This document shows positions 1 to 64,000 of a stretch of DNA of 64,000 nt, piece by piece. The stretch's first letter is position 1; the number at the start of each line of letters is the position of its first letter. Source of the DNA: Ostreococcus mediterraneus (taxonomy: Eukaryota > Chlorophyta > Mamiellophyceae > Mamiellales > Bathycoccaceae); assembly GCA_012295225.1 (NCBI GenBank), contig WMKK01000009.1, forward strand, positions 393,909-457,908, read 5' to 3'. A program made the position numbers and the translations under genes. The notes under the pieces were generated by a model, which had not been told where the DNA came from, ran no database searches, and worked only from the letters and a program-made list of their open reading frames with translations.

Positions 1-17
1 GACACGCGCGCGATTCC

Positions 18-1706
18 ATGGGGTCGTACGCGTCGATGTTCACCGCGCGCGCGGTGCGTCCAGGGTCGCGTCGCGTCGCGTCGTCGTCGTCGTCGTCGTC
101 GTTGTCGGCGGCGCGTCGCGCGTGCGGCGCGCCTCTGACGACGGTGGGTGGAGCGGCGGCGGCGCAGGTTCGGGCGGCGGCGCGCCCGGCGCCGAGGGCG
201 AGCGCTGGCGCCGTGGATGCCGATGCCGATGGCCACGCTGACGCGACGCCTGCCGCGTATCAGCTGATTACGTTTTTTCGCTTCGCTCGGGTGGATGATC
301 CCGAGGCGGAGGTGGAGCGACATCGCGCGCGCATCGCCGAGCGCGGGTGGGACTTGCGCGGACGGATATACGTGAACGAGCAAGGGATAAACGCGCAGAT
401 GAGCGGAAAGGGGCGAGATGGGGAGGAATACGCGAAGTGGGTTGAGTCTGATGCGCGGTTTGCGGGGATGCGGATATCGGTGTATCCGATGGAGGAACAG
501 GCGCACCCGAGGCTGGCGTTGCGGTACAAGCCGAATTTGGTGCAACTCGAGGGCGGGACAAATCATTTGCCGTTGACGAATCCAGAAGCGCGTGCGAAGC
601 CGCTCACTCCGGAGGAATGGCATGAAAATTTGAAGAAAGTGAGCGCTGGGGGTGAAGATGCACCGTTACTACTTGATGTGAGAAATGGTTACGAGTGGGA
701 CGTCGGGCACTTTCGAGGCGCCGAGCGACCGGTTCAAGAGTCTTTTCGAGAGACAGTGTACACGAATGTCCAGGAAGGCCTTGGGCCGTTAGCAAAGGTT
801 GATAAAGATAAACCAATCATGATGTATTGCACGGGTGGCATTCGATGCGACGTGTATTCGACAGTTTTGCGCGAGCAGGGCTACAAGAATGTCTTCACCC
901 TCGAAGGCGGCGTACAGGCGTACTTTGACAAGTTTGGTAAACGAGACGATCAATTGTGGGACGACCACTTATTCGTTTTTGACAGTCGACTTGCGATGTC
1001 ACCAGACGGGCGCCCGAGCGCGGAGCTCGGCGAGGCAGCGGCGACTTTGCGTTGCTATTGTTGCGGGCAAAACACCGCGCCGCCGCCGCATCGCAATTGC
1101 CCCAACGTCGATTGCAACCGTCTCTTCTTAGTTTGCGAAGGCTGCAAGAACAAGCTCGATGGATTTTGCTGCGAAGCTTGCACGAAAGCCACGCATATTC
1201 GACCAGCCCTCGTCGTACCCGGACGTTATCAAAAGTACAGGGCTTATGATTCAGAAGAAAGTCGAGCGTCGAGACGTGGGCCTGGACGCCGGTTACGAAA
1301 AGAACGCCGCCGAGAGCGCCGTAAGCTCGAGCTCGCGGCGTACGTCCTCGAACACATGACAAACGCAGATGAAGATCGCGCCCGTTTGGTTCAGTCGAGT
1401 GGTGGCACATTCGCCGACCGCACTCGCAGCCTCGTTCAAGCAAAGCAAACAATTGAAACGGATTCCGACGTAGACACCGAGTCTGACAATGACGACGATT
1501 CTGACGATGGGTCTGAAGAAGGCCGTGCGATCAATCCCGCGTTGAGTAGATATAGCAAACAACGAGCCACTCTTCGTGAAGCCTTTGCGGTTCTCGCAGA
1601 AAATGAAAGAACGCCAGAAAACTTGGTGAAAGCCGCCGAAGACATTGCACTGGAACGTTCGCGAATGAAAAAAGCACCCTTTGAACAGGAAGCGCCAATG
1701 ATGTAG
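18..1706 (+). CDS. TrhO/UPF0176-like rhodanese protein, probably organellar
   Basis: 562 aa from the ATG at 18. Residues 1-75 are rich in Ala, Arg and Ser with few acids, like a plastid or mitochondrial transit peptide. Residues ~82-175 match the N-terminal domain of the bacterial TrhO/YceA family, which hydroxylates uridine 34 of some tRNAs; residues ~200-315 are a rhodanese domain with the active-site loop CTGGIRC (Cys at residue 271). A cysteine-rich segment with several CxxC pairs follows (~345-390), as in longer plant and bacterial members. The C-terminal ~170 residues are a basic stretch and then an acidic low-complexity stretch of unknown role. The tRNA-hydroxylase role is inferred from the family; a generic sulfurtransferase is the alternative. 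Confidence 0.8.
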   Translation: MGSYASMFTARAVRPGSRRVASSSSSSSLSAARRACGAPLTTVGGAAAAQVRAAARPAPRASAGAVDADADGHADATPAAYQLITFFRFARVDDPEAEVERHRARIAERGWDLRGRIYVNEQGINAQMSGKGRDGEEYAKWVESDARFAGMRISVYPMEEQAHPRLALRYKPNLVQLEGGTNHLPLTNPEARAKPLTPEEWHENLKKVSAGGEDAPLLLDVRNGYEWDVGHFRGAERPVQESFRETVYTNVQEGLGPLAKVDKDKPIMMYCTGGIRCDVYSTVLREQGYKNVFTLEGGVQAYFDKFGKRDDQLWDDHLFVFDSRLAMSPDGRPSAELGEAAATLRCYCCGQNTAPPPHRNCPNVDCNRLFLVCEGCKNKLDGFCCEACTKATHIRPALVVPGRYQKYRAYDSEESRASRRGPGRRLRKERRRERRKLELAAYVLEHMTNADEDRARLVQSSGGTFADRTRSLVQAKQTIETDSDVDTESDNDDDSDDGSEEGRAINPALSRYSKQRATLREAFAVLAENERTPENLVKAAEDIALERSRMKKAPFEQEAPMM

Positions 1707-1870
1707 TCGACGATGATGTAAAACAAAAAGAATTCTTTATTCATTATTATAAAATGGTCACTCGGAGTCGAATAGATGATGCTCTCGAGTTTTCTGATGT
1801 ACCATATTTTACAGACAAGCACTTATTATTCGTAGTTTTATTGACGCAGCCGTCGAGGCGCATCTGCGCC

Positions 1871-3298
1871 TCAATTCGGCGGACGAACCGTAATGGATAA
1901 AATATTGTTCCCAATAGGTTTCATGTGTAATGCGTTTTTAGCAGCCAGCGCATCGAGCTCATTTCGGAAGTTGACCACGCCAATTCCCGTACACAAACCA
2001 GTCCATTCGTCTCGAAGAACTTGCGCGGAGATGATGGCGCCGTATGGCGAGAAAAGTTGGTACATCATCAACTCATTGGCAGTGATCGGTAAATTCTGTA
2101 CACATGTCATGTAGAAACTCGGTGGTGATCTGTTCACAGTTTGTTGCGCCGAAAATCCAGGGGGATAAAGCGATTGCATATTTGGCTGCTGCTGCTGCTG
2201 TTGCGCGTATTGTCTCGACGACGTTCCGTTCTCGTGTGGGGCGTCAAAGCGCGACGGCGATGAACCGAGTATTGCCGCGGCAGCAACGTCCTCCTCACTT
2301 GGTGCAAAGACACCGAGCAAATCGTTGAGACTGTTGCTTGAAGTAATAGTCTTGATCCCCATGCTGTTGAACATGTCGTTGAAGTGCATTTCGTCGTGCG
2401 CCGAGTCGTCTCGTCGAGGCGCCAACTTCGCTGGTGCCACTATCGGTGTCGGCAGCGCTGATTGTGATACGAATGACGATGTCTGCGGCGGTGAAGAACC
2501 TTGCGCGCGCTTGTTTTTACCTTGAGGCTCAGCATAACGCACGACGAGTGGGGTAGACACGCCGACCAACATTCGACCGTTGCCGAGCGTCACCGCATCC
2601 GTGGCTTCGGAATCTCGTAAGAAACGAATCAACGCCCCACTTGACGTGCTCTTATTGGCATGTAATAAACGACATTCGATAATGTGTCCGAATTCGCTAA
2701 AGTACGTCTTCAAGTCATCATGTGTCCAATTCGGAGGCAGTCCCTTGACGTAAATGTTATCGCTCGGCGGCGCGTTTGACGTCGGATTCGCGTCGTCGCT
2801 TTCACCATCCGTATTCGCAAACTTCACCTCCAACGTCTTCCCAGCGTACTCCTTCCCATGAAATTTCGCAATCGCATCCGCCGCCTTATCCACCTCTGCA
2901 AACTTGACAAATCCAAACCCCCGACTGCGATTCGTGCTCACGTCGCGAATCACGCAACACGACCGCACCTCCCCGCACGCCTCAAACAACCGTCTCAACA
3001 TCAACTCATCGATACGATCCGATATATTCTTCACGTACAAATTCGCATGCGTCTTCATCATCGTCATCGACGACGACCCACCACTCGACGCCCACGAGCG
3101 AGCACCACTGCGCGGAGACGACCCGGATCCATCCCCATCCTCATCCGTCGCCCGTCGTCTCGCGCGGTCGAACGCCCCGCGCCCATCGTCGCCACACGTC
3201 ACGATATCCCGCGGCGCCGAACGCGCGAGCACCGCCGCCGCCGCCGCCGCCACCGCGTGTCCATCGACACCACCGCCGTGCATCGTCATCGCCTCCAT
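1871..3298 (-). CDS. RNA-binding protein with three RRM domains (ELAV/Hu-like layout)
   Basis: 475 aa from the ATG at 3298; the frame stays open to 3334 but only with a GTG. Three RRMs are visible: one near residues 86-160 (RNP2 NLYVKNI, RNP1 RGFGFVKF), a second soon after at ~180-255 (NIYVKGL), and a third at the extreme C-terminus at ~395-473. The last two are separated by a ~140-residue linker rich in Ser, Pro and Gln. Two close RRMs, a linker and a terminal RRM is the ELAV/CELF layout, whose members bind U- or AU-rich mRNA and control splicing, stability or translation. The exact orthologue cannot be named. RNP1 of RRM2 is weak (GALIRF), so RNA contact may rest mostly on RRM1. The gene is divergent from the farnesyl diphosphate synthase gene. 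Confidence 0.82.
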   Translation of the reverse strand: MEAMTMHGGGVDGHAVAAAAAAVLARSAPRDIVTCGDDGRGAFDRARRRATDEDGDGSGSSPRSGARSWASSGGSSSMTMMKTHANLYVKNISDRIDELMLRRLFEACGEVRSCCVIRDVSTNRSRGFGFVKFAEVDKAADAIAKFHGKEYAGKTLEVKFANTDGESDDANPTSNAPPSDNIYVKGLPPNWTHDDLKTYFSEFGHIIECRLLHANKSTSSGALIRFLRDSEATDAVTLGNGRMLVGVSTPLVVRYAEPQGKNKRAQGSSPPQTSSFVSQSALPTPIVAPAKLAPRRDDSAHDEMHFNDMFNSMGIKTITSSNSLNDLLGVFAPSEEDVAAAAILGSSPSRFDAPHENGTSSRQYAQQQQQQPNMQSLYPPGFSAQQTVNRSPPSFYMTCVQNLPITANELMMYQLFSPYGAIISAQVLRDEWTGLCTGIGVVNFRNELDALAAKNALHMKPIGNNILSITVRPPN

Positions 3299-3986
3299 CG
3301 ACGTCGCCGTCCTCGCGCGCGCGAATCGAATCACACCAAATCACACCAATCGCCCCGACGCGCGTCGCGAATATTCCGCGCCGACGCCGATGGTCGAGAT
3401 CCTCGTCGCCGCGCCCGCGCTCTGTCGACGCTCGACGCACCGCGCGCCGACGCCGTGACGCGTTAAAAAAATTCCCACGCGCGCGACCGAGGCGGAGCGT
3501 CGCGCAGTCGCGCCCACGCGCGCGCGCGCGCGCGACGACGCGCGCGCGCCCCAAACGTCGCTTCGCACCGTCGTTTCGCGCGCGCGCGGGCGTCGACCGC
3601 GGACTCGCCCGCGGCGTTCGCGCGCGCGCACATCGGCGTTCGGTGGCGCGTCGTATGACGTCGGGGCGCCGTCGGTGGGGTTTATCGATGGGTGATAAAC
3701 GTAAAAGTGATGGAGAGATGGCGTAGTGTGACTGCGTCTCGTAGTGTGCGCGCGCGCGCGCGTGGGGTGCGCGTGGGTCGATCGGTCGGTCGGTCGGTCG
3801 GTCGGTCGATCGGTCGATCGATCGGACAATCGATCGATCGGACAATCGATCGTCGCGATGCCGGGCGCGCGGCGGCGTCGACGCCCTCGGGCGAGCGATG
3901 GATTGGATTGCTTTTGTGTGTTTGAAACGATGGGTGCGTCGCGAGTGTGTCGCACGCCGCACGGACGCGCGAGTGTGTCGGACGCC
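3299..3986. promoter_or_regulatory. Shared upstream region of the RRM gene and FPS
   Basis: 688 bases between two divergent start codons. No independent gene is supported. It contains alternating CG tracts near 3515-3550 and 3747-3762, which could in principle adopt Z-DNA, and a GGTC/GATC tandem array at 3776-3853. Both promoters must lie here. The 3' part is also open in the FPS frame, with in-frame ATGs at 3858 and 3930. Confidence 0.6.
3776..3853. repeat. GGTC/GATC tetranucleotide array
   Basis: The unit GGTC is repeated about eight times and then grades into GATC units and two copies of a GACAATCGATC-type element. The array sits just upstream of the possible early FPS start codons. Such arrays are prone to length change between strains. 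Confidence 0.85.
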
Positions 3987-5033
3987 ATGGGAAGCGGAGA
4001 TGATGATAAGAAAGCCTTCATGGCGGTGTTCGATGAACTCGCGGGTGGGCTCGTGGAGGACGAGGTGAGGGATGGACAAGTGGCGATCGCGGTGGCGTGG
4101 ATAAAGCGCATGATTGCGTATAACGTGCCGCACGGGAAGCTTAATCGGGGACTTGCGGTGGTGGATGGTGTGCGGGCGTTGAAGCAAGCACAAGGTGAGG
4201 ACGTGGATGCGGATACGATGAAACGAGCGATGGTTGTCGGGTGGTGTATTGAGTTTTTACAAGCGTACTTCTTGGTGGCGGATGACATCATGGATGAGAG
4301 CGTGACGCGAAGAGGACAACCGTGCTGGTATAGACAACCGGATGTGAAGATGACGGCGATCAACGATGGTATTTTACTTGAGATGATGTTGTACAAGTGC
4401 TTGAAGAAGTACTGCAAGGGCTTGGAATGCTACGGTGACCTCGTGGAGTTGTTCCACGACGTGACGTACCAAACGGCGAGCGGTCAGTTGATTGATTTAA
4501 TCACCGCCCCGATCGGCGAAGTTGACTTGAGCAAGTACACTATGGAGGCGTACATGCGCATTGTCACGTATAAGACGGCGTTCTACACGTTCTACCTCCC
4601 GGCGGCGTGCGCCATGCGCTTGTGTGGTGTCAAGGATGAGTCGGCGTACGAAAAAGCGAATGAAATTTGCATTAAACTCGGACAATTCTTCCAAATCCAA
4701 GACGATTATTTGGATTGCTATGGTAACCCGGAAGTCATCGGGAAGATTGGCACGGATATCCAAGACAACAAGTGCGGCTGGTTGGTTGTGCAAGCGTTGT
4801 TGAAGTGCAACGAAGATCAAAGAAAGATCATCGAAGACAACTATGGGAAGAAGGATGCGGAGTGCGAGAAGAAGATCAAACAACTCTATTTGGATCTTGA
4901 TATCGAGGCTGTGTACAAGAAATATGAAGAAGAATCGTACGCTGACCTCAAGGCGATCATGGAAGACCAAAAGGTGTTGCCTGAAGGTCTCTTTGGCGCC
5001 ATGCTTGCGAAGATCTACAAGCGCCAAAAGTAA
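3987..5033 (+). CDS. FPS: Farnesyl diphosphate synthase
   Basis: Condenses dimethylallyl/geranyl diphosphate with isopentenyl diphosphate to make farnesyl diphosphate for sterols and prenylation. From the ATG at 3987 the protein is 348 aa, the usual length. The first aspartate-rich motif DDIMD is at residues 99-103, followed by the RRGxxCWY signature; the second, DDYLD, is at 239-243. The C-terminus YKRQK fits the eukaryotic cytosolic family. Earlier in-frame ATGs at 3858 and 3930 would add 43 or 19 residues; the 43-residue extension is arginine-rich and could be a mitochondrial presequence. The start at 3987 was chosen because family homology begins just after it. Confidence 0.93.
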   Translation: MGSGDDDKKAFMAVFDELAGGLVEDEVRDGQVAIAVAWIKRMIAYNVPHGKLNRGLAVVDGVRALKQAQGEDVDADTMKRAMVVGWCIEFLQAYFLVADDIMDESVTRRGQPCWYRQPDVKMTAINDGILLEMMLYKCLKKYCKGLECYGDLVELFHDVTYQTASGQLIDLITAPIGEVDLSKYTMEAYMRIVTYKTAFYTFYLPAACAMRLCGVKDESAYEKANEICIKLGQFFQIQDDYLDCYGNPEVIGKIGTDIQDNKCGWLVVQALLKCNEDQRKIIEDNYGKKDAECEKKIKQLYLDLDIEAVYKKYEEESYADLKAIMEDQKVLPEGLFGAMLAKIYKRQK

Positions 5034-5118
5034 TATTTTTATTTAATAATACAGACAGCTGAAGATTGATTTAAAACGTTCGTGCGCGCGCTACGTAAAC
5101 ACACATACGATTACATTT

Positions 5119-6486
5119 TTACGTAAACATCGGGCTTGAAGGAGTGCTAAGCATGCTACTTGGAGTGGAGTGTGCCATTTCGCGCTCACTCTTCGCGGCT
5201 CGCATCGAGGCTTCCTCCATGGCTTCAAAGAGCTTTTCGTGATAGTCGCGCACCACATCTCGCAATTCATGGTACTTGCGCACAAGAGCGTCCATATCAC
5301 GATTGTGATTTTCAATTAGGGCTTTCGTTTTCTGCTCAATCATAGCGAGTTGGCTCTTGTTTTCTTCTTCCCTTGCGCGCTGAGAACCCACTCGGGCTTG
5401 TGTCGCGGCGAGTTCATCTTTCGCAGCTTGTAAAGCCGCGAGTGCAGCTTCTTCTTTGAGTTTTCCTTGAGATTTCAACCGGGTCATCTTTTCATCCAAA
5501 CTTTGTTTCTGACGCTGAAGTTGTTCGATTTTGGCATCCAACTTCCAGATTTCTTCTTCCTTCTCCACCGTCTCAGCCTCTAACGCTCGTAATTTGGCTT
5601 CAGCTTCCTCTTTGCTTTTGACATCCGCTTCAATTTCTTGCATAAGTGCGATTGCTTCCTTTAAATTCGCCTCGGCCTGTTGCACTTGTGCAATTTTTTC
5701 CTGAGTTTCTTTGAGTGTACGCTGATTTTCTTCCTCTTGTTGCGCCTCGCGCTCGCGTTGCGCTTCATCCTCACCCATTTGACTCGCCTGCTCGGCTTCA
5801 AGCGCTTCAAGTTCTTTACGCATGGCTTCCTCTTTTTCCAATGCTTCTCTGAGTTCCTCTTCGACTGCTGCCAGTTCGGCATCTTGCTCAGCATCTTTAA
5901 GCTTGATTGCCGCAATTTGTTCCTCTAAACTTGCCAACTCGAGAGCCTCTTCTTCGGGATTTGAGTCGCGAGCTGCGGCTTCTTGCTCAGCGACCAGCGC
6001 TTTCAAACGCGCATTTTCTTCTTGTGCCTCCTTCAGAGAGCGTTCGATTTCTTCTTGTTCTAATAACTCATTTTCATACTCAATCAAACGCTCTTCTCTG
6101 AACTTTGCAAAGTTGATAATCGCGCTTAAATTTCTTCGCGTGCGCCCGTACTCAGGCTTGAAGATATCCTTCAACCCAAAGTCATCAATCCCGACCCCTT
6201 CCGCGAGCTCTCGCATCGCTCTAATAAACGCCAAATTCGGTATCGCTTCGAGATACATTTCTGGATTTTCTAATTGCGCCAAGGCCTCTTCATTTATCTC
6301 TGAACGCGTCGCCGCGTCCACGCCCGTTAATATTTCAAGCAAACCTTCATACGCCGTGCGTATAGCATCGTGCGTCGGTCGCAGCAAGTCCCGTTCGTCC
6401 AGCCTCACGTCCAACTCTCTCAAGCACGCCAGGATCTCCGAGTTACTTAAGATTGGGAACGAGTACGTCGGCGTAGGTGTCGTCAT
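5119..6486 (-). CDS. NUF2: Kinetochore protein NUF2
   Basis: 455 aa. NUF2 pairs with NDC80 in the outer kinetochore complex that grips spindle microtubules. Residues ~1-140 match the NUF2 calponin-homology head: the opening YSFPILSNSEILACL, the segment LRPTHDAIRTAYEGLLE, and RNLSAIINFAKFREER at the end of the head. The rest to ~440 is an almost unbroken Glu/Lys/Gln-rich coiled coil, as expected for the rod. The ATG at 6486 (MTTPTPTYSF) is preferred over the one six codons upstream because the head follows directly. It is head to head with the LARP6-like gene. Confidence 0.92.
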   Translation of the reverse strand: MTTPTPTYSFPILSNSEILACLRELDVRLDERDLLRPTHDAIRTAYEGLLEILTGVDAATRSEINEEALAQLENPEMYLEAIPNLAFIRAMRELAEGVGIDDFGLKDIFKPEYGRTRRNLSAIINFAKFREERLIEYENELLEQEEIERSLKEAQEENARLKALVAEQEAAARDSNPEEEALELASLEEQIAAIKLKDAEQDAELAAVEEELREALEKEEAMRKELEALEAEQASQMGEDEAQREREAQQEEENQRTLKETQEKIAQVQQAEANLKEAIALMQEIEADVKSKEEAEAKLRALEAETVEKEEEIWKLDAKIEQLQRQKQSLDEKMTRLKSQGKLKEEAALAALQAAKDELAATQARVGSQRAREEENKSQLAMIEQKTKALIENHNRDMDALVRKYHELRDVVRDYHEKLFEAMEEASMRAAKSEREMAHSTPSSMLSTPSSPMFT

Positions 6487-6742
6487 GTCCCTCGCGCGAT
6501 TCAAACGACCGTTCGTCCGCGCGGTGGTGGAGCTCGCGGATTACTCGCGTCTATCGACAACACCAACGCGTCGCGTGCGGACGAACGACAGAAACGACAA
6601 TATACGTCTCGTGTGCGTTCAAATGCGCGTGCGCGTGCGTACGTGCGTACGTGCGAACGTGTGCTACGTCGTGATGAGCGTGTGCTGGTATGACGCTGCG
6701 ACGCCACACACACGAGACGCGCGAGCGGCACAACGCGACGCC

Positions 6743-7816
6743 ATGGCTGACGGCGACGGCGCGTTGCGCGTCGACGACGAGGTTGATGCGACCGTTCCCG
6801 ACGTAGTAGCAGATGCTTCGCGCGCGTCGGCGGATGCACCGAACGCTGCGGCCGCGTCCGAGGCGGCGCTGGCGGCGTGCGTAAAACAACTCGAGTGGTA
6901 CTTTAGCGACAATAACGTGGTCACCGACGCGTGGTTGCGCGAGCGCATCGCTGCAGATGTCGATGGTTGGGTGCCTTTGCGCGTGATGTGCTGCGATTGT
7001 CCAAAGTTGGCCAAGCTGGTGCGCGCAGCGGCGAAGTCGAAGGATGTCGAGACGGCGTGGCCAGCGGTGGTCCCGCTCGCGTTCAGAACAGTGCCGAGCG
7101 TCGTGGTGGAGATGAACGAAGATGGGACCGCGGTGCGACGCATAGAACCACTACCGGATATTGATTTGGAAGCGACGCAGGCGCGGACGACGGTGGTGGA
7201 GAACTTCAAGACGACAAACGCCGACTGGCGCGTGGAGGATATCAAAGAAATGTTTTCGGCGGCTGGAGAAGTCGTAAACGTGCGCGTTAGACATCCCGGG
7301 CAAAAAGCACTCGAACTTGAAAAGCCTCTTGGTTTAGATTTAGTCGTCACGCAGTCGTCTAGGACGCATGCACTCGTGGAGTTTGCGAGCGAGGGCGATG
7401 CTGCAAAAGCTGTACAAATGTTGGACAACTCAAACGATTGGAGAAACGGTATGCGCGTCAAGCTTTTGGTGAAGCCAGGGGCGAAGAAAAAGAAGATTAA
7501 GAATAAGCCCACCAAAACAGAAGCCAGTCCGCGTGAAGATGGCGAGGAAGGAGAAAATGACAACTCTGATGACCCGAAACCACTGAAGAAGGAACGTCGA
7601 CAGAAAAAAGATTACTCAAAGTGGGCTTCAGCAGGCGCGTTTAAGGAGAATCAAACGTCGATGACGATCATCGCCGATGACCCGGATCACGGGACGATTG
7701 CGAATGACTTAGCTCGCAAACTCGTCGTTAAAAAGCAGCCCACGATGCCAGCGGAGGATGGTTCGCCGGGCTTTACGCGCGTGCGCACGTCGCGAACAGT
7801 AGACAGTGAACTCTAG
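6743..7816 (+). CDS. La-related RNA-binding protein, LARP6-like
   Basis: 357 aa from the ATG at 6743; the longer open frame upstream is antisense to NUF2 and was not used. A La motif lies at ~35-110, with QLEWYFSDNNVVTDAWL and later GWVPLRVM, and an RRM-like domain follows at ~140-235. The C-terminus carries a SUZ-C-like DGSPGFTRVRTSR near residue 345, the hallmark of LARP6. In animals LARP6 binds a 5' stem-loop of particular mRNAs; plant members bind poly(U). A lysine-rich segment after the RRM may be a nuclear localisation signal. Its 3' end is 37 bases from the convergent GatC-fusion gene. Confidence 0.85.
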   Translation: MADGDGALRVDDEVDATVPDVVADASRASADAPNAAAASEAALAACVKQLEWYFSDNNVVTDAWLRERIAADVDGWVPLRVMCCDCPKLAKLVRAAAKSKDVETAWPAVVPLAFRTVPSVVVEMNEDGTAVRRIEPLPDIDLEATQARTTVVENFKTTNADWRVEDIKEMFSAAGEVVNVRVRHPGQKALELEKPLGLDLVVTQSSRTHALVEFASEGDAAKAVQMLDNSNDWRNGMRVKLLVKPGAKKKKIKNKPTKTEASPREDGEEGENDNSDDPKPLKKERRQKKDYSKWASAGAFKENQTSMTIIADDPDHGTIANDLARKLVVKKQPTMPAEDGSPGFTRVRTSRTVDSEL

Positions 7817-7853
7817 AATTCATAGATTATTACAATACGAGTAGTACATTTCT

Positions 7854-9086
7854 TTAACCGACGTTGGCATCCGTGAGCGAGGCGCACGTGCATTGTCCAG
7901 CGCTCGTCATCATGGGCGCGCCTTTCCAGTTTGCGCCCTTCGAACCGTCGGTGCCCAAACCTTGTGAAACATCTTCCCAAATTTTCTTCTTCGCCACCTT
8001 ATTCACGCCGTGTGGTTCAATATTCTCAGCGTCTCCCCACGTGATACGCTCACCAGGAGTCGATCCTTCAGGGGCCACGAGGAGTTCGACATTTTCATGT
8101 GCCGCGTCAGACGCCGCGAGCAACATCCCGTTTGATTTCACACCCGCCATATTACGAGGCTTCAAGTTCGCCACGACGACAACAAGCTTACCTAACACAT
8201 CATCCTTACTCATATACTGTGCCAAGCCCGAACAAATCAAACGTGGTTCGCCTTCGCCGCATTCTACGGTTTCAATATACAACTTGTCGCTCTCCGGGTG
8301 GTTTTCGACGCTCAATACCTTTCCAACCTTCAACTCCATACCGAGCAAGTCTTCGGTCAACTCTGCGCTCGCCACCGACCCACCCGATGCTGCTGACGCC
8401 GCATCTGCGCTCGCCCCGCTCCCAAAGTCCGTCCCTACGCTTCCGCCCGCCGCCGGCACCTTGATGAACGGCGCCTCCCAGTTACTACTCTCTTTCAACA
8501 TGGCTTCAATATTATCAAACTCCACGGGTTCATCTTCGCGCATCCAATCTTCCGCCATCAAATTTTCTCTCCCAGGCGCTTCATACTCCTCGACGTCCGA
8601 TAAATCTAACTCCCGAAGCTGTCCAAACCAATTAATGATCCCGTGCACCTTTGGCGTCCAGTCTGCGATTTCCTCGTCGGTGATGTCCATCGCCGCCATC
8701 TCTGCGAGCGCGCGCAAATCCGGTAACGGCGGCAACGGCGGTAAATCTTCCGGCGCTACGCGCTTAATATTCACCGTCGTCGGGTTCTGCTCTTCATCGA
8801 GCTTTATCGGCGTCGATTTCGCATCGAAAGCCGCTGGGCGCCAGGACGTCCTTGACGACGACGTCGTTCGCGCGCGTCGCCACGCGCTCTGACGCGCCGC
8901 GGGTGCCGAGGCGGAGACAGAAATCATATCGGTCGATGCGCGTGCGCGTGTCGTGACGTGCGCGTGTCGTGGTGCGTGTGCGAGCGCGAACGAATGGCGC
9001 GCCACCACTCGCAAGGGTTTCCTCGCGACACCGCGGGTCAACAGACACATCGCGCGACGGTCCATCTTCCCCCGGCGTCGGCACAC
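7854..9086 (-). CDS. GatC fused to an EMAPII-type tRNA-binding domain
   Basis: 410 aa. Residues 1-~90 are rich in Arg, Ala and Ser and look like an organelle targeting peptide. Residues ~122-210 match GatC, the small subunit of Glu-tRNA(Gln)/Asp-tRNA(Asn) amidotransferase (LRALAEMAAMDITDEEIADW; later NLMAEDWMREDEP). After a Gly/Ala/Ser linker (~211-242), residues ~247-410 are a tRNA-binding OB-fold of the Arc1p/EMAPII/TyrRS-C type (VGKVLSVENHPESDKLYIE; LKPRNMAGVKSNGMLLAAS). GatC normally stands alone at ~100-150 aa. The fusion would give organellar GatCAB its own tRNA-binding arm; that role is inference. The reading frame runs unbroken through linker and both domains. The start is uncertain; ATGs exist at 9086 and 9065. 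Confidence 0.88.
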   Translation of the reverse strand: MCRRRGKMDRRAMCLLTRGVARKPLRVVARHSFALAHAPRHAHVTTRARASTDMISVSASAPAARQSAWRRARTTSSSRTSWRPAAFDAKSTPIKLDEEQNPTTVNIKRVAPEDLPPLPPLPDLRALAEMAAMDITDEEIADWTPKVHGIINWFGQLRELDLSDVEEYEAPGRENLMAEDWMREDEPVEFDNIEAMLKESSNWEAPFIKVPAAGGSVGTDFGSGASADAASAASGGSVASAELTEDLLGMELKVGKVLSVENHPESDKLYIETVECGEGEPRLICSGLAQYMSKDDVLGKLVVVVANLKPRNMAGVKSNGMLLAASDAAHENVELLVAPEGSTPGERITWGDAENIEPHGVNKVAKKKIWEDVSQGLGTDGSKGANWKGAPMMTSAGQCTCASLTDANVG

Positions 9087-9162
9087 GCGCGCGCGCGTCA
9101 GACCGCGCCGACACCGCCGCGGGACGACGCGAGGGAATACGTTTTAATTTTCACGCTCGCGC

Positions 9163-10312
9163 ATGGCGCGCGTGACGCTCGAGTTGCTGCGTCGACGCGC
9201 CGAACATAACGACGGGGTGCTGCACACGCTGGAGGAGGTGGCGTTGCACCAGTGCGAGCTCGAGCGTGTGGAGGTGATACAGGATGTGTGTCGGGAATTG
9301 AGGATTGCGTTGATGCAAGGAAATGAAATCTCGAAGATTGGTGCGTGATGATATCGTGTGTGCGTGAGCGTTGGAGAGAGCTGGGGATGCGCTCGCTCGC
9401 ACCCGCCAACGTGACTTTGGACTAACCACCGCGAGCGCAGAAAACGTACGCAGGCTCAAGAATCTCGAATACCTGAATTTAGCGATGAATAAGATAACGA
9501 TGATTGAAAACCTTGAAGGATGTGAGTCGCTAGTCAAACTTGATCTCACGATGAATGAGATTGCGATGCGTGGATTGTTGAACGTTTCAACGCTCGCGGT
9601 CAACGTGCACCTGCGGGAATTGTTTCTCATGGGTAATCCGTGCGCCGATGCCGCTGAAGATTATCGATCGTTTGTAATTATGAGCGTGCCGCAAATCACT
9701 CACCTTGATGGATCGGTGATTACCCCTTTGGAACGCATCATTGCTCGACAGAATTATACGCGCGTAGTGCGAGAGTTTGAGATCGTTGCCGCAAACGAAG
9801 ACGTAAAGCAGACAACAATCGACACTACTAGTGCGAGTGATGTTTCAGTCACGCCTGACATACATCACAATAATCACGCAGTAGTGCACTCAAATGCGTT
9901 CGACACGCTACCGGACGATTTTGCCGACGTCAAGCAGAAAAATCAAGGTGACTTTGTCTTTACGCTCACCGAATCCGAAGACGAATCCGCGCTCGAGCTT
10001 GAAGTGCGCCTCAACACATTTATTGACACGTCATTGATTCACGTCGATATTCAACCTCGAGTGGTGAGAGTGAAAATTAAAGGCGATTTATTGCAGCTGC
10101 GGCTATCACATGAGGTAGCCACAGATGCGAGCGTCGCTTCGCGCTCAAAATCAACCGGCAAACTTTTGATTACTATGCCTAAACTAAACTGGCACGTGAA
10201 ACCACGACTCAAAGGTTCACGTAAAACTAGCGCCAACCCATGCGATCCAGTCGCAAATGTGTCGTACTGCAGTAATGACACAGCTGCCGAAGAGCCACCA
10301 GACGTGATGTAA
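9163..10312 (+). CDS. DNAAF11: Dynein axonemal assembly factor 11 (LRRC6), two exons
   Basis: Exons 9163-9340 and 9441-10312; the 100-base intron starts GTGCGT, ends GCAG and has a CTAAC branch site at 9422-9426. Splicing is in frame and gives 349 aa. Residues 1-60 (ELLRRRAEHNDGVLHTLEEV) and the LRR block (LKNLEYLNLAMNKI; VHLRELFLMGNPCADAAEDY) follow animal LRRC6 closely. The C-terminus (~270-335; TFIDTSLIHVDIQPRVVRVK) is the CS-like domain typical of the family. The lysine-rich middle of the animal protein (466 aa) is shortened. DNAAF11 helps preassemble ciliary dynein arms in the cytoplasm, which is odd if this alga lacks flagella. Confidence 0.87.
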
Positions 10313-10329
10313 TTCGTGATGTAATTCGT

Positions 10330-11022
10330 TCATCTAGGAATGACGCTTCCTTTGTCGTCGTCGGCGGCGGCATCCGTCTCAGACTCAAAAGAACCCAAGG
10401 GAACTATTCTCGATCGGTACGTGTCGTTGACAAGCTCGCCAAATCCCGCGTAAAACGCAATGATTGCTGTCATGATGCCCCAAATTGCGCTCGCAAACTG
10501 CGTCTTTTCGCTTTGCGGATTTTTGCTCGCTCCGATGAGCAAAAACAATATGGTGAGGAACGCAAAGAGCGTCATTAGCGCGGCATTCGATCGAAAAGAA
10601 CAAATGAAAAGTGCAGCCGTGAGTACAGCCCACATGATCAAAATGGATTGTTCGGCGATATTGTCGCGCGCGACAATTTCCGAGTAGACCAATGCTTCGT
10701 AAACGCCGAATGAAAGCCAGAAACCACCATAACTGCTGAACGCCACCGCGGGGAATTGCTTGCCTTGCGTTGCGGAAATCACACCAGCGATGAGTTGCAC
10801 CAATCCTCCGAGACCAAACGCGAATCCGATGACAATTCCAGTCGCACTTTGCGCCGATGTGCCGACGCGCAAATGTCCAATCTGCAAGAGGGCAGTTGTC
10901 AACGCGAAGGCCCACAATCCGAGCGGACCAACGTTGGCTTGTGCGCGGTTACTCTTCTCCGCGTTTGCTCGTTCGAGCGCTTCTAGGCGACGTTCAATGT
11001 TTGCTAAATTTGGCGCGTTCAT
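10330..11022 (-). CDS. GPR1/FUN34/SatP family membrane protein (acetate transporter-like)
   Basis: 230 aa from the ATG at 11022; a frame extension to 11082 exists but the family begins after it. About six hydrophobic helices are visible from residue ~30 to 210. The first carries PLGLWAFALTTALLQ, equivalent to the family N-P-x-P-L-G-L signature but with VGPLGL here, and the glycine-rich second helix is FAFGLGGLVQLIAG. Fungal Gpr1/Ady2 and bacterial SatP move acetate or succinate with protons, so acetate uptake or export is the best guess. Acetyl-CoA synthetase lies 14 kb away in the same window; no functional link is shown. Its stop codon is 17 bases from the convergent DNAAF11 stop. Confidence 0.85.
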   Translation of the reverse strand: MNAPNLANIERRLEALERANAEKSNRAQANVGPLGLWAFALTTALLQIGHLRVGTSAQSATGIVIGFAFGLGGLVQLIAGVISATQGKQFPAVAFSSYGGFWLSFGVYEALVYSEIVARDNIAEQSILIMWAVLTAALFICSFRSNAALMTLFAFLTILFLLIGASKNPQSEKTQFASAIWGIMTAIIAFYAGFGELVNDTYRSRIVPLGSFESETDAAADDDKGSVIPR

Positions 11023-11116
11023 GGTACGAGAAGGCGCGTAAAATGGCGTCAATGAATGACGCGAGCGCGTAGGCTTTTGCAAAGAAATCTGTGTGTTTTA
11101 CATGCGGCAAAAAAGT

Positions 11117-12103
11117 CTATTCAGGCTCTTCTAACTCGCTGAGTAACTTGAGCAGCATGCCGCGCTCTTGTTGGAATGCCTCGTCTTCTCGATCGGTTTG
11201 GAATTCCTCGAGATAGGTGATGAGTTTGGCTTTGTTCTTGGACAAAATCATGCCCACCGATGCCGGCTTGTTGGGATTCGCGACAAAGACTTTGAAGATG
11301 TGAAACGCTTCGAATTGAATCGATTTTGATTCATCACGAAGCAAGTTCATCATCAAACACAAATTCTCTACTTCACCCACGTACTTGAGCATGACGTTGA
11401 CGTTGGCGCTGTCTAAAAGAATTTCTCCCAGGAGCTTTAGCGACTGGCGCCGCGTGACGTAGTTGCCCTTTTCCAACAGTTCAGTGTACTTTTTGATAAA
11501 CTGATCATAGTTGGCACTCAAGAATTCACTAGCGATATCCTTGTGACGCGTCAGCGCCTCACGAAACGTCGCGCTTGCGTCGCTCGCAATTTCAAACGTT
11601 TGCAACTGCATATAGTCAAACATTTTCCAGAAGCACTCGCTGTGCAAAATCTTGCGCACCAACGTCTCGTGACGGCACATATCGCGTAACATCGCACCGA
11701 ACGTCAACGCCACATCAGGATTTTCATATCCACACGCAATTGCTTGCAAAATTTGCGGATTTTCGCTCAATTCTTCAGCAACAATGTCGTGTCCATTCAC
11801 CGGCGTACGAACGATGCAGTTGAACACTGCCGCGGCGTCCTTGCGAGTTTCAAACGGCAAGTACGGTAAATGCGACACAATCTGTCCAATCAATCCAACC
11901 TTATTCGCCTCCTTAACCAACGTCTGCACTGCCGCCTCCGTTGCGTTCGGGCCTTCCCCAAGCAACGCCGAGCGCATCTCCCCGAAATACTTGGTGCAGC
12001 TCTCCTCATCCTTCGTGCTCGACCTATCCACCCGTAACCGCTCAAGCGCCGCGTGGCACTTATTCACGATTTCCTCCGGCGTGCGTATCTTCTTTCCAAA
12101 CAT
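11117..12103 (-). CDS. MO25/CAB39-like scaffold protein
   Basis: 328 aa from the ATG at 12103 (MFGKKIRTPEEIV), the conserved family start; an in-frame ATG seven codons earlier is less likely. MO25 is an all-helical repeat protein that clamps and activates STE20-type kinases (LKB1-STRAD in animals, Kic1 in yeast) for polarity and division. Typical signatures are YFGEMRSALLGEG, the central FDYMQLQTFEIASDASATF, LTRHKDIASEFLSANYDQF, and YVTRRQSLKLLGEILLDSAN followed by FEAFHIFKVFVANPNKP near the C-terminus. Full length and uninterrupted. Confidence 0.94.
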   Translation of the reverse strand: MFGKKIRTPEEIVNKCHAALERLRVDRSSTKDEESCTKYFGEMRSALLGEGPNATEAAVQTLVKEANKVGLIGQIVSHLPYLPFETRKDAAAVFNCIVRTPVNGHDIVAEELSENPQILQAIACGYENPDVALTFGAMLRDMCRHETLVRKILHSECFWKMFDYMQLQTFEIASDASATFREALTRHKDIASEFLSANYDQFIKKYTELLEKGNYVTRRQSLKLLGEILLDSANVNVMLKYVGEVENLCLMMNLLRDESKSIQFEAFHIFKVFVANPNKPASVGMILSKNKAKLITYLEEFQTDREDEAFQQERGMLLKLLSELEEPE

Positions 12104-12457
12104 CTTTGCGTGCTCGGCGTTCAATCACGAAACGATTGCTCCCCGACTCGGTTGTTTTCAAACAACCCCACGCAACTTACGCGTGCGAACGACGCGCGAG
12201 CGATCGACACAGACGCACGAACGACGGCGCTCGACGATCGACTGTCGACTGTCGACGATTGACGACCGTCGATCGACGGCGCGCGTGAGCTCGACCGCGT
12301 GCGGCGGCGAACTGCCGGTCGCGACGTCTCGGGGTGCCGAGGCTTTAGAAATGTTCTCCACCAGTTGGCGTGGTCATGATTGGTCGATGAGTCCCCTACC
12401 CGACGAAGACGAGAGGAATAAAAACTCTCCCACGCGCCACTGTGACGCGCCGCGACG
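12104..12457. promoter_or_regulatory. Divergent promoter region, MO25 / DUF3181-like gene
   Basis: 354 bases between head-to-head start codons. It holds a cluster of GTCGA palindromic units around 12205-12285 and one arm of an inverted repeat at 12372-12395 that includes an ATTGG (CCAAT-box) core. No gene is supported here. Confidence 0.55.
12372..12395 (+). repeat. Left arm of inverted repeat with CCAAT-type core
   Basis: Reads GGTCATGATTGGTCG, two bases, then GAGTCCC. The same sequence in reverse orientation is at 13223-13245, with one base in the spacer. This arm is 62 bases upstream of the DUF3181-like start codon, where a promoter element would sit. Confidence 0.8.
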
Positions 12458-13042
12458 ATGATGCGCGCGACGACGCGATTCCCCGCGACCAAAACCTCAG
12501 CGACCGCACAAGATGGTTCTTCCGCACCGTCATCGTCGTCATCGACGTCCGCCGCGCTGTGCCGCGCGCGCGAAGCGAGCGCGAAACAACGCGCGGCGTT
12601 TCAATCCTACACCGCGTCATCCATGATGCCGCGACGCGCGAGAGCGTCTTCAGCCATCGTCCCTCGCGCCGCACCGAAAGATTTAAACGTATTCGTTGAA
12701 TCATTTTTCGATCTCGCCAACACCGTCGCGGGCGGGCGCGATGCGGGCGGGTTTAATCGCCTGAGCGATCGCATCGGCGAGGATGTCTACGTCCAAGTGC
12801 ACGAGTGGCGATTGTACACGCGGGACATGAAGTTTGCTGATGGTTTAGCCAAAGTATTCGCGGTAAAACTCGCGGCGAATGGGAATAAATTCTCAGATGA
12901 TGTTTTAAACGACGTGTTGGATACGGTGCGCGTGCCCATGGGTGGGGGGAAATCCGACGCCAAGCTTCGCGACTTGTGTCCGAGCGCGTCGGTCAACGCG
13001 TTGAGAAACATCTTACAAGACTACGTCGACGATCGCTTGTGA
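12458..13042 (+). CDS. Plastid DUF3181-like protein of cyanobacterial type
   Basis: 194 aa from the ATG at 12458. Residues 1-~70 are Ser/Ala/Arg-rich and read as a plastid transit peptide. The mature part (~75-194) resembles the small cyanobacterial DUF3181 proteins: IGEDVYVQVHEWRLYTRDMK matches their opening and VRVPMGGGKSDAKLRDLCPS their glycine-rich centre. That family has no established biochemical role. A cyanobacterial-type protein with a transit peptide suggests endosymbiotic gene transfer. Its promoter and the next promoter carry the two arms of an inverted repeat. Confidence 0.72.
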   Translation: MMRATTRFPATKTSATAQDGSSAPSSSSSTSAALCRAREASAKQRAAFQSYTASSMMPRRARASSAIVPRAAPKDLNVFVESFFDLANTVAGGRDAGGFNRLSDRIGEDVYVQVHEWRLYTRDMKFADGLAKVFAVKLAANGNKFSDDVLNDVLDTVRVPMGGGKSDAKLRDLCPSASVNALRNILQDYVDDRL

Positions 13043-15084
<2,042 letters not shown>

Positions 15085-15229
15085 ATCACGTAAATCACAC
15101 GTGCGTTGCGTAGTTTCTCTAGAGCATTTCAATATACCAATACAGATTTATTATCGAAACCTTTCTCTCATTCAGTGTCGAATCGAGCGCGCGAACGCGC
15201 CCGTCGCGCGCCTCACACCACCGTCCCGC

Positions 15230-16135
15230 ATGGATAATCTTCGACGTCGCGTGGATGAAATCGAGGCGTTGATTGCGATATTTGGTGACGAGAACATCGA
15301 AGTCGAAGATTCAGATGCGTACGCCGATGCCGTTCGCGCGCTCGACGCGAACGAGGAGGCGTGTTCAACGACGACGACGACGGTGTTTTGTATAAAGTGC
15401 ACCGTCACTGACGACGACGACGACGACGATAGACGCGCGAAAGCAAGCGCACAGTGTGTGATATCGCTCAAGCTCCCCAGTGGTTACCCCGAAGACGCAT
15501 GCTTGGACGTGGTGTCCATCATGAGCGACGACTTGAGCCGCGAGACAGTCGCCACTCTGCTCGCGGACGCGCGGAGCCGAACGGCGTCTACGCGCGGCAA
15601 TGAATGCGCGTTTGAGACGCTCACGGACATCACCGAGGCATTTAAATCACACATGGCGACTGCGAGGGCGACTGTTGAAAACCAAGCTGACGAGGAAGTC
15701 GACGAGGAATTCCATGCTATGATAAAAATTGACCACATGAATGACTCTAAAGCGTATTTGACGACGTTGAAGAAGTGGGCCGCCGCGCTCGGGCTCGGCG
15801 TGCGCGTATTTCATAAAGCACAATCGACTGGGGTCAAACGCATTGAAGGCGTTTTCGTCGCCTTGTGGGGCTCGAACGAAAGCATCAAGACTTTCTTGAC
15901 CCGTCTTAGAACCGAGTTGGTTGACGTCGACGCGCGAGGAGCGAAATGTAAAGAACGACAGTCGACTTTATTGTGCCACAGGTCGTCTAAAACCGTCAAA
16001 GTTGGCGAAAATGCGGTGGAAATGTTTGAAGGTTTTGTTGTGGAGGATCCTTATCCAGATGAAGATGCACTCGAGGCACAGCTTGCGCGATTAAATTTGT
16101 TGCACGTCGGCGATGGTAGCCAACGCTTCGTGTAA
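15230..16135 (+). CDS. RWD plus DUF1115 protein, RWDD2-like
   Basis: 301 aa from the ATG at 15230; the longer open frame upstream overlaps KARI and was rejected. Residues ~1-140 are an RWD domain (MDNLRRRVDEIEALIAIFGD; LKLPSGYPEDACLDV), interrupted by a Thr- then Asp-rich low-complexity insert. Residues ~165-301 match DUF1115 of RWDD2/C21orf6 proteins: YLTTLKKWAAALGLG, FVALWGSNESIKTFLTRLRT, and ERQSTLLC. Human RWDD2 has no firm function; RWD domains commonly bind proteins of the ubiquitin and translation-control systems. Confidence 0.85.
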   Translation: MDNLRRRVDEIEALIAIFGDENIEVEDSDAYADAVRALDANEEACSTTTTTVFCIKCTVTDDDDDDDRRAKASAQCVISLKLPSGYPEDACLDVVSIMSDDLSRETVATLLADARSRTASTRGNECAFETLTDITEAFKSHMATARATVENQADEEVDEEFHAMIKIDHMNDSKAYLTTLKKWAAALGLGVRVFHKAQSTGVKRIEGVFVALWGSNESIKTFLTRLRTELVDVDARGAKCKERQSTLLCHRSSKTVKVGENAVEMFEGFVVEDPYPDEDALEAQLARLNLLHVGDGSQRFV

Positions 16136-16181
16136 ACTATTGTAAAACTACTGTACTATTCGTCTTTCAGCGACAGAACGC

Positions 16182-16596
16182 CTACGCGCCGCTATGTAAT
16201 CCTAAATCCCTCCACGTGTTCTCATCCGAGGTCCCATCCGCGGTTTCTACGGCGATCCATGGGTGTCCGTTAGTCTCAACCTCGCGCGCGCGCTTTTCAA
16301 ACGCGAATCCAAACACACACCGCACGCACGCACCGTTCGCATCATCCGCATCATCCGCGGGAGGCACCATACCAGGACCAAGTTGCACATCTACACCGCG
16401 CGAACCCCATCGAACACCGTCAGTACCTCAACGCGCGAGCGCGAGCGCAACGGTTGCGTGAAGAATCAAAAAACAGCTCGCGCGCGCACGCACCGTCATC
16501 GGGCAACACATCCCGCGCCCACTCGTCATCGACGATATCAATCACGCGGTAATCACGCACGGCGTCGTACGCGTCATCGCTCCGCGTCGATGACAT
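16182..16596 (-). CDS. APC13: Anaphase-promoting complex subunit 13, three exons
   Basis: Reconstructed by hand. Exons on the minus strand: 16596-16494, 16390-16334 and 16246-16182 (103+57+65 = 225 bases, 74 aa plus stop). Both introns (103 and 87 bases) begin GTGCGT, end TAG and contain CTGAC or CTAAC. The product reads RVIDIVDDEWARDVLPDDDV in the first half and ENTWRDLGL near the end, matching the plant APC13/BONSAI pattern (DIVDEEW-RDTLPDDDL and ETWRDLAL) at the right length. APC13 stabilises TPR subunits of the APC/C ubiquitin ligase. The second intron is a multiple of three with no stop, so a retained form of 103 aa is possible. Divergent from the carrier at 16790. Confidence 0.85.
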
Positions 16597-16789
16597 CGCG
16601 GCGCGCGAGTGACGCCCCAGCGGCGCGCGCGTCCAAGTGTCCCGGGACGGCGATGTGGAGTACATATGGGTAAACAGTGTGAATCCCCATCCGTCGGTTC
16701 ACAGGGAGCCTCATCATTATCCACAACGTGGTGCCATTCGCGTCGCTCGTCGGCACACCGCGACTCGCGCGCGCGCCCCGTCGCAAGCG

Positions 16790-17854
16790 ATGACGGCGAA
16801 CACTCGCGATGCGCCCGTGCCGAATGCGTTCGATGCCGTGTACGCGTCGTGCGCGCGACGCGCGTTCGGGCCGATGACGATGGGTGGATTAGCGCACAGG
16901 GGTGCGACGACGCCCTCGGCGACGGCGACGGGGGGCGCGATGACGACGTTCGCGGCGTCGAGCGCGAATGAAGCTTCGGCTGGGGTGAAATTTGCAAAGG
17001 ATGTGTTTGCGGGCACGTGTGGGGGGATTACGGTGACGTTGCTCGGGCATCCATTCGACACGGTGAAGGTGCTGTTGCAGACGCAGAGTGCGAAGAATCC
17101 AGTGTACTCGGGCGCGGTGGATGCGGCGTCGAAGGTGATTAAATCTGAGGGCGTGGCGGGGTTATATCGTGGTGTGCAATCGCCTCTCGCGGGGCAGATG
17201 TTTTTCAGGGCGACGTTGTTCTTTGCGTATGCGAGAGCAAAGGAATTTGTGGGGGTGTCGCCGGATGACCCGTTGAGCTATTGCAAAGCGGGCGGCTTGG
17301 CTTGGTTGGCGGGCACGTTTTTTGAGTCTCCGATTGATTTGTACAAGTCGCAATGGCAGTGTCAATTAATTAAGACCAAGGCGGACCCGAATTACAAGTC
17401 GCCGTACGCCAGCGTGGGGGATGTAGTGAAGGAGTCGTGGAAGCACAACGGCATTCGCGGGCCGTACCAAGCGTTTAGCGCCACGCTCGCGAGAAACTTG
17501 CCCGCTGGCGCGGTGTACTTTGGTGTGTTTGAGAACACCAAAAATGCATTTGCGGCGCGCAATGAAGACGGTAAGGCGACCAACTTACAAATCATCGCTT
17601 CTGGTGGTATTGGTGGGTTCTTCTACTGGTCTTTGTTCTACCCAATCGATGTCATCAAGTCGGCGTTGATGACGGATTCCGTGGTCCCGGCGCAACGCAA
17701 GTACAGCGGCTTCATGGACGCCGCTGGCAAATTATACGCTGGTGGTGGTGTGCGCGCGTTCTACCGCGGTCTCGTACCGTGCTTGTTGCGCGCGTCACCC
17801 GCCAACGCCGGGATGTTATTTTGCGTCGACTTTGTGCGACGCGCCATCGACTAG
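16790..17854 (+). CDS. Mitochondrial carrier family protein (SLC25)
   Basis: 354 aa from the ATG at 16790. Residues 1-~62 are an N-terminal extension before the carrier fold. Three tandem repeats carry the carrier signatures HPFDTVKVLLQT, SPIDLYKSQWQ and YPIDVIKSALM, with six predicted membrane helices. Spacing and motifs resemble the carnitine/acylcarnitine and basic amino-acid branch, but substrate cannot be assigned from sequence. The second repeat signature ends in an unusual KSQWQCQ. It shares a ~190-base upstream region with the divergent APC13 gene. Confidence 0.9.
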   Translation: MTANTRDAPVPNAFDAVYASCARRAFGPMTMGGLAHRGATTPSATATGGAMTTFAASSANEASAGVKFAKDVFAGTCGGITVTLLGHPFDTVKVLLQTQSAKNPVYSGAVDAASKVIKSEGVAGLYRGVQSPLAGQMFFRATLFFAYARAKEFVGVSPDDPLSYCKAGGLAWLAGTFFESPIDLYKSQWQCQLIKTKADPNYKSPYASVGDVVKESWKHNGIRGPYQAFSATLARNLPAGAVYFGVFENTKNAFAARNEDGKATNLQIIASGGIGGFFYWSLFYPIDVIKSALMTDSVVPAQRKYSGFMDAAGKLYAGGGVRAFYRGLVPCLLRASPANAGMLFCVDFVRRAID

Positions 17855-17918
17855 TTTTAATCCTAGGAATCGTAATAATACTATTCATTCATAATAACAA
17901 CATTTACAACTCAAGCGT

Positions 17919-18482
17919 CTACAACTCAAGCTCGCGCGAGGCGACGACTACACCATCGCCGTCGGCGTAGACAAAGTCACCCGGATTGAAAGTTACGTTT
18001 GCGAAACTCACGGGAACATCCCTTTCACCCTTATCGCGCTTACTACTCTTCAGTGGATGCGTCCCGATAGCCTTGACACCAATATCCATTTTAGCTATAT
18101 CTTCGCTGTCGCGCACCATGCCATTAATGATGATCCCAGCCCATCCATTCGCCGCCGCCATCTCCGCGAGATTATCCCCAAGTAAAGCGCACCGCGCGCT
18201 CGCGCCTCCATCCACTACCAACACACGCCCGCGTCCGCTTTCTTCGAGTGCCGCGCGTACAAGTGGATTATTTTCAAAGCACAAGATCGTACTCACAGCC
18301 CCGCAGAAACGGCGCCGTCCGCCAAAATCTTTAAAATAATTCGCCGCGGCGACGTGAACGCTCCGCGTCGTCATTACGTCGACGTTTTCCGGGTGGTGCA
18401 CATCGCACACATCCGCCGTACCGAACCGCCCGGCGTTCGGCGGTGGTAACCCAGTCGTCGGTGTCGTATTCACCGTCGCCAT
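17919..18482 (-). CDS. RraA-like protein / class II aldolase fold
   Basis: 187 aa from the ATG at 18482. The frame is open to 18599, with other ATGs that would add up to 39 Arg/Ala-rich residues, perhaps an organelle presequence (226 aa in all). The core matches RraA/MenG-like proteins: RFGTADVCD near the start, LVVDGGASARCALLGDNLA, and WAGIIINGMVRDSEDI with the conserved Arg-Asp. Bacterial RraA binds and inhibits RNase E; relatives with the same Asp and Arg-Asp pattern are 4-hydroxy-4-methyl-2-oxoglutarate / oxaloacetate aldolases, a role also reported for plant homologues. I cannot choose between them. Confidence 0.87.
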   Translation of the reverse strand: MATVNTTPTTGLPPPNAGRFGTADVCDVHHPENVDVMTTRSVHVAAANYFKDFGGRRRFCGAVSTILCFENNPLVRAALEESGRGRVLVVDGGASARCALLGDNLAEMAAANGWAGIIINGMVRDSEDIAKMDIGVKAIGTHPLKSSKRDKGERDVPVSFANVTFNPGDFVYADGDGVVVASRELEL

Positions 18483-18879
18483 CGCGCGCACCGCGCGTGA
18501 TACCCCCGCGAGTTGCCTCGCTTTTGCCAACCGCATCAGTGTCGTCACACAACCAACTCGCGATATTTCACGCACGACACGCGCGCGAGATAGCGACACA
18601 GAGACCTAATCGCGCGCGTGCGGTCGAGAACGCCTCGCTATACACGTGCCTGCCCCGCTCGAGCACCGGGTCGCGCGCGCGCGTCGACGAATGCGGCACC
18701 CCGACAAATCCAAAAGCCACTGAAAAAGCAACCAACCAACCTCACTGCGCGCCGCCTGCTCACCGCCGACGCGCCGCGCATCGCGCACGACACCGTCGCA
18801 CGACGCGCCGGTCGCGTAGACGACGATATATCGGTGCGTGGGTGGCGACCGTGAGGGCGACGCGTGACGCCGCGCGACG
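18483..18879. promoter_or_regulatory. Divergent upstream region, RraA-like / RWDD1-like
   Basis: 397 bases between the chosen starts. The first ~117 bases may encode an N-terminal extension of the RraA-like protein. The remainder shows no supported gene or clear motif. Confidence 0.45.
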
Positions 18880-19659
18880 ATGACGCCCGAAGAATGCGCC
18901 GAAGAGCAAGCCATGGAGATTGAAGCCCTGTCATCCATCTTAATGGACGACATGCGCGCGCTTCCGGAAGACAGCGGTGATGGCATCGCACACGCATCGA
19001 CAGCGTGTTGGTGTATAGAAATTAGCGCCTATGGCGATAATGACACGATTCCTGACGACGACGAGGGTGGGGATGACGCGGTGTTGGGGTTGGTGTTTGC
19101 GCACTCGGCGGGGTACCCGGAGGAAGCGCCGCTCGTGAAATGTCGAAGCGTACGCGGGTTACGTGACGGGGAATTATTAGAAATTCAATCTCGCGTGCAA
19201 GAACAGTGTGAGAACTCTCTTGGACAGGCGATGATATTTGATTTAGTGCAGACGTGTAAGGAATGGATGCGCGCGAGAGTGGGCGCGTCGGATGCGTGCG
19301 ACGAAGAAACCGAAGACGAGCTCAAGGCGCGTTTGGAAGCCGAAGCCGAGGAGCGCTTGCGTCAGATGCGATTAGTCGGTACACCGGTCACAGAAGAGTC
19401 ATTCAAGTCGTGGGAGAGGTCGTTTATGCGAGAAATGCGCATTGTACTCCCTACAGACGACGACGCAAACGACGCGAACACCGACGGTAGAATGACTGGG
19501 AAACGATACTTTGCGACGAGAACCGCCGCGCATGACGACGACGGCGACGGCGACGGCGATGACGAAGAATTCATTCAATCCGACGGCGACGGTGAGTCGT
19601 TTTCCGGCGCTTCAACCACCGACGACGAGGACGACGACGACGACGACGAAACCGCGTAG
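18880..19659 (+). CDS. RWDD1/GIR2-like RWD-domain protein
   Basis: 259 aa. Residues ~1-130 are an RWD domain (EEQAMEIEALSSILMDDM; AGYPEEAPLVKC; MIFDLVQTCKEWM), with an acidic insert at ~55-65. After it come a short charged helix (ELKARLEAEAEERLRQM) and GTPVTEESFKSWERSFMREM, the DFRP-type C-terminal signature of RWDD1/Gir2. Gir2 binds the GTPase Rbg2 (DRG2-like) and Gcn1 in translation control in yeast. The extreme C-terminus is an Asp/Glu-rich tail. Full-length for the family. Confidence 0.88.
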   Translation: MTPEECAEEQAMEIEALSSILMDDMRALPEDSGDGIAHASTACWCIEISAYGDNDTIPDDDEGGDDAVLGLVFAHSAGYPEEAPLVKCRSVRGLRDGELLEIQSRVQEQCENSLGQAMIFDLVQTCKEWMRARVGASDACDEETEDELKARLEAEAEERLRQMRLVGTPVTEESFKSWERSFMREMRIVLPTDDDANDANTDGRMTGKRYFATRTAAHDDDGDGDGDDEEFIQSDGDGESFSGASTTDDEDDDDDDETA

Positions 19660-19776
19660 CCATCATAGCGAAAGAAAAATGTTATCCATCGTAGCTCTCA
19701 CCTCATTGTTTGTCCAACCTTTTCTGTCTCTTTCGAAAACTCGAACAATGTCTGCCGCCTGACACGACCAAGCGCG

Positions 19777-21270
19777 ATGAGTGACGATCTATCGATGACG
19801 CCACTCGATGCTAGCGACACCGTACCGCTCGTGCGCTTGGAGTTCGACGTGGAGGAGGACTCGAGCGGCGCGCGTGAAAGCGAGCCAACGAGAGCTGAAA
19901 TCACAGCAAACCTACCACGCGCGACGTCGCGTACGATTGCGTTAAACACGTGGTTGTACATGGCGACGCCGATGTCGATGCCGGCGACGGTTAAGGATTC
20001 GGGTGCGAGATTAGCGGCTGTGTTTTTCACGTACGGCGCGGTGAGCACGTACTGGACTGGGCGAGTCATTGGCGACGCGTTTGCGGTAGATCCCGACAGC
20101 TCCACGTACGCGCGCATGACTTCTCGAGCCACTGCGCGCGTGCTCAATCGACACGGGTATAGCGATAGCACGTGCGAGCGCTGGCGCAAGAAAGTCGAGC
20201 TTTGGACGCTGTTGGTACAGTTTTCAACGTATTACCTGGACGCGTGCGTGCAAATCGTCTACGTCACGCAATACTTTGGACAGATGTTTCCTAAAGTCAA
20301 GCTCTGCGCGTGGACGTGGGCGCTTTTAGTCGGGTGCTTAGTGATGCCAGTGGTGCAAATGCCGACGTTGCACGACAGCGGTCGCGTCGTGGGCTTGCCC
20401 GTTGTGTGCGTGTGCGTGGCGTTGGTGGTGTTGTTTTCTGAAATTGCGCTCACGAAACCTTGGGAAGAGTGCTCACCCGGGCCGACGTATGGGAAAGCCA
20501 AGACTCGATCGACGATGTTCAGCTCATTGGGGAATTTCGCCTATGCTTTCGGTGGGCATGGGTTGTTTCCAGAGGAATTACGTGAGATGAAGGACCCTTC
20601 GGAGTGGCCGCAAGTGATGAACACGGTGTATGGTACGATGGTGCCGATTTACATCGCCGTCATGTACTGGGGATACAAGGCATATGGAGATTTTGCCAAG
20701 GGAAATATCAATTTGAACTTTAGACGTAACTTTGGGAACGTGCTTTCGATGCTAATGCAAACTGTGCAGTGTTATTATGGGGTATTTTTCACAAACATCG
20801 CGTTGATGATGCACGTGGAAACGGCACTCGGCGTGGATCCCACGACGTCGTGGGGCGTGCGAACACGCTTCGGCGTTCCGCCTGCAATCTTCAGATTGAT
20901 TTTCCGCACGTCTTTCTTGGCAACACAAGTCCTCTTGGCGGCAATATTCTTGGCGGCATCTGGAGACGTCATCATCAATTTGCAAGGTTTGGCGGGCGCG
21001 GTTGGAATGACGGCGATGACATTCTTTTTGCCTAGTCTTATTCATTACGCGTTCAACATGCACGACCGCTCGACGAAACTCGAGTACGTATGGGTTGGAT
21101 GCAACTTTTTGTTTGGCGTGCTCATCATGCTCTCGGGATTGTATGGTACCATTTCTGACATTCTCGCGGACAGCATGGTCAAACAATGTCCGGCGACGTA
21201 CGTGTACTCGCCTCACGATCCACGCGATCCTTGCCATGTTGGTATTCACAAAAACATTACCTTTCTCTAG
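19777..21270 (+). CDS. Amino acid/auxin permease family transporter
   Basis: 497 aa, about eleven hydrophobic segments after a ~45-residue acidic, cytosolic N-terminus. AAAP-type features are MSMPATVKDSGARLAA in the first helix, and FGGHGLFPEELREMKDPSEW, equivalent to the plant FSYGGHNVFPEIQ-type motif with the conserved glycines and His. Plant relatives move neutral amino acids, GABA or auxin with protons. Substrate and membrane are unknown. The C-terminal luminal or external tail carries two Cys-containing loops. Ends 84 bases from the convergent RRP43 gene. Confidence 0.87.
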   Translation: MSDDLSMTPLDASDTVPLVRLEFDVEEDSSGARESEPTRAEITANLPRATSRTIALNTWLYMATPMSMPATVKDSGARLAAVFFTYGAVSTYWTGRVIGDAFAVDPDSSTYARMTSRATARVLNRHGYSDSTCERWRKKVELWTLLVQFSTYYLDACVQIVYVTQYFGQMFPKVKLCAWTWALLVGCLVMPVVQMPTLHDSGRVVGLPVVCVCVALVVLFSEIALTKPWEECSPGPTYGKAKTRSTMFSSLGNFAYAFGGHGLFPEELREMKDPSEWPQVMNTVYGTMVPIYIAVMYWGYKAYGDFAKGNINLNFRRNFGNVLSMLMQTVQCYYGVFFTNIALMMHVETALGVDPTTSWGVRTRFGVPPAIFRLIFRTSFLATQVLLAAIFLAASGDVIINLQGLAGAVGMTAMTFFLPSLIHYAFNMHDRSTKLEYVWVGCNFLFGVLIMLSGLYGTISDILADSMVKQCPATYVYSPHDPRDPCHVGIHKNITFL

Positions 21271-21354
21271 AAGATAGTTCATGCTTTGTAAAAGACCATC
21301 AAATGTTGTATCAAATAACACTAAACGTAGCAACACTACTGTACGGGCTAATTT

Positions 21355-22245
21355 TCATTCATCGTCGTCGTCCGCCATTGACTCTTCAATCACTTGTTTC
21401 GTCGCCGAATAATTATGCTTCGCTGCGGCGATACACTTCATGAGCATATCTTCCGTAGCCTCGACCTCGCCACCGCGTTTGAAAACCCCACGAATCATGC
21501 CATCTTCCGTTAAACACACGCTCACCAAACACCGACTCAGCGCCTCCTCCTCGCGCGTCGGGTCGACGATTAAATGTCCTTTATACAACGCCGTCGTCAA
21601 ACTCACCGGCGTGTTGTTGACTACTAATGCGGGAATGTGTGCACCTTCGTCGTCTACGGCCATCGCTGTCGACGTCGACGGATCCTCACCCTCGACGTCG
21701 TCCTCGAGCACGACTTTCCCGCGCTCCACGCGCGCCCGAGGCAGCACGCAATCCCTCAACGCCCCTATCGCCGCCAACAATGCGCAGTCCCCAGCGCACC
21801 CATCATCATCTAGTATCACCACATCCACTCGCACGCGCCATACCGCCACACCGCGCTCGATGCACAACCGCTCCGCGTCAACGGCGCTCGCGCTCGCCAG
21901 CGCCTCTCGCGCCGTCTCCCGCGCCGAATCGCGCCCCGCACACCCCCGTCCAGGCCTCTGCGTCTCTCCGCACTGCGTCGCAAACGTCACATCAACGTCC
22001 ACGAACCCTCGCCCGGGCGCTCGCGCGTCTGGCGTCGCCACCGCGCACCGCACCGCCGCCGCCGCCGTCGTGTGCCCGCGTTTCGCCACGCAGCTCCCGC
22101 GCACGTTCGCCGCGCTCACCACGCCGCACGCCAGCGAACACGCGCGCGCGCGCCCGAGAGGTCGACCATCATCTCGTGCCCCGCGCTCTAGCGTCGCCGC
22201 GTACGCGTCGTGCGGGTATAACCGCGCGTACGCCTTGGAATCCAT
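21355..22245 (-). CDS. RRP43: Exosome core subunit RRP43 / EXOSC8-like
   Basis: 296 aa from the ATG at 22245, where family homology starts (LYPHDAYAATLERGARDDGR). An RNase PH fold spans ~1-280: the first strand pair includes GSCVAKRGHTTAAAAVRCAV, and CLVSVCLTEDGMIRGVFKRGG lies near the C-terminus. Among the six exosome ring subunits the N-terminal R-L-x-P-x-x-Y pattern best fits RRP43/EXOSC8; RRP42 is the alternative. The ring processes and degrades RNA in nucleus and cytoplasm and is catalytically inactive in most eukaryotes. Shares a very short promoter with NUP35. Confidence 0.83.
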   Translation of the reverse strand: MDSKAYARLYPHDAYAATLERGARDDGRPLGRARACSLACGVVSAANVRGSCVAKRGHTTAAAAVRCAVATPDARAPGRGFVDVDVTFATQCGETQRPGRGCAGRDSARETAREALASASAVDAERLCIERGVAVWRVRVDVVILDDDGCAGDCALLAAIGALRDCVLPRARVERGKVVLEDDVEGEDPSTSTAMAVDDEGAHIPALVVNNTPVSLTTALYKGHLIVDPTREEEALSRCLVSVCLTEDGMIRGVFKRGGEVEATEDMLMKCIAAAKHNYSATKQVIEESMADDDDE

Positions 22246-22356
22246 GGCGAATGCGACGTGGCGCAGATTGAAGGGGGAACGACACTTGTCGACGCTTTTC
22301 GTCGACCTGAGACGCGACCTGAGACGGGAGACGCGCGCGAGACGACGACAAAGGCG
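22246..22356. promoter_or_regulatory. Very short bidirectional promoter, RRP43 / NUP35
   Basis: 111 bases separate the RRP43 start (minus) from the preferred NUP35 start (plus). If NUP35 began at its earlier in-frame ATG (22258) only 12 bases would remain. The spacer holds two copies of a GACCTGAGACG-like unit around 22300-22325. Confidence 0.55.
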
Positions 22357-23610
22357 ATGTTTACGAGCACGCCGCGCGACGCGCACGGTTCGGGCGCGTT
22401 CGGCACGCCCGGGGCGGGGCACGGGGTGAATCCATCGACTGCGCAGGGATTTGGATTCGGCACGCCGCCCGCGCATGGAGGGGCGTACGGCGCACCGGCG
22501 ACGCCGGGGACGGCGCACGGGGAAGCGCGAACGCCGTATGGTGGCGGCGGTGCGTACGGTGCGAGTGCGAACCCATCGCCGGCGGCGTACGGGTTCGGGG
22601 CGAGCGACGGAGGCGCGCGATTGCGCTCGGCGTCGCGCGGGACGCACGTCGACGCTGACGGCGCGAACGGCGCGGCGAAAACTCCCGCCGCGCCGAAATT
22701 TTCTTCGCTTTTGTTTTCGTCGCCCGGAGGCGCGCGTGAGGGCGGTGGACCGGGCGCGGGCGGAGGGTTGTTTCGCACGGAGAGCAAAGGCGGAGGGTCG
22801 TCGACGCCGCGCACGAGCTCGGGGCAGAATCGGTACTTTGGCGCCAATGCGAATGCGAGCGGAAATCGCGCGCGCGTTGGTGCAAATGGGGATGAGCGCG
22901 CGGCGGTGGTGAGTGCGGCGGTGATTGGTGGGGTGAGTTCGCGTGGGACGCCGTTGTTTACGCGCACGGCTGCGGGCGGAGACGACCACACGCCGGGGTT
23001 TTTACGACGGGCGATTGAGAAGACGCACGCAGAGGCACGCTCGGAGGCGAGCGTTGGTAGCGAGGAGGCGTTGAGTAATTGGTTGGGCGTGCGCGACACC
23101 AAACATGCGGGGACAACGACGACGTCTGGGGCGTCGGTGTTTGGCAAGCCGGACGCCACGAAAGCGCCGGTGTTGTCGTCGCGCGCGTTTGCCGGGGAAG
23201 TATTGAGCGAAGCCGACGCTGAGTATTGGGTTACCGTGTACGGGTTCACACGCGATGAGAAAGCCGTGGTTTTGCGTGAATTTCAACGCGACGGCGATAT
23301 TGTCAATTTTGGCACCTTTAGCGACGACAGCGCACCGTCAAATTGGTTGCACGTGCGTTTCGCCACAAAAGAAAGCGCGAGACGAGCGCAACGTAGAAAT
23401 GGCCAAAACATCAGTGGCATCATGATTGGCGTCAAAGCATTGGATGATAAGGTTAGAGCAGATATCGCATTGGGCGGCGTAGGCGAAGGTCGCATCTCGC
23501 GAAGCGGGTCACAAGTGCGCCGTGTCGCGCCTTCGCGCGATGGAATCGCACTTCAACCGCGACAGCGAACGACGATGGATAAATTGGTCGAATTCGTTTT
23601 TGGCGCCTAA
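22357..23610 (+). CDS. NUP35: Nucleoporin NUP35/NUP53-like
   Basis: 417 aa from the ATG at 22357 (450 aa if from 22258). The N-terminal ~130 residues are Gly/Ala-rich with several FGTP- or YGAP-type units, degenerate FG repeats. Around residues ~275-365 is the Nup35-type RRM (MPPN domain): EYWVTVYGFTRDEKAVVLREF, SNWLHVRFATKESARRAQRR and GQNISGIMIGVKALDD. The C-terminus (TMDKLVEFVFGA) resembles the amphipathic membrane-binding helix of Nup53. NUP35 links NUP93, NUP155 and the membrane protein NDC1; an NDC1 gene lies 11 kb away in this window. Confidence 0.9.
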   Translation: MFTSTPRDAHGSGAFGTPGAGHGVNPSTAQGFGFGTPPAHGGAYGAPATPGTAHGEARTPYGGGGAYGASANPSPAAYGFGASDGGARLRSASRGTHVDADGANGAAKTPAAPKFSSLLFSSPGGAREGGGPGAGGGLFRTESKGGGSSTPRTSSGQNRYFGANANASGNRARVGANGDERAAVVSAAVIGGVSSRGTPLFTRTAAGGDDHTPGFLRRAIEKTHAEARSEASVGSEEALSNWLGVRDTKHAGTTTTSGASVFGKPDATKAPVLSSRAFAGEVLSEADAEYWVTVYGFTRDEKAVVLREFQRDGDIVNFGTFSDDSAPSNWLHVRFATKESARRAQRRNGQNISGIMIGVKALDDKVRADIALGGVGEGRISRSGSQVRRVAPSRDGIALQPRQRTTMDKLVEFVFGA

Positions 23611-23729
23611 TGTCTAGAGAGCTGCATCATGACGCACGTAGCGCGTTTCAGATTGTTGAAAACGTATTGAATGAAACATTTTGCACTTGCACACAAACGC
23701 GATGAAGTATCTACATAGAGCTACGATAT

Positions 23730-24548
23730 CTAATTTAAATCATCGTGCGTTAAATACCCACCCTTGAGGAGGAAATCAATCGCCAACTGTCCGGTGACGA
23801 TGCTCGGAAGCATCATCTCGCCGCCGTACATCATCCGACGGAACTCACGCACGGTGACGCGCTCGTGCGTCATATGGAATTCCTCCGCATCCCGTGTCGC
23901 CTCCTCCTTCGCCTGCACCCCATCGACGCACAAAAAAGGAATCAATCTATTTCTACACCACTTCGTTTCTAACAATCCTGGATTGTCATCCGCGATTAAC
24001 TTTGTCAACGTCCCGTCCACCAAGTGCGCCTCTTGGTGCAACTCATCCGTCGCCGCCTCCTCTAAACTCGCATGCTTTGCAACCTCAAACCCACCGCTCG
24101 GAAGCACCACACACGTTGAATTCGACCCTTGTGCGTATTCTCGTATAATCGTAAACTCTGGCTCCCCGCTCGTCGTCGTCGTCCGGCTATGAAACGGCGC
24201 CACGCATACAAATTTAAAGTCACTCTTTGGGTGCCCAACGACGTCGTACGCGAACGTCTTCGTGCCTCCACGCCCATCCTCGGCGGCAAACTCCACAACG
24301 CGATTGTACACCGTCAAGTATCGCGAATGCACGGCGTTGTCGCTGATAATCTTCCCCGAACGACTCGCTGACGACGACGCAGTCATGGGCGCTGTCGCGT
24401 CCTCCTCGTCCTCCTGGCGCGCCCGTGCCACCGTCGTCGTCGTCGATGCGTAACGCCCACGAACGCGCGACGACGATGCTGTCGCGCGCCGTCTCACCGC
24501 ACTCGCCGCTGCCCTCGTCGGTAAATCTACCGCGCGCGCGGTACGCAT
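23730..24548 (-). CDS. Nudix hydrolase-like protein, organellar, with atypical Nudix box
   Basis: 272 aa from the ATG at 24548. Residues 1-~55 are Arg/Ala/Ser-rich and look like a transit peptide. The rest has the ADP-ribose-pyrophosphatase type fold: VYNRVVEFAAEDG, FTIIREYAQGSNSTCVVLPSGGFE, then EEAATDELHQEAHL where the Nudix box should end in REL-x-EE-x-GL. The box keeps the Glu of RE and the second Glu of EE, but has Asp for Arg, Gln for the first Glu and His for Gly. Activity is therefore uncertain. Head to head with NDUFS6, ~100 bases between starts. Confidence 0.75.
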   Translation of the reverse strand: MRTARAVDLPTRAAASAVRRRATASSSRVRGRYASTTTTVARARQEDEEDATAPMTASSSASRSGKIISDNAVHSRYLTVYNRVVEFAAEDGRGGTKTFAYDVVGHPKSDFKFVCVAPFHSRTTTTSGEPEFTIIREYAQGSNSTCVVLPSGGFEVAKHASLEEAATDELHQEAHLVDGTLTKLIADDNPGLLETKWCRNRLIPFLCVDGVQAKEEATRDAEEFHMTHERVTVREFRRMMYGGEMMLPSIVTGQLAIDFLLKGGYLTHDDLN

Positions 24549-24648
24549 GAAACAGTGACGTCTCGAGGTGCGATGCGATCCGCACTTCAACGCGCTCGGA
24601 TCGATTCGAGTCGCACGCGCACGCACGCCGATAGCGAGGACGGGCGCG

Positions 24649-25095
24649 ATGCTTCGATCGAGCGCGATGCGACGCGCGTTGGCGCTGGCGCAACGGTCGT
24701 CGACGATGACGACGACGACGACGACGAGTTGGGTGCGCGAGGGTATCATCGGTTTGAGACACATGAGCGCGAACGTGACGCACGTCACGGGACGCGCGAC
24801 GCCACCGGTGCAGAGTAAGCGACCTGGGAAGTTACCGAGCGATGTTGCGCACACGGCAAAGTGGTTGGATTCGCACGATAAGCCTTCGCCGATGGAGTAT
24901 AGCGCGAGCGTGGAGCCGACGGCGGTGGTCGGGGACAAGGTGTCGTGCGACTCTCCGGGGGCGTGTAAGGATCGATTCGGTGACGACGCTGGATTAGGGG
25001 CACCGAATACGTACTATAAATTGGGGGATACGACGCCGGAGAATCCTGCAAAGTGCAAGTATTGTGGATTGCGGTTTTACGCGGCGCCGCACTAG
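24649..25095 (+). CDS. NDUFS6: Complex I subunit NDUFS6 (CHCC zinc domain)
   Basis: 148 aa from the ATG at 24649, whose first ~25 residues (MLRSSAMRRALALAQRS) form a typical basic, amphipathic mitochondrial presequence. The C-terminal zf-CHCC region has the zinc ligands in NPAKCKYCGLRFY. The middle (HTAKWLDSHDKPSPMEY) fits plant 13-kDa complex I proteins. NDUFS6 sits at the base of the peripheral arm and is needed for late assembly of NADH:ubiquinone oxidoreductase. A start at 24568 is possible but yields a less typical leader. Confidence 0.87.
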   Translation: MLRSSAMRRALALAQRSSTMTTTTTTSWVREGIIGLRHMSANVTHVTGRATPPVQSKRPGKLPSDVAHTAKWLDSHDKPSPMEYSASVEPTAVVGDKVSCDSPGACKDRFGDDAGLGAPNTYYKLGDTTPENPAKCKYCGLRFYAAPH

Positions 25096-25206
25096 GTGAA
25101 GAGGACGTATTTTCGTATATTTGTAACAAAAACTGAAAGAAAACATCAAACTGGAAAAGATGTAGTAAAGGTAAGCAGGTAGCATTCGATTCCCTGATTG
25201 ACATCA

Positions 25207-27447
25207 TCATTTGTTTACGGCAGCAACGAGTTTGTCAACCACAGATGGGTCGGCGAGCGTCGAGACGTCACCAAAATCTGTCTTTCCGCACGCTATTTTT
25301 CGTAGAATTCGTCTCATGACTTTGCCGCTGCGCGTCTTTGGCAGAGCCTCCACGATGAATACGCGCTCCGGTGCGGCGAACGGACCGATTTCCTTGCGAA
25401 TGTTGTTGATGAGCAACCACTCTGTTACTTCAGTTTGTTTTTGACTTGAATCGAGAATGGCAAAAGCCATGATGGCTTCTCCTTTAATCGGATGTTGGAC
25501 GCCAACGCAGGCGGCTTCGATGCACGCCGGATGCTCTACGAGCGCGGATTCTAACTCTGCAGTGCCGATGCGGTGGCCAGAGACGTTTAACACATCATCC
25601 ATGCGACCCGTGATGAAAATATAACCATCTTCATCGCGACGCGCGCCGTCGCCACTAAAGTAATAGCCATTGAACGGGGCAAAGTAACTCTTCTCGTATC
25701 GTTCGTGCGCGGCGTGGACGTCGCGAAACAGTCCGGGCCATGGCGCACCCTTAAAACACAGATATCCTTCACCTTCACCTTCGATTTCTTCACCTTGCGA
25801 ATTCAGAATGGCCGGAACCACGCCGAAAAATGGAAAACATGTCGCGCCTGGTTTCAAAACAGTAGCCGCGGGCAGCGGGGTCAATGCGTGACCACCAGTC
25901 TCGGTTTGCCACCACGTATCGACGATGGGCAATTGATCGTCTCCAACGACGCTGTGAAACCAACGCCAGGTGTCTGGGGAAATTGGCTCACCCACGGACC
26001 CAAGAATTTTAAGCGACGTGCGCTCGCTCGCCTTGACGGGTTCGGTACCAAACGCTTGAAGCGCGCGCAACGCCGTGGGCGACGTGTAAAAGACGGAGAC
26101 GTCATGTTTATCCACTAATCGCCACCAAATACCCGGATCAGGATAAGTTGGCGTGCCTTCAAAGAGTAACGTCGTTGTGCCACACAACAAAGGCCCGTAG
26201 AGCGCGTATGAGTGTCCAGTGATCCATCCTAAATCAGCCGTGCAAAACATTGTATCCTCGCCTTGATGTAAATCGAACACGTATTTGCTCGTCGCGTATA
26301 CGTGCGTCATGTATCCACCCACGGCGTGCACGACGCCTTTAGGCTTGCCAGTCGATCCGCTCGTATACAAAATGAAAACTGGATCATTGCTGTCGCACCA
26401 CTCGACTGGAATGTCATCGACGTGCGCGCCGCGAAATTCAGCGAGCGCGTCGTTCCACCAAAAATCGCGCTCCGAATTGAACGGCACTGTGTCTTCATTC
26501 AAGTACGGCGCATTTTTGGACACATCCATGTCCGCGTTGTGCTTGACGATAACCTTGTCGACGTAAAACTCTTTTTGTGCGCATATCTCGAGCGCTTCAT
26601 CGGCGATTGACTTCAGAGGTATGATTTTCTCCCCTCGTCTTGACGCCGTCGCGGTGACGAGCATCTTCGCCTCGCAGTCAAGTACTCGTTGGGCCAACGC
26701 CGCGGCGCTGTATCCCGCGAAAACTACCGAGTGAACGGCACCGATTCGCGCCAAAGCCAACATTGAAATCGGCAACGCTGGAATCATGGGCAAATAGAGC
26801 ACCACTTTGTCCCCACGACGAATGCCATTCGCATGAAACACTTTCGCGGCCAATTTTACCTCGAGAAGGAGATCTCGATAACTGAACGAAGTGCTATTTA
26901 TTTCATCGTTTGCTTCGAAAATCAATGCCGTTTCATCCCCTAATCCGCCTTCGACGTGTCGATCCAAACAATTATACGCCAAATTCGTTCGTTTCCCCGC
27001 CCACCAGCTCACGTACACGGACCCTTTCGCGGGATCGATGTTGAAATCCAACGCGCCTTCAGCATCCAACGCGTCTGCCCAGACCAAATCCCCAGCGATT
27101 TCAGTCCAAAACACCCCAGGATCGGCGATCGATCGCGCGTACATGCTGCGATACTGCGACATTGAGCTCACGTGTGCGCGCTTTTGCAGCGCCGCGGGCG
27201 GATCGTAGGTGTCTCCGCCCATCATTCCAGTCTTTGTCGACGACGATGGAGAGTTTTGAATGTCAATGCTCTTTGAGGAATCCGGGCTCCCTGGCGGCGT
27301 GGCGCCGCCGCTGTGCGCCGCGATTCGCGGCATGCCGCGAGATGGACGAAAATTAGCCTTTGACGTGTGTGCGCGCGTCGCACTCGCGCGGAACCGGGAA
27401 GCGCGCGCGAGAGGGGTTGGGATTGACGCCGCGCGAGAGAGTGGCAT
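25207..27447 (-). CDS. ACS: Acetyl-CoA synthetase (AMP-forming)
   Basis: 746 aa; makes acetyl-CoA from acetate, ATP and CoA. Residues 1-~75 are Ser/Arg/Ala-rich and suggest plastid import. Core signatures are DPGVFWTEIAGDLVW, the P-loop-like VFILYTSGSTGKPKGVVH, WWQTETGGHALTPLP, FSGDGARRDEDGYIFITGR (A8 hinge) and TRSGKVMRRILRKIA with the catalytic lysine, a target of acetylation in the family. Full-length. Its start codon is only 30 bases from the stop of the upstream gene on the same strand. Confidence 0.97.
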   Translation of the reverse strand: MPLSRAASIPTPLARASRFRASATRAHTSKANFRPSRGMPRIAAHSGGATPPGSPDSSKSIDIQNSPSSSTKTGMMGGDTYDPPAALQKRAHVSSMSQYRSMYARSIADPGVFWTEIAGDLVWADALDAEGALDFNIDPAKGSVYVSWWAGKRTNLAYNCLDRHVEGGLGDETALIFEANDEINSTSFSYRDLLLEVKLAAKVFHANGIRRGDKVVLYLPMIPALPISMLALARIGAVHSVVFAGYSAAALAQRVLDCEAKMLVTATASRRGEKIIPLKSIADEALEICAQKEFYVDKVIVKHNADMDVSKNAPYLNEDTVPFNSERDFWWNDALAEFRGAHVDDIPVEWCDSNDPVFILYTSGSTGKPKGVVHAVGGYMTHVYATSKYVFDLHQGEDTMFCTADLGWITGHSYALYGPLLCGTTTLLFEGTPTYPDPGIWWRLVDKHDVSVFYTSPTALRALQAFGTEPVKASERTSLKILGSVGEPISPDTWRWFHSVVGDDQLPIVDTWWQTETGGHALTPLPAATVLKPGATCFPFFGVVPAILNSQGEEIEGEGEGYLCFKGAPWPGLFRDVHAAHERYEKSYFAPFNGYYFSGDGARRDEDGYIFITGRMDDVLNVSGHRIGTAELESALVEHPACIEAACVGVQHPIKGEAIMAFAILDSSQKQTEVTEWLLINNIRKEIGPFAAPERVFIVEALPKTRSGKVMRRILRKIACGKTDFGDVSTLADPSVVDKLVAAVNK

Positions 27448-27477
27448 GGCGAGAAATGGAGCGTCTCTGAGTGCATT

Positions 27478-29409
27478 TCATTGGAACAACCGCGCGAGAT
27501 TCGCGGCGGTGATTTTCGTGTGTGGAGGGATGTCTACTTCGTGCGTCGTCATACGTGCGTCGTCCGGCGACGCATTAGGCGGCGCGAGATCGGGATCGGG
27601 ATCGGGATCGATGGCCTTGGATGTGGCCGCGGACGCGTTCACGTCCGCGTCCAATGTTTTCTTCTCTATCGGCGCCGACGACGTCACCACCGGTGTGCTC
27701 GTCGTCGCAAAGTGCTTGGATTTCATAGACTCGAGCCATTCGATGTCTCGTTGTTTCTTGACTCGCCTCGTCGGCGTCGGCGGCGGTGGATTCGGCGTTG
27801 AACGTGGACGCGAAACCGCAGGTGGAGGCGCTTCAATCGCGTCGTCGCCAGGTCGCGCCGAACACGCTGAATACGCCACGTACATCTCCCGTAGCGTCGC
27901 CTTGGATAACCCAGTGTGTGTTTCTAACGTTGGTGGCGCGCGTAACGTCTCACGTAATCGCTCGAGGCTTTCAATCGCTCGCTCAAGGTTGACGTCGGTG
28001 AGCCAATGATATGTCGTCTGCGCGCCGCGACCGACGCCTAATCGAAGCGAGAACGCCCGAGCGCTCGAATCATTCGCGAGCGGATGCGTGATGACCGGTA
28101 CACCCAGTGCATGCGCACATTTTCTGTCATTCTCGTCCCCGCTCATCGCCGCGCGACGGAACGCTTCGGCACGATTGAATGATACGCGCTGCAAAACTGT
28201 CTCTTCGCGACGCGGCGTCGATCGCGTCGCGAGGCAGACGAGCGAGTCATCCATATTGAGCCATACCTCGATCGCCGCACCCGTGTGCCTATGCGCGGCA
28301 TCTACTTTTAAAGTCATCGCACCGCGGAGTTTTCCGGCGTTGGTGCCGTAGCATGGGAGTAGCGCGCCGCATCGGACGCGAGCGATGGGTTCGTCCAGCG
28401 CGCGCGACACGAGCGCGACATCTTCAATGTTCAAGAAAATGCGGGCATTCTTCACCGCGGTTCTATACATGTGCTTTGAAGATGGATTTCTTTGCCCTTG
28501 AGATGTGCTCGCGACTGCGTCGTCGTCATCGTCATCTGTGACGCGTTCGAGATGTTTGAGCTTGACGTCGACGCCGATTTGCATCGAGCTCGATTCGAGC
28601 GCGTCGACGAGCGCGTCGTCAGCGTGATTGGCAAATTCAGCGTGCGTGTCCCGACATCCAGCGGCGAATGGTACAGGCAGGGCGGAGGACTGTCGTTCGG
28701 GTGCGACATCGTCATCGCCTCCTTCGGCGTCGTCATCGCGAATGAATCCGCTCGCGACGATGGCGCGTTTGAGCTCGCATGCGGCATTCAGACCGACGGA
28801 AACTCCGCACTCGGTGCACGCGCCCAACGACGCACCCAAGCACGCGCCGCTATCCATCGCACAGCAACGGCATAATGTACGAATGACATTGACCTCTGCC
28901 GCCGTGGCATTCGTCGAGGCGGCCCGTAAGACGTGGCATTTTGCGTGTGCGCGAAGCGTCGACCGCAAGATGGCCGTGGCGTCCTCGCTCGACATGTCAA
29001 GCGAATCGCGCGTGATGAGCACGATTTCTCGAAACACGTCACCACAACCACCATCACGAAACGCTTTTAAATTCAACGTCGCGAGCTTCATCGCCGCGAT
29101 GACATCCATCATGAATTCCGCGTCGCTCGCGCTCGCCAACGCCGTTTCAAAATCATAGTCCCGCGTCAAAGGCATCACCATTTTGCGTCCACACCGTCGT
29201 CGCCTCAATTCATCGCACCTCCACGACCGCGCCCGCGACGCACATAAAACTAACCCACACGCCGCCGGCGCGCGCGCGCGCACGATCGCGCGCACGACAT
29301 CCATTGCCGCGGTCCTCGTCGCCGTGCGCTTCGCACTATCTTCTGTCCAATCCAACACAAAAACCATCACTCCACGCGCGCGCGCCATCGTACCGCCCGC
29401 GCACGCCAT
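27478..29409 (-). CDS. Unrecognised ~640-aa protein, possible vWFA-like N-terminus
   Basis: 643 aa from the ATG at 29409 (alternatives at 29388 and 29367). I do not recognise the family. Residues ~10-180 look like an alpha/beta domain opening with a hydrophobic strand ending in Asp (VMVFVLDWTEDS) and a later strand FREIVLITRDSLDMSSEDA, as in von Willebrand A folds without a clear MIDAS. A Cys cluster follows (CRCCAMDSGACLG, then CTEC), possibly zinc-binding. The middle has a mixed alpha/beta region; the C-terminal ~170 residues are Pro/Asp-rich and disordered, ending in a basic helix (RRVKKQRDIEWLESMKSK). The frame is long, Cys-patterned and free of stops, so it is a real gene. The transcription/repair vWA group (TFIIH, treslin) was considered without proof. 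Confidence 0.6.
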   Translation of the reverse strand: MACAGGTMARARGVMVFVLDWTEDSAKRTATRTAAMDVVRAIVRARAPAACGLVLCASRARSWRCDELRRRRCGRKMVMPLTRDYDFETALASASDAEFMMDVIAAMKLATLNLKAFRDGGCGDVFREIVLITRDSLDMSSEDATAILRSTLRAHAKCHVLRAASTNATAAEVNVIRTLCRCCAMDSGACLGASLGACTECGVSVGLNAACELKRAIVASGFIRDDDAEGGDDDVAPERQSSALPVPFAAGCRDTHAEFANHADDALVDALESSSMQIGVDVKLKHLERVTDDDDDDAVASTSQGQRNPSSKHMYRTAVKNARIFLNIEDVALVSRALDEPIARVRCGALLPCYGTNAGKLRGAMTLKVDAAHRHTGAAIEVWLNMDDSLVCLATRSTPRREETVLQRVSFNRAEAFRRAAMSGDENDRKCAHALGVPVITHPLANDSSARAFSLRLGVGRGAQTTYHWLTDVNLERAIESLERLRETLRAPPTLETHTGLSKATLREMYVAYSACSARPGDDAIEAPPPAVSRPRSTPNPPPPTPTRRVKKQRDIEWLESMKSKHFATTSTPVVTSSAPIEKKTLDADVNASAATSKAIDPDPDPDLAPPNASPDDARMTTHEVDIPPHTKITAANLARLFQ

Positions 29410-29569
29410 CGGCACTGCGCGCGTCAATTTTTCTCCTGCGCGATGCGCGCGCCGTCGCGCGATACGCACTCGTCGTGCGCGTCGCAATGGCGCGACATTG
29501 CAGCATCACTGAGCGTTTTTTTCTTGAGCGTTTCCATGCCGAGCGAGCGCATCCGCATACGCGCGCGCG

Positions 29570-32035
29570 ATGCATCGCATCCGCCGCCGATGCGTCGTCG
29601 CCCTGGCGCGCACTGCGTTGCGCTCGCGCGCACCGGCGCTGACGACGCGCGGCGCCGACGCCGTCGCCGACGCGACCGCGAATGCGAACGCCGTCGTGGG
29701 ACAGCAACGACCTCGCGGGCGATCGACGGATGCGCGCGCGTCTCTCGACGCGCCAGACGCACCAGATGCCGCGCGTGACGCCCCGGCGCGTGCGTCGTAC
29801 GATGATTCATCGTTTCCAAAGCACATGCGTCGCCGCGCGTTCGTGTCGCGCATGCGAGAGCGGGTCAAGGTGAATGATTTCGAAGGCGCGAGAGCAGAGC
29901 TTGCGCGGCTCGTTGAGACGCACGGGGCGCCCGGACGCGCGGCGTTGAACGTGACCGTGCACGCGGCAGCCAAGGCGCGAGATCCCGATGCGGCGATGCT
30001 GATCGTGGAGTCGATGTTGAGAGAGAACATCGCACCGGATGTGAGCACGCACGTTGGGGTGATGACGGCGTTTGCGCGAAGCGGGCGTCGGCGCGAAGCG
30101 TTTGAGTGGTTGAAAATGTACTTGTATGGCGTGCGCGAGGATGGTGACGGTGTGGCGGATGGCCGAGAAGCGATGGAAAAGTATGATTTAACGCATGTGA
30201 TTGGGGATATGATTGATGGTGATCGACGACGGGTGTCAAGACGCGGGTTGACTATTATGTTATTTACGACGGTGATGAACGCGGCAGCCATGGCGGGCGA
30301 CCGAGCGATGGTACAGGAGATTGAGAATATGATGTTTGAGTTTAATATACCGCCTGGTGCGGATGTTTTGCACATTATGCTCAAACTCGAACGCGTGGCG
30401 GGCACGAGCGCGAGCGTCGAGGAAGTTTGGAATAGATTACCTAAGAAGGCGCGAAAGTTGAAATCGCATCAGGAACGCGTGGTGTCTCACGCAATTTTAG
30501 GACGGCGCAATCAAACGCACGCGATTGAATCGCGCGCAATGGCATTGGCGGCACTGAAAGAAATGTACGAGCGCATTGGGCATCGACGCTCTGATGAAGA
30601 GTTTGAGAAACTTGCGGGAAATAACTTTTGGGGCTCAAAGCACGCGCGATGGACGGGACAACGCGGCGCCGAGGAGTTTAACAAAAAGTTGCAAAGTGAC
30701 GAAGATATCGTTCGAGTCGGCGCCAAAGAGACGCGCATGGCGACCAACACGGTATTAGACACGTTTGCGCTCATAGGTGATATCGACACCGTAAATGAAT
30801 GTTTCATACGCATGGAGAATGATTTAGGCGTCAATGCGGACGCGCGTACGTTTAACGCCGTTTTACGCGCCGAATACAAGCATGAAAAGCTCACAAACAA
30901 AAGCATCGATCTCGACCGTGCGCTCAAAAGATTGAACGAAATCTTAGATGAAATGGATGATCGTGAAATTGCGCCCGACAGGCACACTTTTACTACGCTT
31001 CTCTTGGCCAATGCTGAGCAAGGATACATGATTGGTGTCGCAGAGGTTTTGAAAATCATGCAAGAGCGTGATGTACAGCTCGATTTGACCATGTATAATA
31101 TTCTTTTGAGCGCCTGTGCAAATGCTGGTGATTTGGAAGCGGCGCTGAATGCGCGTGCAAGCATGGTAAACTCTGGCGTCGCTCCTGGTCCGGATACATT
31201 TGTTCCGCTCTTCATGGCGTGCACCAAGCAGGCGGCAGAGTTTGATTTAAACGACGACACGGATTCTTTTGCTGACGAAGAAGCACTTGGACCGCTACTA
31301 CCGCTCACTCGATCAGTACTAGATGACATGGAGTTGGATATGCTGGCAAACAACGTCGAGCACAACGTGGCGTCATACACGGCGTTGATTAAAGCGCGAG
31401 GTGCGCTCGGGCAGACGCATGTCGTTCTTGAATTACTCACGCAACCGCCAGAAGGTCTCGAACTCGACGACGTCGCACTCGGTGTGGGTATTATGGCGCT
31501 CGCCAAGCGCGAACCGACCAAGGCTATAGCGCTCGCCAACACGCTCGCGAGTGACAAAAATGTTGGCAAACCGTGGTTGTTGAATTGCGTGCTCATCGCT
31601 TACGGTTATTTAGGACAAATTAAAGCCGCGTACGAGCGTGTGCAGGATTTCATCGACAACGGTGGCACGCCGAACGTGGCGACGTACAATATGCTCTTCC
31701 GTGCCGCCGCACAATCTGGAGGCTTCACCGAATACGCACCGTTGGTGATGTCCGACATGTCTCGCCGCGGCTTGGCGCCAGACGCCGTGACACGCAAATA
31801 CCTCACCACCGTCTTTGCCACCGCGTCAGTCTACGACCGCGACATGGCAGAAGAGCTTCTCAAGCAAATGCCTGGTGGGTTCAACAGCGCGCACGCGCGC
31901 AGCGACGCCTCGGCGCACGGGACGTTTGAAGACATGGATGACGACATCTTCATCGCGGGCGCGAGCTACAACTTCGATGACAACTTGAACGACATCGACG
32001 ACGATGACGATGACGACGCCGACATCATCCCATAG
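29570..32035 (+). CDS. Pentatricopeptide repeat (PPR) protein, organellar
   Basis: 821 aa. Residues 1-~70 are a basic, acid-poor leader consistent with import into plastid or mitochondrion. PPR-like helix pairs recur at ~35-residue spacing from ~105 to 750, for example NVTVHAAAKARDPDAAMLIVE, TYNMLFRAAAQSGGF and TFTTLLLANAEQGYMIGVAE. Several end with the P-type pattern of Gly-x-x-Pro-Asp, such as GVAPGPDTF and GLAPDAVT. No DYW, SMR or E domain is seen, so this is a P-class PPR likely to bind and stabilise or process an organellar transcript. The C-terminus is Asp-rich. Divergent from the unrecognised gene at 27478. Confidence 0.88.
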   Translation: MHRIRRRCVVALARTALRSRAPALTTRGADAVADATANANAVVGQQRPRGRSTDARASLDAPDAPDAARDAPARASYDDSSFPKHMRRRAFVSRMRERVKVNDFEGARAELARLVETHGAPGRAALNVTVHAAAKARDPDAAMLIVESMLRENIAPDVSTHVGVMTAFARSGRRREAFEWLKMYLYGVREDGDGVADGREAMEKYDLTHVIGDMIDGDRRRVSRRGLTIMLFTTVMNAAAMAGDRAMVQEIENMMFEFNIPPGADVLHIMLKLERVAGTSASVEEVWNRLPKKARKLKSHQERVVSHAILGRRNQTHAIESRAMALAALKEMYERIGHRRSDEEFEKLAGNNFWGSKHARWTGQRGAEEFNKKLQSDEDIVRVGAKETRMATNTVLDTFALIGDIDTVNECFIRMENDLGVNADARTFNAVLRAEYKHEKLTNKSIDLDRALKRLNEILDEMDDREIAPDRHTFTTLLLANAEQGYMIGVAEVLKIMQERDVQLDLTMYNILLSACANAGDLEAALNARASMVNSGVAPGPDTFVPLFMACTKQAAEFDLNDDTDSFADEEALGPLLPLTRSVLDDMELDMLANNVEHNVASYTALIKARGALGQTHVVLELLTQPPEGLELDDVALGVGIMALAKREPTKAIALANTLASDKNVGKPWLLNCVLIAYGYLGQIKAAYERVQDFIDNGGTPNVATYNMLFRAAAQSGGFTEYAPLVMSDMSRRGLAPDAVTRKYLTTVFATASVYDRDMAEELLKQMPGGFNSAHARSDASAHGTFEDMDDDIFIAGASYNFDDNLNDIDDDDDDDADIIP

Positions 32036-32316
32036 TATTTGCAATTTCTAGTAGTATGATATGATAACGCGCACCGCAGTCATCACCTTTCGTCAACCAT
32101 CGAGCGTCAATCATAGAATATTCCGAGTTCAAGTCTCAAAAAGCTTCAAGCCACAACCTGCGCTGCTCCGCGCTCGCGCGTCACTCCACGCGCGTGTCGT
32201 CGACTCGCGCACGCGCACTCGCGCCCACGTCAACGCACGCATACGCAGTCACCGAACGCGCGTTCGCGTGAGCCCCACACACGCGCGCGCGTAGATATAC
32301 GCGCGCAAAAATCAAG

Positions 32317-34221
32317 ATGCCTACAGACGCACGCCGCCGCCGGGACACAAAGCTCAAGTTAGCGCCACCACCGAGCACGCTCACGCTGCCGCGCGCCAAG
32401 GTTGAGAGCGCGCACAAGCTTGCGTTGCCGCGATGGCTATCGATGCCGAACGCCGCGGCGGCGTCGTGCGTGGCGGTGCTCGTGACGAACCCGATGGACC
32501 GCGCGAAGACGCTGATGCAGCTCCCGGGCGCGGGCGCGGCTTGGGGAAAGAATATGCGCGAAGTCATGATGAATATGGTGAAAAAAGAGGGCGCGTTGAG
32601 AGGTCCGTATAGAGGTTTACCCGTGGCCATGGTTCGTGAGAGTTCAAAGAATGTCTTCCGCATTGGGTTGTTTCCGGCGGCGCTCATGGCGTTGCACCCA
32701 GACGATGCGACGCCGGCGCCGGCGTGGAAGAGATTCGTCGCCGGATGCATCAGCGGTGCCGTTGGTGCGGTATCGAGTAATCCATTCGATTTGATCAAGA
32801 CTCGCATGCACGTGCCGGCGGTGATGTGTGATTACGATAACGGTGTGATGGCGTTTAAGAGCATTTGCAAGAATGAAGGGTGGAGGACGTTGTACAAGGG
32901 CGTCGGCGCGTCAGTGGCGAGAGATATGTTGGGTTCAAGCGTGAATTTGACCGTACAATCGATCGCGAGCGAAGCTTTGGTGAGAAATATGATTTTGTCC
33001 CCGGGATCTCCCGTGCTTGGGGCGTTGAGTGGTGTTTTAAGTGCCGCCGCGTCTGTGGCGGTGATGCAACCCATCGACACGTCTCGCGCGTACGTCTACC
33101 TCAAACCGCATTTACACAAGAACTCGATTCGAGCATTTAGGTACATAGTTCTCAGAGAAGGCCCATTGGCGCTCTACAAAGGTTCGCGCGCGCACTTTTT
33201 CCGCACAGCACCGCATTACGCGGCGATGTTCGCTTTATTGGAAATGATTACCGGCAGCGAACGTAAATGGTTGCTTGAACGCAACAAAACAGTGCTCGCC
33301 AACGTGCCGCTCTTTGACGCGTTGTCCATCGAACGTCGCACGCGTTTGGCCTCCATGGTGAAATCTAAAAAGTTCATGGCTGGAGAGGAAATTATCAGCG
33401 ACGGTGATTGTCCGGACGAGATGTACATCTTAACACAGGGGTGCGCGAAAATCGACCAGCTCAATAAAAACGCCAAAAAGAACAAGCGGGCGAGCGCGAA
33501 AAATAATATTACTACTAGCGCCGATGACGACTCTTCGGATTTGATCAATCGCGGAGGATACTTTGGGGAATCGTCGCTATTCGGTAAACCATCGATGAGC
33601 GAGAAAGTCACCGCGGTGAACGATGTGACGCTCATGGTTATCCCGCGCGAGGCGTACATGGAGTGCAGAGAATTTGGCGACGACGTCGGACCGTTTGGTC
33701 GCGGACGCGGTTTGGAATTAGACCCCACGAAAGAGCTCGACATGGCATGGAAGCGGTTGCGCTATGAACGCGTGCTCGGAAAGATTCCTGCCTTTGCAGA
33801 TTTAGGCGCGTACGAGCGTGCGATGGTCGTGAAGCAAGCCAAACGGTTTAGTTACAAACCCGGCGAAAAAGTCATGCGCAAGGGTGAAAACGACGACAAA
33901 TTCTATGTCGTCATCAAGGGTTCCGCGGTTTCTACCAAAGCCGATGGCGACATCGATCGCGTGGGTGTCGGGGAATCTCTCCCGCCCGATCGCATCTTAC
34001 GAAACTTTGGACCCGGGGGATATTTCGGTGAACTCGCGCTGCTCACCGGCGCGCCTCGACTGTCAACCGTCGTCGCCAAGGAGAACCTCGATGTCCTCGC
34101 CATCGATCGCGATGTCTTACAATCCTTACGCGAGCACTTGCCCACGTTGGAGGATGAAATTATTCGCAATCTTCGAAGGTTCGATCACATGGATTCGTTT
34201 ACCACTATGTCTATTGCTTAG
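32317..34221 (+). CDS. Mitochondrial carrier fused to tandem cyclic-nucleotide-binding domains
   Basis: 634 aa, single exon, ATG at 32317. Residues ~40-315 are a complete SLC25 carrier with three repeats, signatures TNPMDRAKTLMQ (58-69), SNPFDLIKTRM (154-164) and MQPIDTSRA (250-258). Without a stop the frame continues into two cNMP-binding domains, CNB1 ~330-450 and CNB2 ~488-612. The phosphate-binding cassette of CNB2 is intact, FGELALLTGAPR with Glu572 and Arg581, as in PKA/PKG regulatory domains. CNB1 keeps the Glu (YFGESSLFG) but lacks the Arg (PSMSE) and carries a Lys-rich insert at 383-405, so it probably does not bind. Proposed role: an inner-membrane transporter gated by cAMP or cGMP (inference). 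No clear presequence, as usual for carriers. Confidence 0.9.
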   Translation: MPTDARRRRDTKLKLAPPPSTLTLPRAKVESAHKLALPRWLSMPNAAAASCVAVLVTNPMDRAKTLMQLPGAGAAWGKNMREVMMNMVKKEGALRGPYRGLPVAMVRESSKNVFRIGLFPAALMALHPDDATPAPAWKRFVAGCISGAVGAVSSNPFDLIKTRMHVPAVMCDYDNGVMAFKSICKNEGWRTLYKGVGASVARDMLGSSVNLTVQSIASEALVRNMILSPGSPVLGALSGVLSAAASVAVMQPIDTSRAYVYLKPHLHKNSIRAFRYIVLREGPLALYKGSRAHFFRTAPHYAAMFALLEMITGSERKWLLERNKTVLANVPLFDALSIERRTRLASMVKSKKFMAGEEIISDGDCPDEMYILTQGCAKIDQLNKNAKKNKRASAKNNITTSADDDSSDLINRGGYFGESSLFGKPSMSEKVTAVNDVTLMVIPREAYMECREFGDDVGPFGRGRGLELDPTKELDMAWKRLRYERVLGKIPAFADLGAYERAMVVKQAKRFSYKPGEKVMRKGENDDKFYVVIKGSAVSTKADGDIDRVGVGESLPPDRILRNFGPGGYFGELALLTGAPRLSTVVAKENLDVLAIDRDVLQSLREHLPTLEDEIIRNLRRFDHMDSFTTMSIA

Positions 34222-34282
34222 CTTGTTATTTACACTGTACGCTGAAAATTTTAAAGCTTCACAACGCGACGCGCGAAGCGAC

Positions 34283-36212
34283 ATGGATAGTGCGTGGTTC
34301 CTCCGCGACGTCGCCGAGCTCAGGCTCTGGCGCGCTCTAGGCGTTGTGTTGTGGAGTTTTATCGGCACCACGATCTTGGTGCGTCGTCGTCGTCGTCGTG
34401 TTCGCGTGTAGCTCGCGCCGCCGTTGACTCGCCGTTCAGTTCCCCCAAGCGCCCGGGACACCCGACTCACGCCTCGCTCGCGCGTATTCTCTTCCCTTCG
34501 CTTTTACACAGGCATTTGGATACTACGTCGTATTAGATATCACGCGCTTGGCTGGCGACGTGCGCGCGTGGGCGTCGTTCTGGCGCGCATTCGCCTTTGC
34601 GACGTCGCAGCTCCCCGCCGCGGTGGCTATCGCGGCTACGGCGCGGGCGAGTGCGAATGCGTTCATACCCACGGACGATGTCGATGGTTGCGGTATCGTG
34701 AAAGGTGAGCGCATCGGTGAGCGGTTTGCGACAACCATGATGCGAGACGGCGCGACGTACGGCGCGTTAGGGGGCGCGTTTGCGTTGGCGGGCGGCGCCG
34801 GGTGCGCTGCGCTCGCCAAAGCTGCGGATACATCTGCGCTCACGCGCGCTTTGCTCGCGCATGGTGCCGATGGGAAGTTTGCTGGACAGTTTGGGTGCGT
34901 ATTAGGCGTGCTCACGGTGCTGTACATTTGGACCACTGATGGGTTGGTGGTGCAATTTCCTTCAATTCAGCGACCGAGGCGTTTACGTTTGAAGCGAGGA
35001 TTGGCCCCTTGCGCTCGCATTGGTGCTAAACGTGCGTTATACGCGTGCGTCGCGCACATTTTTATAGTCATGATGAGTCGCGCGGTGTTGAAGTTTCGTC
35101 TTGTCGCTCCGGTGACGCGTGGATTAGTGTTTGGATCGTTATCGTGTTGGAGCGCCGGCGCGCTCGTGAGCGCTTCGTGGGCCATGTCTTTATTGTGCGC
35201 CTCAATCGTGTACACTGAACGATATGAATTCCGCCCGCAAAGCCTCACGCAAGGACCTAAAGTTGCGAGTGAGCCTTTAATGGCAGCCTTGAACTATTTT
35301 GAAGTTCCTTTCGTGCAACATTTGGCGTATTTGGATTTGTGCGCCGTCGCCGAAAGCGGCGGACGCGGGCGCCGAAGGCTCATTTACGGTGATACACCCG
35401 ACGCGGCGTGGCCGGTGGTGATATCCAACGCCCTTGCGCCGCTTGCGGCGATTTCGCGGTCGGTGAACAAGGCGATGGATCGAACGATGCTGGCGGCGTT
35501 GCGCGATTCGGATGTCGCCGCCGCGCGTAGGATTAGCGAAAAGTACGTGCAAATGAACACGCCGAAACCAAAGTTTCGACACGAAAGCGCCGAGACCCAA
35601 AAGGCATGGGACGCATTGAGGCAAAGCGAGGTGCTCTCGCCGGAAGTAGCCGGACGAGAATTGTGCGTGGTGATGAAGTCGTACGGGCAGTTGGCGATGT
35701 GGGGCGCGCGCGTGGCGGGCGCGCTCGCGCTCGCCGCCAAGACAGAGGATGTTCGCGGGAACGCCAAATTGCTCCAGCCAAACTTGGCGGTCATCGTTCG
35801 AACGTTACTCACGGCGCTTTTAGCATGTCGAACCATAGTTGAACAAGGATCACCACCCGTGCGTGCGACGACTGGGTTTACGTCGAGCGATTTGGCGGCG
35901 ACGGCCAAGGCAAATTCCGTCGTCGCCAAGCGCAATGAGATCTTCAACAACGTGTTGTACTTTTTAGGAATCACGGCGACGAATAGAAACGACGCCAATG
36001 GAGCGCTCACGCCCGCGTTTACGCCTGCGGTGCCCGCTGCGCGAGGGCTATGCGACACTGTTGAGCTCGCCTTGGGCGCGCTTGCCGTCGATTACGGTGT
36101 CGACGTCAAGGCGATGTTACGAGAATCTGAACAATTTGGCCCTCCAGAGTTTGGCACCCCCAACGAGCTCTTCGATGCTTTAGAAGCCATCACCAATGAC
36201 ATGGACACGTGA
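34283..36212 (+). CDS. NDC1: Transmembrane nucleoporin NDC1-like, two exons
   Basis: Exons 34283-34378 and 34512-36212; the 133-base intron begins GTGCGT and ends CACAG, phase 0, giving 598 aa. The short first exon supplies MDSAWFLRDVAELRLWRALG and the first membrane helix; without it the frame has no ATG. About six hydrophobic segments lie in residues 15-250. The C-terminal soluble half contains FEVPFVQHLAYLDLCAVAE, equivalent to the conserved motif in Ndc1 C-terminal domains. NDC1 anchors the nuclear pore and, in fungi, the spindle pole body. The call rests on topology and that motif, so it is moderate. Confidence 0.68.
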
Positions 36213-36411
36213 GCTGCTTGCGGTCGGCATGAAATAATACACAAAAGCGCAGCCGTCGGGCAAAACCTTCTGTAAAGCGTCAACCACAACCTCACATTCG
36301 TCCACGCGGCGGTGCGCGGCGCACATCACTCGACGGTATACCACGTAACGAGCATATCGCCATACCACGCGGTATACCACGCGCCGCACACATTTGCTAT
36401 CGCGTGTCGCC

Positions 36412-37677
36412 ATGCCGCCATTATCGCTGACGACGCGCCTCGCATCCTCGCGCGCCTTGCTCCGCGGACGCGCAGTCCCCACCTCCTCACGCGCGCGCCG
36501 TGCGTTCCGCGCCACTCCGTGCACCGCCAGGCTCGACGTTGACATCAGACCAGCATCGTATGACGACGAATTACGCGAGAAAACCGCGCAGGCACGCGCA
36601 TGGTTTGGTCCCGCACTACTGCCAGCCTCCACTCCGACGGAGACGTTTGAGAGCGCGAGAGAAAGCTTTCGCATGCGCGCCGAGTTTAAAATCTGGCACG
36701 ACGGTCCGAGGACATATTACGCCATGTGTGACAGCGATGCACCGAAAGATCCGGTGGAGATTGTAGATTTTCCCATGGCGAGTGAGCGCATTCGAGAATT
36801 AATGCCGCTGGTGCTCAAAGAGGTGACGGCGACGGAGACGCTTCGGAGGAAACTTTTCCAGGCGAATTTCCTCACTACGACCACGGGAGATGCAGTGGTG
36901 AGTCTATTGTATCACCGTCAGTTAGATGACGCGTGGCGTGCCGATGCGGACGCGATGCGGACGCGATTAGGGATTGATGTCATCGGCCGCGCGCGCAAGC
37001 AGAAATTGACGCTTGACAAGGATTTTGTCGTCGAACGCGTGCGCGTGGATGGCTTCCGCGACTTGGTGAGTTATAAACAATTAGAAGGGTCGTTCACGCA
37101 GCCGAATGCAGGGATAGCGGCACAAATGCTCGCATGGGCGCGCTCAGCGGCGGTGTCTGATGACCCGAATGTTGACGTCTCGTCGACGTCGACTTCGACG
37201 CGCGACTTTTTGGAATTGTACTGCGGCAACGGGCATTTCACCATCGCCTTGGCACCTTTATTTAGAAAATGTTTAGCCACGGAGATCTCTAAGACCTCCG
37301 TATCCGCCGCGCAGAATAATATGCGCGAGAACGGTATAGAGAACTGTGTCATTGCTCGATTAAGTGCCGAGGAATTATGCGACGCGTTGGATGGCGGCCG
37401 CGAGTACACGCGGCTCAAAGACATCGACTTGACCTCGTACGACTTACAAACGATACTAGTCGACCCACCGCGAGCAGGCATGGGCGAAAGTGTGAGCAAG
37501 TTTTGCACGCGGTTCGATCGCATCGTGTACGTTTCGTGTAATCCGGAAACATTGGCGCGAGATTGTGAGACGTTGTGTCAAACGCACGACATCAAACGCT
37601 TTGCGGTTTTTGACCAGTTTCCGTATACGCCACACTTGGAATCCGGAGCGCTGCTCGTGAAGAAGACGACGGCATAG
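36412..37677 (+). CDS. tRNA (uracil-5-)-methyltransferase, TrmA type, organellar
   Basis: 421 aa from the ATG at 36412. Residues 1-~45 are a Ser/Arg/Ala transit peptide. The enzyme part is the compact bacterial TrmA type, without a TRAM domain: FRMRAEFKIWHDG at the start, SAM-binding FLELYCGNGHFTIALAP, LVDPPRAGMG, the nucleophile in YVSCNPETLARD, and FDQFPYTPHLESGALLV at the end. It should form 5-methyluridine 54 in plastid or mitochondrial tRNAs, using SAM. All catalytic motifs are present. Confidence 0.93.
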   Translation: MPPLSLTTRLASSRALLRGRAVPTSSRARRAFRATPCTARLDVDIRPASYDDELREKTAQARAWFGPALLPASTPTETFESARESFRMRAEFKIWHDGPRTYYAMCDSDAPKDPVEIVDFPMASERIRELMPLVLKEVTATETLRRKLFQANFLTTTTGDAVVSLLYHRQLDDAWRADADAMRTRLGIDVIGRARKQKLTLDKDFVVERVRVDGFRDLVSYKQLEGSFTQPNAGIAAQMLAWARSAAVSDDPNVDVSSTSTSTRDFLELYCGNGHFTIALAPLFRKCLATEISKTSVSAAQNNMRENGIENCVIARLSAEELCDALDGGREYTRLKDIDLTSYDLQTILVDPPRAGMGESVSKFCTRFDRIVYVSCNPETLARDCETLCQTHDIKRFAVFDQFPYTPHLESGALLVKKTTA

Positions 37678-37731
37678 ATGCATTAGACTAGATCCTAATT
37701 GATATAACTACAACACTACAAAATACGATTT

Positions 37732-38298
37732 TTAGTGGTGGTACGGCTCGCCTCGCAGAATCGTATGCGCTCGATACAGCGCCTCGGCCAAAACCAACCG
37801 CGCCACTTGATGGTTAAGCACCATTTTCGATAACCGAATGGAACAGTTCGCGCGCGCGATGACGTCGTCGCCGTGTCCAAATGGTCCACCGAGCACGAAC
37901 ACGCCGCGGTCAAACCCTTTCTCGCCTATATCGGCGACAATGTCGGCTAATTCTTCGCTCGACACGTCGCGCCCGCGTTCATCCATGAGCACCACATAGT
38001 CCCTGGGCGTCAGCACCTTCATCACGCGCTCCCCTTCAGCGGCTTTCTGCGCCGATACTTCGCGGGTATTTTTAGGGTTTTGTTTTATCGTCGTTTCATC
38101 CATGGGCGCGTACCTCGAACAGCGTTTCAAGTACGCATTTACCGCCGCGTCCAGGTCCTTGTCTCCCTTCGAAATGGTCACAACTTTCAACGGCACATAC
38201 CGCACCGCGCGCGCACCGCCACTGGTGCCGCTCCCATTCGCACTCGATGCGCGAACGCACAGCGCGCGCGTGCACGTCGTCATCGAGCGCGCGAGCAT
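37732..38298 (-). CDS. RlmH-type rRNA methyltransferase (SPOUT), organellar
   Basis: 188 aa from the ATG at 38298. Residues 1-~32 are a short basic leader; the family begins at LKVVTISKGDKDLDAAVNAY. SPOUT knot motifs are VVLMDERGRDVSSEELA, FVLGGPFGHGD and ARANCSIRLSKMVLNHQVAR, and the C-terminus ILRGEPYHH matches bacterial RlmH (usually ending G-x-P-Y-H-x). RlmH N3-methylates pseudouridine 1915 in helix 69 of 23S rRNA, so the target here is probably plastid large-subunit rRNA. Divergent from the AP endonuclease gene. Confidence 0.93.
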   Translation of the reverse strand: MLARSMTTCTRALCVRASSANGSGTSGGARAVRYVPLKVVTISKGDKDLDAAVNAYLKRCSRYAPMDETTIKQNPKNTREVSAQKAAEGERVMKVLTPRDYVVLMDERGRDVSSEELADIVADIGEKGFDRGVFVLGGPFGHGDDVIARANCSIRLSKMVLNHQVARLVLAEALYRAHTILRGEPYHH

Positions 38299-38429
38299 GC
38301 CTGAATGCGCGGCAAAATGCCGCGCGCGTGAGCTACACTTTTTGTGTTCAAAAGAAAAAACTTGCAACTGTCCCGCACACTTCGGCGCGTCGTCGTCGCC
38401 GCCGCGAACAACGAGCGCGCGCGCCGACG

Positions 38430-39518
38430 ATGGGCGGCACGAAGAATAAATCCGACGCGGCGAACGCCGATGCCGCGAGCGGCGACGCGGGCGCGGGCGC
38501 GAATAGCGCGAAGAAACAAAAGGTGGCCAGTCCATCGGGACCCATCGCACAAACGCCGTGCGCGCGTCGCGTTGAGGCGGCGATGGGTGCGAAGACGTTC
38601 AAGGCTATCGCATGGAACATCGCTGGCATGCGTTCGTTCGTGGAGAAGCACATGGAGAAACTGGCGGGGATGATTGCGAGCGAGGATCCTGATTGCGTGT
38701 GCTTGGAGGAGCACAAGTTGCAAGCGTCGCACGTGGACGCGATGACGGAGACGTTGCGAAAGACATTTCCGCAGTACAAGACGGTACATTTCGCGGTATC
38801 GACGGTGAAGAAGGGGTATTCTGGGGTGATGGTAATGTGTAAGGCATCGATGGTGGGGAAGAAGGGTGTGCAGACGTCGTTGGACGCGATGTTTGGCGCC
38901 AAGCCAAAGACAGAGCCGACGGAGACGAAGACGTACGATGGGCCGAAATTATTGGCGATTAGTGAAGGTCTTGATGGTGGATACGTCGATGAAGGACGCG
39001 TGTTGACGTTAGAGTATGAGTCGTTTTATGTCGTCATGGCGTATGTGCCGAATAGTGGACAAGATTTAAAGCGTTTGGATTATCGAATCGACGAGTGGGA
39101 ACGCGATATGCGCGCGCACTTGGCGCATTTGGAATCAAAAGGTAAACCAGTGCTGTACATTGGGGATTTAAACGTGGCACATCTCGATGCAGATATTTGG
39201 AACGTTGGTGCACCGCATATTAAGAAGAGCGCTGGGACGACGCCGCGCGAACGTGAGACGTTTGGCGTCATGCTCGAGAAGAACGCCTTTGTAGACGCGT
39301 TTCGCAAATTCCATGCCGACGCGACCGGTTGGTTTTCTTTTTGGAGCCAGCGCGCGGGAAACCGCCCGGTGAACAAAGGTTTACGCTTAGATTATACGCT
39401 CGCGTCNCAAAGCCTATTTGGCGAATCGGAATTACGTGTCGTCGACGCTTTCATCCTCGACAAAGTGATGGGATCGGACCACGCTCCTGTGGGCATGACG
39501 CTTGCTTTGCCGAATTGA
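38430..39518 (+). CDS. AP endonuclease / exodeoxyribonuclease III
   Basis: 362 aa from the ATG at 38430. Cuts DNA 5' to abasic sites in base excision repair. The first ~55 residues are low complexity with a basic KKQKV patch that may be a nuclear signal. The fold has AIAWNIAGMRS, CVCLEEHKLQ with the metal Glu, VVMAYVPNSGQDLKRLDYR with the catalytic Tyr, IGDLNVAH, RLDYTLA and the terminal GSDHAPVGM with the catalytic Asp-His. The sequence holds one ambiguous base at 39407; its codon is TCN, serine whichever base is right, so the protein is not in doubt. Confidence 0.94.
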   Translation: MGGTKNKSDAANADAASGDAGAGANSAKKQKVASPSGPIAQTPCARRVEAAMGAKTFKAIAWNIAGMRSFVEKHMEKLAGMIASEDPDCVCLEEHKLQASHVDAMTETLRKTFPQYKTVHFAVSTVKKGYSGVMVMCKASMVGKKGVQTSLDAMFGAKPKTEPTETKTYDGPKLLAISEGLDGGYVDEGRVLTLEYESFYVVMAYVPNSGQDLKRLDYRIDEWERDMRAHLAHLESKGKPVLYIGDLNVAHLDADIWNVGAPHIKKSAGTTPRERETFGVMLEKNAFVDAFRKFHADATGWFSFWSQRAGNRPVNKGLRLDYTLAXQSLFGESELRVVDAFILDKVMGSDHAPVGMTLALPN

Positions 39519-39562
39519 ACTGCCGCTATCTAACTAAATTCTAAATTTCAATGGATATCATT

Positions 39563-41815
39563 CTACTTTGAAGCCTTTTTCTGTCGGTACGAACGCATGT
39601 AATGTCGTAATCTTTCCTTTCGCACGATGTCGAGCTGCGCCTTTTCTTCTCGTAACTTTTCTACAACCTCCTGCGCAACACCATGCCCTTGCTCGACAGC
39701 AGCCTCAAACATTTGCAATCGATTTGCAAGACCTTTACCCTGACGTTTGGTCGGTTTTGGTTTTTTCTGTGTTCTCGACAAATACTTTTGCATGTCTTTG
39801 CGAGCGCGAGCGAGCTTGCCTCGCATCTCCGCCGCGGCAATCTCCAACTTTGCCCGCTTCGTTGACACAGTGGACGAGCGACCAGACTGTGCGAGAAGCT
39901 CATGTTCGTCGACGCTATCATTATCATGCACATTAGAGACTGTGACGCGTTTGGTCTTTCTCTTCAATGTCACCCTTTCGTTTGCACGCGTTGCGGCGGC
40001 GCGAGACAGAAACATACTTGAGCGTTCAGCGCACCGCGACACAAGTTCTACCGGGAATGCATCTTTATACGTCGACTCTTTCACGTGCGGGACTCTTACT
40101 TTCAACGGTTGCAAACACAGCTTCAGCTTGAGTGTCGCTGGTGAATTCGGGTAAAGAATGAGAGCGACGATGTGTCTCGCGCGCCAAATGAACACGTCTC
40201 GTTTACGCGCCAATCGTACCTTTCCGCCTTCAATGTTGAACATCGAGTTCGCCCACCACGCGCGGTCCTCATTAAAGACGTGTGATACTATGCCCGAATC
40301 GAGCGGTCGCTCGTCGTAAAGTCTGGCTTTCGCGAAAACGATGGAGACGCCGACCTCAGCGTCTTCTGAATCGTCGGAGTCGCTCGAGTCGCTCTCAGAG
40401 CCGCTTTCGTCGGATGACGACAGCGATGATGATGTCATCAAAGAATACGAGCTCACGGACGGAGAGGGCGGCTGAGAGGGCAAGGTGGCTTTTGCCGACG
40501 TCGATTGTACATTGTCACCCGTCGCCTTCGATCGGCGAAGTAAACCGTCTAAAGCGCGCCAGCCGCTGAGCATTGTGGCGAGCATCACCCAAGCGTGACA
40601 ATTCAAAGGTTGCTCCTCCACGCACGACGCCAAGGCTTCGAGAAGCAACTTTTGTACGACATTTCCACTAATTTCATCGTTATCCGCGAGTTCCCATAAC
40701 GTATTTAAAGGCGCGCGCGCGGTAGGGTCCACGCGTAACGCCGCCGCGCACGCGCTGACGACGGATGTTGCGTCAACCTTCTTTGGCGCTTGCTGACGCA
40801 TGTTCACCAGCAACTCCGCCAATGCCGCGTTGATATCAGCATCGTCAGGATTGGCGTGCAAACAGCGTTGCAAAACATCGCGTGCCTTGCCAAAGTTGCC
40901 TTGAAATAAATGAATCTGCGCTTGCGCCACCGCGCACGTCGCATCCCCGGCGTCGTCTCGCAACGTCGAATCCAACGATCGCAACGCAGATATCGACAAA
41001 CGCAGCGCCTCGGGATTCACATCTGCCGATCTATTCACCCCACGCGAACTATTTCCCTTCTTTTCCATCAAAGGTAGCACACTAGCGGTGTCTTTCGTCA
41101 TGGAAAACTTAGCCAACGACTTGTCGCGCATCATCCGCGCCCATCGCAAATGTTCGCACAACGCCAACATCCGTCGTCGATCTTGTCCGCCACGCCACAC
41201 TCTTTGCTCTCGCGTCGCAATCGCCCGTCGCTCGGCAGTTTCTAATACCGCTATTGCACCGTCAATATCGTCGTCTTCGATGAGAATCTTCGCCGCATCT
41301 TCGCATACGTCGTCGTCCCTGCGCGCGCTTCCGACGGCGCTCGCTTCACGAATCTTCTCTCTAATCCTCCCCGCATCCGCGCTTTTCATCCATCGATCGC
41401 CGCCGTGCGCGACGAGACGTTTAGTAAGTAAATCTAACGCCGCGTAGAGTGCTTCACGATCAATCGTCGTGCGTTCGTCGATAAAACCGGGGTCGCTCCT
41501 CGCGCCCGCCAGCCGCGCCCGCCGCGCCTCGGCGCGAGATTCCCCTTCACACACCGCGAAAGACCACTTAAACAACACCGCGCACGCCATCGCCGCGCGA
41601 TAATAATCACGCACACCGTGAGCATCGGTGAGCAACGCCGCGAGCGCGCGCGCAATCGTGATAAAATTACGTTTGAGCTCCACTGCGGGTGGGTCCAGGT
41701 ACAACTCCCGTCGCGCGCGTCGCCGAAGCGGCCCTTGACGCGCCACGTGCCACGATGGTTGGTTGCCCAATCGTAACGCCAAGTCTACGCTATTCTCTTT
41801 CGTCGTTGCCAGCAT
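39563..41815 (-). CDS. Unrecognised nuclear-looking protein with TPR-like helices
   Basis: 750 aa. Not assigned to a family. Residues ~1-440 are mostly helical with TPR-like pairs, for example AVAQAQIHLFQGNFGKARDV followed by LHANPDDADINAALAELLVN. A Ser/Asp acidic stretch (~465-495) separates a beta-containing region (~500-620; LYDERPLDSGIVSHVFNEDR) from a strongly basic, lysine-rich helical tail (~650-750; RTQKKPKPTKRQGKG) with several nuclear-signal-like clusters. TPR plus acidic patch plus basic tail suggests an RNA polymerase I, ribosome biogenesis or chromatin role, by analogy only. A TAF1A-like identity was considered and is unproven. Confidence 0.62.
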   Translation of the reverse strand: MLATTKENSVDLALRLGNQPSWHVARQGPLRRRARRELYLDPPAVELKRNFITIARALAALLTDAHGVRDYYRAAMACAVLFKWSFAVCEGESRAEARRARLAGARSDPGFIDERTTIDREALYAALDLLTKRLVAHGGDRWMKSADAGRIREKIREASAVGSARRDDDVCEDAAKILIEDDDIDGAIAVLETAERRAIATREQRVWRGGQDRRRMLALCEHLRWARMMRDKSLAKFSMTKDTASVLPLMEKKGNSSRGVNRSADVNPEALRLSISALRSLDSTLRDDAGDATCAVAQAQIHLFQGNFGKARDVLQRCLHANPDDADINAALAELLVNMRQQAPKKVDATSVVSACAAALRVDPTARAPLNTLWELADNDEISGNVVQKLLLEALASCVEEQPLNCHAWVMLATMLSGWRALDGLLRRSKATGDNVQSTSAKATLPSQPPSPSVSSYSLMTSSSLSSSDESGSESDSSDSDDSEDAEVGVSIVFAKARLYDERPLDSGIVSHVFNEDRAWWANSMFNIEGGKVRLARKRDVFIWRARHIVALILYPNSPATLKLKLCLQPLKVRVPHVKESTYKDAFPVELVSRCAERSSMFLSRAAATRANERVTLKRKTKRVTVSNVHDNDSVDEHELLAQSGRSSTVSTKRAKLEIAAAEMRGKLARARKDMQKYLSRTQKKPKPTKRQGKGLANRLQMFEAAVEQGHGVAQEVVEKLREEKAQLDIVRKERLRHYMRSYRQKKASK

Positions 41816-41952
41816 GATGCGCGTTTAGCGTTTGAATCGTCGCGACATTTTCATCGAAACGTCGTCGCGTTGTGAAGTCTGTTGGTTGTAACCGTTTCTT
41901 CCAGTAGTATTACAAATGGTTTCTTTTGTGTGTCAATGCAAAAACTCAATCA

Positions 41953-42945
41953 TCATTCATCATCGCCTCCTCTAAACACGTCGTCTAAGTCATCTCCGCG
42001 CAACTGATTCATGCTCTTGTGCGCCTTGCGCGCCTGTTTCTTTTGCACCTTTTTTGCGTAGCGTTCGACGTCGCCCTTTTTACGTTCGGCGCGCGCGACG
42101 TTTGGCGAAATGAACGTTTCATCCTCAAACAACACCGCACCACTAAACGCACCGGCAAATATTTTAATTGGGTGCAGGCATAATCGTGGGCCGGCTTCTG
42201 TGAGCGACAATCCGGTGGTTTTCACATCCTTGCCCGCCGGAAACACGACTTGATAATTTCTAAACCACACGCGATTGTCCTCCCAATAAAAACACAATTG
42301 ATGATCATAAAACGGCTTCGCCTTGAAGTGCTTGTACGGCGTAGCAAATGTTTGAATCAGTGCTTCTTTAATCAACCGCCGGTGCGGCTCGTCGTCGAAC
42401 GCCGGCGCGAAATGTAAAGAAGGACGACTAAACTTCAAGTGGTTCCCCGTCATCTTCAACTCAGCCATCGTGTGCGCGTTTTCCACGTGAAACTTAATCG
42501 ACGGTCCACTCGGACACTTGGCAAGCCACAAGTAACAATCTTGTTTCTTACGGCATTCAAAAAACATCGCGCTCGTGCATCCGCGCAAATCCGCAGCCTC
42601 AATCACGACTTGTCGCTCATTCTTTGTGTCCATCTTTGCATCCTTTTTCGCGTTGGGAATCAACGTCATCAAATCAAGCATTAAATGCCTATACCGACTC
42701 GTCGCCCCTCGGCTGGTCAACACGAGCGTCTTTTCGCCTTTATTCACGTAACTCGCGTCCACCGCGGGCGGGGCCTTGCCCGCGGCGACGTACCCGGTGC
42801 CCGGCACGGTGGCTTTTTTGCGCTGGCGCATGAACTCGCCATCGGCGAACTCGTCTTCGCTATCGCTGGCGACGTCGCCGACGCGCGGGTCGATCGCTCG
42901 CGGTTCCGCGGCGTTGCGTTCTTGGCGTTTCTTTTTATTCTTCAT
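41953..42945 (-). CDS. BRX1: Ribosome biogenesis protein BRX1
   Basis: 330 aa from the ATG at 42945. Residues 1-~60 are basic then acidic (NKKKRQE; ASDSEDEF), as in nucleolar factors. The Brix domain spans ~85-280: KTLVLTSRGATSRYRHLMLD, the C-x-x-F-F-E-C-R-K-K-Q-D segment in CTSAMFFECRKKQDCYLW, GPSIKFHVENAHTMAEL and FYDHQLCFYWEDNRVWFRNY, a BRX1 hallmark. BRX1 acts with EBP2 and the 5S particle in early 60S subunit assembly. The C-terminal ~40 residues are basic and acidic coiled sequence. Confidence 0.95.
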   Translation of the reverse strand: MKNKKKRQERNAAEPRAIDPRVGDVASDSEDEFADGEFMRQRKKATVPGTGYVAAGKAPPAVDASYVNKGEKTLVLTSRGATSRYRHLMLDLMTLIPNAKKDAKMDTKNERQVVIEAADLRGCTSAMFFECRKKQDCYLWLAKCPSGPSIKFHVENAHTMAELKMTGNHLKFSRPSLHFAPAFDDEPHRRLIKEALIQTFATPYKHFKAKPFYDHQLCFYWEDNRVWFRNYQVVFPAGKDVKTTGLSLTEAGPRLCLHPIKIFAGAFSGAVLFEDETFISPNVARAERKKGDVERYAKKVQKKQARKAHKSMNQLRGDDLDDVFRGGDDE

Positions 42946-43139
42946 CGCGCCGAATGCGTCGGGGCGCGGGCGCGCGCGGTGGGATGTGGGGCAGCGAAAA
43001 GGGTGGCGGCGGCGGCGCAGCTTTTTTTGAAGCTTTGTTTGGCATTGGAACGTGGACGCGCGGCTGTTTTGCATCCGTACACGGACGGTGGTGCGTCTTC
43101 ATGACACAGCTAATGCGCTAATGACTAGAATACTATGGT

Positions 43140-44687
43140 CTATGATGGGATGAGACGATCGGCGTCGGCGTTTTGGTCGTCGTCGGCGTCGGTGGCGGAC
43201 GCGTCGGGACGGTCCGACACGAGCCACGGGATGGAGCAGAGCGGGATGATGACCTTACACGCGGCGACGACAAGGATAAATAGGTCCAAGGCGTTCCATG
43301 AACGTCCTGTGGGAATTGTACGCGCGCCATCGGGATCGAGGGCGGTTGGCGCGCCGAGATTGAAATCGCGCGTGACGCGCGCGGCGACGGCGGCGGCGAC
43401 CAGCGCGCCGACGTCAGAGGCGAAAATCAACGTCGCAAATCCCACGGCTTCGAGCTTGGGTGGGGCCATGATGGCCGCGAGCGCGAGTATGGGCATGTAT
43501 CCTATGCGCAAGCCAAATGTGGTGAGGATTTGCACGAACGATAGCGCCCATACTGCGCCGGCGCCGCGCGGAGGCCACCACACGATGAAGAGTCGACACA
43601 ATCCGAGCGCGGCGTCGGCGACGGCACCAAACATGAATAACACCCACAACGGCGCGCGCGCGATGCGGTCGGCAATCACGCGAAGCTTTACAAACCCAGT
43701 CGGCGACGTTCCTGATGATGGCGACGATGACATCGACGTCCATTGCGTCGTCCCGTCGATGTCGCCTGAGCCAACCTCGCGGCCAAACGCCGCGCCAAAC
43801 GCGCAGGCCGCCGCAAATCCACCAACCGATGCAAAAAGCGACACCACGCCGTACCCCCAGTTTGGTAACACGTCTTCAAACGCCCAGTACGTGTACGCCC
43901 CGAACGTATCCAACGCCGTCGGAGCTATTCTATATAAAACCACCGCCGCGACGTTGCGCGCAAATGTCGCCGACGTCAACGGCGCGTACCTCCGCTTCGC
44001 CCGCGCCAACATTCCATCGCTCGATCCCGCCAACGCAATCGAGGCACTAATGCCACTACTATGTCCATCGTCCTCACCGCACCCGTCTTGGTCGACGCCG
44101 TGCGGCGCGGATTCATCCATCCAAAACCACGCGCACGCCGCCGCGCACGCCAACCATCCCGAGCTCAACCCCACGGCTGTTCTCGCGCTCACGCACGCCA
44201 ACACCACAACCCCCACGCCCGCGCCGCAGATCGCACCAAACGTCCTCGTCGCCATCGCGATCGATTGCGCGCGAATCGCGTGCTCCCGTCGCTGCTGCGC
44301 ACCGTACCGCTCCGCGACGTAGCCGTCTAACGCCGCGTACGCGTGCGCGCTCCCGACCGCCCCTCCCACGCCGCACACGTACGCCCATCCGCGCGTCGTC
44401 GCCCTCGACAGCGCGCACACGCACAGCGCACCGAACGCGCACCCCAGGGCGACGTGCGGCGCACGTCGACGACCGCCAATCGCACAACTATCCGACGCGC
44501 TCGCATACAATGGCTTCAACATGGTGGCTGCAAACTCCAACGCATAGTACGTCGACAGTGCCTCGGGCGCGCGCTCGAACCCGAGCTCACGCGTGAGCGT
44601 GATGTCCACCCCAGTCGAGGCCGCGGTAGCGGCCACGGTGAGGAAGAAATACGCCCATAACGCCCCGGGATCGATCGTCATCATCAT
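43140..44687 (-). CDS. Folate/biopterin transporter family (BT1-like) membrane protein
   Basis: 515 aa from the ATG at 44687 (two more ATGs follow at once). About twelve hydrophobic segments. The family signature is near residue 55: ATMLKPLYASASDSCAIGGR, equivalent to KP-x-YG-x-x-SD...G-x-RR in BT1/FBT proteins. The central loop (~205-225) is acidic and the C-terminus hydrophilic. Plant and cyanobacterial members carry folates in the plastid envelope; Leishmania BT1 carries biopterin. Substrate here is not determinable, and there is no obvious transit peptide. Confidence 0.83.
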   Translation of the reverse strand: MMMTIDPGALWAYFFLTVAATAASTGVDITLTRELGFERAPEALSTYYALEFAATMLKPLYASASDSCAIGGRRRAPHVALGCAFGALCVCALSRATTRGWAYVCGVGGAVGSAHAYAALDGYVAERYGAQQRREHAIRAQSIAMATRTFGAICGAGVGVVVLACVSARTAVGLSSGWLACAAACAWFWMDESAPHGVDQDGCGEDDGHSSGISASIALAGSSDGMLARAKRRYAPLTSATFARNVAAVVLYRIAPTALDTFGAYTYWAFEDVLPNWGYGVVSLFASVGGFAAACAFGAAFGREVGSGDIDGTTQWTSMSSSPSSGTSPTGFVKLRVIADRIARAPLWVLFMFGAVADAALGLCRLFIVWWPPRGAGAVWALSFVQILTTFGLRIGYMPILALAAIMAPPKLEAVGFATLIFASDVGALVAAAVAARVTRDFNLGAPTALDPDGARTIPTGRSWNALDLFILVVAACKVIIPLCSIPWLVSDRPDASATDADDDQNADADRLIPS

Positions 44688-44910
44688 GATGACGATGAAA
44701 CGCCGCGCTCTGACGCATAGCATCTATCGCGCCCGTGCACGACCTCCCCGTCGCGTCGCGCCCCGCGCGCGCGTGAATACGCGCACACAACGCCTTCGCA
44801 CCGTTCGCGCGTCGCATTCGTCGCGTCCGTGGTCGCGTCGGCGCGCGGCGTCGCTGCGCCGGTGCGCGCGCGAGGCAACCGACCGACGGCACTTCGCACC
44901 GCGCGACGCC

Positions 44911-47368
44911 ATGGCGAACGGCAGCGCGGCGTCGCCGAATGCGACGAACGCGACGACGAACGCGACGGATGCGACGGATGCGACGCGCTCGCCCGGCCCG
45001 TCGTCGACGTCCGCGGACGAGCTCACGGTGACGATTCGCATGCACGACCCACACGGCGAGCATCGGGTCAAAGTTTCGAAAACGGTGCGTCGTGTCGAGG
45101 CGCAGAAGGGCGTTCGGCGGTGCGGCGGCGCGCGAACGCGCACGAGGGGGTATGGTGTAGGCGTGTCGGGCGTGCGGCGCGGGCGCGCGGGGCGCGACGC
45201 GGGCGCGAGAAGGGTGAGCCGCTCGACGGTCAAAGGGTCGCGTCGGTTTCTTTGGTCTTCTTTCGTTGTCTTTGACGACGAGGAAGAGGACGAGGACGGC
45301 GGCGATGGGTTCAATGCGTGTGCTTCGATTGGTATGTTTTGATGTACTGACCTCGTGCGTGTGTCGTGTTCGCTTACGTGTGTAGACGCGCGCGGCGACG
45401 TTGAAGGCGTTGGTGGAGTTGGAGTCGGGCGTGCCGGCCTCCGCGCAGCGTTTACTCTGCCGCGGACGCGTTCTCGCGGACGAGACGTCCATGGAGAGCG
45501 CGCGCGTGGAAGATGGTGATACTTTACTTTTAGTGCAGCGCGCACCGGATAGGGCGAATGCGGGAGGGAATCCAAATTTAGCGCGGGACCCGCACGCGCC
45601 GGATAACGTGGAGAGCCGCGGAGCGGCGAGCGGCGGGGATGTCGGGGATTTGACGGGCATACTCACGCAGTTGTTAGCGAACGCGGGGCCGATGGTTGGC
45701 GGGATACCAGGACATGCGATGACGCTGGAGTTTTCGATTGGAGGCGCGCCGTCGGCTGGGTTGACGTTTGGATATGGGCGAGGCGATGGAGAAGACGCGG
45801 CGGCGCCAGAGCGAGCGGGGAGCGTAGACGTGGCGGCGGCCACGGCGACGGGAGGCTCCGCGGCGGAGGTGAATAGCGAAGAAATTTTGCGGCGATTCGT
45901 CGCAACGCTTGAGCGCACGATCGAAGCCGTGCGGGAGGGTGCGCCTGAGATGCCGCCGCCTGCGGCGGATGTCGGCGCGGCACCGGCGCCAGCGGAACGT
46001 GAGAACGTTGACGACGGCGGTGCGACGCACTTCGGCGTGCAGTGCGACGCATGTAGTCAGGCGCCTGTGCGGGGTAGCCGGTACAAGAGCGTCGCACACG
46101 AAGATTTTGATTTGTGCCAAGCCTGTTTCACCTCTGGACGAGGCGCGGCGTGCGGGCCGTTTGCTCGATTGGACCTTCCGTTGCCATCGGGGTTGCCACC
46201 CATCGTCGTCGATCCAAACGCCGACGATGCAGACGTGGGCGCTGGTGCGACACCGCGCGAGCGAAGCGAAGTCGACCTCGGTGGACTTGGTGAAATCTTA
46301 CGCTCCGCCGCGGCGCTCGCGCGAGCATCCGCTCCGTTGCTCGACGATATCGCCGATAGATATTCTCCAGACACGCGTGCGAACACCGTAGAAACCCAAG
46401 CGCGTGGTTTGCAGCTCGCTGCCATCATGCAATCTGTCGGTTCGTTATGGTGCGAGCTCGCGCGCGCAATCTCGGTTGTTCCGCCTCCGCCCGGGACGAT
46501 GACAGAGCAAGGGGCTCTTTTGGCGGGCGACGACGTCAACGCACCGAGAAGTGTGTTCACGTATCCTCGTTTAGCGCACATCTCGCCTACTGGGGCGTTT
46601 CCGCACACACGTCCACCGGGCATGCCGTTGCACAATAGCTCAAACTTTGTCAACGGCGCGCCGGCTCATCCGCAGGGCCGTTTCGTGCCCGCGGGCATCA
46701 TCAACGGCGGCGTGCACATCATCTCTGCCGGTCCAGAGTTTGAAGGCGTTGAGCATTTGCCGGCATCGATTCAAAATTTGTTAAGACGTCGTGTGCAAGT
46801 CGCCGGCGCGCGACTACAGCAGCAGACGCAGCGAGAACAACCGGCGCATGCGGTACCGATTGCAACCGCCGCGCCGCCTGAAGCGCCTGAAGGAGAGCTC
46901 CCAAGAAATACGACGACGAATTTCAGGTCGAGCGCTCGCGCACCGCCGACGACTGGTGACGCGTCTGCGACGCAGGGGCATGAAACACACTCCAATCGAG
47001 CGTTGTCGAGATTTCTTGGATCGATGCTTCGCGTGATTCCGTCGCCAAGTTTTGGCCGAACGGCGGCGCCGCGTGCAAATGTCACGCAGCGCGCGCGCGA
47101 AGTGCATTCTATGCTCAGACATACACCGCCGACGACGACGAACGCGAACGCGACGGAGAATGCGACTACTGGTTCGATCGCCACGGGTGAAGCGTCGCCA
47201 TCATCGCCGACTCGACGCGGTTTGCGTCGACGTGCGTCTGACCAAAACGAAGCCGAAGGTACGCGCGCGGCGAAATCATCCAAGGTTGACGACGATGGCA
47301 AATCGCCCGCTGCTGCGGCCGGCTCGTCTCGTGGAACCGAGAACAAAGACACGAATACTGAAGAGTAA
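44911..47368 (+). CDS. BAG6/Scythe-like ubiquitin-domain protein with ZZ-like zinc motif, two exons
   Basis: Exons 44911-45084 and 45386-47368 with a 301-base intron (GTGCGT...GTGTAG, CTGAC branch-like site), phase 0; 718 aa. The splice joins the two halves of a ubiquitin-like domain at ~35-105 (LTVTIRMHDPHGEHRVKVS, then ASAQRLLCRGRVLADETSM). A zinc-finger-like segment follows at ~274-308, CDACSQAPVRGSRYKSVAHE then DLCQACF, a ZZ pattern with two visible Cys pairs. Near 400-470 the region VGSLWCELARAISVVPPPPG and SPTGAFPH resembles the conserved block of plant BAG6-like proteins. BAG6 shields hydrophobic clients and delivers tail-anchored or defective proteins. The C-terminal third is disordered. 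Confidence 0.78.
45085..45385 (+). other. Intron of the BAG6-like gene
   Basis: 301 bases, the longest intron placed here. It interrupts the ubiquitin-like domain exactly between codons. It holds short open stretches but no supported gene. Confidence 0.75.
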
Positions 47369-47460
47369 GCGTTCGTTGCGGACTTCCCGACCTCTCTGCT
47401 ACAAACATGATTTAGACATGACATTTCATGTGCGCGTGATTGCTTTGATTGCTTCGATTT

Positions 47461-47484
47461 GATTGATTGATTGATTGATTGATT
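47461..47484. repeat. (GATT)n microsatellite
   Basis: Six consecutive GATT units in the 3' intergenic gap between the convergent BAG6-like and rhomboid genes. No function implied. Confidence 0.9.
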
Positions 47485-47567
47485 GCCGCTCGCCGCGCTA
47501 CATTTACAACATTTGTAAAACACACACACTCAAAAGCTACCGTGCGTACGCTTACTTTACTAACTAT

Positions 47568-48566
47568 CTATCGAAACCGCCGCATTTTAAGCGTCGCTAA
47601 CGCCATGGCGCCTACGGCGGCGCCGCCTAAATGCCCAGCGTGCGCCACACCACTTCCACCATCCTGAATCCCCACCACGTCTCGTAAAAGAAACAACCCA
47701 CCGAGCAACACGCTCGGCACTGGAAGAATGGCGTACAGGTAAATTGTTCGCATCGGATAGAGTAAAATTTCAAACGCCACGATAGCGTTCACCGCGCCAC
47801 TCGCGCCGAGCGCTGCGGGCGTGAAGTAATGCCCACGCTTGGAGGCACGATCTTCGATGAACCTTGACACGTACGCATCAATATGATCGAAGATATTCGC
47901 CGTCCCGCGTCGTCCGTCGTACGCCCGCATTCGGCGCTCGCGTAACCGTCTGCACCATAAAACATGCGCGGCGCTCGCGCCGACGCCGCCGACGCAATAC
48001 AATGTAAGTAGATACCTTCCGCCAAACCGCTCACACACGCTGCGACCGAAAAAATACAGCGCAATCATGTTCATCCCGAGATGCGTCATGTCAAAGTGCG
48101 AAAACGCCGATGTGAGCATCGTATGATACCGACCGCGGTGCAACGCCTCTTCGCTTACGGTAAAGTGCTTGCGCATCCATCGCACGTCATCGCTGGCATT
48201 CCAGGCGTAATACACCCCGGCGTTTGTGCATATGAGCATCCACAGCGCGGTCGTGCTGTGGTCTAAACGACGCGAGGCGTCGGCGAACGTTTGGCTGACG
48301 ACGCCGCCGTAGCCGGGAGCGGGAGGAGCGTTTCGATAGGCCCGTACGTTTCGTACGGCGACATCTCGCAGCCGTTGATTATGGCGATAGAAATGCAACG
48401 CCGACGACATCGGCGGCGACGTCTTCGCGCCTCGCGACGTCGCCATCGAGCGATGAAACATTGATGACACGGCGCAAGATGCAGTTGAAGATCCTCGCGA
48501 CATCGTCTCCGCGAACGTCCCCACGAACGCCCGCGAGACAATCGACGACGCGAGCCGTCGAGACAT
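47568..48566 (-). CDS. Rhomboid intramembrane protease, mitochondrial PARL-like
   Basis: 332 aa from the ATG at 48566; residues 1-~40 (MSRRLASSIVSRAFVGTFAE) look like a mitochondrial presequence. A frame extension to 48659 is open. The rhomboid core is at ~110-330 with FSHFDMTHLGMNMIALYFFG (conserved His and Asn), the nucleophile serine in ALGASGAVNA and the catalytic His in GVAHAGHLGG. A soluble loop of ~35 residues between helices 3 and 4 (RRMRAYDGRRGTANIF) is longer than usual. Likely cuts membrane-anchored proteins of the inner mitochondrial membrane. Confidence 0.9.
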   Translation of the reverse strand: MSRRLASSIVSRAFVGTFAETMSRGSSTASCAVSSMFHRSMATSRGAKTSPPMSSALHFYRHNQRLRDVAVRNVRAYRNAPPAPGYGGVVSQTFADASRRLDHSTTALWMLICTNAGVYYAWNASDDVRWMRKHFTVSEEALHRGRYHTMLTSAFSHFDMTHLGMNMIALYFFGRSVCERFGGRYLLTLYCVGGVGASAAHVLWCRRLRERRMRAYDGRRGTANIFDHIDAYVSRFIEDRASKRGHYFTPAALGASGAVNAIVAFEILLYPMRTIYLYAILPVPSVLLGGLFLLRDVVGIQDGGSGVAHAGHLGGAAVGAMALATLKMRRFR

Positions 48567-48946
48567 GACGATGGCGACCCGCGCGCGCTCGTCGCTCGCT
48601 CGCGCACACGAATCACGACGCGCGGCGAGTGCTGCCCTACGTTCCGTCGCGTCGCGCACTGACCAACGAGGTGGGAAAAACTAAACATTTTATGTACAAA
48701 CTACGTTCCAATCGAACGAGACGTCGCGCCGAGCTATGAATCACAAGAATTTCTTACGTTCGCGCCCATAGCGCGCGTCATTCGCGTCCTGCGTGCGCGC
48801 ATACAACGCATCATCGAATCGCGTGTCAGTCGTGTCGCCTCAGTCATCGTATACCCCAACCGAGCTCACCCGCACCGTGCGTGCGCGCGCGCCCGCGCGC
48901 GAAACCAAAGCGCGCGAAACCAAAGCACATCGATCGCGTTCGCGCA
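48567..48946. promoter_or_regulatory. Upstream region of the rhomboid gene
   Basis: 380 bases between the rhomboid start and the stop of the B15-like gene on the same strand. It contains an alternative 31-codon N-terminal extension of the rhomboid frame (to 48659). Beyond that it is low-complexity GC-rich sequence with no supported gene. Confidence 0.5.
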
Positions 48947-49138
48947 TCACGCGCCGTGACGTACGAAATCCTTCACGCATCCGCGGTAAATCAACGTCGG
49001 AACGAAGACCCCGAACACAGCCACGAGCGCGATCGACCGCGGATTCAAACGGAACCTGCGCTCGACCACCTCGCGCGCGGCCCCGTGCGCCTCGATGAAT
49101 GGGTTGGTTTTGATTCCCGTCGGGTCGTGGCCAGCCAT
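48947..49138 (-). CDS. Complex I small subunit, NDUFB4/B15-like
   Basis: 63 aa from the ATG at 49138, inside a much longer shadow frame. The sequence NPFIEAHGAAREVVERRFRL and then a single hydrophobic helix, ALVAVFGVFVPTLIYRG, followed by CVKDF matches the plant B15-like complex I protein (NKFIEDWGSARENLEHNF...GIVKDF) almost position for position. It has no cleavable presequence, as expected for this single-span inner-membrane subunit. Head to head with the FBXO7-like gene, 82 bases between starts. Confidence 0.85.
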   Translation of the reverse strand: MAGHDPTGIKTNPFIEAHGAAREVVERRFRLNPRSIALVAVFGVFVPTLIYRGCVKDFVRHGA

Positions 49139-49220
49139 GGGTGCGGGGCGACGTCGGGTGTGGCGTGCGGCGTGCGCGCGCGTCGGCGTGTGACGGCATT
49201 CATTCGCACGACGCCCGGCG

Positions 49221-50759
49221 ATGCGCCTTCGCGTGCGCGAGAGCGCGGCGGCGGCGGCGGCATCGACGACGGATGGGACGACGGTGAAGATTGACGTGGA
49301 TGACGCCATCACGCTCGAGGCGCTGCGCGCGGCGTGCGCGAGAGCGTTGCGTGGGGACTGGGTGGGTGCTGCTACCGCGGCATCGGGACGTTCGGTCAAA
49401 GTATCGCTCAATGGCGCGGATGATCTCGGATGCGGACGAGAGGAGAATGAATGCGTCAGTGTTCGTGCGCTCGGGGTGAATGGTGGGGATTTAGTGCGAT
49501 GCGTGTTCAATGAGGGGGCGAACGCGGGCGCGAATGCGAATGCGCGCGCGGCTTCGGAGAACGCTCTGGGAGAAGCGATGACGATGGACGAGGACGATGA
49601 AGCGAGTGCGGGAGATGGGACGATGATGGATGTTACGCCGGCGTTGTCGGTGTCGATTGAGGACGTGCGCGAGATCCCGCAGTGTGTGCGTGAGTTGCTC
49701 GAACGCGGCTCGGCGTCTGAAGGCGAAGTCGCGTTCGTCGCCGCGCACGCGTTAATGCTACATTTAGGCGCACGCGTGATTGGCGAAGTTGAATTGAGCG
49801 AAGGTTTAGCGCGCCGAGGGTGCTTTTCGGTGCGATATGCGCTGCCGATACCTGGGTCGGAGGAGAAGGTGACGTGCGCGGTGCGCGCGCAACCTGTGGA
49901 CGCGCACCTGTCGATGATTGGAACATTAGAAGTGGATAGCTCTGTGGCGTACGCCACGCTGTTGAACGTGAATGAGTACGTAACAAATGTACACGCTTTG
50001 TCTATAGAACAAATGCGAGGGATTTGGGCGAAAGTAAACGACGGCATGGTGAGCAAATTGTTTGCCGTGGCGAACGCGCAAGCCGCCGGCGTGCTTTCTC
50101 GCGGGACATTAATGTCACTCCCGTCAGACATCAAGAGCACGATTGTGAGTCATATGGATGCATATGGTTTGGCATACTGTGCCTGTACCTGTAAAGAATT
50201 ACATTCGATGTGCTCGAGAGATGAATTTTGGGAGCCGCTGTTGCGACGCGATTTCGGCGTGGAGCGACCAGAGCTCGGTGGCCGCCCGCTGCGTTCGGCG
50301 TACAACCGACTCGCCATCGAACGATCTATACATCGCGAAGCACAATTACGCGCTGAGTCTTACCATCCAATGCCCGGCCGTTTGCCGAGACACGGAGAGT
50401 ATATTGATCCCGAGCGCGACATCTATCCAGGACATCTTCCGGGACACGTTCCAGGCATCATCGGAGGCGATTACGACTTGTGGCCCGGTGGACTCAATCC
50501 AAACCCCCCTGGGTATGGTCGCGGTGGACTCGGCGGACCTGGTCGCATGCCGGATCCACGCGGTGGATGGCCGGGTGGTGGACCGCCGTTTCCGCCGCAA
50601 CCCGGCGGTTTACCGTACCGCCCAGACCCGGATGCCGATTTGCGAAACCCACTCGGCGGGCGAGGACGCGGCGGGCGAGGACACGATCCGCGATTTCCAG
50701 GCATGCCACCGAATCCTGGGTGGGATGGTCGACCACGACCGCCACCTGATTTCTTTTAG
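49221..50759 (+). CDS. FBXO7/PI31-like F-box protein
   Basis: 512 aa. Residues ~1-97 form a ubiquitin-like domain (MRLRVRESAAAAAAST; DDAITLEALRAACARAL). Residues ~150-285 resemble the FP domain shared by FBXO7 and proteasome inhibitor PI31. An F-box lies at ~293-345: LMSLPSDIKSTIVSHMDAYG and CTCKELHSMCSRDEFWEPLL. The C-terminal ~130 residues are a Gly/Pro/Arg-rich region with repeats of the PDPRGGWPGGG kind, ending RPRPPPDFF, like the proline-rich tail of FBXO7/PI31. FBXO7 is an SCF substrate receptor and binds the proteasome. This domain order is diagnostic. Confidence 0.85.
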   Translation: MRLRVRESAAAAAASTTDGTTVKIDVDDAITLEALRAACARALRGDWVGAATAASGRSVKVSLNGADDLGCGREENECVSVRALGVNGGDLVRCVFNEGANAGANANARAASENALGEAMTMDEDDEASAGDGTMMDVTPALSVSIEDVREIPQCVRELLERGSASEGEVAFVAAHALMLHLGARVIGEVELSEGLARRGCFSVRYALPIPGSEEKVTCAVRAQPVDAHLSMIGTLEVDSSVAYATLLNVNEYVTNVHALSIEQMRGIWAKVNDGMVSKLFAVANAQAAGVLSRGTLMSLPSDIKSTIVSHMDAYGLAYCACTCKELHSMCSRDEFWEPLLRRDFGVERPELGGRPLRSAYNRLAIERSIHREAQLRAESYHPMPGRLPRHGEYIDPERDIYPGHLPGHVPGIIGGDYDLWPGGLNPNPPGYGRGGLGGPGRMPDPRGGWPGGGPPFPPQPGGLPYRPDPDADLRNPLGGRGRGGRGHDPRFPGMPPNPGWDGRPRPPPDFF

Positions 50760-50913
50760 ACGTGTACAACAGTTTAGTTTCGTCGTCGCGCGTTTTAGGC
50801 GTACAATGGGTACATTTGTAGCTTTACAATTGAATCGGACATTTTGGTTCTACTGCTGTGTGTGTGTTCGCGTGCGCTTGAAAAGAATGTCGCAATGCGC
50901 GGTGCGTGTTGTA

Positions 50914-51636
50914 TTATTTCTGCTGCTTTCGCGCGGCAGCAGCTCGATCCGCTCGACGGTATCGCGCTTCTCGCTGCACCGTATTGAGCAACATTTCCGT
51001 GCGTCCCAATTTTCGTTCTTCTCGAGCAATCGCCTCCACCAATCGATCGCGCGCTTGCGCCAGCGAATTCAAAGTCTTCTCACTCGACTTTTTCATCTCC
51101 ATCAACTCATCGCGAAGCATGTTCGAGAACTCATCCGCGGCGTCGAGCGCCTCGGGCGTCGGCGCCACCGCCACCGCCACCGCGGGCGTAGGCGCGGGCA
51201 CCGCCGCCGTGGCCACCGCCGCCACGGGTACCGCCGCCGCACCCGCGCTCACCCCCGCTCGCGCCGCGCGTTCCTCGCGCACGCGCGCCATAATCTCCTG
51301 CACTTCGCGATCAATCTTCTCTTTTTCCTCGCGCTTCTCTTCGCTCATCCGCGCGTTGGCATCCCTCAACGCGTCCCGAAACGCATCGTTAAACAGCGGC
51401 GACTCCACCGCATTCGCCGCTTCAAGAATCGCGTGATCATCGAAAACCACCCCGTCGCCGTCATCGTCGCCGTGCACGCTCGCCGCGAGCGCGCCGAACG
51501 CATCGGCCACGTCGCGCCCACTCGACTGCGCGCGCAGCCATGGACGTCGCGCCCCGGCGCCGGGCAACGCGCGGCGCGCCGGATAACGCGCCAGCAGCGC
51601 GCGCGATGTCGTCGTCGTCATCGTCGTCGTCATCAT
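50914..51636 (-). CDS. Unrecognised mitochondrial coiled-coil protein
   Basis: 240 aa from the ATG at 51636 (a second ATG follows at 51633). Residues 1-~45 are basic with few acids (SRALLARYPARRALPGAGAR), a likely mitochondrial presequence. Then come an acidic segment (~50-75), a helical stretch NDAFRDALRDANARMSEEKR, an Ala/Val/Pro linker (~125-160), and a coiled coil at ~165-230 (FSNMLRDELMEMKKSSEKTL). No family recognised. It converges with the FBXO7-like gene (154 bases between stops) and diverges from the 2OG dioxygenase gene. Confidence 0.6.
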   Translation of the reverse strand: MMTTTMTTTTSRALLARYPARRALPGAGARRPWLRAQSSGRDVADAFGALAASVHGDDDGDGVVFDDHAILEAANAVESPLFNDAFRDALRDANARMSEEKREEKEKIDREVQEIMARVREERAARAGVSAGAAAVPVAAVATAAVPAPTPAVAVAVAPTPEALDAADEFSNMLRDELMEMKKSSEKTLNSLAQARDRLVEAIAREERKLGRTEMLLNTVQREARYRRADRAAAARKQQK

Positions 51637-51774
51637 CGTCGTCGAGCGCGTCGAGCGCGTCGAGCGCGTCGGTGTGTGCGGCGCGGCGCGCGTGATGAAA
51701 ACCTCGACAGAGAATATTCGAAACGGCACACCGCGCCTCGCACGCGCGACGCAGTGGCGACGCGCGGAGTCGCG

Positions 51775-52659
51775 ATGGGCATGGATGCGCGCGACGGTGC
51801 GCGACGCGCGCGTGGCGACGGCGGCGCGCGCGCGGTGCTGGCGAGGGTGATGGTGGCGTGCGCGGTGGCGTGCGTGGCGTGCGCGCAGCCAGCTCTTGGG
51901 ACACAAAGCGAGTGCGAATGCGTGCATTGGAGCGATCCGAGGCTGATATGCGCGCCACACGCGTATGAGGATGTGCTCGATGCGAGCGCGGCGCGACGGG
52001 TGCGGGATGCGGCGGTGACGTACGCGCAGAAGCACGGGTGGAAGGAGCACCGAGCGAATGGGGAGGATGATTTTGAGACGCAAGCGGTGTCGGTGTCGGA
52101 TTTACCGGAAGACGCTCGACGGGAGGTGATGGGTGTGTATGAGAATAAGATAATTCCATTGATGCGCGAGCAGTGCGTGATCGATGGGCACTTGAAGTTT
52201 GAAGAGGAGGAGTTTTTTGTGGTGAAGTACGGCGGCGGCGTGAAGTCGGTGGCGTCGCACAAGGATGGGAAACATTTGAGCTTTATTGCGTCGTTGAATA
52301 ACGTCACCGAATACGTGGGTGGTGGGAACGTGTTTAAAGGGCTAACATTCAGCGTGCCTCACGGTGGAGTGCATCATTTAAGTGATCACGAGATGAAACC
52401 GCTCGCCGTCGGTGGCGTCGTCGTGCACGGCGCAAACGTCGAGCACTCTTCCGTGGACGTGCACTCGGGCGAACGATACGTCTTGGTCGGTATGGCATAT
52501 GTTAATAAATCGTGCTGCTTTGACGTGTCGAGATTTATGAACAAGTGGGTGACTCGCTTGCTCATTCTCGTGTTTGCGCTCGTCTCTGTGATGTCTGGCG
52601 CCACAGAGTGGTTGCGCAAAAAGCCTTGGAGAGGAGAGCAGCACCAAAAAGTGTGGTGA
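51775..52659 (+). CDS. 2-oxoglutarate/Fe(II) dioxygenase, prolyl 4-hydroxylase-like, membrane-bound
   Basis: 294 aa from the ATG at 51775; the frame is open far upstream but only as an antisense shadow. Residues ~20-42 are hydrophobic (VLARVMVACAVACVACAQPA), a signal peptide or anchor, followed by a Cys-rich segment (SECECVHW). The catalytic fold has the His-x-Asp pair at His162/Asp164 (SHKDGKHLSF), the distal His at 224 and the 2-oxoglutarate Arg at 234 (SGERYVLVG). A second hydrophobic helix sits near the C-terminus (~260-280). Secretory-pathway prolyl or lysyl hydroxylase is likely; the substrate is not known. Confidence 0.8.
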   Translation: MGMDARDGARRARGDGGARAVLARVMVACAVACVACAQPALGTQSECECVHWSDPRLICAPHAYEDVLDASAARRVRDAAVTYAQKHGWKEHRANGEDDFETQAVSVSDLPEDARREVMGVYENKIIPLMREQCVIDGHLKFEEEEFFVVKYGGGVKSVASHKDGKHLSFIASLNNVTEYVGGGNVFKGLTFSVPHGGVHHLSDHEMKPLAVGGVVVHGANVEHSSVDVHSGERYVLVGMAYVNKSCCFDVSRFMNKWVTRLLILVFALVSVMSGATEWLRKKPWRGEQHQKVW

Positions 52660-52904
52660 TCGCGGCACCTTTGATGCACTTTTGTCATTCATTATCGGAC
52701 TCTAAGCTTCGTTGCGATAAATGTAATACACCGAAACGAATTCCTGAGTATATCACACCCCGACGACACGACGACAGCTCCTCACAACGCCGCGCCCCAA
52801 ACGCGCGCGTCCGCGATCCCTGAGCAAAGGCACCGCGAGAGACACGACATTAGAATCCCGCATCGCTGGCGACGTTCGACGTGCATAGGCGTGCCGCAGT
52901 CGTC

Positions 52905-54155
52905 ATGAACGGTGCGAACGCGTCGGCGAGCCCATCGGATAACTGGCGCATCGATCCCGCTGAGTTCAGCACGCGCATCGCGACGCGACGCACGGCGGCG
53001 GCGACTAATGGTGGTAAAACGAATGGAATTGAACTCGGCACGGCGGTGATATCTTCTGACGGCACGACGGCGTCGGTGCAAACGGCTTCGGGGACGAGGA
53101 CGTTGCGCCGAAGACCGGCACGACACGCGGCGGCTGAAGGGAAACAAGTCGCCGGATACTACCGTAAGCAAAACCAGCTCGTCGAGCAGTTTCAAGAGAT
53201 TGAACAGTTTCTTGAGCGTACGAGTGGAAAGAGCGACGAGGAGTCGCGGGGGAAAACGGTTGAGGAGGAGGAGGAAGACGCGCGAGCACAGCTGGCGCTT
53301 CGGGTTTCGTTTTACTGCAACATCGTGCTTCTTGGGGTGAAACTGTTCGCCGCCGTGAGCAGTGGATCGTTGAGTATCATCACCAGTGCCTTGGATAGCT
53401 TCTTAGACTTGGTCAGTGGATTGATCTTGTTCATGACGGATAAGAGCATACGGAATTCGAACAAGTATTTGTATCCAATCGGGAAGAGTCGGATGCAGCC
53501 GCTCGGAATCATAGTGTTCAGTTGCATCATGGGGACGCTTGGTTTTCAAGTACTCATCGAAGGCATACGACAGCTAATTGGAGACGAGCACACGCATCAT
53601 TTGGAGCATTTGGTGATGACGATTGGGATCATGATTGGCGTGATTGTCTTGAAATTCTTTTTGTTTTTGTTTTGTCGCAAGAGCAAATCGTCTTCAGTGC
53701 AAGCGTACGCGCAGGATCACAGAAACGACGTCGTGACGAATTCTATTGGTTTAACCGCCGCTCTCATAGGCGATAGAATGTACTTTTGGGTTGATCCGTT
53801 TGGGGCGATTTTACTCGCCATATACATCGTGATCAACTGGAGTCAAACAGCGATGGAAAATATTCGATCGATGGTTGGCATGAGCGCGCCGCCAGACTTT
53901 CTGGCAAAACTCACGTACCTGGCGTGGAATCACCACCCAGATATTGTTCTCATCGATACTATTCGTGCGTACACGTTTGGTCCAAAATACTTCGTCGAAG
54001 TGGACATCGTGCTCGAGGAAAACATGCCGCTCCGCCGCGCGCACGACATTGGTGAAGAGTTACAAAATCGCATTGAACGACTCGAGGACGTCGAACGAGC
54101 CTTTGTGCATTTAGACTTTGAAACCGAGCACCAGCCTGAACATGTTATCAATTAG
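52905..54155 (+). CDS. Cation diffusion facilitator, Mn-type metal tolerance protein
   Basis: 416 aa from the ATG at 52905. A ~135-residue cytosolic N-terminus precedes six predicted helices. The metal sites in helices 2 and 5 are of the DxxxD type: SALDSFLDL and DHRNDVVTN, the signature of the plant Mn-CDF group (MTP8-MTP11), whereas Zn members have HxxxD. The C-terminal cytosolic domain (~315-410) includes YLAWNHHPDIVLIDTIRAYT and FVEVDIVLEE. It probably moves Mn2+ out of the cytosol into an endomembrane compartment with proton exchange. Confidence 0.9.
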   Translation: MNGANASASPSDNWRIDPAEFSTRIATRRTAAATNGGKTNGIELGTAVISSDGTTASVQTASGTRTLRRRPARHAAAEGKQVAGYYRKQNQLVEQFQEIEQFLERTSGKSDEESRGKTVEEEEEDARAQLALRVSFYCNIVLLGVKLFAAVSSGSLSIITSALDSFLDLVSGLILFMTDKSIRNSNKYLYPIGKSRMQPLGIIVFSCIMGTLGFQVLIEGIRQLIGDEHTHHLEHLVMTIGIMIGVIVLKFFLFLFCRKSKSSSVQAYAQDHRNDVVTNSIGLTAALIGDRMYFWVDPFGAILLAIYIVINWSQTAMENIRSMVGMSAPPDFLAKLTYLAWNHHPDIVLIDTIRAYTFGPKYFVEVDIVLEENMPLRRAHDIGEELQNRIERLEDVERAFVHLDFETEHQPEHVIN

Positions 54156-54249
54156 ATTCTTGTACATACCGATTCACCCTAGCGTTCAATGTTCATCAAC
54201 TCTTTTCATTACATTATAAAATATCAATATCAATACCGGTAGTCTCGTT

Positions 54250-55893
54250 TTACACGTGACGAGTTTGAGGCATCAAACACGAGTACGTGGTGTAATCAGT
54301 CGTGCGTTTATTGAACGTCACGACAAATACCTTGTTGAGCTGTTGCATCATTCCGTTCGTCGTCTTCGTTGGCGGCGGTAACAATACACTCACCACGGAA
54401 TTTGAGTCAACTTCGCTCGATCCTGGGAAATCAGACGCGTTCTCCTTACCGCTAAGCATCGGAATAGCGCGAGAGACGGGTTTTTTCAATTCATACTCGT
54501 CGGCATGTGGTTTCCATACTTCGGTTATTTTCGCTTCGACGACATCAGCAGTATCCGCGGGCTTGAACTTGAACATTTCGTTGCACATGACGCGACTCAA
54601 GAGATCGACGTGCGTCATCCCCGCGGCCTTGAACGCACTGTACCACGGATCGTTGACATCCGTGCCTGGGAACACGTCCACCGAACGGCCGTCAGAGGTA
54701 AAGTCATCCCACAACGCGACGCCACTAGCGGTCGCCTTGTCTGGCAACGCAAACGTACGCGCGGCGAGCTCGGTGACCTCCTCCCGCAGCGACGTAATGT
54801 TCACCCCCAACATGGCCAAATGATCCTCGTCGGGCATCTCCGGACCCGATAGCGCGAGTAACCGGCGGCGGCTGGAGCTGCTGGATTGTTGCATAACTGA
54901 TGACCGACTACGAGAGGTCGACTGCGGTGCTACTAAAGCAACGACACTGAGCGTACCGAGCGCGAGCGCCGTCGCCGCGCTCACCACGGTTTGCTTGCGT
55001 CTCTTTGGCGCGTGCGTCGACGGCGCGCTCTGCACTTCGGCGGGCGGCGTAGACTGCGGTATGGACGCAGTCTTCGGCGGTAATGGCAATTTCGGTGTAG
55101 GAACCATCGGTATCATCGCAGGTGCATACATGGGCATCATGTACGGCACAGCGGGCATCGCCGCCGACGCGTGTCCCATCCCCATGCGAAGCGCGTGGTT
55201 CTCATTCGTCAAGTGCATCACCATCGCTTGAAGCTCGCCATTCTGCGCCTCTAACATCCGCGCACGCTTTTCCAAATCCCGAACGTACTCACGCTTACGC
55301 GCGCGACTATTTTGTGCGCTCTCTCTGTTTCTAATCAGTCGCGCCTTGCGTTCCGCCTCGGAGTCCTGCGCCGGCGTCGTCGTGTTCTCACACGTCATCT
55401 CGATTCTATCACTCTTTGAAACCACCGCACGCGTAGCATCATGTGCATCATCGACGACGACGCCACCACCGACACCACAATCACCATCATCAAACAATCC
55501 AAACCCATCCAACAACGGCTCGCCCAACGCGTCGGCGTAATCGCCGAAATCCCCATCCGGAAGTAACTCATCAAACAACGACTCAATCCCCTCGGCGACG
55601 ACGCCATCGCTCAAACCATCACACCCACCACGCATAAATCCATCCTCACTCGTCGTCGTCGACGTCGGCACCGCCACAACGGCCACATCGCCGCCATCCG
55701 AAGACGCCGTCGCGAACGCCGCGCCTCGCCGATCCGGCGTCCCCGGCGCCGTCCCGCGCAACCCAGACCCAGACGCCTCCCCCCGCCCGCGCACCCGCGC
55801 ATCGCGTCCGTGCCCATCGATCCCATCATCGCCATCACCGTACGAACCTTTCGACGACGCGCTCGACGCGCCCAGCATCGAATGCTTCAGCAT
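54250..55893 (-). CDS. ER membrane-tethered bZIP transcription factor (bZIP17/28, ATF6-like)
   Basis: 547 aa from the ATG at 55893. Gly/Asp-rich N-terminal activation region (~1-165), basic region ARLIRNRESAQNSRARKR (~183-200) and a leucine zipper to ~240. A Pro-rich linker leads to one hydrophobic helix (~303-323; TALALGTLSVVALVAPQ). Just after it on the luminal side is RRRLLAL (~342-348), a match to the site-1 protease pattern R-x-x-L. This is the layout of plant bZIP17/28/49 and animal ATF6, which move to the Golgi under ER stress, are cleaved, and act in the nucleus. The luminal domain is ~200 residues, of unknown fold. Confidence 0.83.
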   Translation of the reverse strand: MLKHSMLGASSASSKGSYGDGDDGIDGHGRDARVRGRGEASGSGLRGTAPGTPDRRGAAFATASSDGGDVAVVAVPTSTTTSEDGFMRGGCDGLSDGVVAEGIESLFDELLPDGDFGDYADALGEPLLDGFGLFDDGDCGVGGGVVVDDAHDATRAVVSKSDRIEMTCENTTTPAQDSEAERKARLIRNRESAQNSRARKREYVRDLEKRARMLEAQNGELQAMVMHLTNENHALRMGMGHASAAMPAVPYMMPMYAPAMIPMVPTPKLPLPPKTASIPQSTPPAEVQSAPSTHAPKRRKQTVVSAATALALGTLSVVALVAPQSTSRSRSSVMQQSSSSSRRRLLALSGPEMPDEDHLAMLGVNITSLREEVTELAARTFALPDKATASGVALWDDFTSDGRSVDVFPGTDVNDPWYSAFKAAGMTHVDLLSRVMCNEMFKFKPADTADVVEAKITEVWKPHADEYELKKPVSRAIPMLSGKENASDFPGSSEVDSNSVVSVLLPPPTKTTNGMMQQLNKVFVVTFNKRTTDYTTYSCLMPQTRHV

Positions 55894-56463
55894 CGTGAAT
55901 CGCGAAGCAAGCAATCAATCAATCGTCGCGATCCGCGCCGCACCGACACCACCCGCGCGTGTCGCGATCCGCGCGTCGCGTGACTGACACCACGCGCGCG
56001 CGACACCGCCTCGTCGCAATCACTCGAGAACGACGCCGTGCGACGACGAGTGACGCGCGTGACCCTCGGCGCGTGTCCCGGAACCCGCGGATGTGGTTTC
56101 GTATAGTTTTATACTGTTTACCCATACATACCCATGACGTCGGCACCCCATGGCATGGATGTCGTTTGGTCTTCCGCGCGTCGGTCTGTCTGTCTCGAAC
56201 GCGCGCGTCGTCGTAAGGCGCGCGATGCCAAGGGTGGTGATTGCGCTGCGCGGTGTGTTTTACGGTGTCGACACGACACACGGGTGGGGCGCGTCGTGCG
56301 CGCGCGTGGTGGGTGGATGGATGGGCGCGAGTCGGCGCTCGCGCGTACACCTTTTGGTCGACGCGCGTGGGCATTAAAATGGGTCGTAATGCGTGTCGTA
56401 GATGAATGGTTTCTTGCGTACGCGTGGGTACGTGACTTGGATGGTGTGCGCGTGTGCGCGTGT
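55894..56463. promoter_or_regulatory. Upstream region of the bZIP gene
   Basis: 570 bases between the bZIP start and the stop of the CCCH gene on the same strand. Shadow frames exist but none is supported. A TGACGTC palindromic core at 56135-56141 could be a bZIP/CRE-type site, perhaps for autoregulation; a core of this length is expected by chance at this density. Confidence 0.45.
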
Positions 56464-57874
56464 TTACGACGGGGACGTTGAGGATGCGTCAGCGTCGGGT
56501 GAGGCGGAGCGATGGTCGGGCGACGCGACGATGATGGAGAAGATTGGTAGTCGTCGTCCTTCGTCGTCGTCGTCGTCGTCGTCGTCGTCGGTGGTGGTGA
56601 TGGTGGTGGTGGTGTCGGGGACGGAGGTGGAATGCACGCGCACGGGTGCGACGTGGGCTCGATCGACGTCGTCGTCGTCATTGTCGTCCGCGTGAGGCGG
56701 CGTTTCGTATCCTTCGTCTGCTCCGGCTTCACGACGCGGTCGGCGACGTTCAGGTTCCTTTGGCGACGCCGTGCTCGGAGACGATACCGTGGGAGACGTA
56801 GGGTACGACTTGTGCGATACCACGGCGTACTCTGGTCGTCGATCGAGTGGTGCTGGCGTGCCCAAAAAGTCTCCCCAATCGCTCACGTTGACGCCGCTCA
56901 CCAAGGCGCCCAAGGCGCTCGTCTGCGCGGACGACGCGTCTCGGTAATGAATGAACCGGCATCGACTACCGTACGGGCACGCGCCTTGCTGAGCAAATGT
57001 GCGACAGACTTCTGTTTTATACTTTGGGTGGCGAAGCACGGGGCGTAATTCGTCGGGGCCGTGCGCAAACTGAAAACATACGGTCTGTCAGTCGTTCGTT
57101 TCGTTTGCTCGACCGGGGACGCACCTGACATTTATGTCCGTATCTACACGCACCGGATTCTTCCCATGATCGGCAAAGTTCCGTCTTGTACAGTGAATGC
57201 TGAATGCGCGGTGATGTCGGTGGTGGTGCCGTCACCGGCGTCGCCGATGTCGCCATGGATGACGACGCGCGAACGCCTTCGTACATCGGGCTTCTGGGCG
57301 GCGTCGTAAACGCCGATGAAGACATCATTCCCGACGTAGAAATCGCCGATGACGGCGGTAAACCAAGATTTAATGATGAAAACATATCATTCATGAGCGT
57401 ATCAGGGACCGCGGCGATCGATGTGTACGAGGATGACAACGCTGTCATCGAAGACGATGATTGATACTGTCGCGACGGTTGATGTCCCGACGCGGAGGAC
57501 GTCGCGACCCCGTACACGCTCGCGCGCTGTACCCCACCCGTCCCAGCGTGATGATGCAAAATCGTCGCCATAGGTATGTCATCAAACGTCGTCGACATAC
57601 CGCCCGCACTTGTCAACCCAGGTGCGCTTCGAGGCGGCGTTTGCGGCCCGCGCTGTCGCGCAGACGTACTGTCTGTTGACGTTCCAAGAAATCCAAACCC
57701 CGGGACATCGGAGCACGCGTACGATGTCCCATACGGCGTCGACGGCGCACGAAACGCAATGTTTGGACGTTCAGGTGATGCATATGGATTTGGTTTGTGA
57801 TGCATCGCGCGGTCGTCGGCGTCCGCGTCGACGGCGACAAAGTCCGAAGCGTAGTCCTCGCGCGACGCCGCCAT
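56464..57874 (-). CDS. Tandem CCCH zinc-finger protein (TTP/ZFP36-like), two exons
   Basis: Exons 57874-57125 and 57069-56464; the 55-base intron begins GTGCGT, ends TTCAG with an internal CTGAC, phase 0; 451 aa. The splice completes the first finger: exon 1 ends at KCQ and exon 2 begins FAHG. The first finger is [20 protein letters not shown] (~229-248), the second [20 protein letters not shown] (~267-286), both C-x8-C-x5-C-x3-H and both preceded by the TTP lead-in YKTE. TTP proteins bind AU-rich 3'UTRs and recruit deadenylases. Flanks are Ser/Pro/Asp-rich and disordered, ending in a long Asp tract. Confidence 0.9.
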
Positions 57875-58143
57875 GAGTAGCCAGGGTGGATGGATGAACT
57901 ATCCTCTGAGGTGCAGAACGTCGACGAGGAAGGGCGCGGAATAAGGGGTATATACCAAGATAGTATCGAGTAGTGGTGTTTAATCGATAATTACCGCACG
58001 CACGAGACGTTGGCGGTGGATAATAACCCTCGGTAAAACGTGCGGATAAGTGAGGATGTGAGGGCGCGCGCGCGTCGTTGGGACAAAAACTCGTGCGACG
58101 CGAGCGTAATGTATGTTTGCATCGCACATATATCACACTGTTT

Positions 58144-59739
58144 CTAGACATACTTGAGGTAGGCGTTCAAGTTGACCCCGAGATTTTGAGCTAATTTCGT
58201 CGCCAAGTCTCGAGAAATATTGCACTGATATAATCCACCCTCCATGGCGCTCCCGCGATTGATGGACAACATCCCGAGCTGGGTCATGCTCGATATTTGC
58301 ATAAAGACGTCGGCGCTCAGGAGTTCTTCTTCGAGATCAGCCACTTCCGCACCGTCTTCGTCGTAGATCTGACGTGTGATGAAATGGAAGCATGCGATGA
58401 GACGCTCGAGCTTGAATACGCGTCGGCCGTCGACGGCAGCTTCGGCGGCGCGCTCGCGTTCGCGGTCGCCGGCGTTGCGATCTTTGCGTTTACGCACGGC
58501 CACGTGGCCTTCAATCTGACCTCCGAATAGGCGCTTATCGACATCTTCGGAGTTGTGCGAGCACATATACGCCGAAATGAGTAGAAACTTTGTCAAGCGT
58601 GGGATTTCAAAGTCCAATCGCCCACCAGCACCGCTGCCGACGGTGTCGTGCGGCACTGGCCATTCGCCTCGTCCCAACGCGAGCGCCGCCGGACTCAGGG
58701 GCACGGTCAATCCCGTATGCACGTTTGGTCGTTCGCGTCGAGCGACGGTATCTGCAGGTTGACTGCTTTGTCCATTTTTGTTCGTGTTCAATGCGGCGTA
58801 TAACGATCGAGGCTCGGGAAGAGGCGCGCCGCTCGCCTTGGCTTCGTCGTACGGCTTGATGTACTGCGTCCATAACGGCTCCAAAGTCGCACGTAACTCG
58901 TGCAAATTTCGACACGTCGCCGTGAATGTAGACAGCATCGTGCCTAAAAACGCGCTATAAATGCTCTCAATCGCGGACTCTGGGCGCTCTTGCAGTAAAA
59001 TGTACCGCAATTCTGTGCTCGTGTACGCCGGAAAGTACACTCCTTCGTACGGCGTCGTTCCCGAAGTCGAGCAAAACGTATCCCATCCTTGCTCGCCAAT
59101 GAAAATCACAATCACCTTACGACAGCTCAACTCTGCGAGATGCAAAAATGAATTCAACACCTGCTCGCCTCGCCACTGCAACAACCTCTGCGCGCCATCG
59201 ATGACGACGTACGTTGCCAACGCGCTCGGTTCGCTCGGCAAGTACGCCTTTAAAATCTCCACCAAATCACTAAACCTATCGCATTTCAACGCCTTCTTAC
59301 GCTGTTCAGCGCTCGCATCCCGTAAAACCTTTGAATTCTCAATCAAAACCTCGCTCAATTCCTCTACCACCGCCTCATACAACAACTTTGGCGAGTGCTC
59401 CGTCGCGCACGACGCGTACGCGTGCGCGCGCCCGCTCGCCCGAAGCACATCCCTCACAATCGACGTCTTCCCCGTCACTGGCGGTCCATGCACGTACATC
59501 GGTGGATGATCATCCCTCGCATCACCCAGCGCGTTCACCAGCGCCTCGATCGGTCGTCGTCGACCGGGCCAGCGCGTATACAGCTCCCGCAACAGCGTCT
59601 CATCATCCGGCGCGCGACACCCGTCGTCACCCCGCGGTCGGTGCGCGCCCTCGTCCTCGTCGCCCATCGTCGTCGTCAACGCCGTCGTCGCCTCGAACGC
59701 GCGATTGGCGCGACCGTCGTCGTGCGTCGACGCATCCAT
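58144..59739 (-). CDS. ORC5: Origin recognition complex subunit 5
   Basis: 531 aa from the ATG at 59739; earlier in-frame ATGs add an Arg-rich leader. An AAA+ domain has Walker A HGPPVTGKTSIV (~84-95) and a degenerate Walker B TYVVIDGAQRLLQW with Gly where an acidic residue is usual. The opening LLRELYTRWPGRRRPIEALV is characteristic of ORC5. The C-terminal region (~380-531) includes FLLISAYMCSHNSEDVDKRLFG and a winged-helix-like part. ORC5 is part of the six-subunit complex that marks replication origins; it binds ATP but does not hydrolyse it well, fitting the Walker B. Confidence 0.93.
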   Translation of the reverse strand: MDASTHDDGRANRAFEATTALTTTMGDEDEGAHRPRGDDGCRAPDDETLLRELYTRWPGRRRPIEALVNALGDARDDHPPMYVHGPPVTGKTSIVRDVLRASGRAHAYASCATEHSPKLLYEAVVEELSEVLIENSKVLRDASAEQRKKALKCDRFSDLVEILKAYLPSEPSALATYVVIDGAQRLLQWRGEQVLNSFLHLAELSCRKVIVIFIGEQGWDTFCSTSGTTPYEGVYFPAYTSTELRYILLQERPESAIESIYSAFLGTMLSTFTATCRNLHELRATLEPLWTQYIKPYDEAKASGAPLPEPRSLYAALNTNKNGQSSQPADTVARRERPNVHTGLTVPLSPAALALGRGEWPVPHDTVGSGAGGRLDFEIPRLTKFLLISAYMCSHNSEDVDKRLFGGQIEGHVAVRKRKDRNAGDRERERAAEAAVDGRRVFKLERLIACFHFITRQIYDEDGAEVADLEEELLSADVFMQISSMTQLGMLSINRGSAMEGGLYQCNISRDLATKLAQNLGVNLNAYLKYV

Positions 59740-59936
59740 CGCCCGTCGTCGTCGTCGTCGTCGTCTGCCGCGCCGCGCGCCGCGCGTCATCCGTCTGTCG
59801 CGCGATTCAAACATTCAATTTTACCACGGTTACGGGTGCGCATTTTGTCTTGGTGATACATTAGTGGCGTCGAACGTTGACGAGCCGCGCCGCGCGTCGC
59901 CCCATCGACCTCTTAAATCGTCGTTCGAGCTCCACC

Positions 59937-61206
59937 ATGAAGGTACGTCGGACGCGACTCGATTCGCGGCGAAGAGGTTTTATGCGTGACGCGTATTGCT
60001 GTATTGCATGCGTTCGTCTCGCGCGGTGCGCGACGATGGCGCGCGGAGGCAACGCGCGTGGCGATGCGAGGGATGCGTGGGCGGAAAACCCTACGACGGA
60101 TGGGATCGCCGGTCGGCGTCGGCGTTGGCGCGACGTCGATGCGCGTCGATGCGCGTGGATGGATGGATGTGTATATGTGCGACGTACTGACCGTGCTTTT
60201 GTGTGTGTGTGTGCATCGCATCGCAGCTCAACATTGCGAACCCGACGACGGGTGCTCAGAAGAAGATCGAGATCAACGATGACAACAAGTTGCGGTTGTT
60301 TTACGACAAGCGCATCTCGGCTGAAGTCGAAGGCGATGAACTTGGTGACGTACGTATTGTAGTGTTTTTGTGATGCGTCGTGTGCGCGTGGGTTTCGTGT
60401 GTGTGCGTGCGGTGGGCGTTGGCGGTCGCGCGGGTGTGGGCGATGTGCTCGAGCGATGCGATGGGTGCTAGGGCTTGACCTCGGGTACGGCTCGGATGGT
60501 TTGGGGCGGAGCGCGCGTGGATGAGGATGTTGAAGCGAGTGCATTGATGTGTATCGCGTGCTGACGTATCATCTCGTTTGTTTTTGTGTTCATTTTACAG
60601 GAATGGAAGGGTTACGTGTTCAAGATCATGGGTGGCAACGACAAGCAAGGTTTCGGCATGAAGCAAGGCGTGATGACGAACCAACGCGTGTTCTTGCTCA
60701 TGTCCAAGGGTTCGAGCGGTTTCCGCGCGCACGGGCGTCGCAAGGGTGAACGCCGTCGCAAGGCGTGCCGTGGTTGCATTGTCTCCCAGGAAATCTCTGT
60801 GCTCAACTTGATCATTGTCAAGCAAGGCGACGCGGATATCCCGGGTTTGACCGACACTGAAATCCCGCGCATGCGCGGTCCGAAGCGTGCGAGCAAGATT
60901 CGCAAGCTTTTCGCGTTGACCAAGGAGGATGATGTTCGCCAATACGTGAACACCTACCGTCGTGAGTTTGAATCCAAGACTGGTAAGAAGAAGTCCAAGG
61001 CGCCGAAGATTCAACGTCTCGTTACCCCGCTCGTGCTCAAGCGCAAGAACGCGCGCATCGCGGCGAAGAAGGCGAAGCAAGCCACGTCCAAGGCTGAAGC
61101 CGCTGAATACCACAAGCTTCTTGCCTTGCGCCTTCGTGAGCAACGTGAGCGCCGCAGCGAGTCTCTCGCCAAGCGTCGCGCGTCCTCGGTCGCCAAGAAG
61201 GCGTAA
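59937..61206 (+). CDS. RPS6: Cytosolic 40S ribosomal protein S6e, three exons
   Basis: Exons 59937-59942 (two codons, Met-Lys), 60227-60349 and 60601-61206; introns of 284 and 251 bases both begin GTACGT, end CAG or ACAG, with CTGAC upstream of the 3' site. Phase 0 joins give 244 aa: [57 protein letters not shown]. The C-terminus is Arg/Lys-rich; the plant and animal Ser phospho-cluster is represented by [18 protein letters not shown]. Part of the 40S subunit and the classic TOR/S6K target. Strong C/G-ended codons suggest high expression. Confidence 0.95.
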
Positions 61207-61512
61207 GAAGCGCGTGTTTGCTCTCAAATTTAAAACTATAGATGTTTGAAGTGACGACGATGAAATCGCGCGACGGATGTGAGGCGCGCGTGCCACCATA
61301 GAGCTTAGCAGCTCACCTATGCGATAGTGTGTGTTAAACAAACTACTCTCATGCCATTACTACGTTCGTCGCCACGACCAGCACAATAATAAGGACAACC
61401 ATCGCCGCACCCGCGCGCGACAACGTCTCGCCAGGTTCCCTTTGTCCCGGTTTTTCGCGCGAAAAAGTGCATTTTGAAATGAATTCGTACTCCAACGCCC
61501 CACACGCCGACG
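61207..61512. promoter_or_regulatory. Intergenic RPS6 / RbcX-like, with E2F-type palindrome
   Basis: 306 bases. No gene is supported. The notable element is TTTTTCGCGCGAAAAA at 61451-61466, 47 bases upstream of the RbcX-like start; the first part holds the RPS6 3' end, with AT-rich sequence near 61225-61240. Confidence 0.55.
61451..61466. promoter_or_regulatory. Perfect 16-base palindrome resembling an E2F/DP site
   Basis: TTTTTCGCGCGAAAAA is its own reverse complement and contains two overlapping TTTCGCGC half-sites, close to the E2F consensus TTTSSCGC. It lies just upstream of the RbcX-like start. Whether E2F acts here is inference. Confidence 0.5.
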
Positions 61513-62148
61513 ATGCGCATGCCGCGCACGATGCTATCGTCAACGACGATGGTGATGCGATGTGCACGCGTTGAACGAACGGCGCGTCTCGTCCCGGTGC
61601 CGTCGACGACGACGCGCGCGAGACGGGCGACGACCAAGGCTGCGTCAGACGACGATGGGTCCTACGTGGAAGACTACAATCGTTCCCCGTATTACACGCA
61701 AACTGAACGACGATTCGTGGATTTGATCACGATTCAAGCCATTAAGAACACGCTGCATTACTTGCAAGAGACGAACGGCGAGATGCACATGTATTTACAC
61801 GCGTATGTTGCGGAGCATCCCATCGCAAACGAGGATATGGATGAGTGGTTGAGCGCGTTGGCGTCCACGCCTCTGACGAGAGTCGTCGATCCGCGTCGAT
61901 CGTCCGTACCAGGGCCGAAGGAAGAAGAAGATGCGTTGAGGAAAGGTAGAAAGGTGTCTCCGAGGGATGTGTGTGAGAGAATCATGGCATGCCGAGTGGA
62001 GGTCGCGAAGGAGCTTGCGGGCGTGAGCAGCCAACTGAGCGTGAGAAATTCAAGCGTGCTTCGCAAGGCTTTGGAGGCAACGTTTCGGGAGTACGATGAC
62101 GTCACTGACTTTAGGGGTGAGAAAAAGGATGCGGATCATGATTCATGA
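61513..62148 (+). CDS. RbcX-like Rubisco assembly chaperone, plastid
   Basis: 211 aa from the ATG at 61513 (others at 61531 and 61549). Residues 1-~45 are Arg/Thr/Val-rich with almost no acids, a plastid transit peptide. The mature part is helical: ITIQAIKNTLHYLQETNGEM matches the RbcX opening (YQA-LRTVL-QL-ETN), and VCERIMACRVEVAKELA matches the later LRIM-T-R-H-IAEE helix. RbcX binds the C-terminus of the Rubisco large subunit during L8 core assembly. An insert between the two halves (~105-140) is longer than in cyanobacterial RbcX (~135 aa). The call is moderate. Confidence 0.65.
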   Translation: MRMPRTMLSSTTMVMRCARVERTARLVPVPSTTTRARRATTKAASDDDGSYVEDYNRSPYYTQTERRFVDLITIQAIKNTLHYLQETNGEMHMYLHAYVAEHPIANEDMDEWLSALASTPLTRVVDPRRSSVPGPKEEEDALRKGRKVSPRDVCERIMACRVEVAKELAGVSSQLSVRNSSVLRKALEATFREYDDVTDFRGEKKDADHDS

Positions 62149-62283
62149 AGTTTTCCTTTTATGTTTTATGTATTGAGTAATAGGAGGAGGAAGTCATAGC
62201 GCGAGCGAGCTTATATTTTATTATGCGTTTCATGGTTTTAATGAACACTGATGAAATTTTACAATTCATGCACACGACTCGCT

Positions 62284-63999
62284 CTAAGCGAGATAGACAT
62301 ACATTTTGCGATCGGTTGGATCGCGTTCTATGAACTCACGCTCTATTAAGTTTTCAATATGTTTCTTGATTTCTGCTGGAGTCGGTAAGAAGCGGTTACG
62401 CAACTCTGCGTTGACTTCGACAACGATGCTGTTGTGGTCGAGTCGCTTGTGCGACTTCATGATGCGCACAATAGTAGCCTCAATTTGCGGCTTACGATCG
62501 TCTGAAATCTTGTGCCGAGTTGCCGCTGTCTCTTCGTCGGTTTCACGTTTCTGAGAAATGGACGCAATCTTCACCTTGTGCGATTTTGAGGAGAAGCTCG
62601 AGTTGACGGAAAAAACGTCGTCCATCGACACGTCTTTTGATGTTGGATACTTTGTAAGAATGTTCTTGCCCTTGACGCATGCGAGCGCTTGCAAGCTCAA
62701 CATGAGCTGTTCTGGCTCTACATTTATCATATCGGCAATATTATCAGTCGTTAACTCATCGTGAGTGTTGAAAAGCATTAAAACACACATGTGAAGCGTA
62801 GAGACTGTGATTTCGTACTCGCCGCTCGGAAACGTGGCTTTGATGTCCGCAGTACCCATACTCGTCTGCCACGTGAGCTTTCTGCCACTGTGTAGCGCGT
62901 GGTAGAACTTATCAAAATTGTAACACACTCGCTCGCACGCAGGAGGCAAGATGATCGTCTTTGACTGCTCCTTCATTGGCCACGAACCAGTGGTCAACAC
63001 AGTGACGTTTACATCCAACAAGTCCGGATGACTGGCCCTGAATGCCTCATGCAAATCCACAGAGTTAAGCATATCATTGAACATTCCCTCGAGTTTCACT
63101 GTGTATGTCAACCCACAGTCATTTCTAAGCTTTGCCACGAATGCGCGCTCGCTATCATCGCTCGCCGAACGCTTATTCAAAAGCCGCTTTGATAAGTGTC
63201 GACGATAATACGTTTCAAAAACATCCTTCTCGTTAAAGAGGCGGAATATACCCATGGCTTTATTGAAAATGACATCCAAATCATCATCAGTGGCATCTTT
63301 TGCGGGTTTACGCAACACATGATCCAGGTAGAGAGATAAAAACTCCGCCGTGCGCGGGTTAAAATTTGCCACCAGTTGATACGCCTGATTGCACTGTGAC
63401 TCGAGGAGACGGTTGTTGTCAAACGCCTTGGACAAGATTATATCATACTTCTCCTTGAAAACAAATAGATCTTCAACAAATTTCATCGGGTTCCAAGCAT
63501 TCTCAGCATTCTTCACGAGCGCTTTACCAGTCTCCTTCAAGTGATTGTAAAAGACGTCTGGCATGCCCGCAAGACCATCCATGGTTAAAAACAGCTTGTA
63601 AAAGCGAGACAAATGTTCCAATTGATTGCTTCTCAGCATCTCTATGAATCCACTTGCAGTGTTATGCAGCAGTAGTGTATCTGAAACATTCGTCAAAAGC
63701 TCGTCGCGGGCTCTGTTGAAAAGCGCCTTGTGCGTACGCTCTTGCATGTACGCCGCGCACCGCTTCTTCTCAGCCTCAAGTTGGTTCTCCACCATCTTCA
63801 AATATGTCGGGCAGTCATCGCTCACGATGTGCTTCTCGGCCATCGCCTTGTAGAACGACGTCGTGTCGTCTAACAAGCGTGATTCAAACTCCAGCACATA
63901 CGCCGAGTCTTCTTGGAGTTCAAACAACATGGTACTAACCTTGCGCAGCACGTCTCGGCTCAATTCGACATCCTTTTCGCGCTCTCGTCGGACTAAATC
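62284..63999 (-). CDS. CUL3: Cullin, CUL3 type, C-terminal part (continues beyond window)
   Basis: The frame is open to the window end (63999) and reads LVRRERE just inside it, so the gene continues past 64000 and the start is not in view; ~571 residues are present. It covers the end of the N-terminal cullin repeats, the cullin-homology domain (FEMMARYV-equivalent region at ~250-480) and the neddylation winged helix at the C-terminus: DRKPQIEATIVRIMKSHKRL with the NEDD8 lysine in the RIMK context, then FLPTPAEIKKHIENLIEREF and the terminal MYVYLA. The ending DRK-YVYLA and the spacing fit CUL3, the scaffold of BTB-type E3 ligases, better than CUL1. Confidence 0.9.
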   Translation of the reverse strand, partial: DLVRREREKDVELSRDVLRKVSTMLFELQEDSAYVLEFESRLLDDTTSFYKAMAEKHIVSDDCPTYLKMVENQLEAEKKRCAAYMQERTHKALFNRARDELLTNVSDTLLLHNTASGFIEMLRSNQLEHLSRFYKLFLTMDGLAGMPDVFYNHLKETGKALVKNAENAWNPMKFVEDLFVFKEKYDIILSKAFDNNRLLESQCNQAYQLVANFNPRTAEFLSLYLDHVLRKPAKDATDDDLDVIFNKAMGIFRLFNEKDVFETYYRRHLSKRLLNKRSASDDSERAFVAKLRNDCGLTYTVKLEGMFNDMLNSVDLHEAFRASHPDLLDVNVTVLTTGSWPMKEQSKTIILPPACERVCYNFDKFYHALHSGRKLTWQTSMGTADIKATFPSGEYEITVSTLHMCVLMLFNTHDELTTDNIADMINVEPEQLMLSLQALACVKGKNILTKYPTSKDVSMDDVFSVNSSFSSKSHKVKIASISQKRETDEETAATRHKISDDRKPQIEATIVRIMKSHKRLDHNSIVVEVNAELRNRFLPTPAEIKKHIENLIEREFIERDPTDRKMYVYLA

Positions 64000-64000
64000 T

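Follow-up and report, generated by a model that had tools for sequence, protein, structure and literature searches.

A mitochondrial-type carrier fused to two cyclic-nucleotide-binding domains in Ostreococcus mediterraneus

In reviews of the SLC25 carrier family, ligand sensing is assigned to domains that bind Ca2+ at the N-termini of APC and AGC (PMC6283063, PMC12410006, PMC7408384), and these two sensor fusions have been argued to be convergent (PMC6283063), which provides a precedent for sensor fusion in SLC25. Here we analysed a 64,000-nucleotide stretch of Ostreococcus mediterraneus DNA (the window), in which one gene encodes, as a single polypeptide, an SLC25 carrier followed by two cyclic-nucleotide-binding (CNB) domains. 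As in APC (SCaMC, SLC25A24), an SLC25 carrier and a soluble sensor share one chain, in a form that suggests a second-messenger switch of transport. APC responds to Ca2+ through EF-hands at its N-terminus, with an amphipathic helix in the linker, whereas the fusion bears a C-terminal CNB pair and its junction is too short for such a linker. AGC (SLC25A12/13) likewise has a carrier domain flanked by regulatory parts, but these comprise an EF-hand N-domain and a C-terminal amphipathic helix, with dimerisation and without CNB domains; in the fusion protein, no EF-hand was matched by Pfam at E-values up to 10.

The gene is a complete single-exon ORF on the forward strand (32317..34221), with an ATG start, 634 codons and a stop, and no internal stops. 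A Pfam search with the full protein detected three Mito_carr repeats (E = 3.6e-44) and then two cNMP_binding domains (2.4e-30). When scanned singly, every domain was still recognized (repeats, 9.4e-12, 5.6e-19 and 1.7e-13; CNB1, 3.8e-13; CNB2, 1.1e-17), so that a chance match is ruled out. The unbroken frame and the order of carrier and CNB domains had been read from the letters in an earlier note, and both readings were borne out. The same note placed this architecture outside the usual SLC25 repertoire, in agreement with the reviews, where the regulatory domains described are the EF-hands of APC and AGC. We found no report of an SLC25 carrier fused to a CNB domain in the literature searched; such a domain arrangement may already be catalogued in domain databases. 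Two candidate reports (PMC12223298, PMC2636879) were rejected, as the carrier and the CNB are separate proteins in both. Protein and degenerate-DNA scans of viral and genome contig collections without eukaryote genomes yielded no relatives, a result with no bearing on orthologues; the sole genome-contig match (L001) was discarded, being no carrier but a bacterial ORF in which EGWSTFYKG occurs by chance.

The fusion is best read as an SLC25 carrier whose sensor is of a PKA-like, cAMP-binding kind where its known counterparts sense Ca2+. We regard it as an even call that the carrier and the PKA-RI-like CNB module form one chain in which transport would be regulated by cAMP. If this is true, cAMP would act on a metabolite carrier directly, without a kinase, and cytosolic signalling and organelle metabolism would meet in one molecule. 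The protein would then add a third SLC25 sensor arrangement to those of APC and AGC, whose EF-hands lie at the other end of the chain.

The carrier half has intact matrix-side motifs. Repeat 1 (about residues 46-120; 32452..32676, +), repeat 2 (residues 134-222; 32716..32982, +) and repeat 3 (about residues 233-311; 33013..33249, +) were delimited by Pfam and by alignment to UCP1. The PX[DE]XX[KR] matrix motif is complete in all three, as PMDRAK at 59, PFDLIK at 156 and PIDTSR at 252, and Q68 is placed as a candidate glutamine brace. UCP1 and UCP2 (SLC25A7/A8) are the nearest solved carriers (1.4e-22 and 6.2e-22) and share the contact-point arginines, a proximity that holds for the PDB only and from which membership of the UCP subfamily does not follow. 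R107, R115, R202 and R296 coincide with UCP1 arginines, so each of contact points I (R107), II (R202-D203) and III (R296) bears an arginine. R-D is also found at contact point II of AGC, and under the contact-point rules this pair suggests amino-acid carriers; we treat R202-D203 as a weak lead in that direction. Together with the arginines, it tentatively points to a small substrate, either anionic or an amino acid, and we name an anionic carboxylate or amino acid as the most likely substrate class with low confidence.

SLC25 carriers are closed on the cytoplasmic side by a network built from [YF][DE]xx[KR] motifs (PMC7611774; PMC12410006). The UCP1 alignment places FPAAL (119-123), QSIAS (214-218) and LEMIT (308-312) at these positions, where UCP1 itself, which has no added sensor, carries YDTVQ, YDLMK and FEQLK. 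The [YF][DE]xx[KR] pattern, frequent but non-universal on the even helices of SLC25 members, was found at none of the three, which hold no basic residue and one acidic residue in all. The cytoplasmic salt-bridge motifs are near-absent and the matrix-gate motifs intact. Cytoplasmic motifs are missing from some accepted SLC25 members too (PMC7611774), and weak salt-bridge networks may permit uniport (PMC7611774; PMC12410006). The window contains another SLC25 gene (16613-17854, +), recognized by Mito_carr at 4.4e-57. It has no CNB domains, is 25% identical to the carrier of the fusion over the aligned part and keeps two of the three cytoplasmic motifs (FENTK, helix 4; VDFVR, helix 6). It offers a useful comparison from within the genome and shows the loss not to be genome-wide.

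The loss of the cytoplasmic network fits a gate partly assumed by the CNB pair, and it fits a loss of transport equally. In the latter case, the SLC25 part would no longer transport and would anchor in the membrane, or direct the import of, a cAMP-binding receptor or scaffold at an organelle surface. There is a parallel for this among SLC25 members without salt-bridge networks, which have non-transport roles (PMC7611774), as exemplified by MTCH1/2 and SLC25A46. In these proteins, however, neither network keeps its charges (PMC7611774), whereas the fusion has lost only those of the cytoplasmic one, and its three matrix motifs, candidate brace and three contact-point arginines are all retained. 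We consider a non-transporting carrier half unlikely. If the fusion is instead a regulated carrier, the closing mechanism of SLC25 gates could be tested clearly on its missing salt bridges, since the sensor domain may do part of this work.

We then turn to the sensor. CNB1 (about residues 321-474; 33277..33738, +) and CNB2 (residues 478-634; 33748..34218, +) scored 49.6 and 64.2 bits against cNMP_binding (PF00027), both above the curated cut-off of 27.5 bits. The phosphate-binding cassette of CNB2, FGELALLTGAPRLSTV, has both the Glu (E572) and the Arg (R581), and that of CNB1, FGESSLFGKPSMSEKV, retains E418 and has M427 where Arg is expected; the intact cassette in CNB2 and the lost Arg in CNB1, both claimed in the earlier note, were thus confirmed. 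From its cassette, conventional binding of a cyclic nucleotide by CNB1 is improbable. The best PDB matches of CNB2 were PKA RI-alpha (1rgs, 1.7e-26) and then a multi-CNB Toxoplasma protein (9ya0, 1e-25), followed by weaker matches to RII (2e-17), Plasmodium PKG (7e-17), human-type PKG 1 (8e-15) and bacterial MloK1 (8.6e-9). CNG/HCN and MloK1 likewise have a C-terminal CNB on a transmembrane transport domain, but they are channels rather than carriers and the match to their CNB is far weaker.

The likeness to RI-alpha, which has FGEIALLMNRPRAATV at the position of the CNB2 cassette, extends to the end of the chain. RNLRRF of CNB2 aligned to RNIQQY of RI-alpha, which contains the capping tyrosine (Y371), so that F622 supplies an aromatic residue at the capping position. 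The C-terminus, FDHMDSFTTMSI, aligned with YNSFVSLSV of 2qcs, the terminal SFTTMSI lying against SFVSLSV. In PKG, a Thr after the cassette Arg helps to select cGMP; CNB2 has Leu582 in place of this Thr, and cGMP was rejected as the first-choice ligand. With its closest likeness to PKA-RI, the aromatic F622 at the cap and Leu582, CNB2 is predicted to have cAMP as the likelier ligand. The earlier proposal of "cAMP or cGMP" is accordingly narrowed towards cAMP.

The tandem order is that of a PKA type I regulatory subunit, and CNB2 resembles CNB-B of RI-alpha in its cassette, aromatic cap position and C-terminus. A PKA-RI-like subunit seems to have been the source of the CNB pair. The fusion differs from a type I regulatory subunit in that a carrier forms its N-terminal part, the cassette Arg of CNB1 is lost and no inhibitor-type motif is present. 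No PKA inhibitor or pseudosubstrate segment (RRx[A/G/S]) precedes CNB1 in residues 311-330 (ITGSERKWLLERNKTVLANV), and Pfam detected no N-terminal docking/dimerisation domain in the part occupied by the carrier. Since neither a docking domain nor an inhibitor segment is present, we rejected the assignment of the protein as a PKA regulatory subunit. As a separate observation, [RK][RK]x[ST] sites occur only at residues 8 (RRDT), 390 (KRAS) and 509 (KRFS); KRAS lies in an extra Lys/Asp-rich loop inserted in CNB1 and is a candidate PKA site, a short motif that may have arisen by chance.

Alternatively, the CNB pair might be structural or bind another ligand, such as a nucleoside, with the carrier not regulated by cyclic nucleotides. 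Some trypanosomatid PKA regulatory subunits respond to nucleosides rather than cAMP, and the phosphate-binding Arg is gone from CNB1, as would suit this alternative. Against it, CNB2 retains the Glu, the Arg and the capping aromatic, and its closest match, PKA RI-alpha, binds cAMP; we judge such a role for the pair rather improbable.

How might a cAMP sensor at this end of the chain act on the carrier? Both termini of SLC25 carriers face the intermembrane space, and the mitochondrial outer membrane passes small solutes such as cAMP. The CNB domains would thus lie in the intermembrane space and sense cytosolic cAMP that has passed the outer membrane. Binding of cAMP by CNB2 could move the CNB pair, with CNB1 acting as a ligand-free relay that passes the movement on to carrier helix 6. 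The cytoplasmic side is closed by gate elements in which the even helices end (PMC12410006), so that the end of helix 6 would be one of three such elements, and its shift might alter the ease of gate closing and hence the transport rate. The mode of working would resemble that of APC (the ATP-Mg/Pi carrier) and AGC (the aspartate/glutamate carrier), both regulated by Ca2+, but cAMP would take the place of Ca2+ as the ligand. In this scheme, cAMP would directly govern what is exchanged over the inner mitochondrial membrane, as the earlier note suggested for cAMP or cGMP.

Because the cytoplasmic motifs are nearly gone, the matrix gate is intact and the CNB domains follow just after helix 6, the CNB pair may share in gating. 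The stronger version, in which the appended cAMP sensor has replaced the cytoplasmic salt-bridge gate and CNB2, upon binding cAMP at the intermembrane-space mouth, sets gating through helix 6 and so controls organelle metabolite exchange without a kinase, is put forward as a tentative, somewhat doubtful proposal. The AlphaFold2 model made without an alignment (pLDDT 30.5, pTM 0.19) was discarded, and a contact between the CNB domains and the carrier is accordingly unsupported by it.

The same regulation by cAMP might operate in the peroxisome, the plastid envelope or another membrane. Other organelles are served by some SLC25 members (PMC7565455), and PMP34 is an SLC25 member outside mitochondria (PMC7611774). 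The N-terminal extension (residues 1-42; 32317..32442, +), a possible targeting or loop region with a computed net charge of +7, also lacks a strong amphipathic helix (moment ≤0.26), as might be expected of a protein sent elsewhere. The inner mitochondrial membrane is nevertheless the site of most SLC25 members, which need no presequence, and nothing points to another site, leaving only a slim chance for a location outside mitochondria.

The alignment of the carrier to UCP1 stops at residue 311, and the CNB1 alignments begin at residues 321-325; the junction (about residues 312-324, TGSERKWLLERNK; 33250..33288, +), placed by the alignments and the coding signal, runs from helix 6 to the helical start of CNB1 over only 9-13 residues. 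The two alignments end and start so close together that another gene could not fit its start and control region between them. When trained on the neighbouring genes, a codon-usage score remained positive from the carrier through the junction (14.5, 10.3 and 12.6, in frame, in windows starting at 33157, 33247 and 33337) into the CNB domains, falling at the two ends of the gene; only the window at 33967 scored low (0.6), and an inserted loop of CNB2 lies there. Over the same interval, the remaining forward frames are interrupted by 28 and 24 stops, and those of the reverse strand by 17, 9 and 34. The continuous coding signal and the short junction therefore make two genes very unlikely, and we take the fusion as real. 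Although the gene was read from the DNA of one assembly alone, an artefact of the gene model or assembly, whether two genes or a retained intron, is highly improbable, as the single frame is free of stops with an unbroken codon signal, the junction is far below the length needed for a terminator and a promoter, and the domain alignments run through with no stretch requiring an intron. An intron in the CNB2 loop was likewise rejected, the extra stretch being only ~30 bases relative to RI-alpha.

Several other features of the window deserve mention. Its gene content and density would be in keeping with a small green alga. Two long open frames, of 675 codons (27478-29505, -) and 836 codons (50149-52659, +), had no Pfam match at 0.001 and may be either genes or chance frames. 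An ORF at 9368-10312 (+) combines a DNAAF11-like CS domain (4.9e-26) with leucine-rich repeats, as in a dynein-arm assembly factor; to our knowledge, flagella are absent from Ostreococcus and Bathycoccus. Finally, GatC (7.4e-10) and tRNA_bind (2.3e-29) occur in one open frame at 7854-9143 (-), an unusual-looking pairing.
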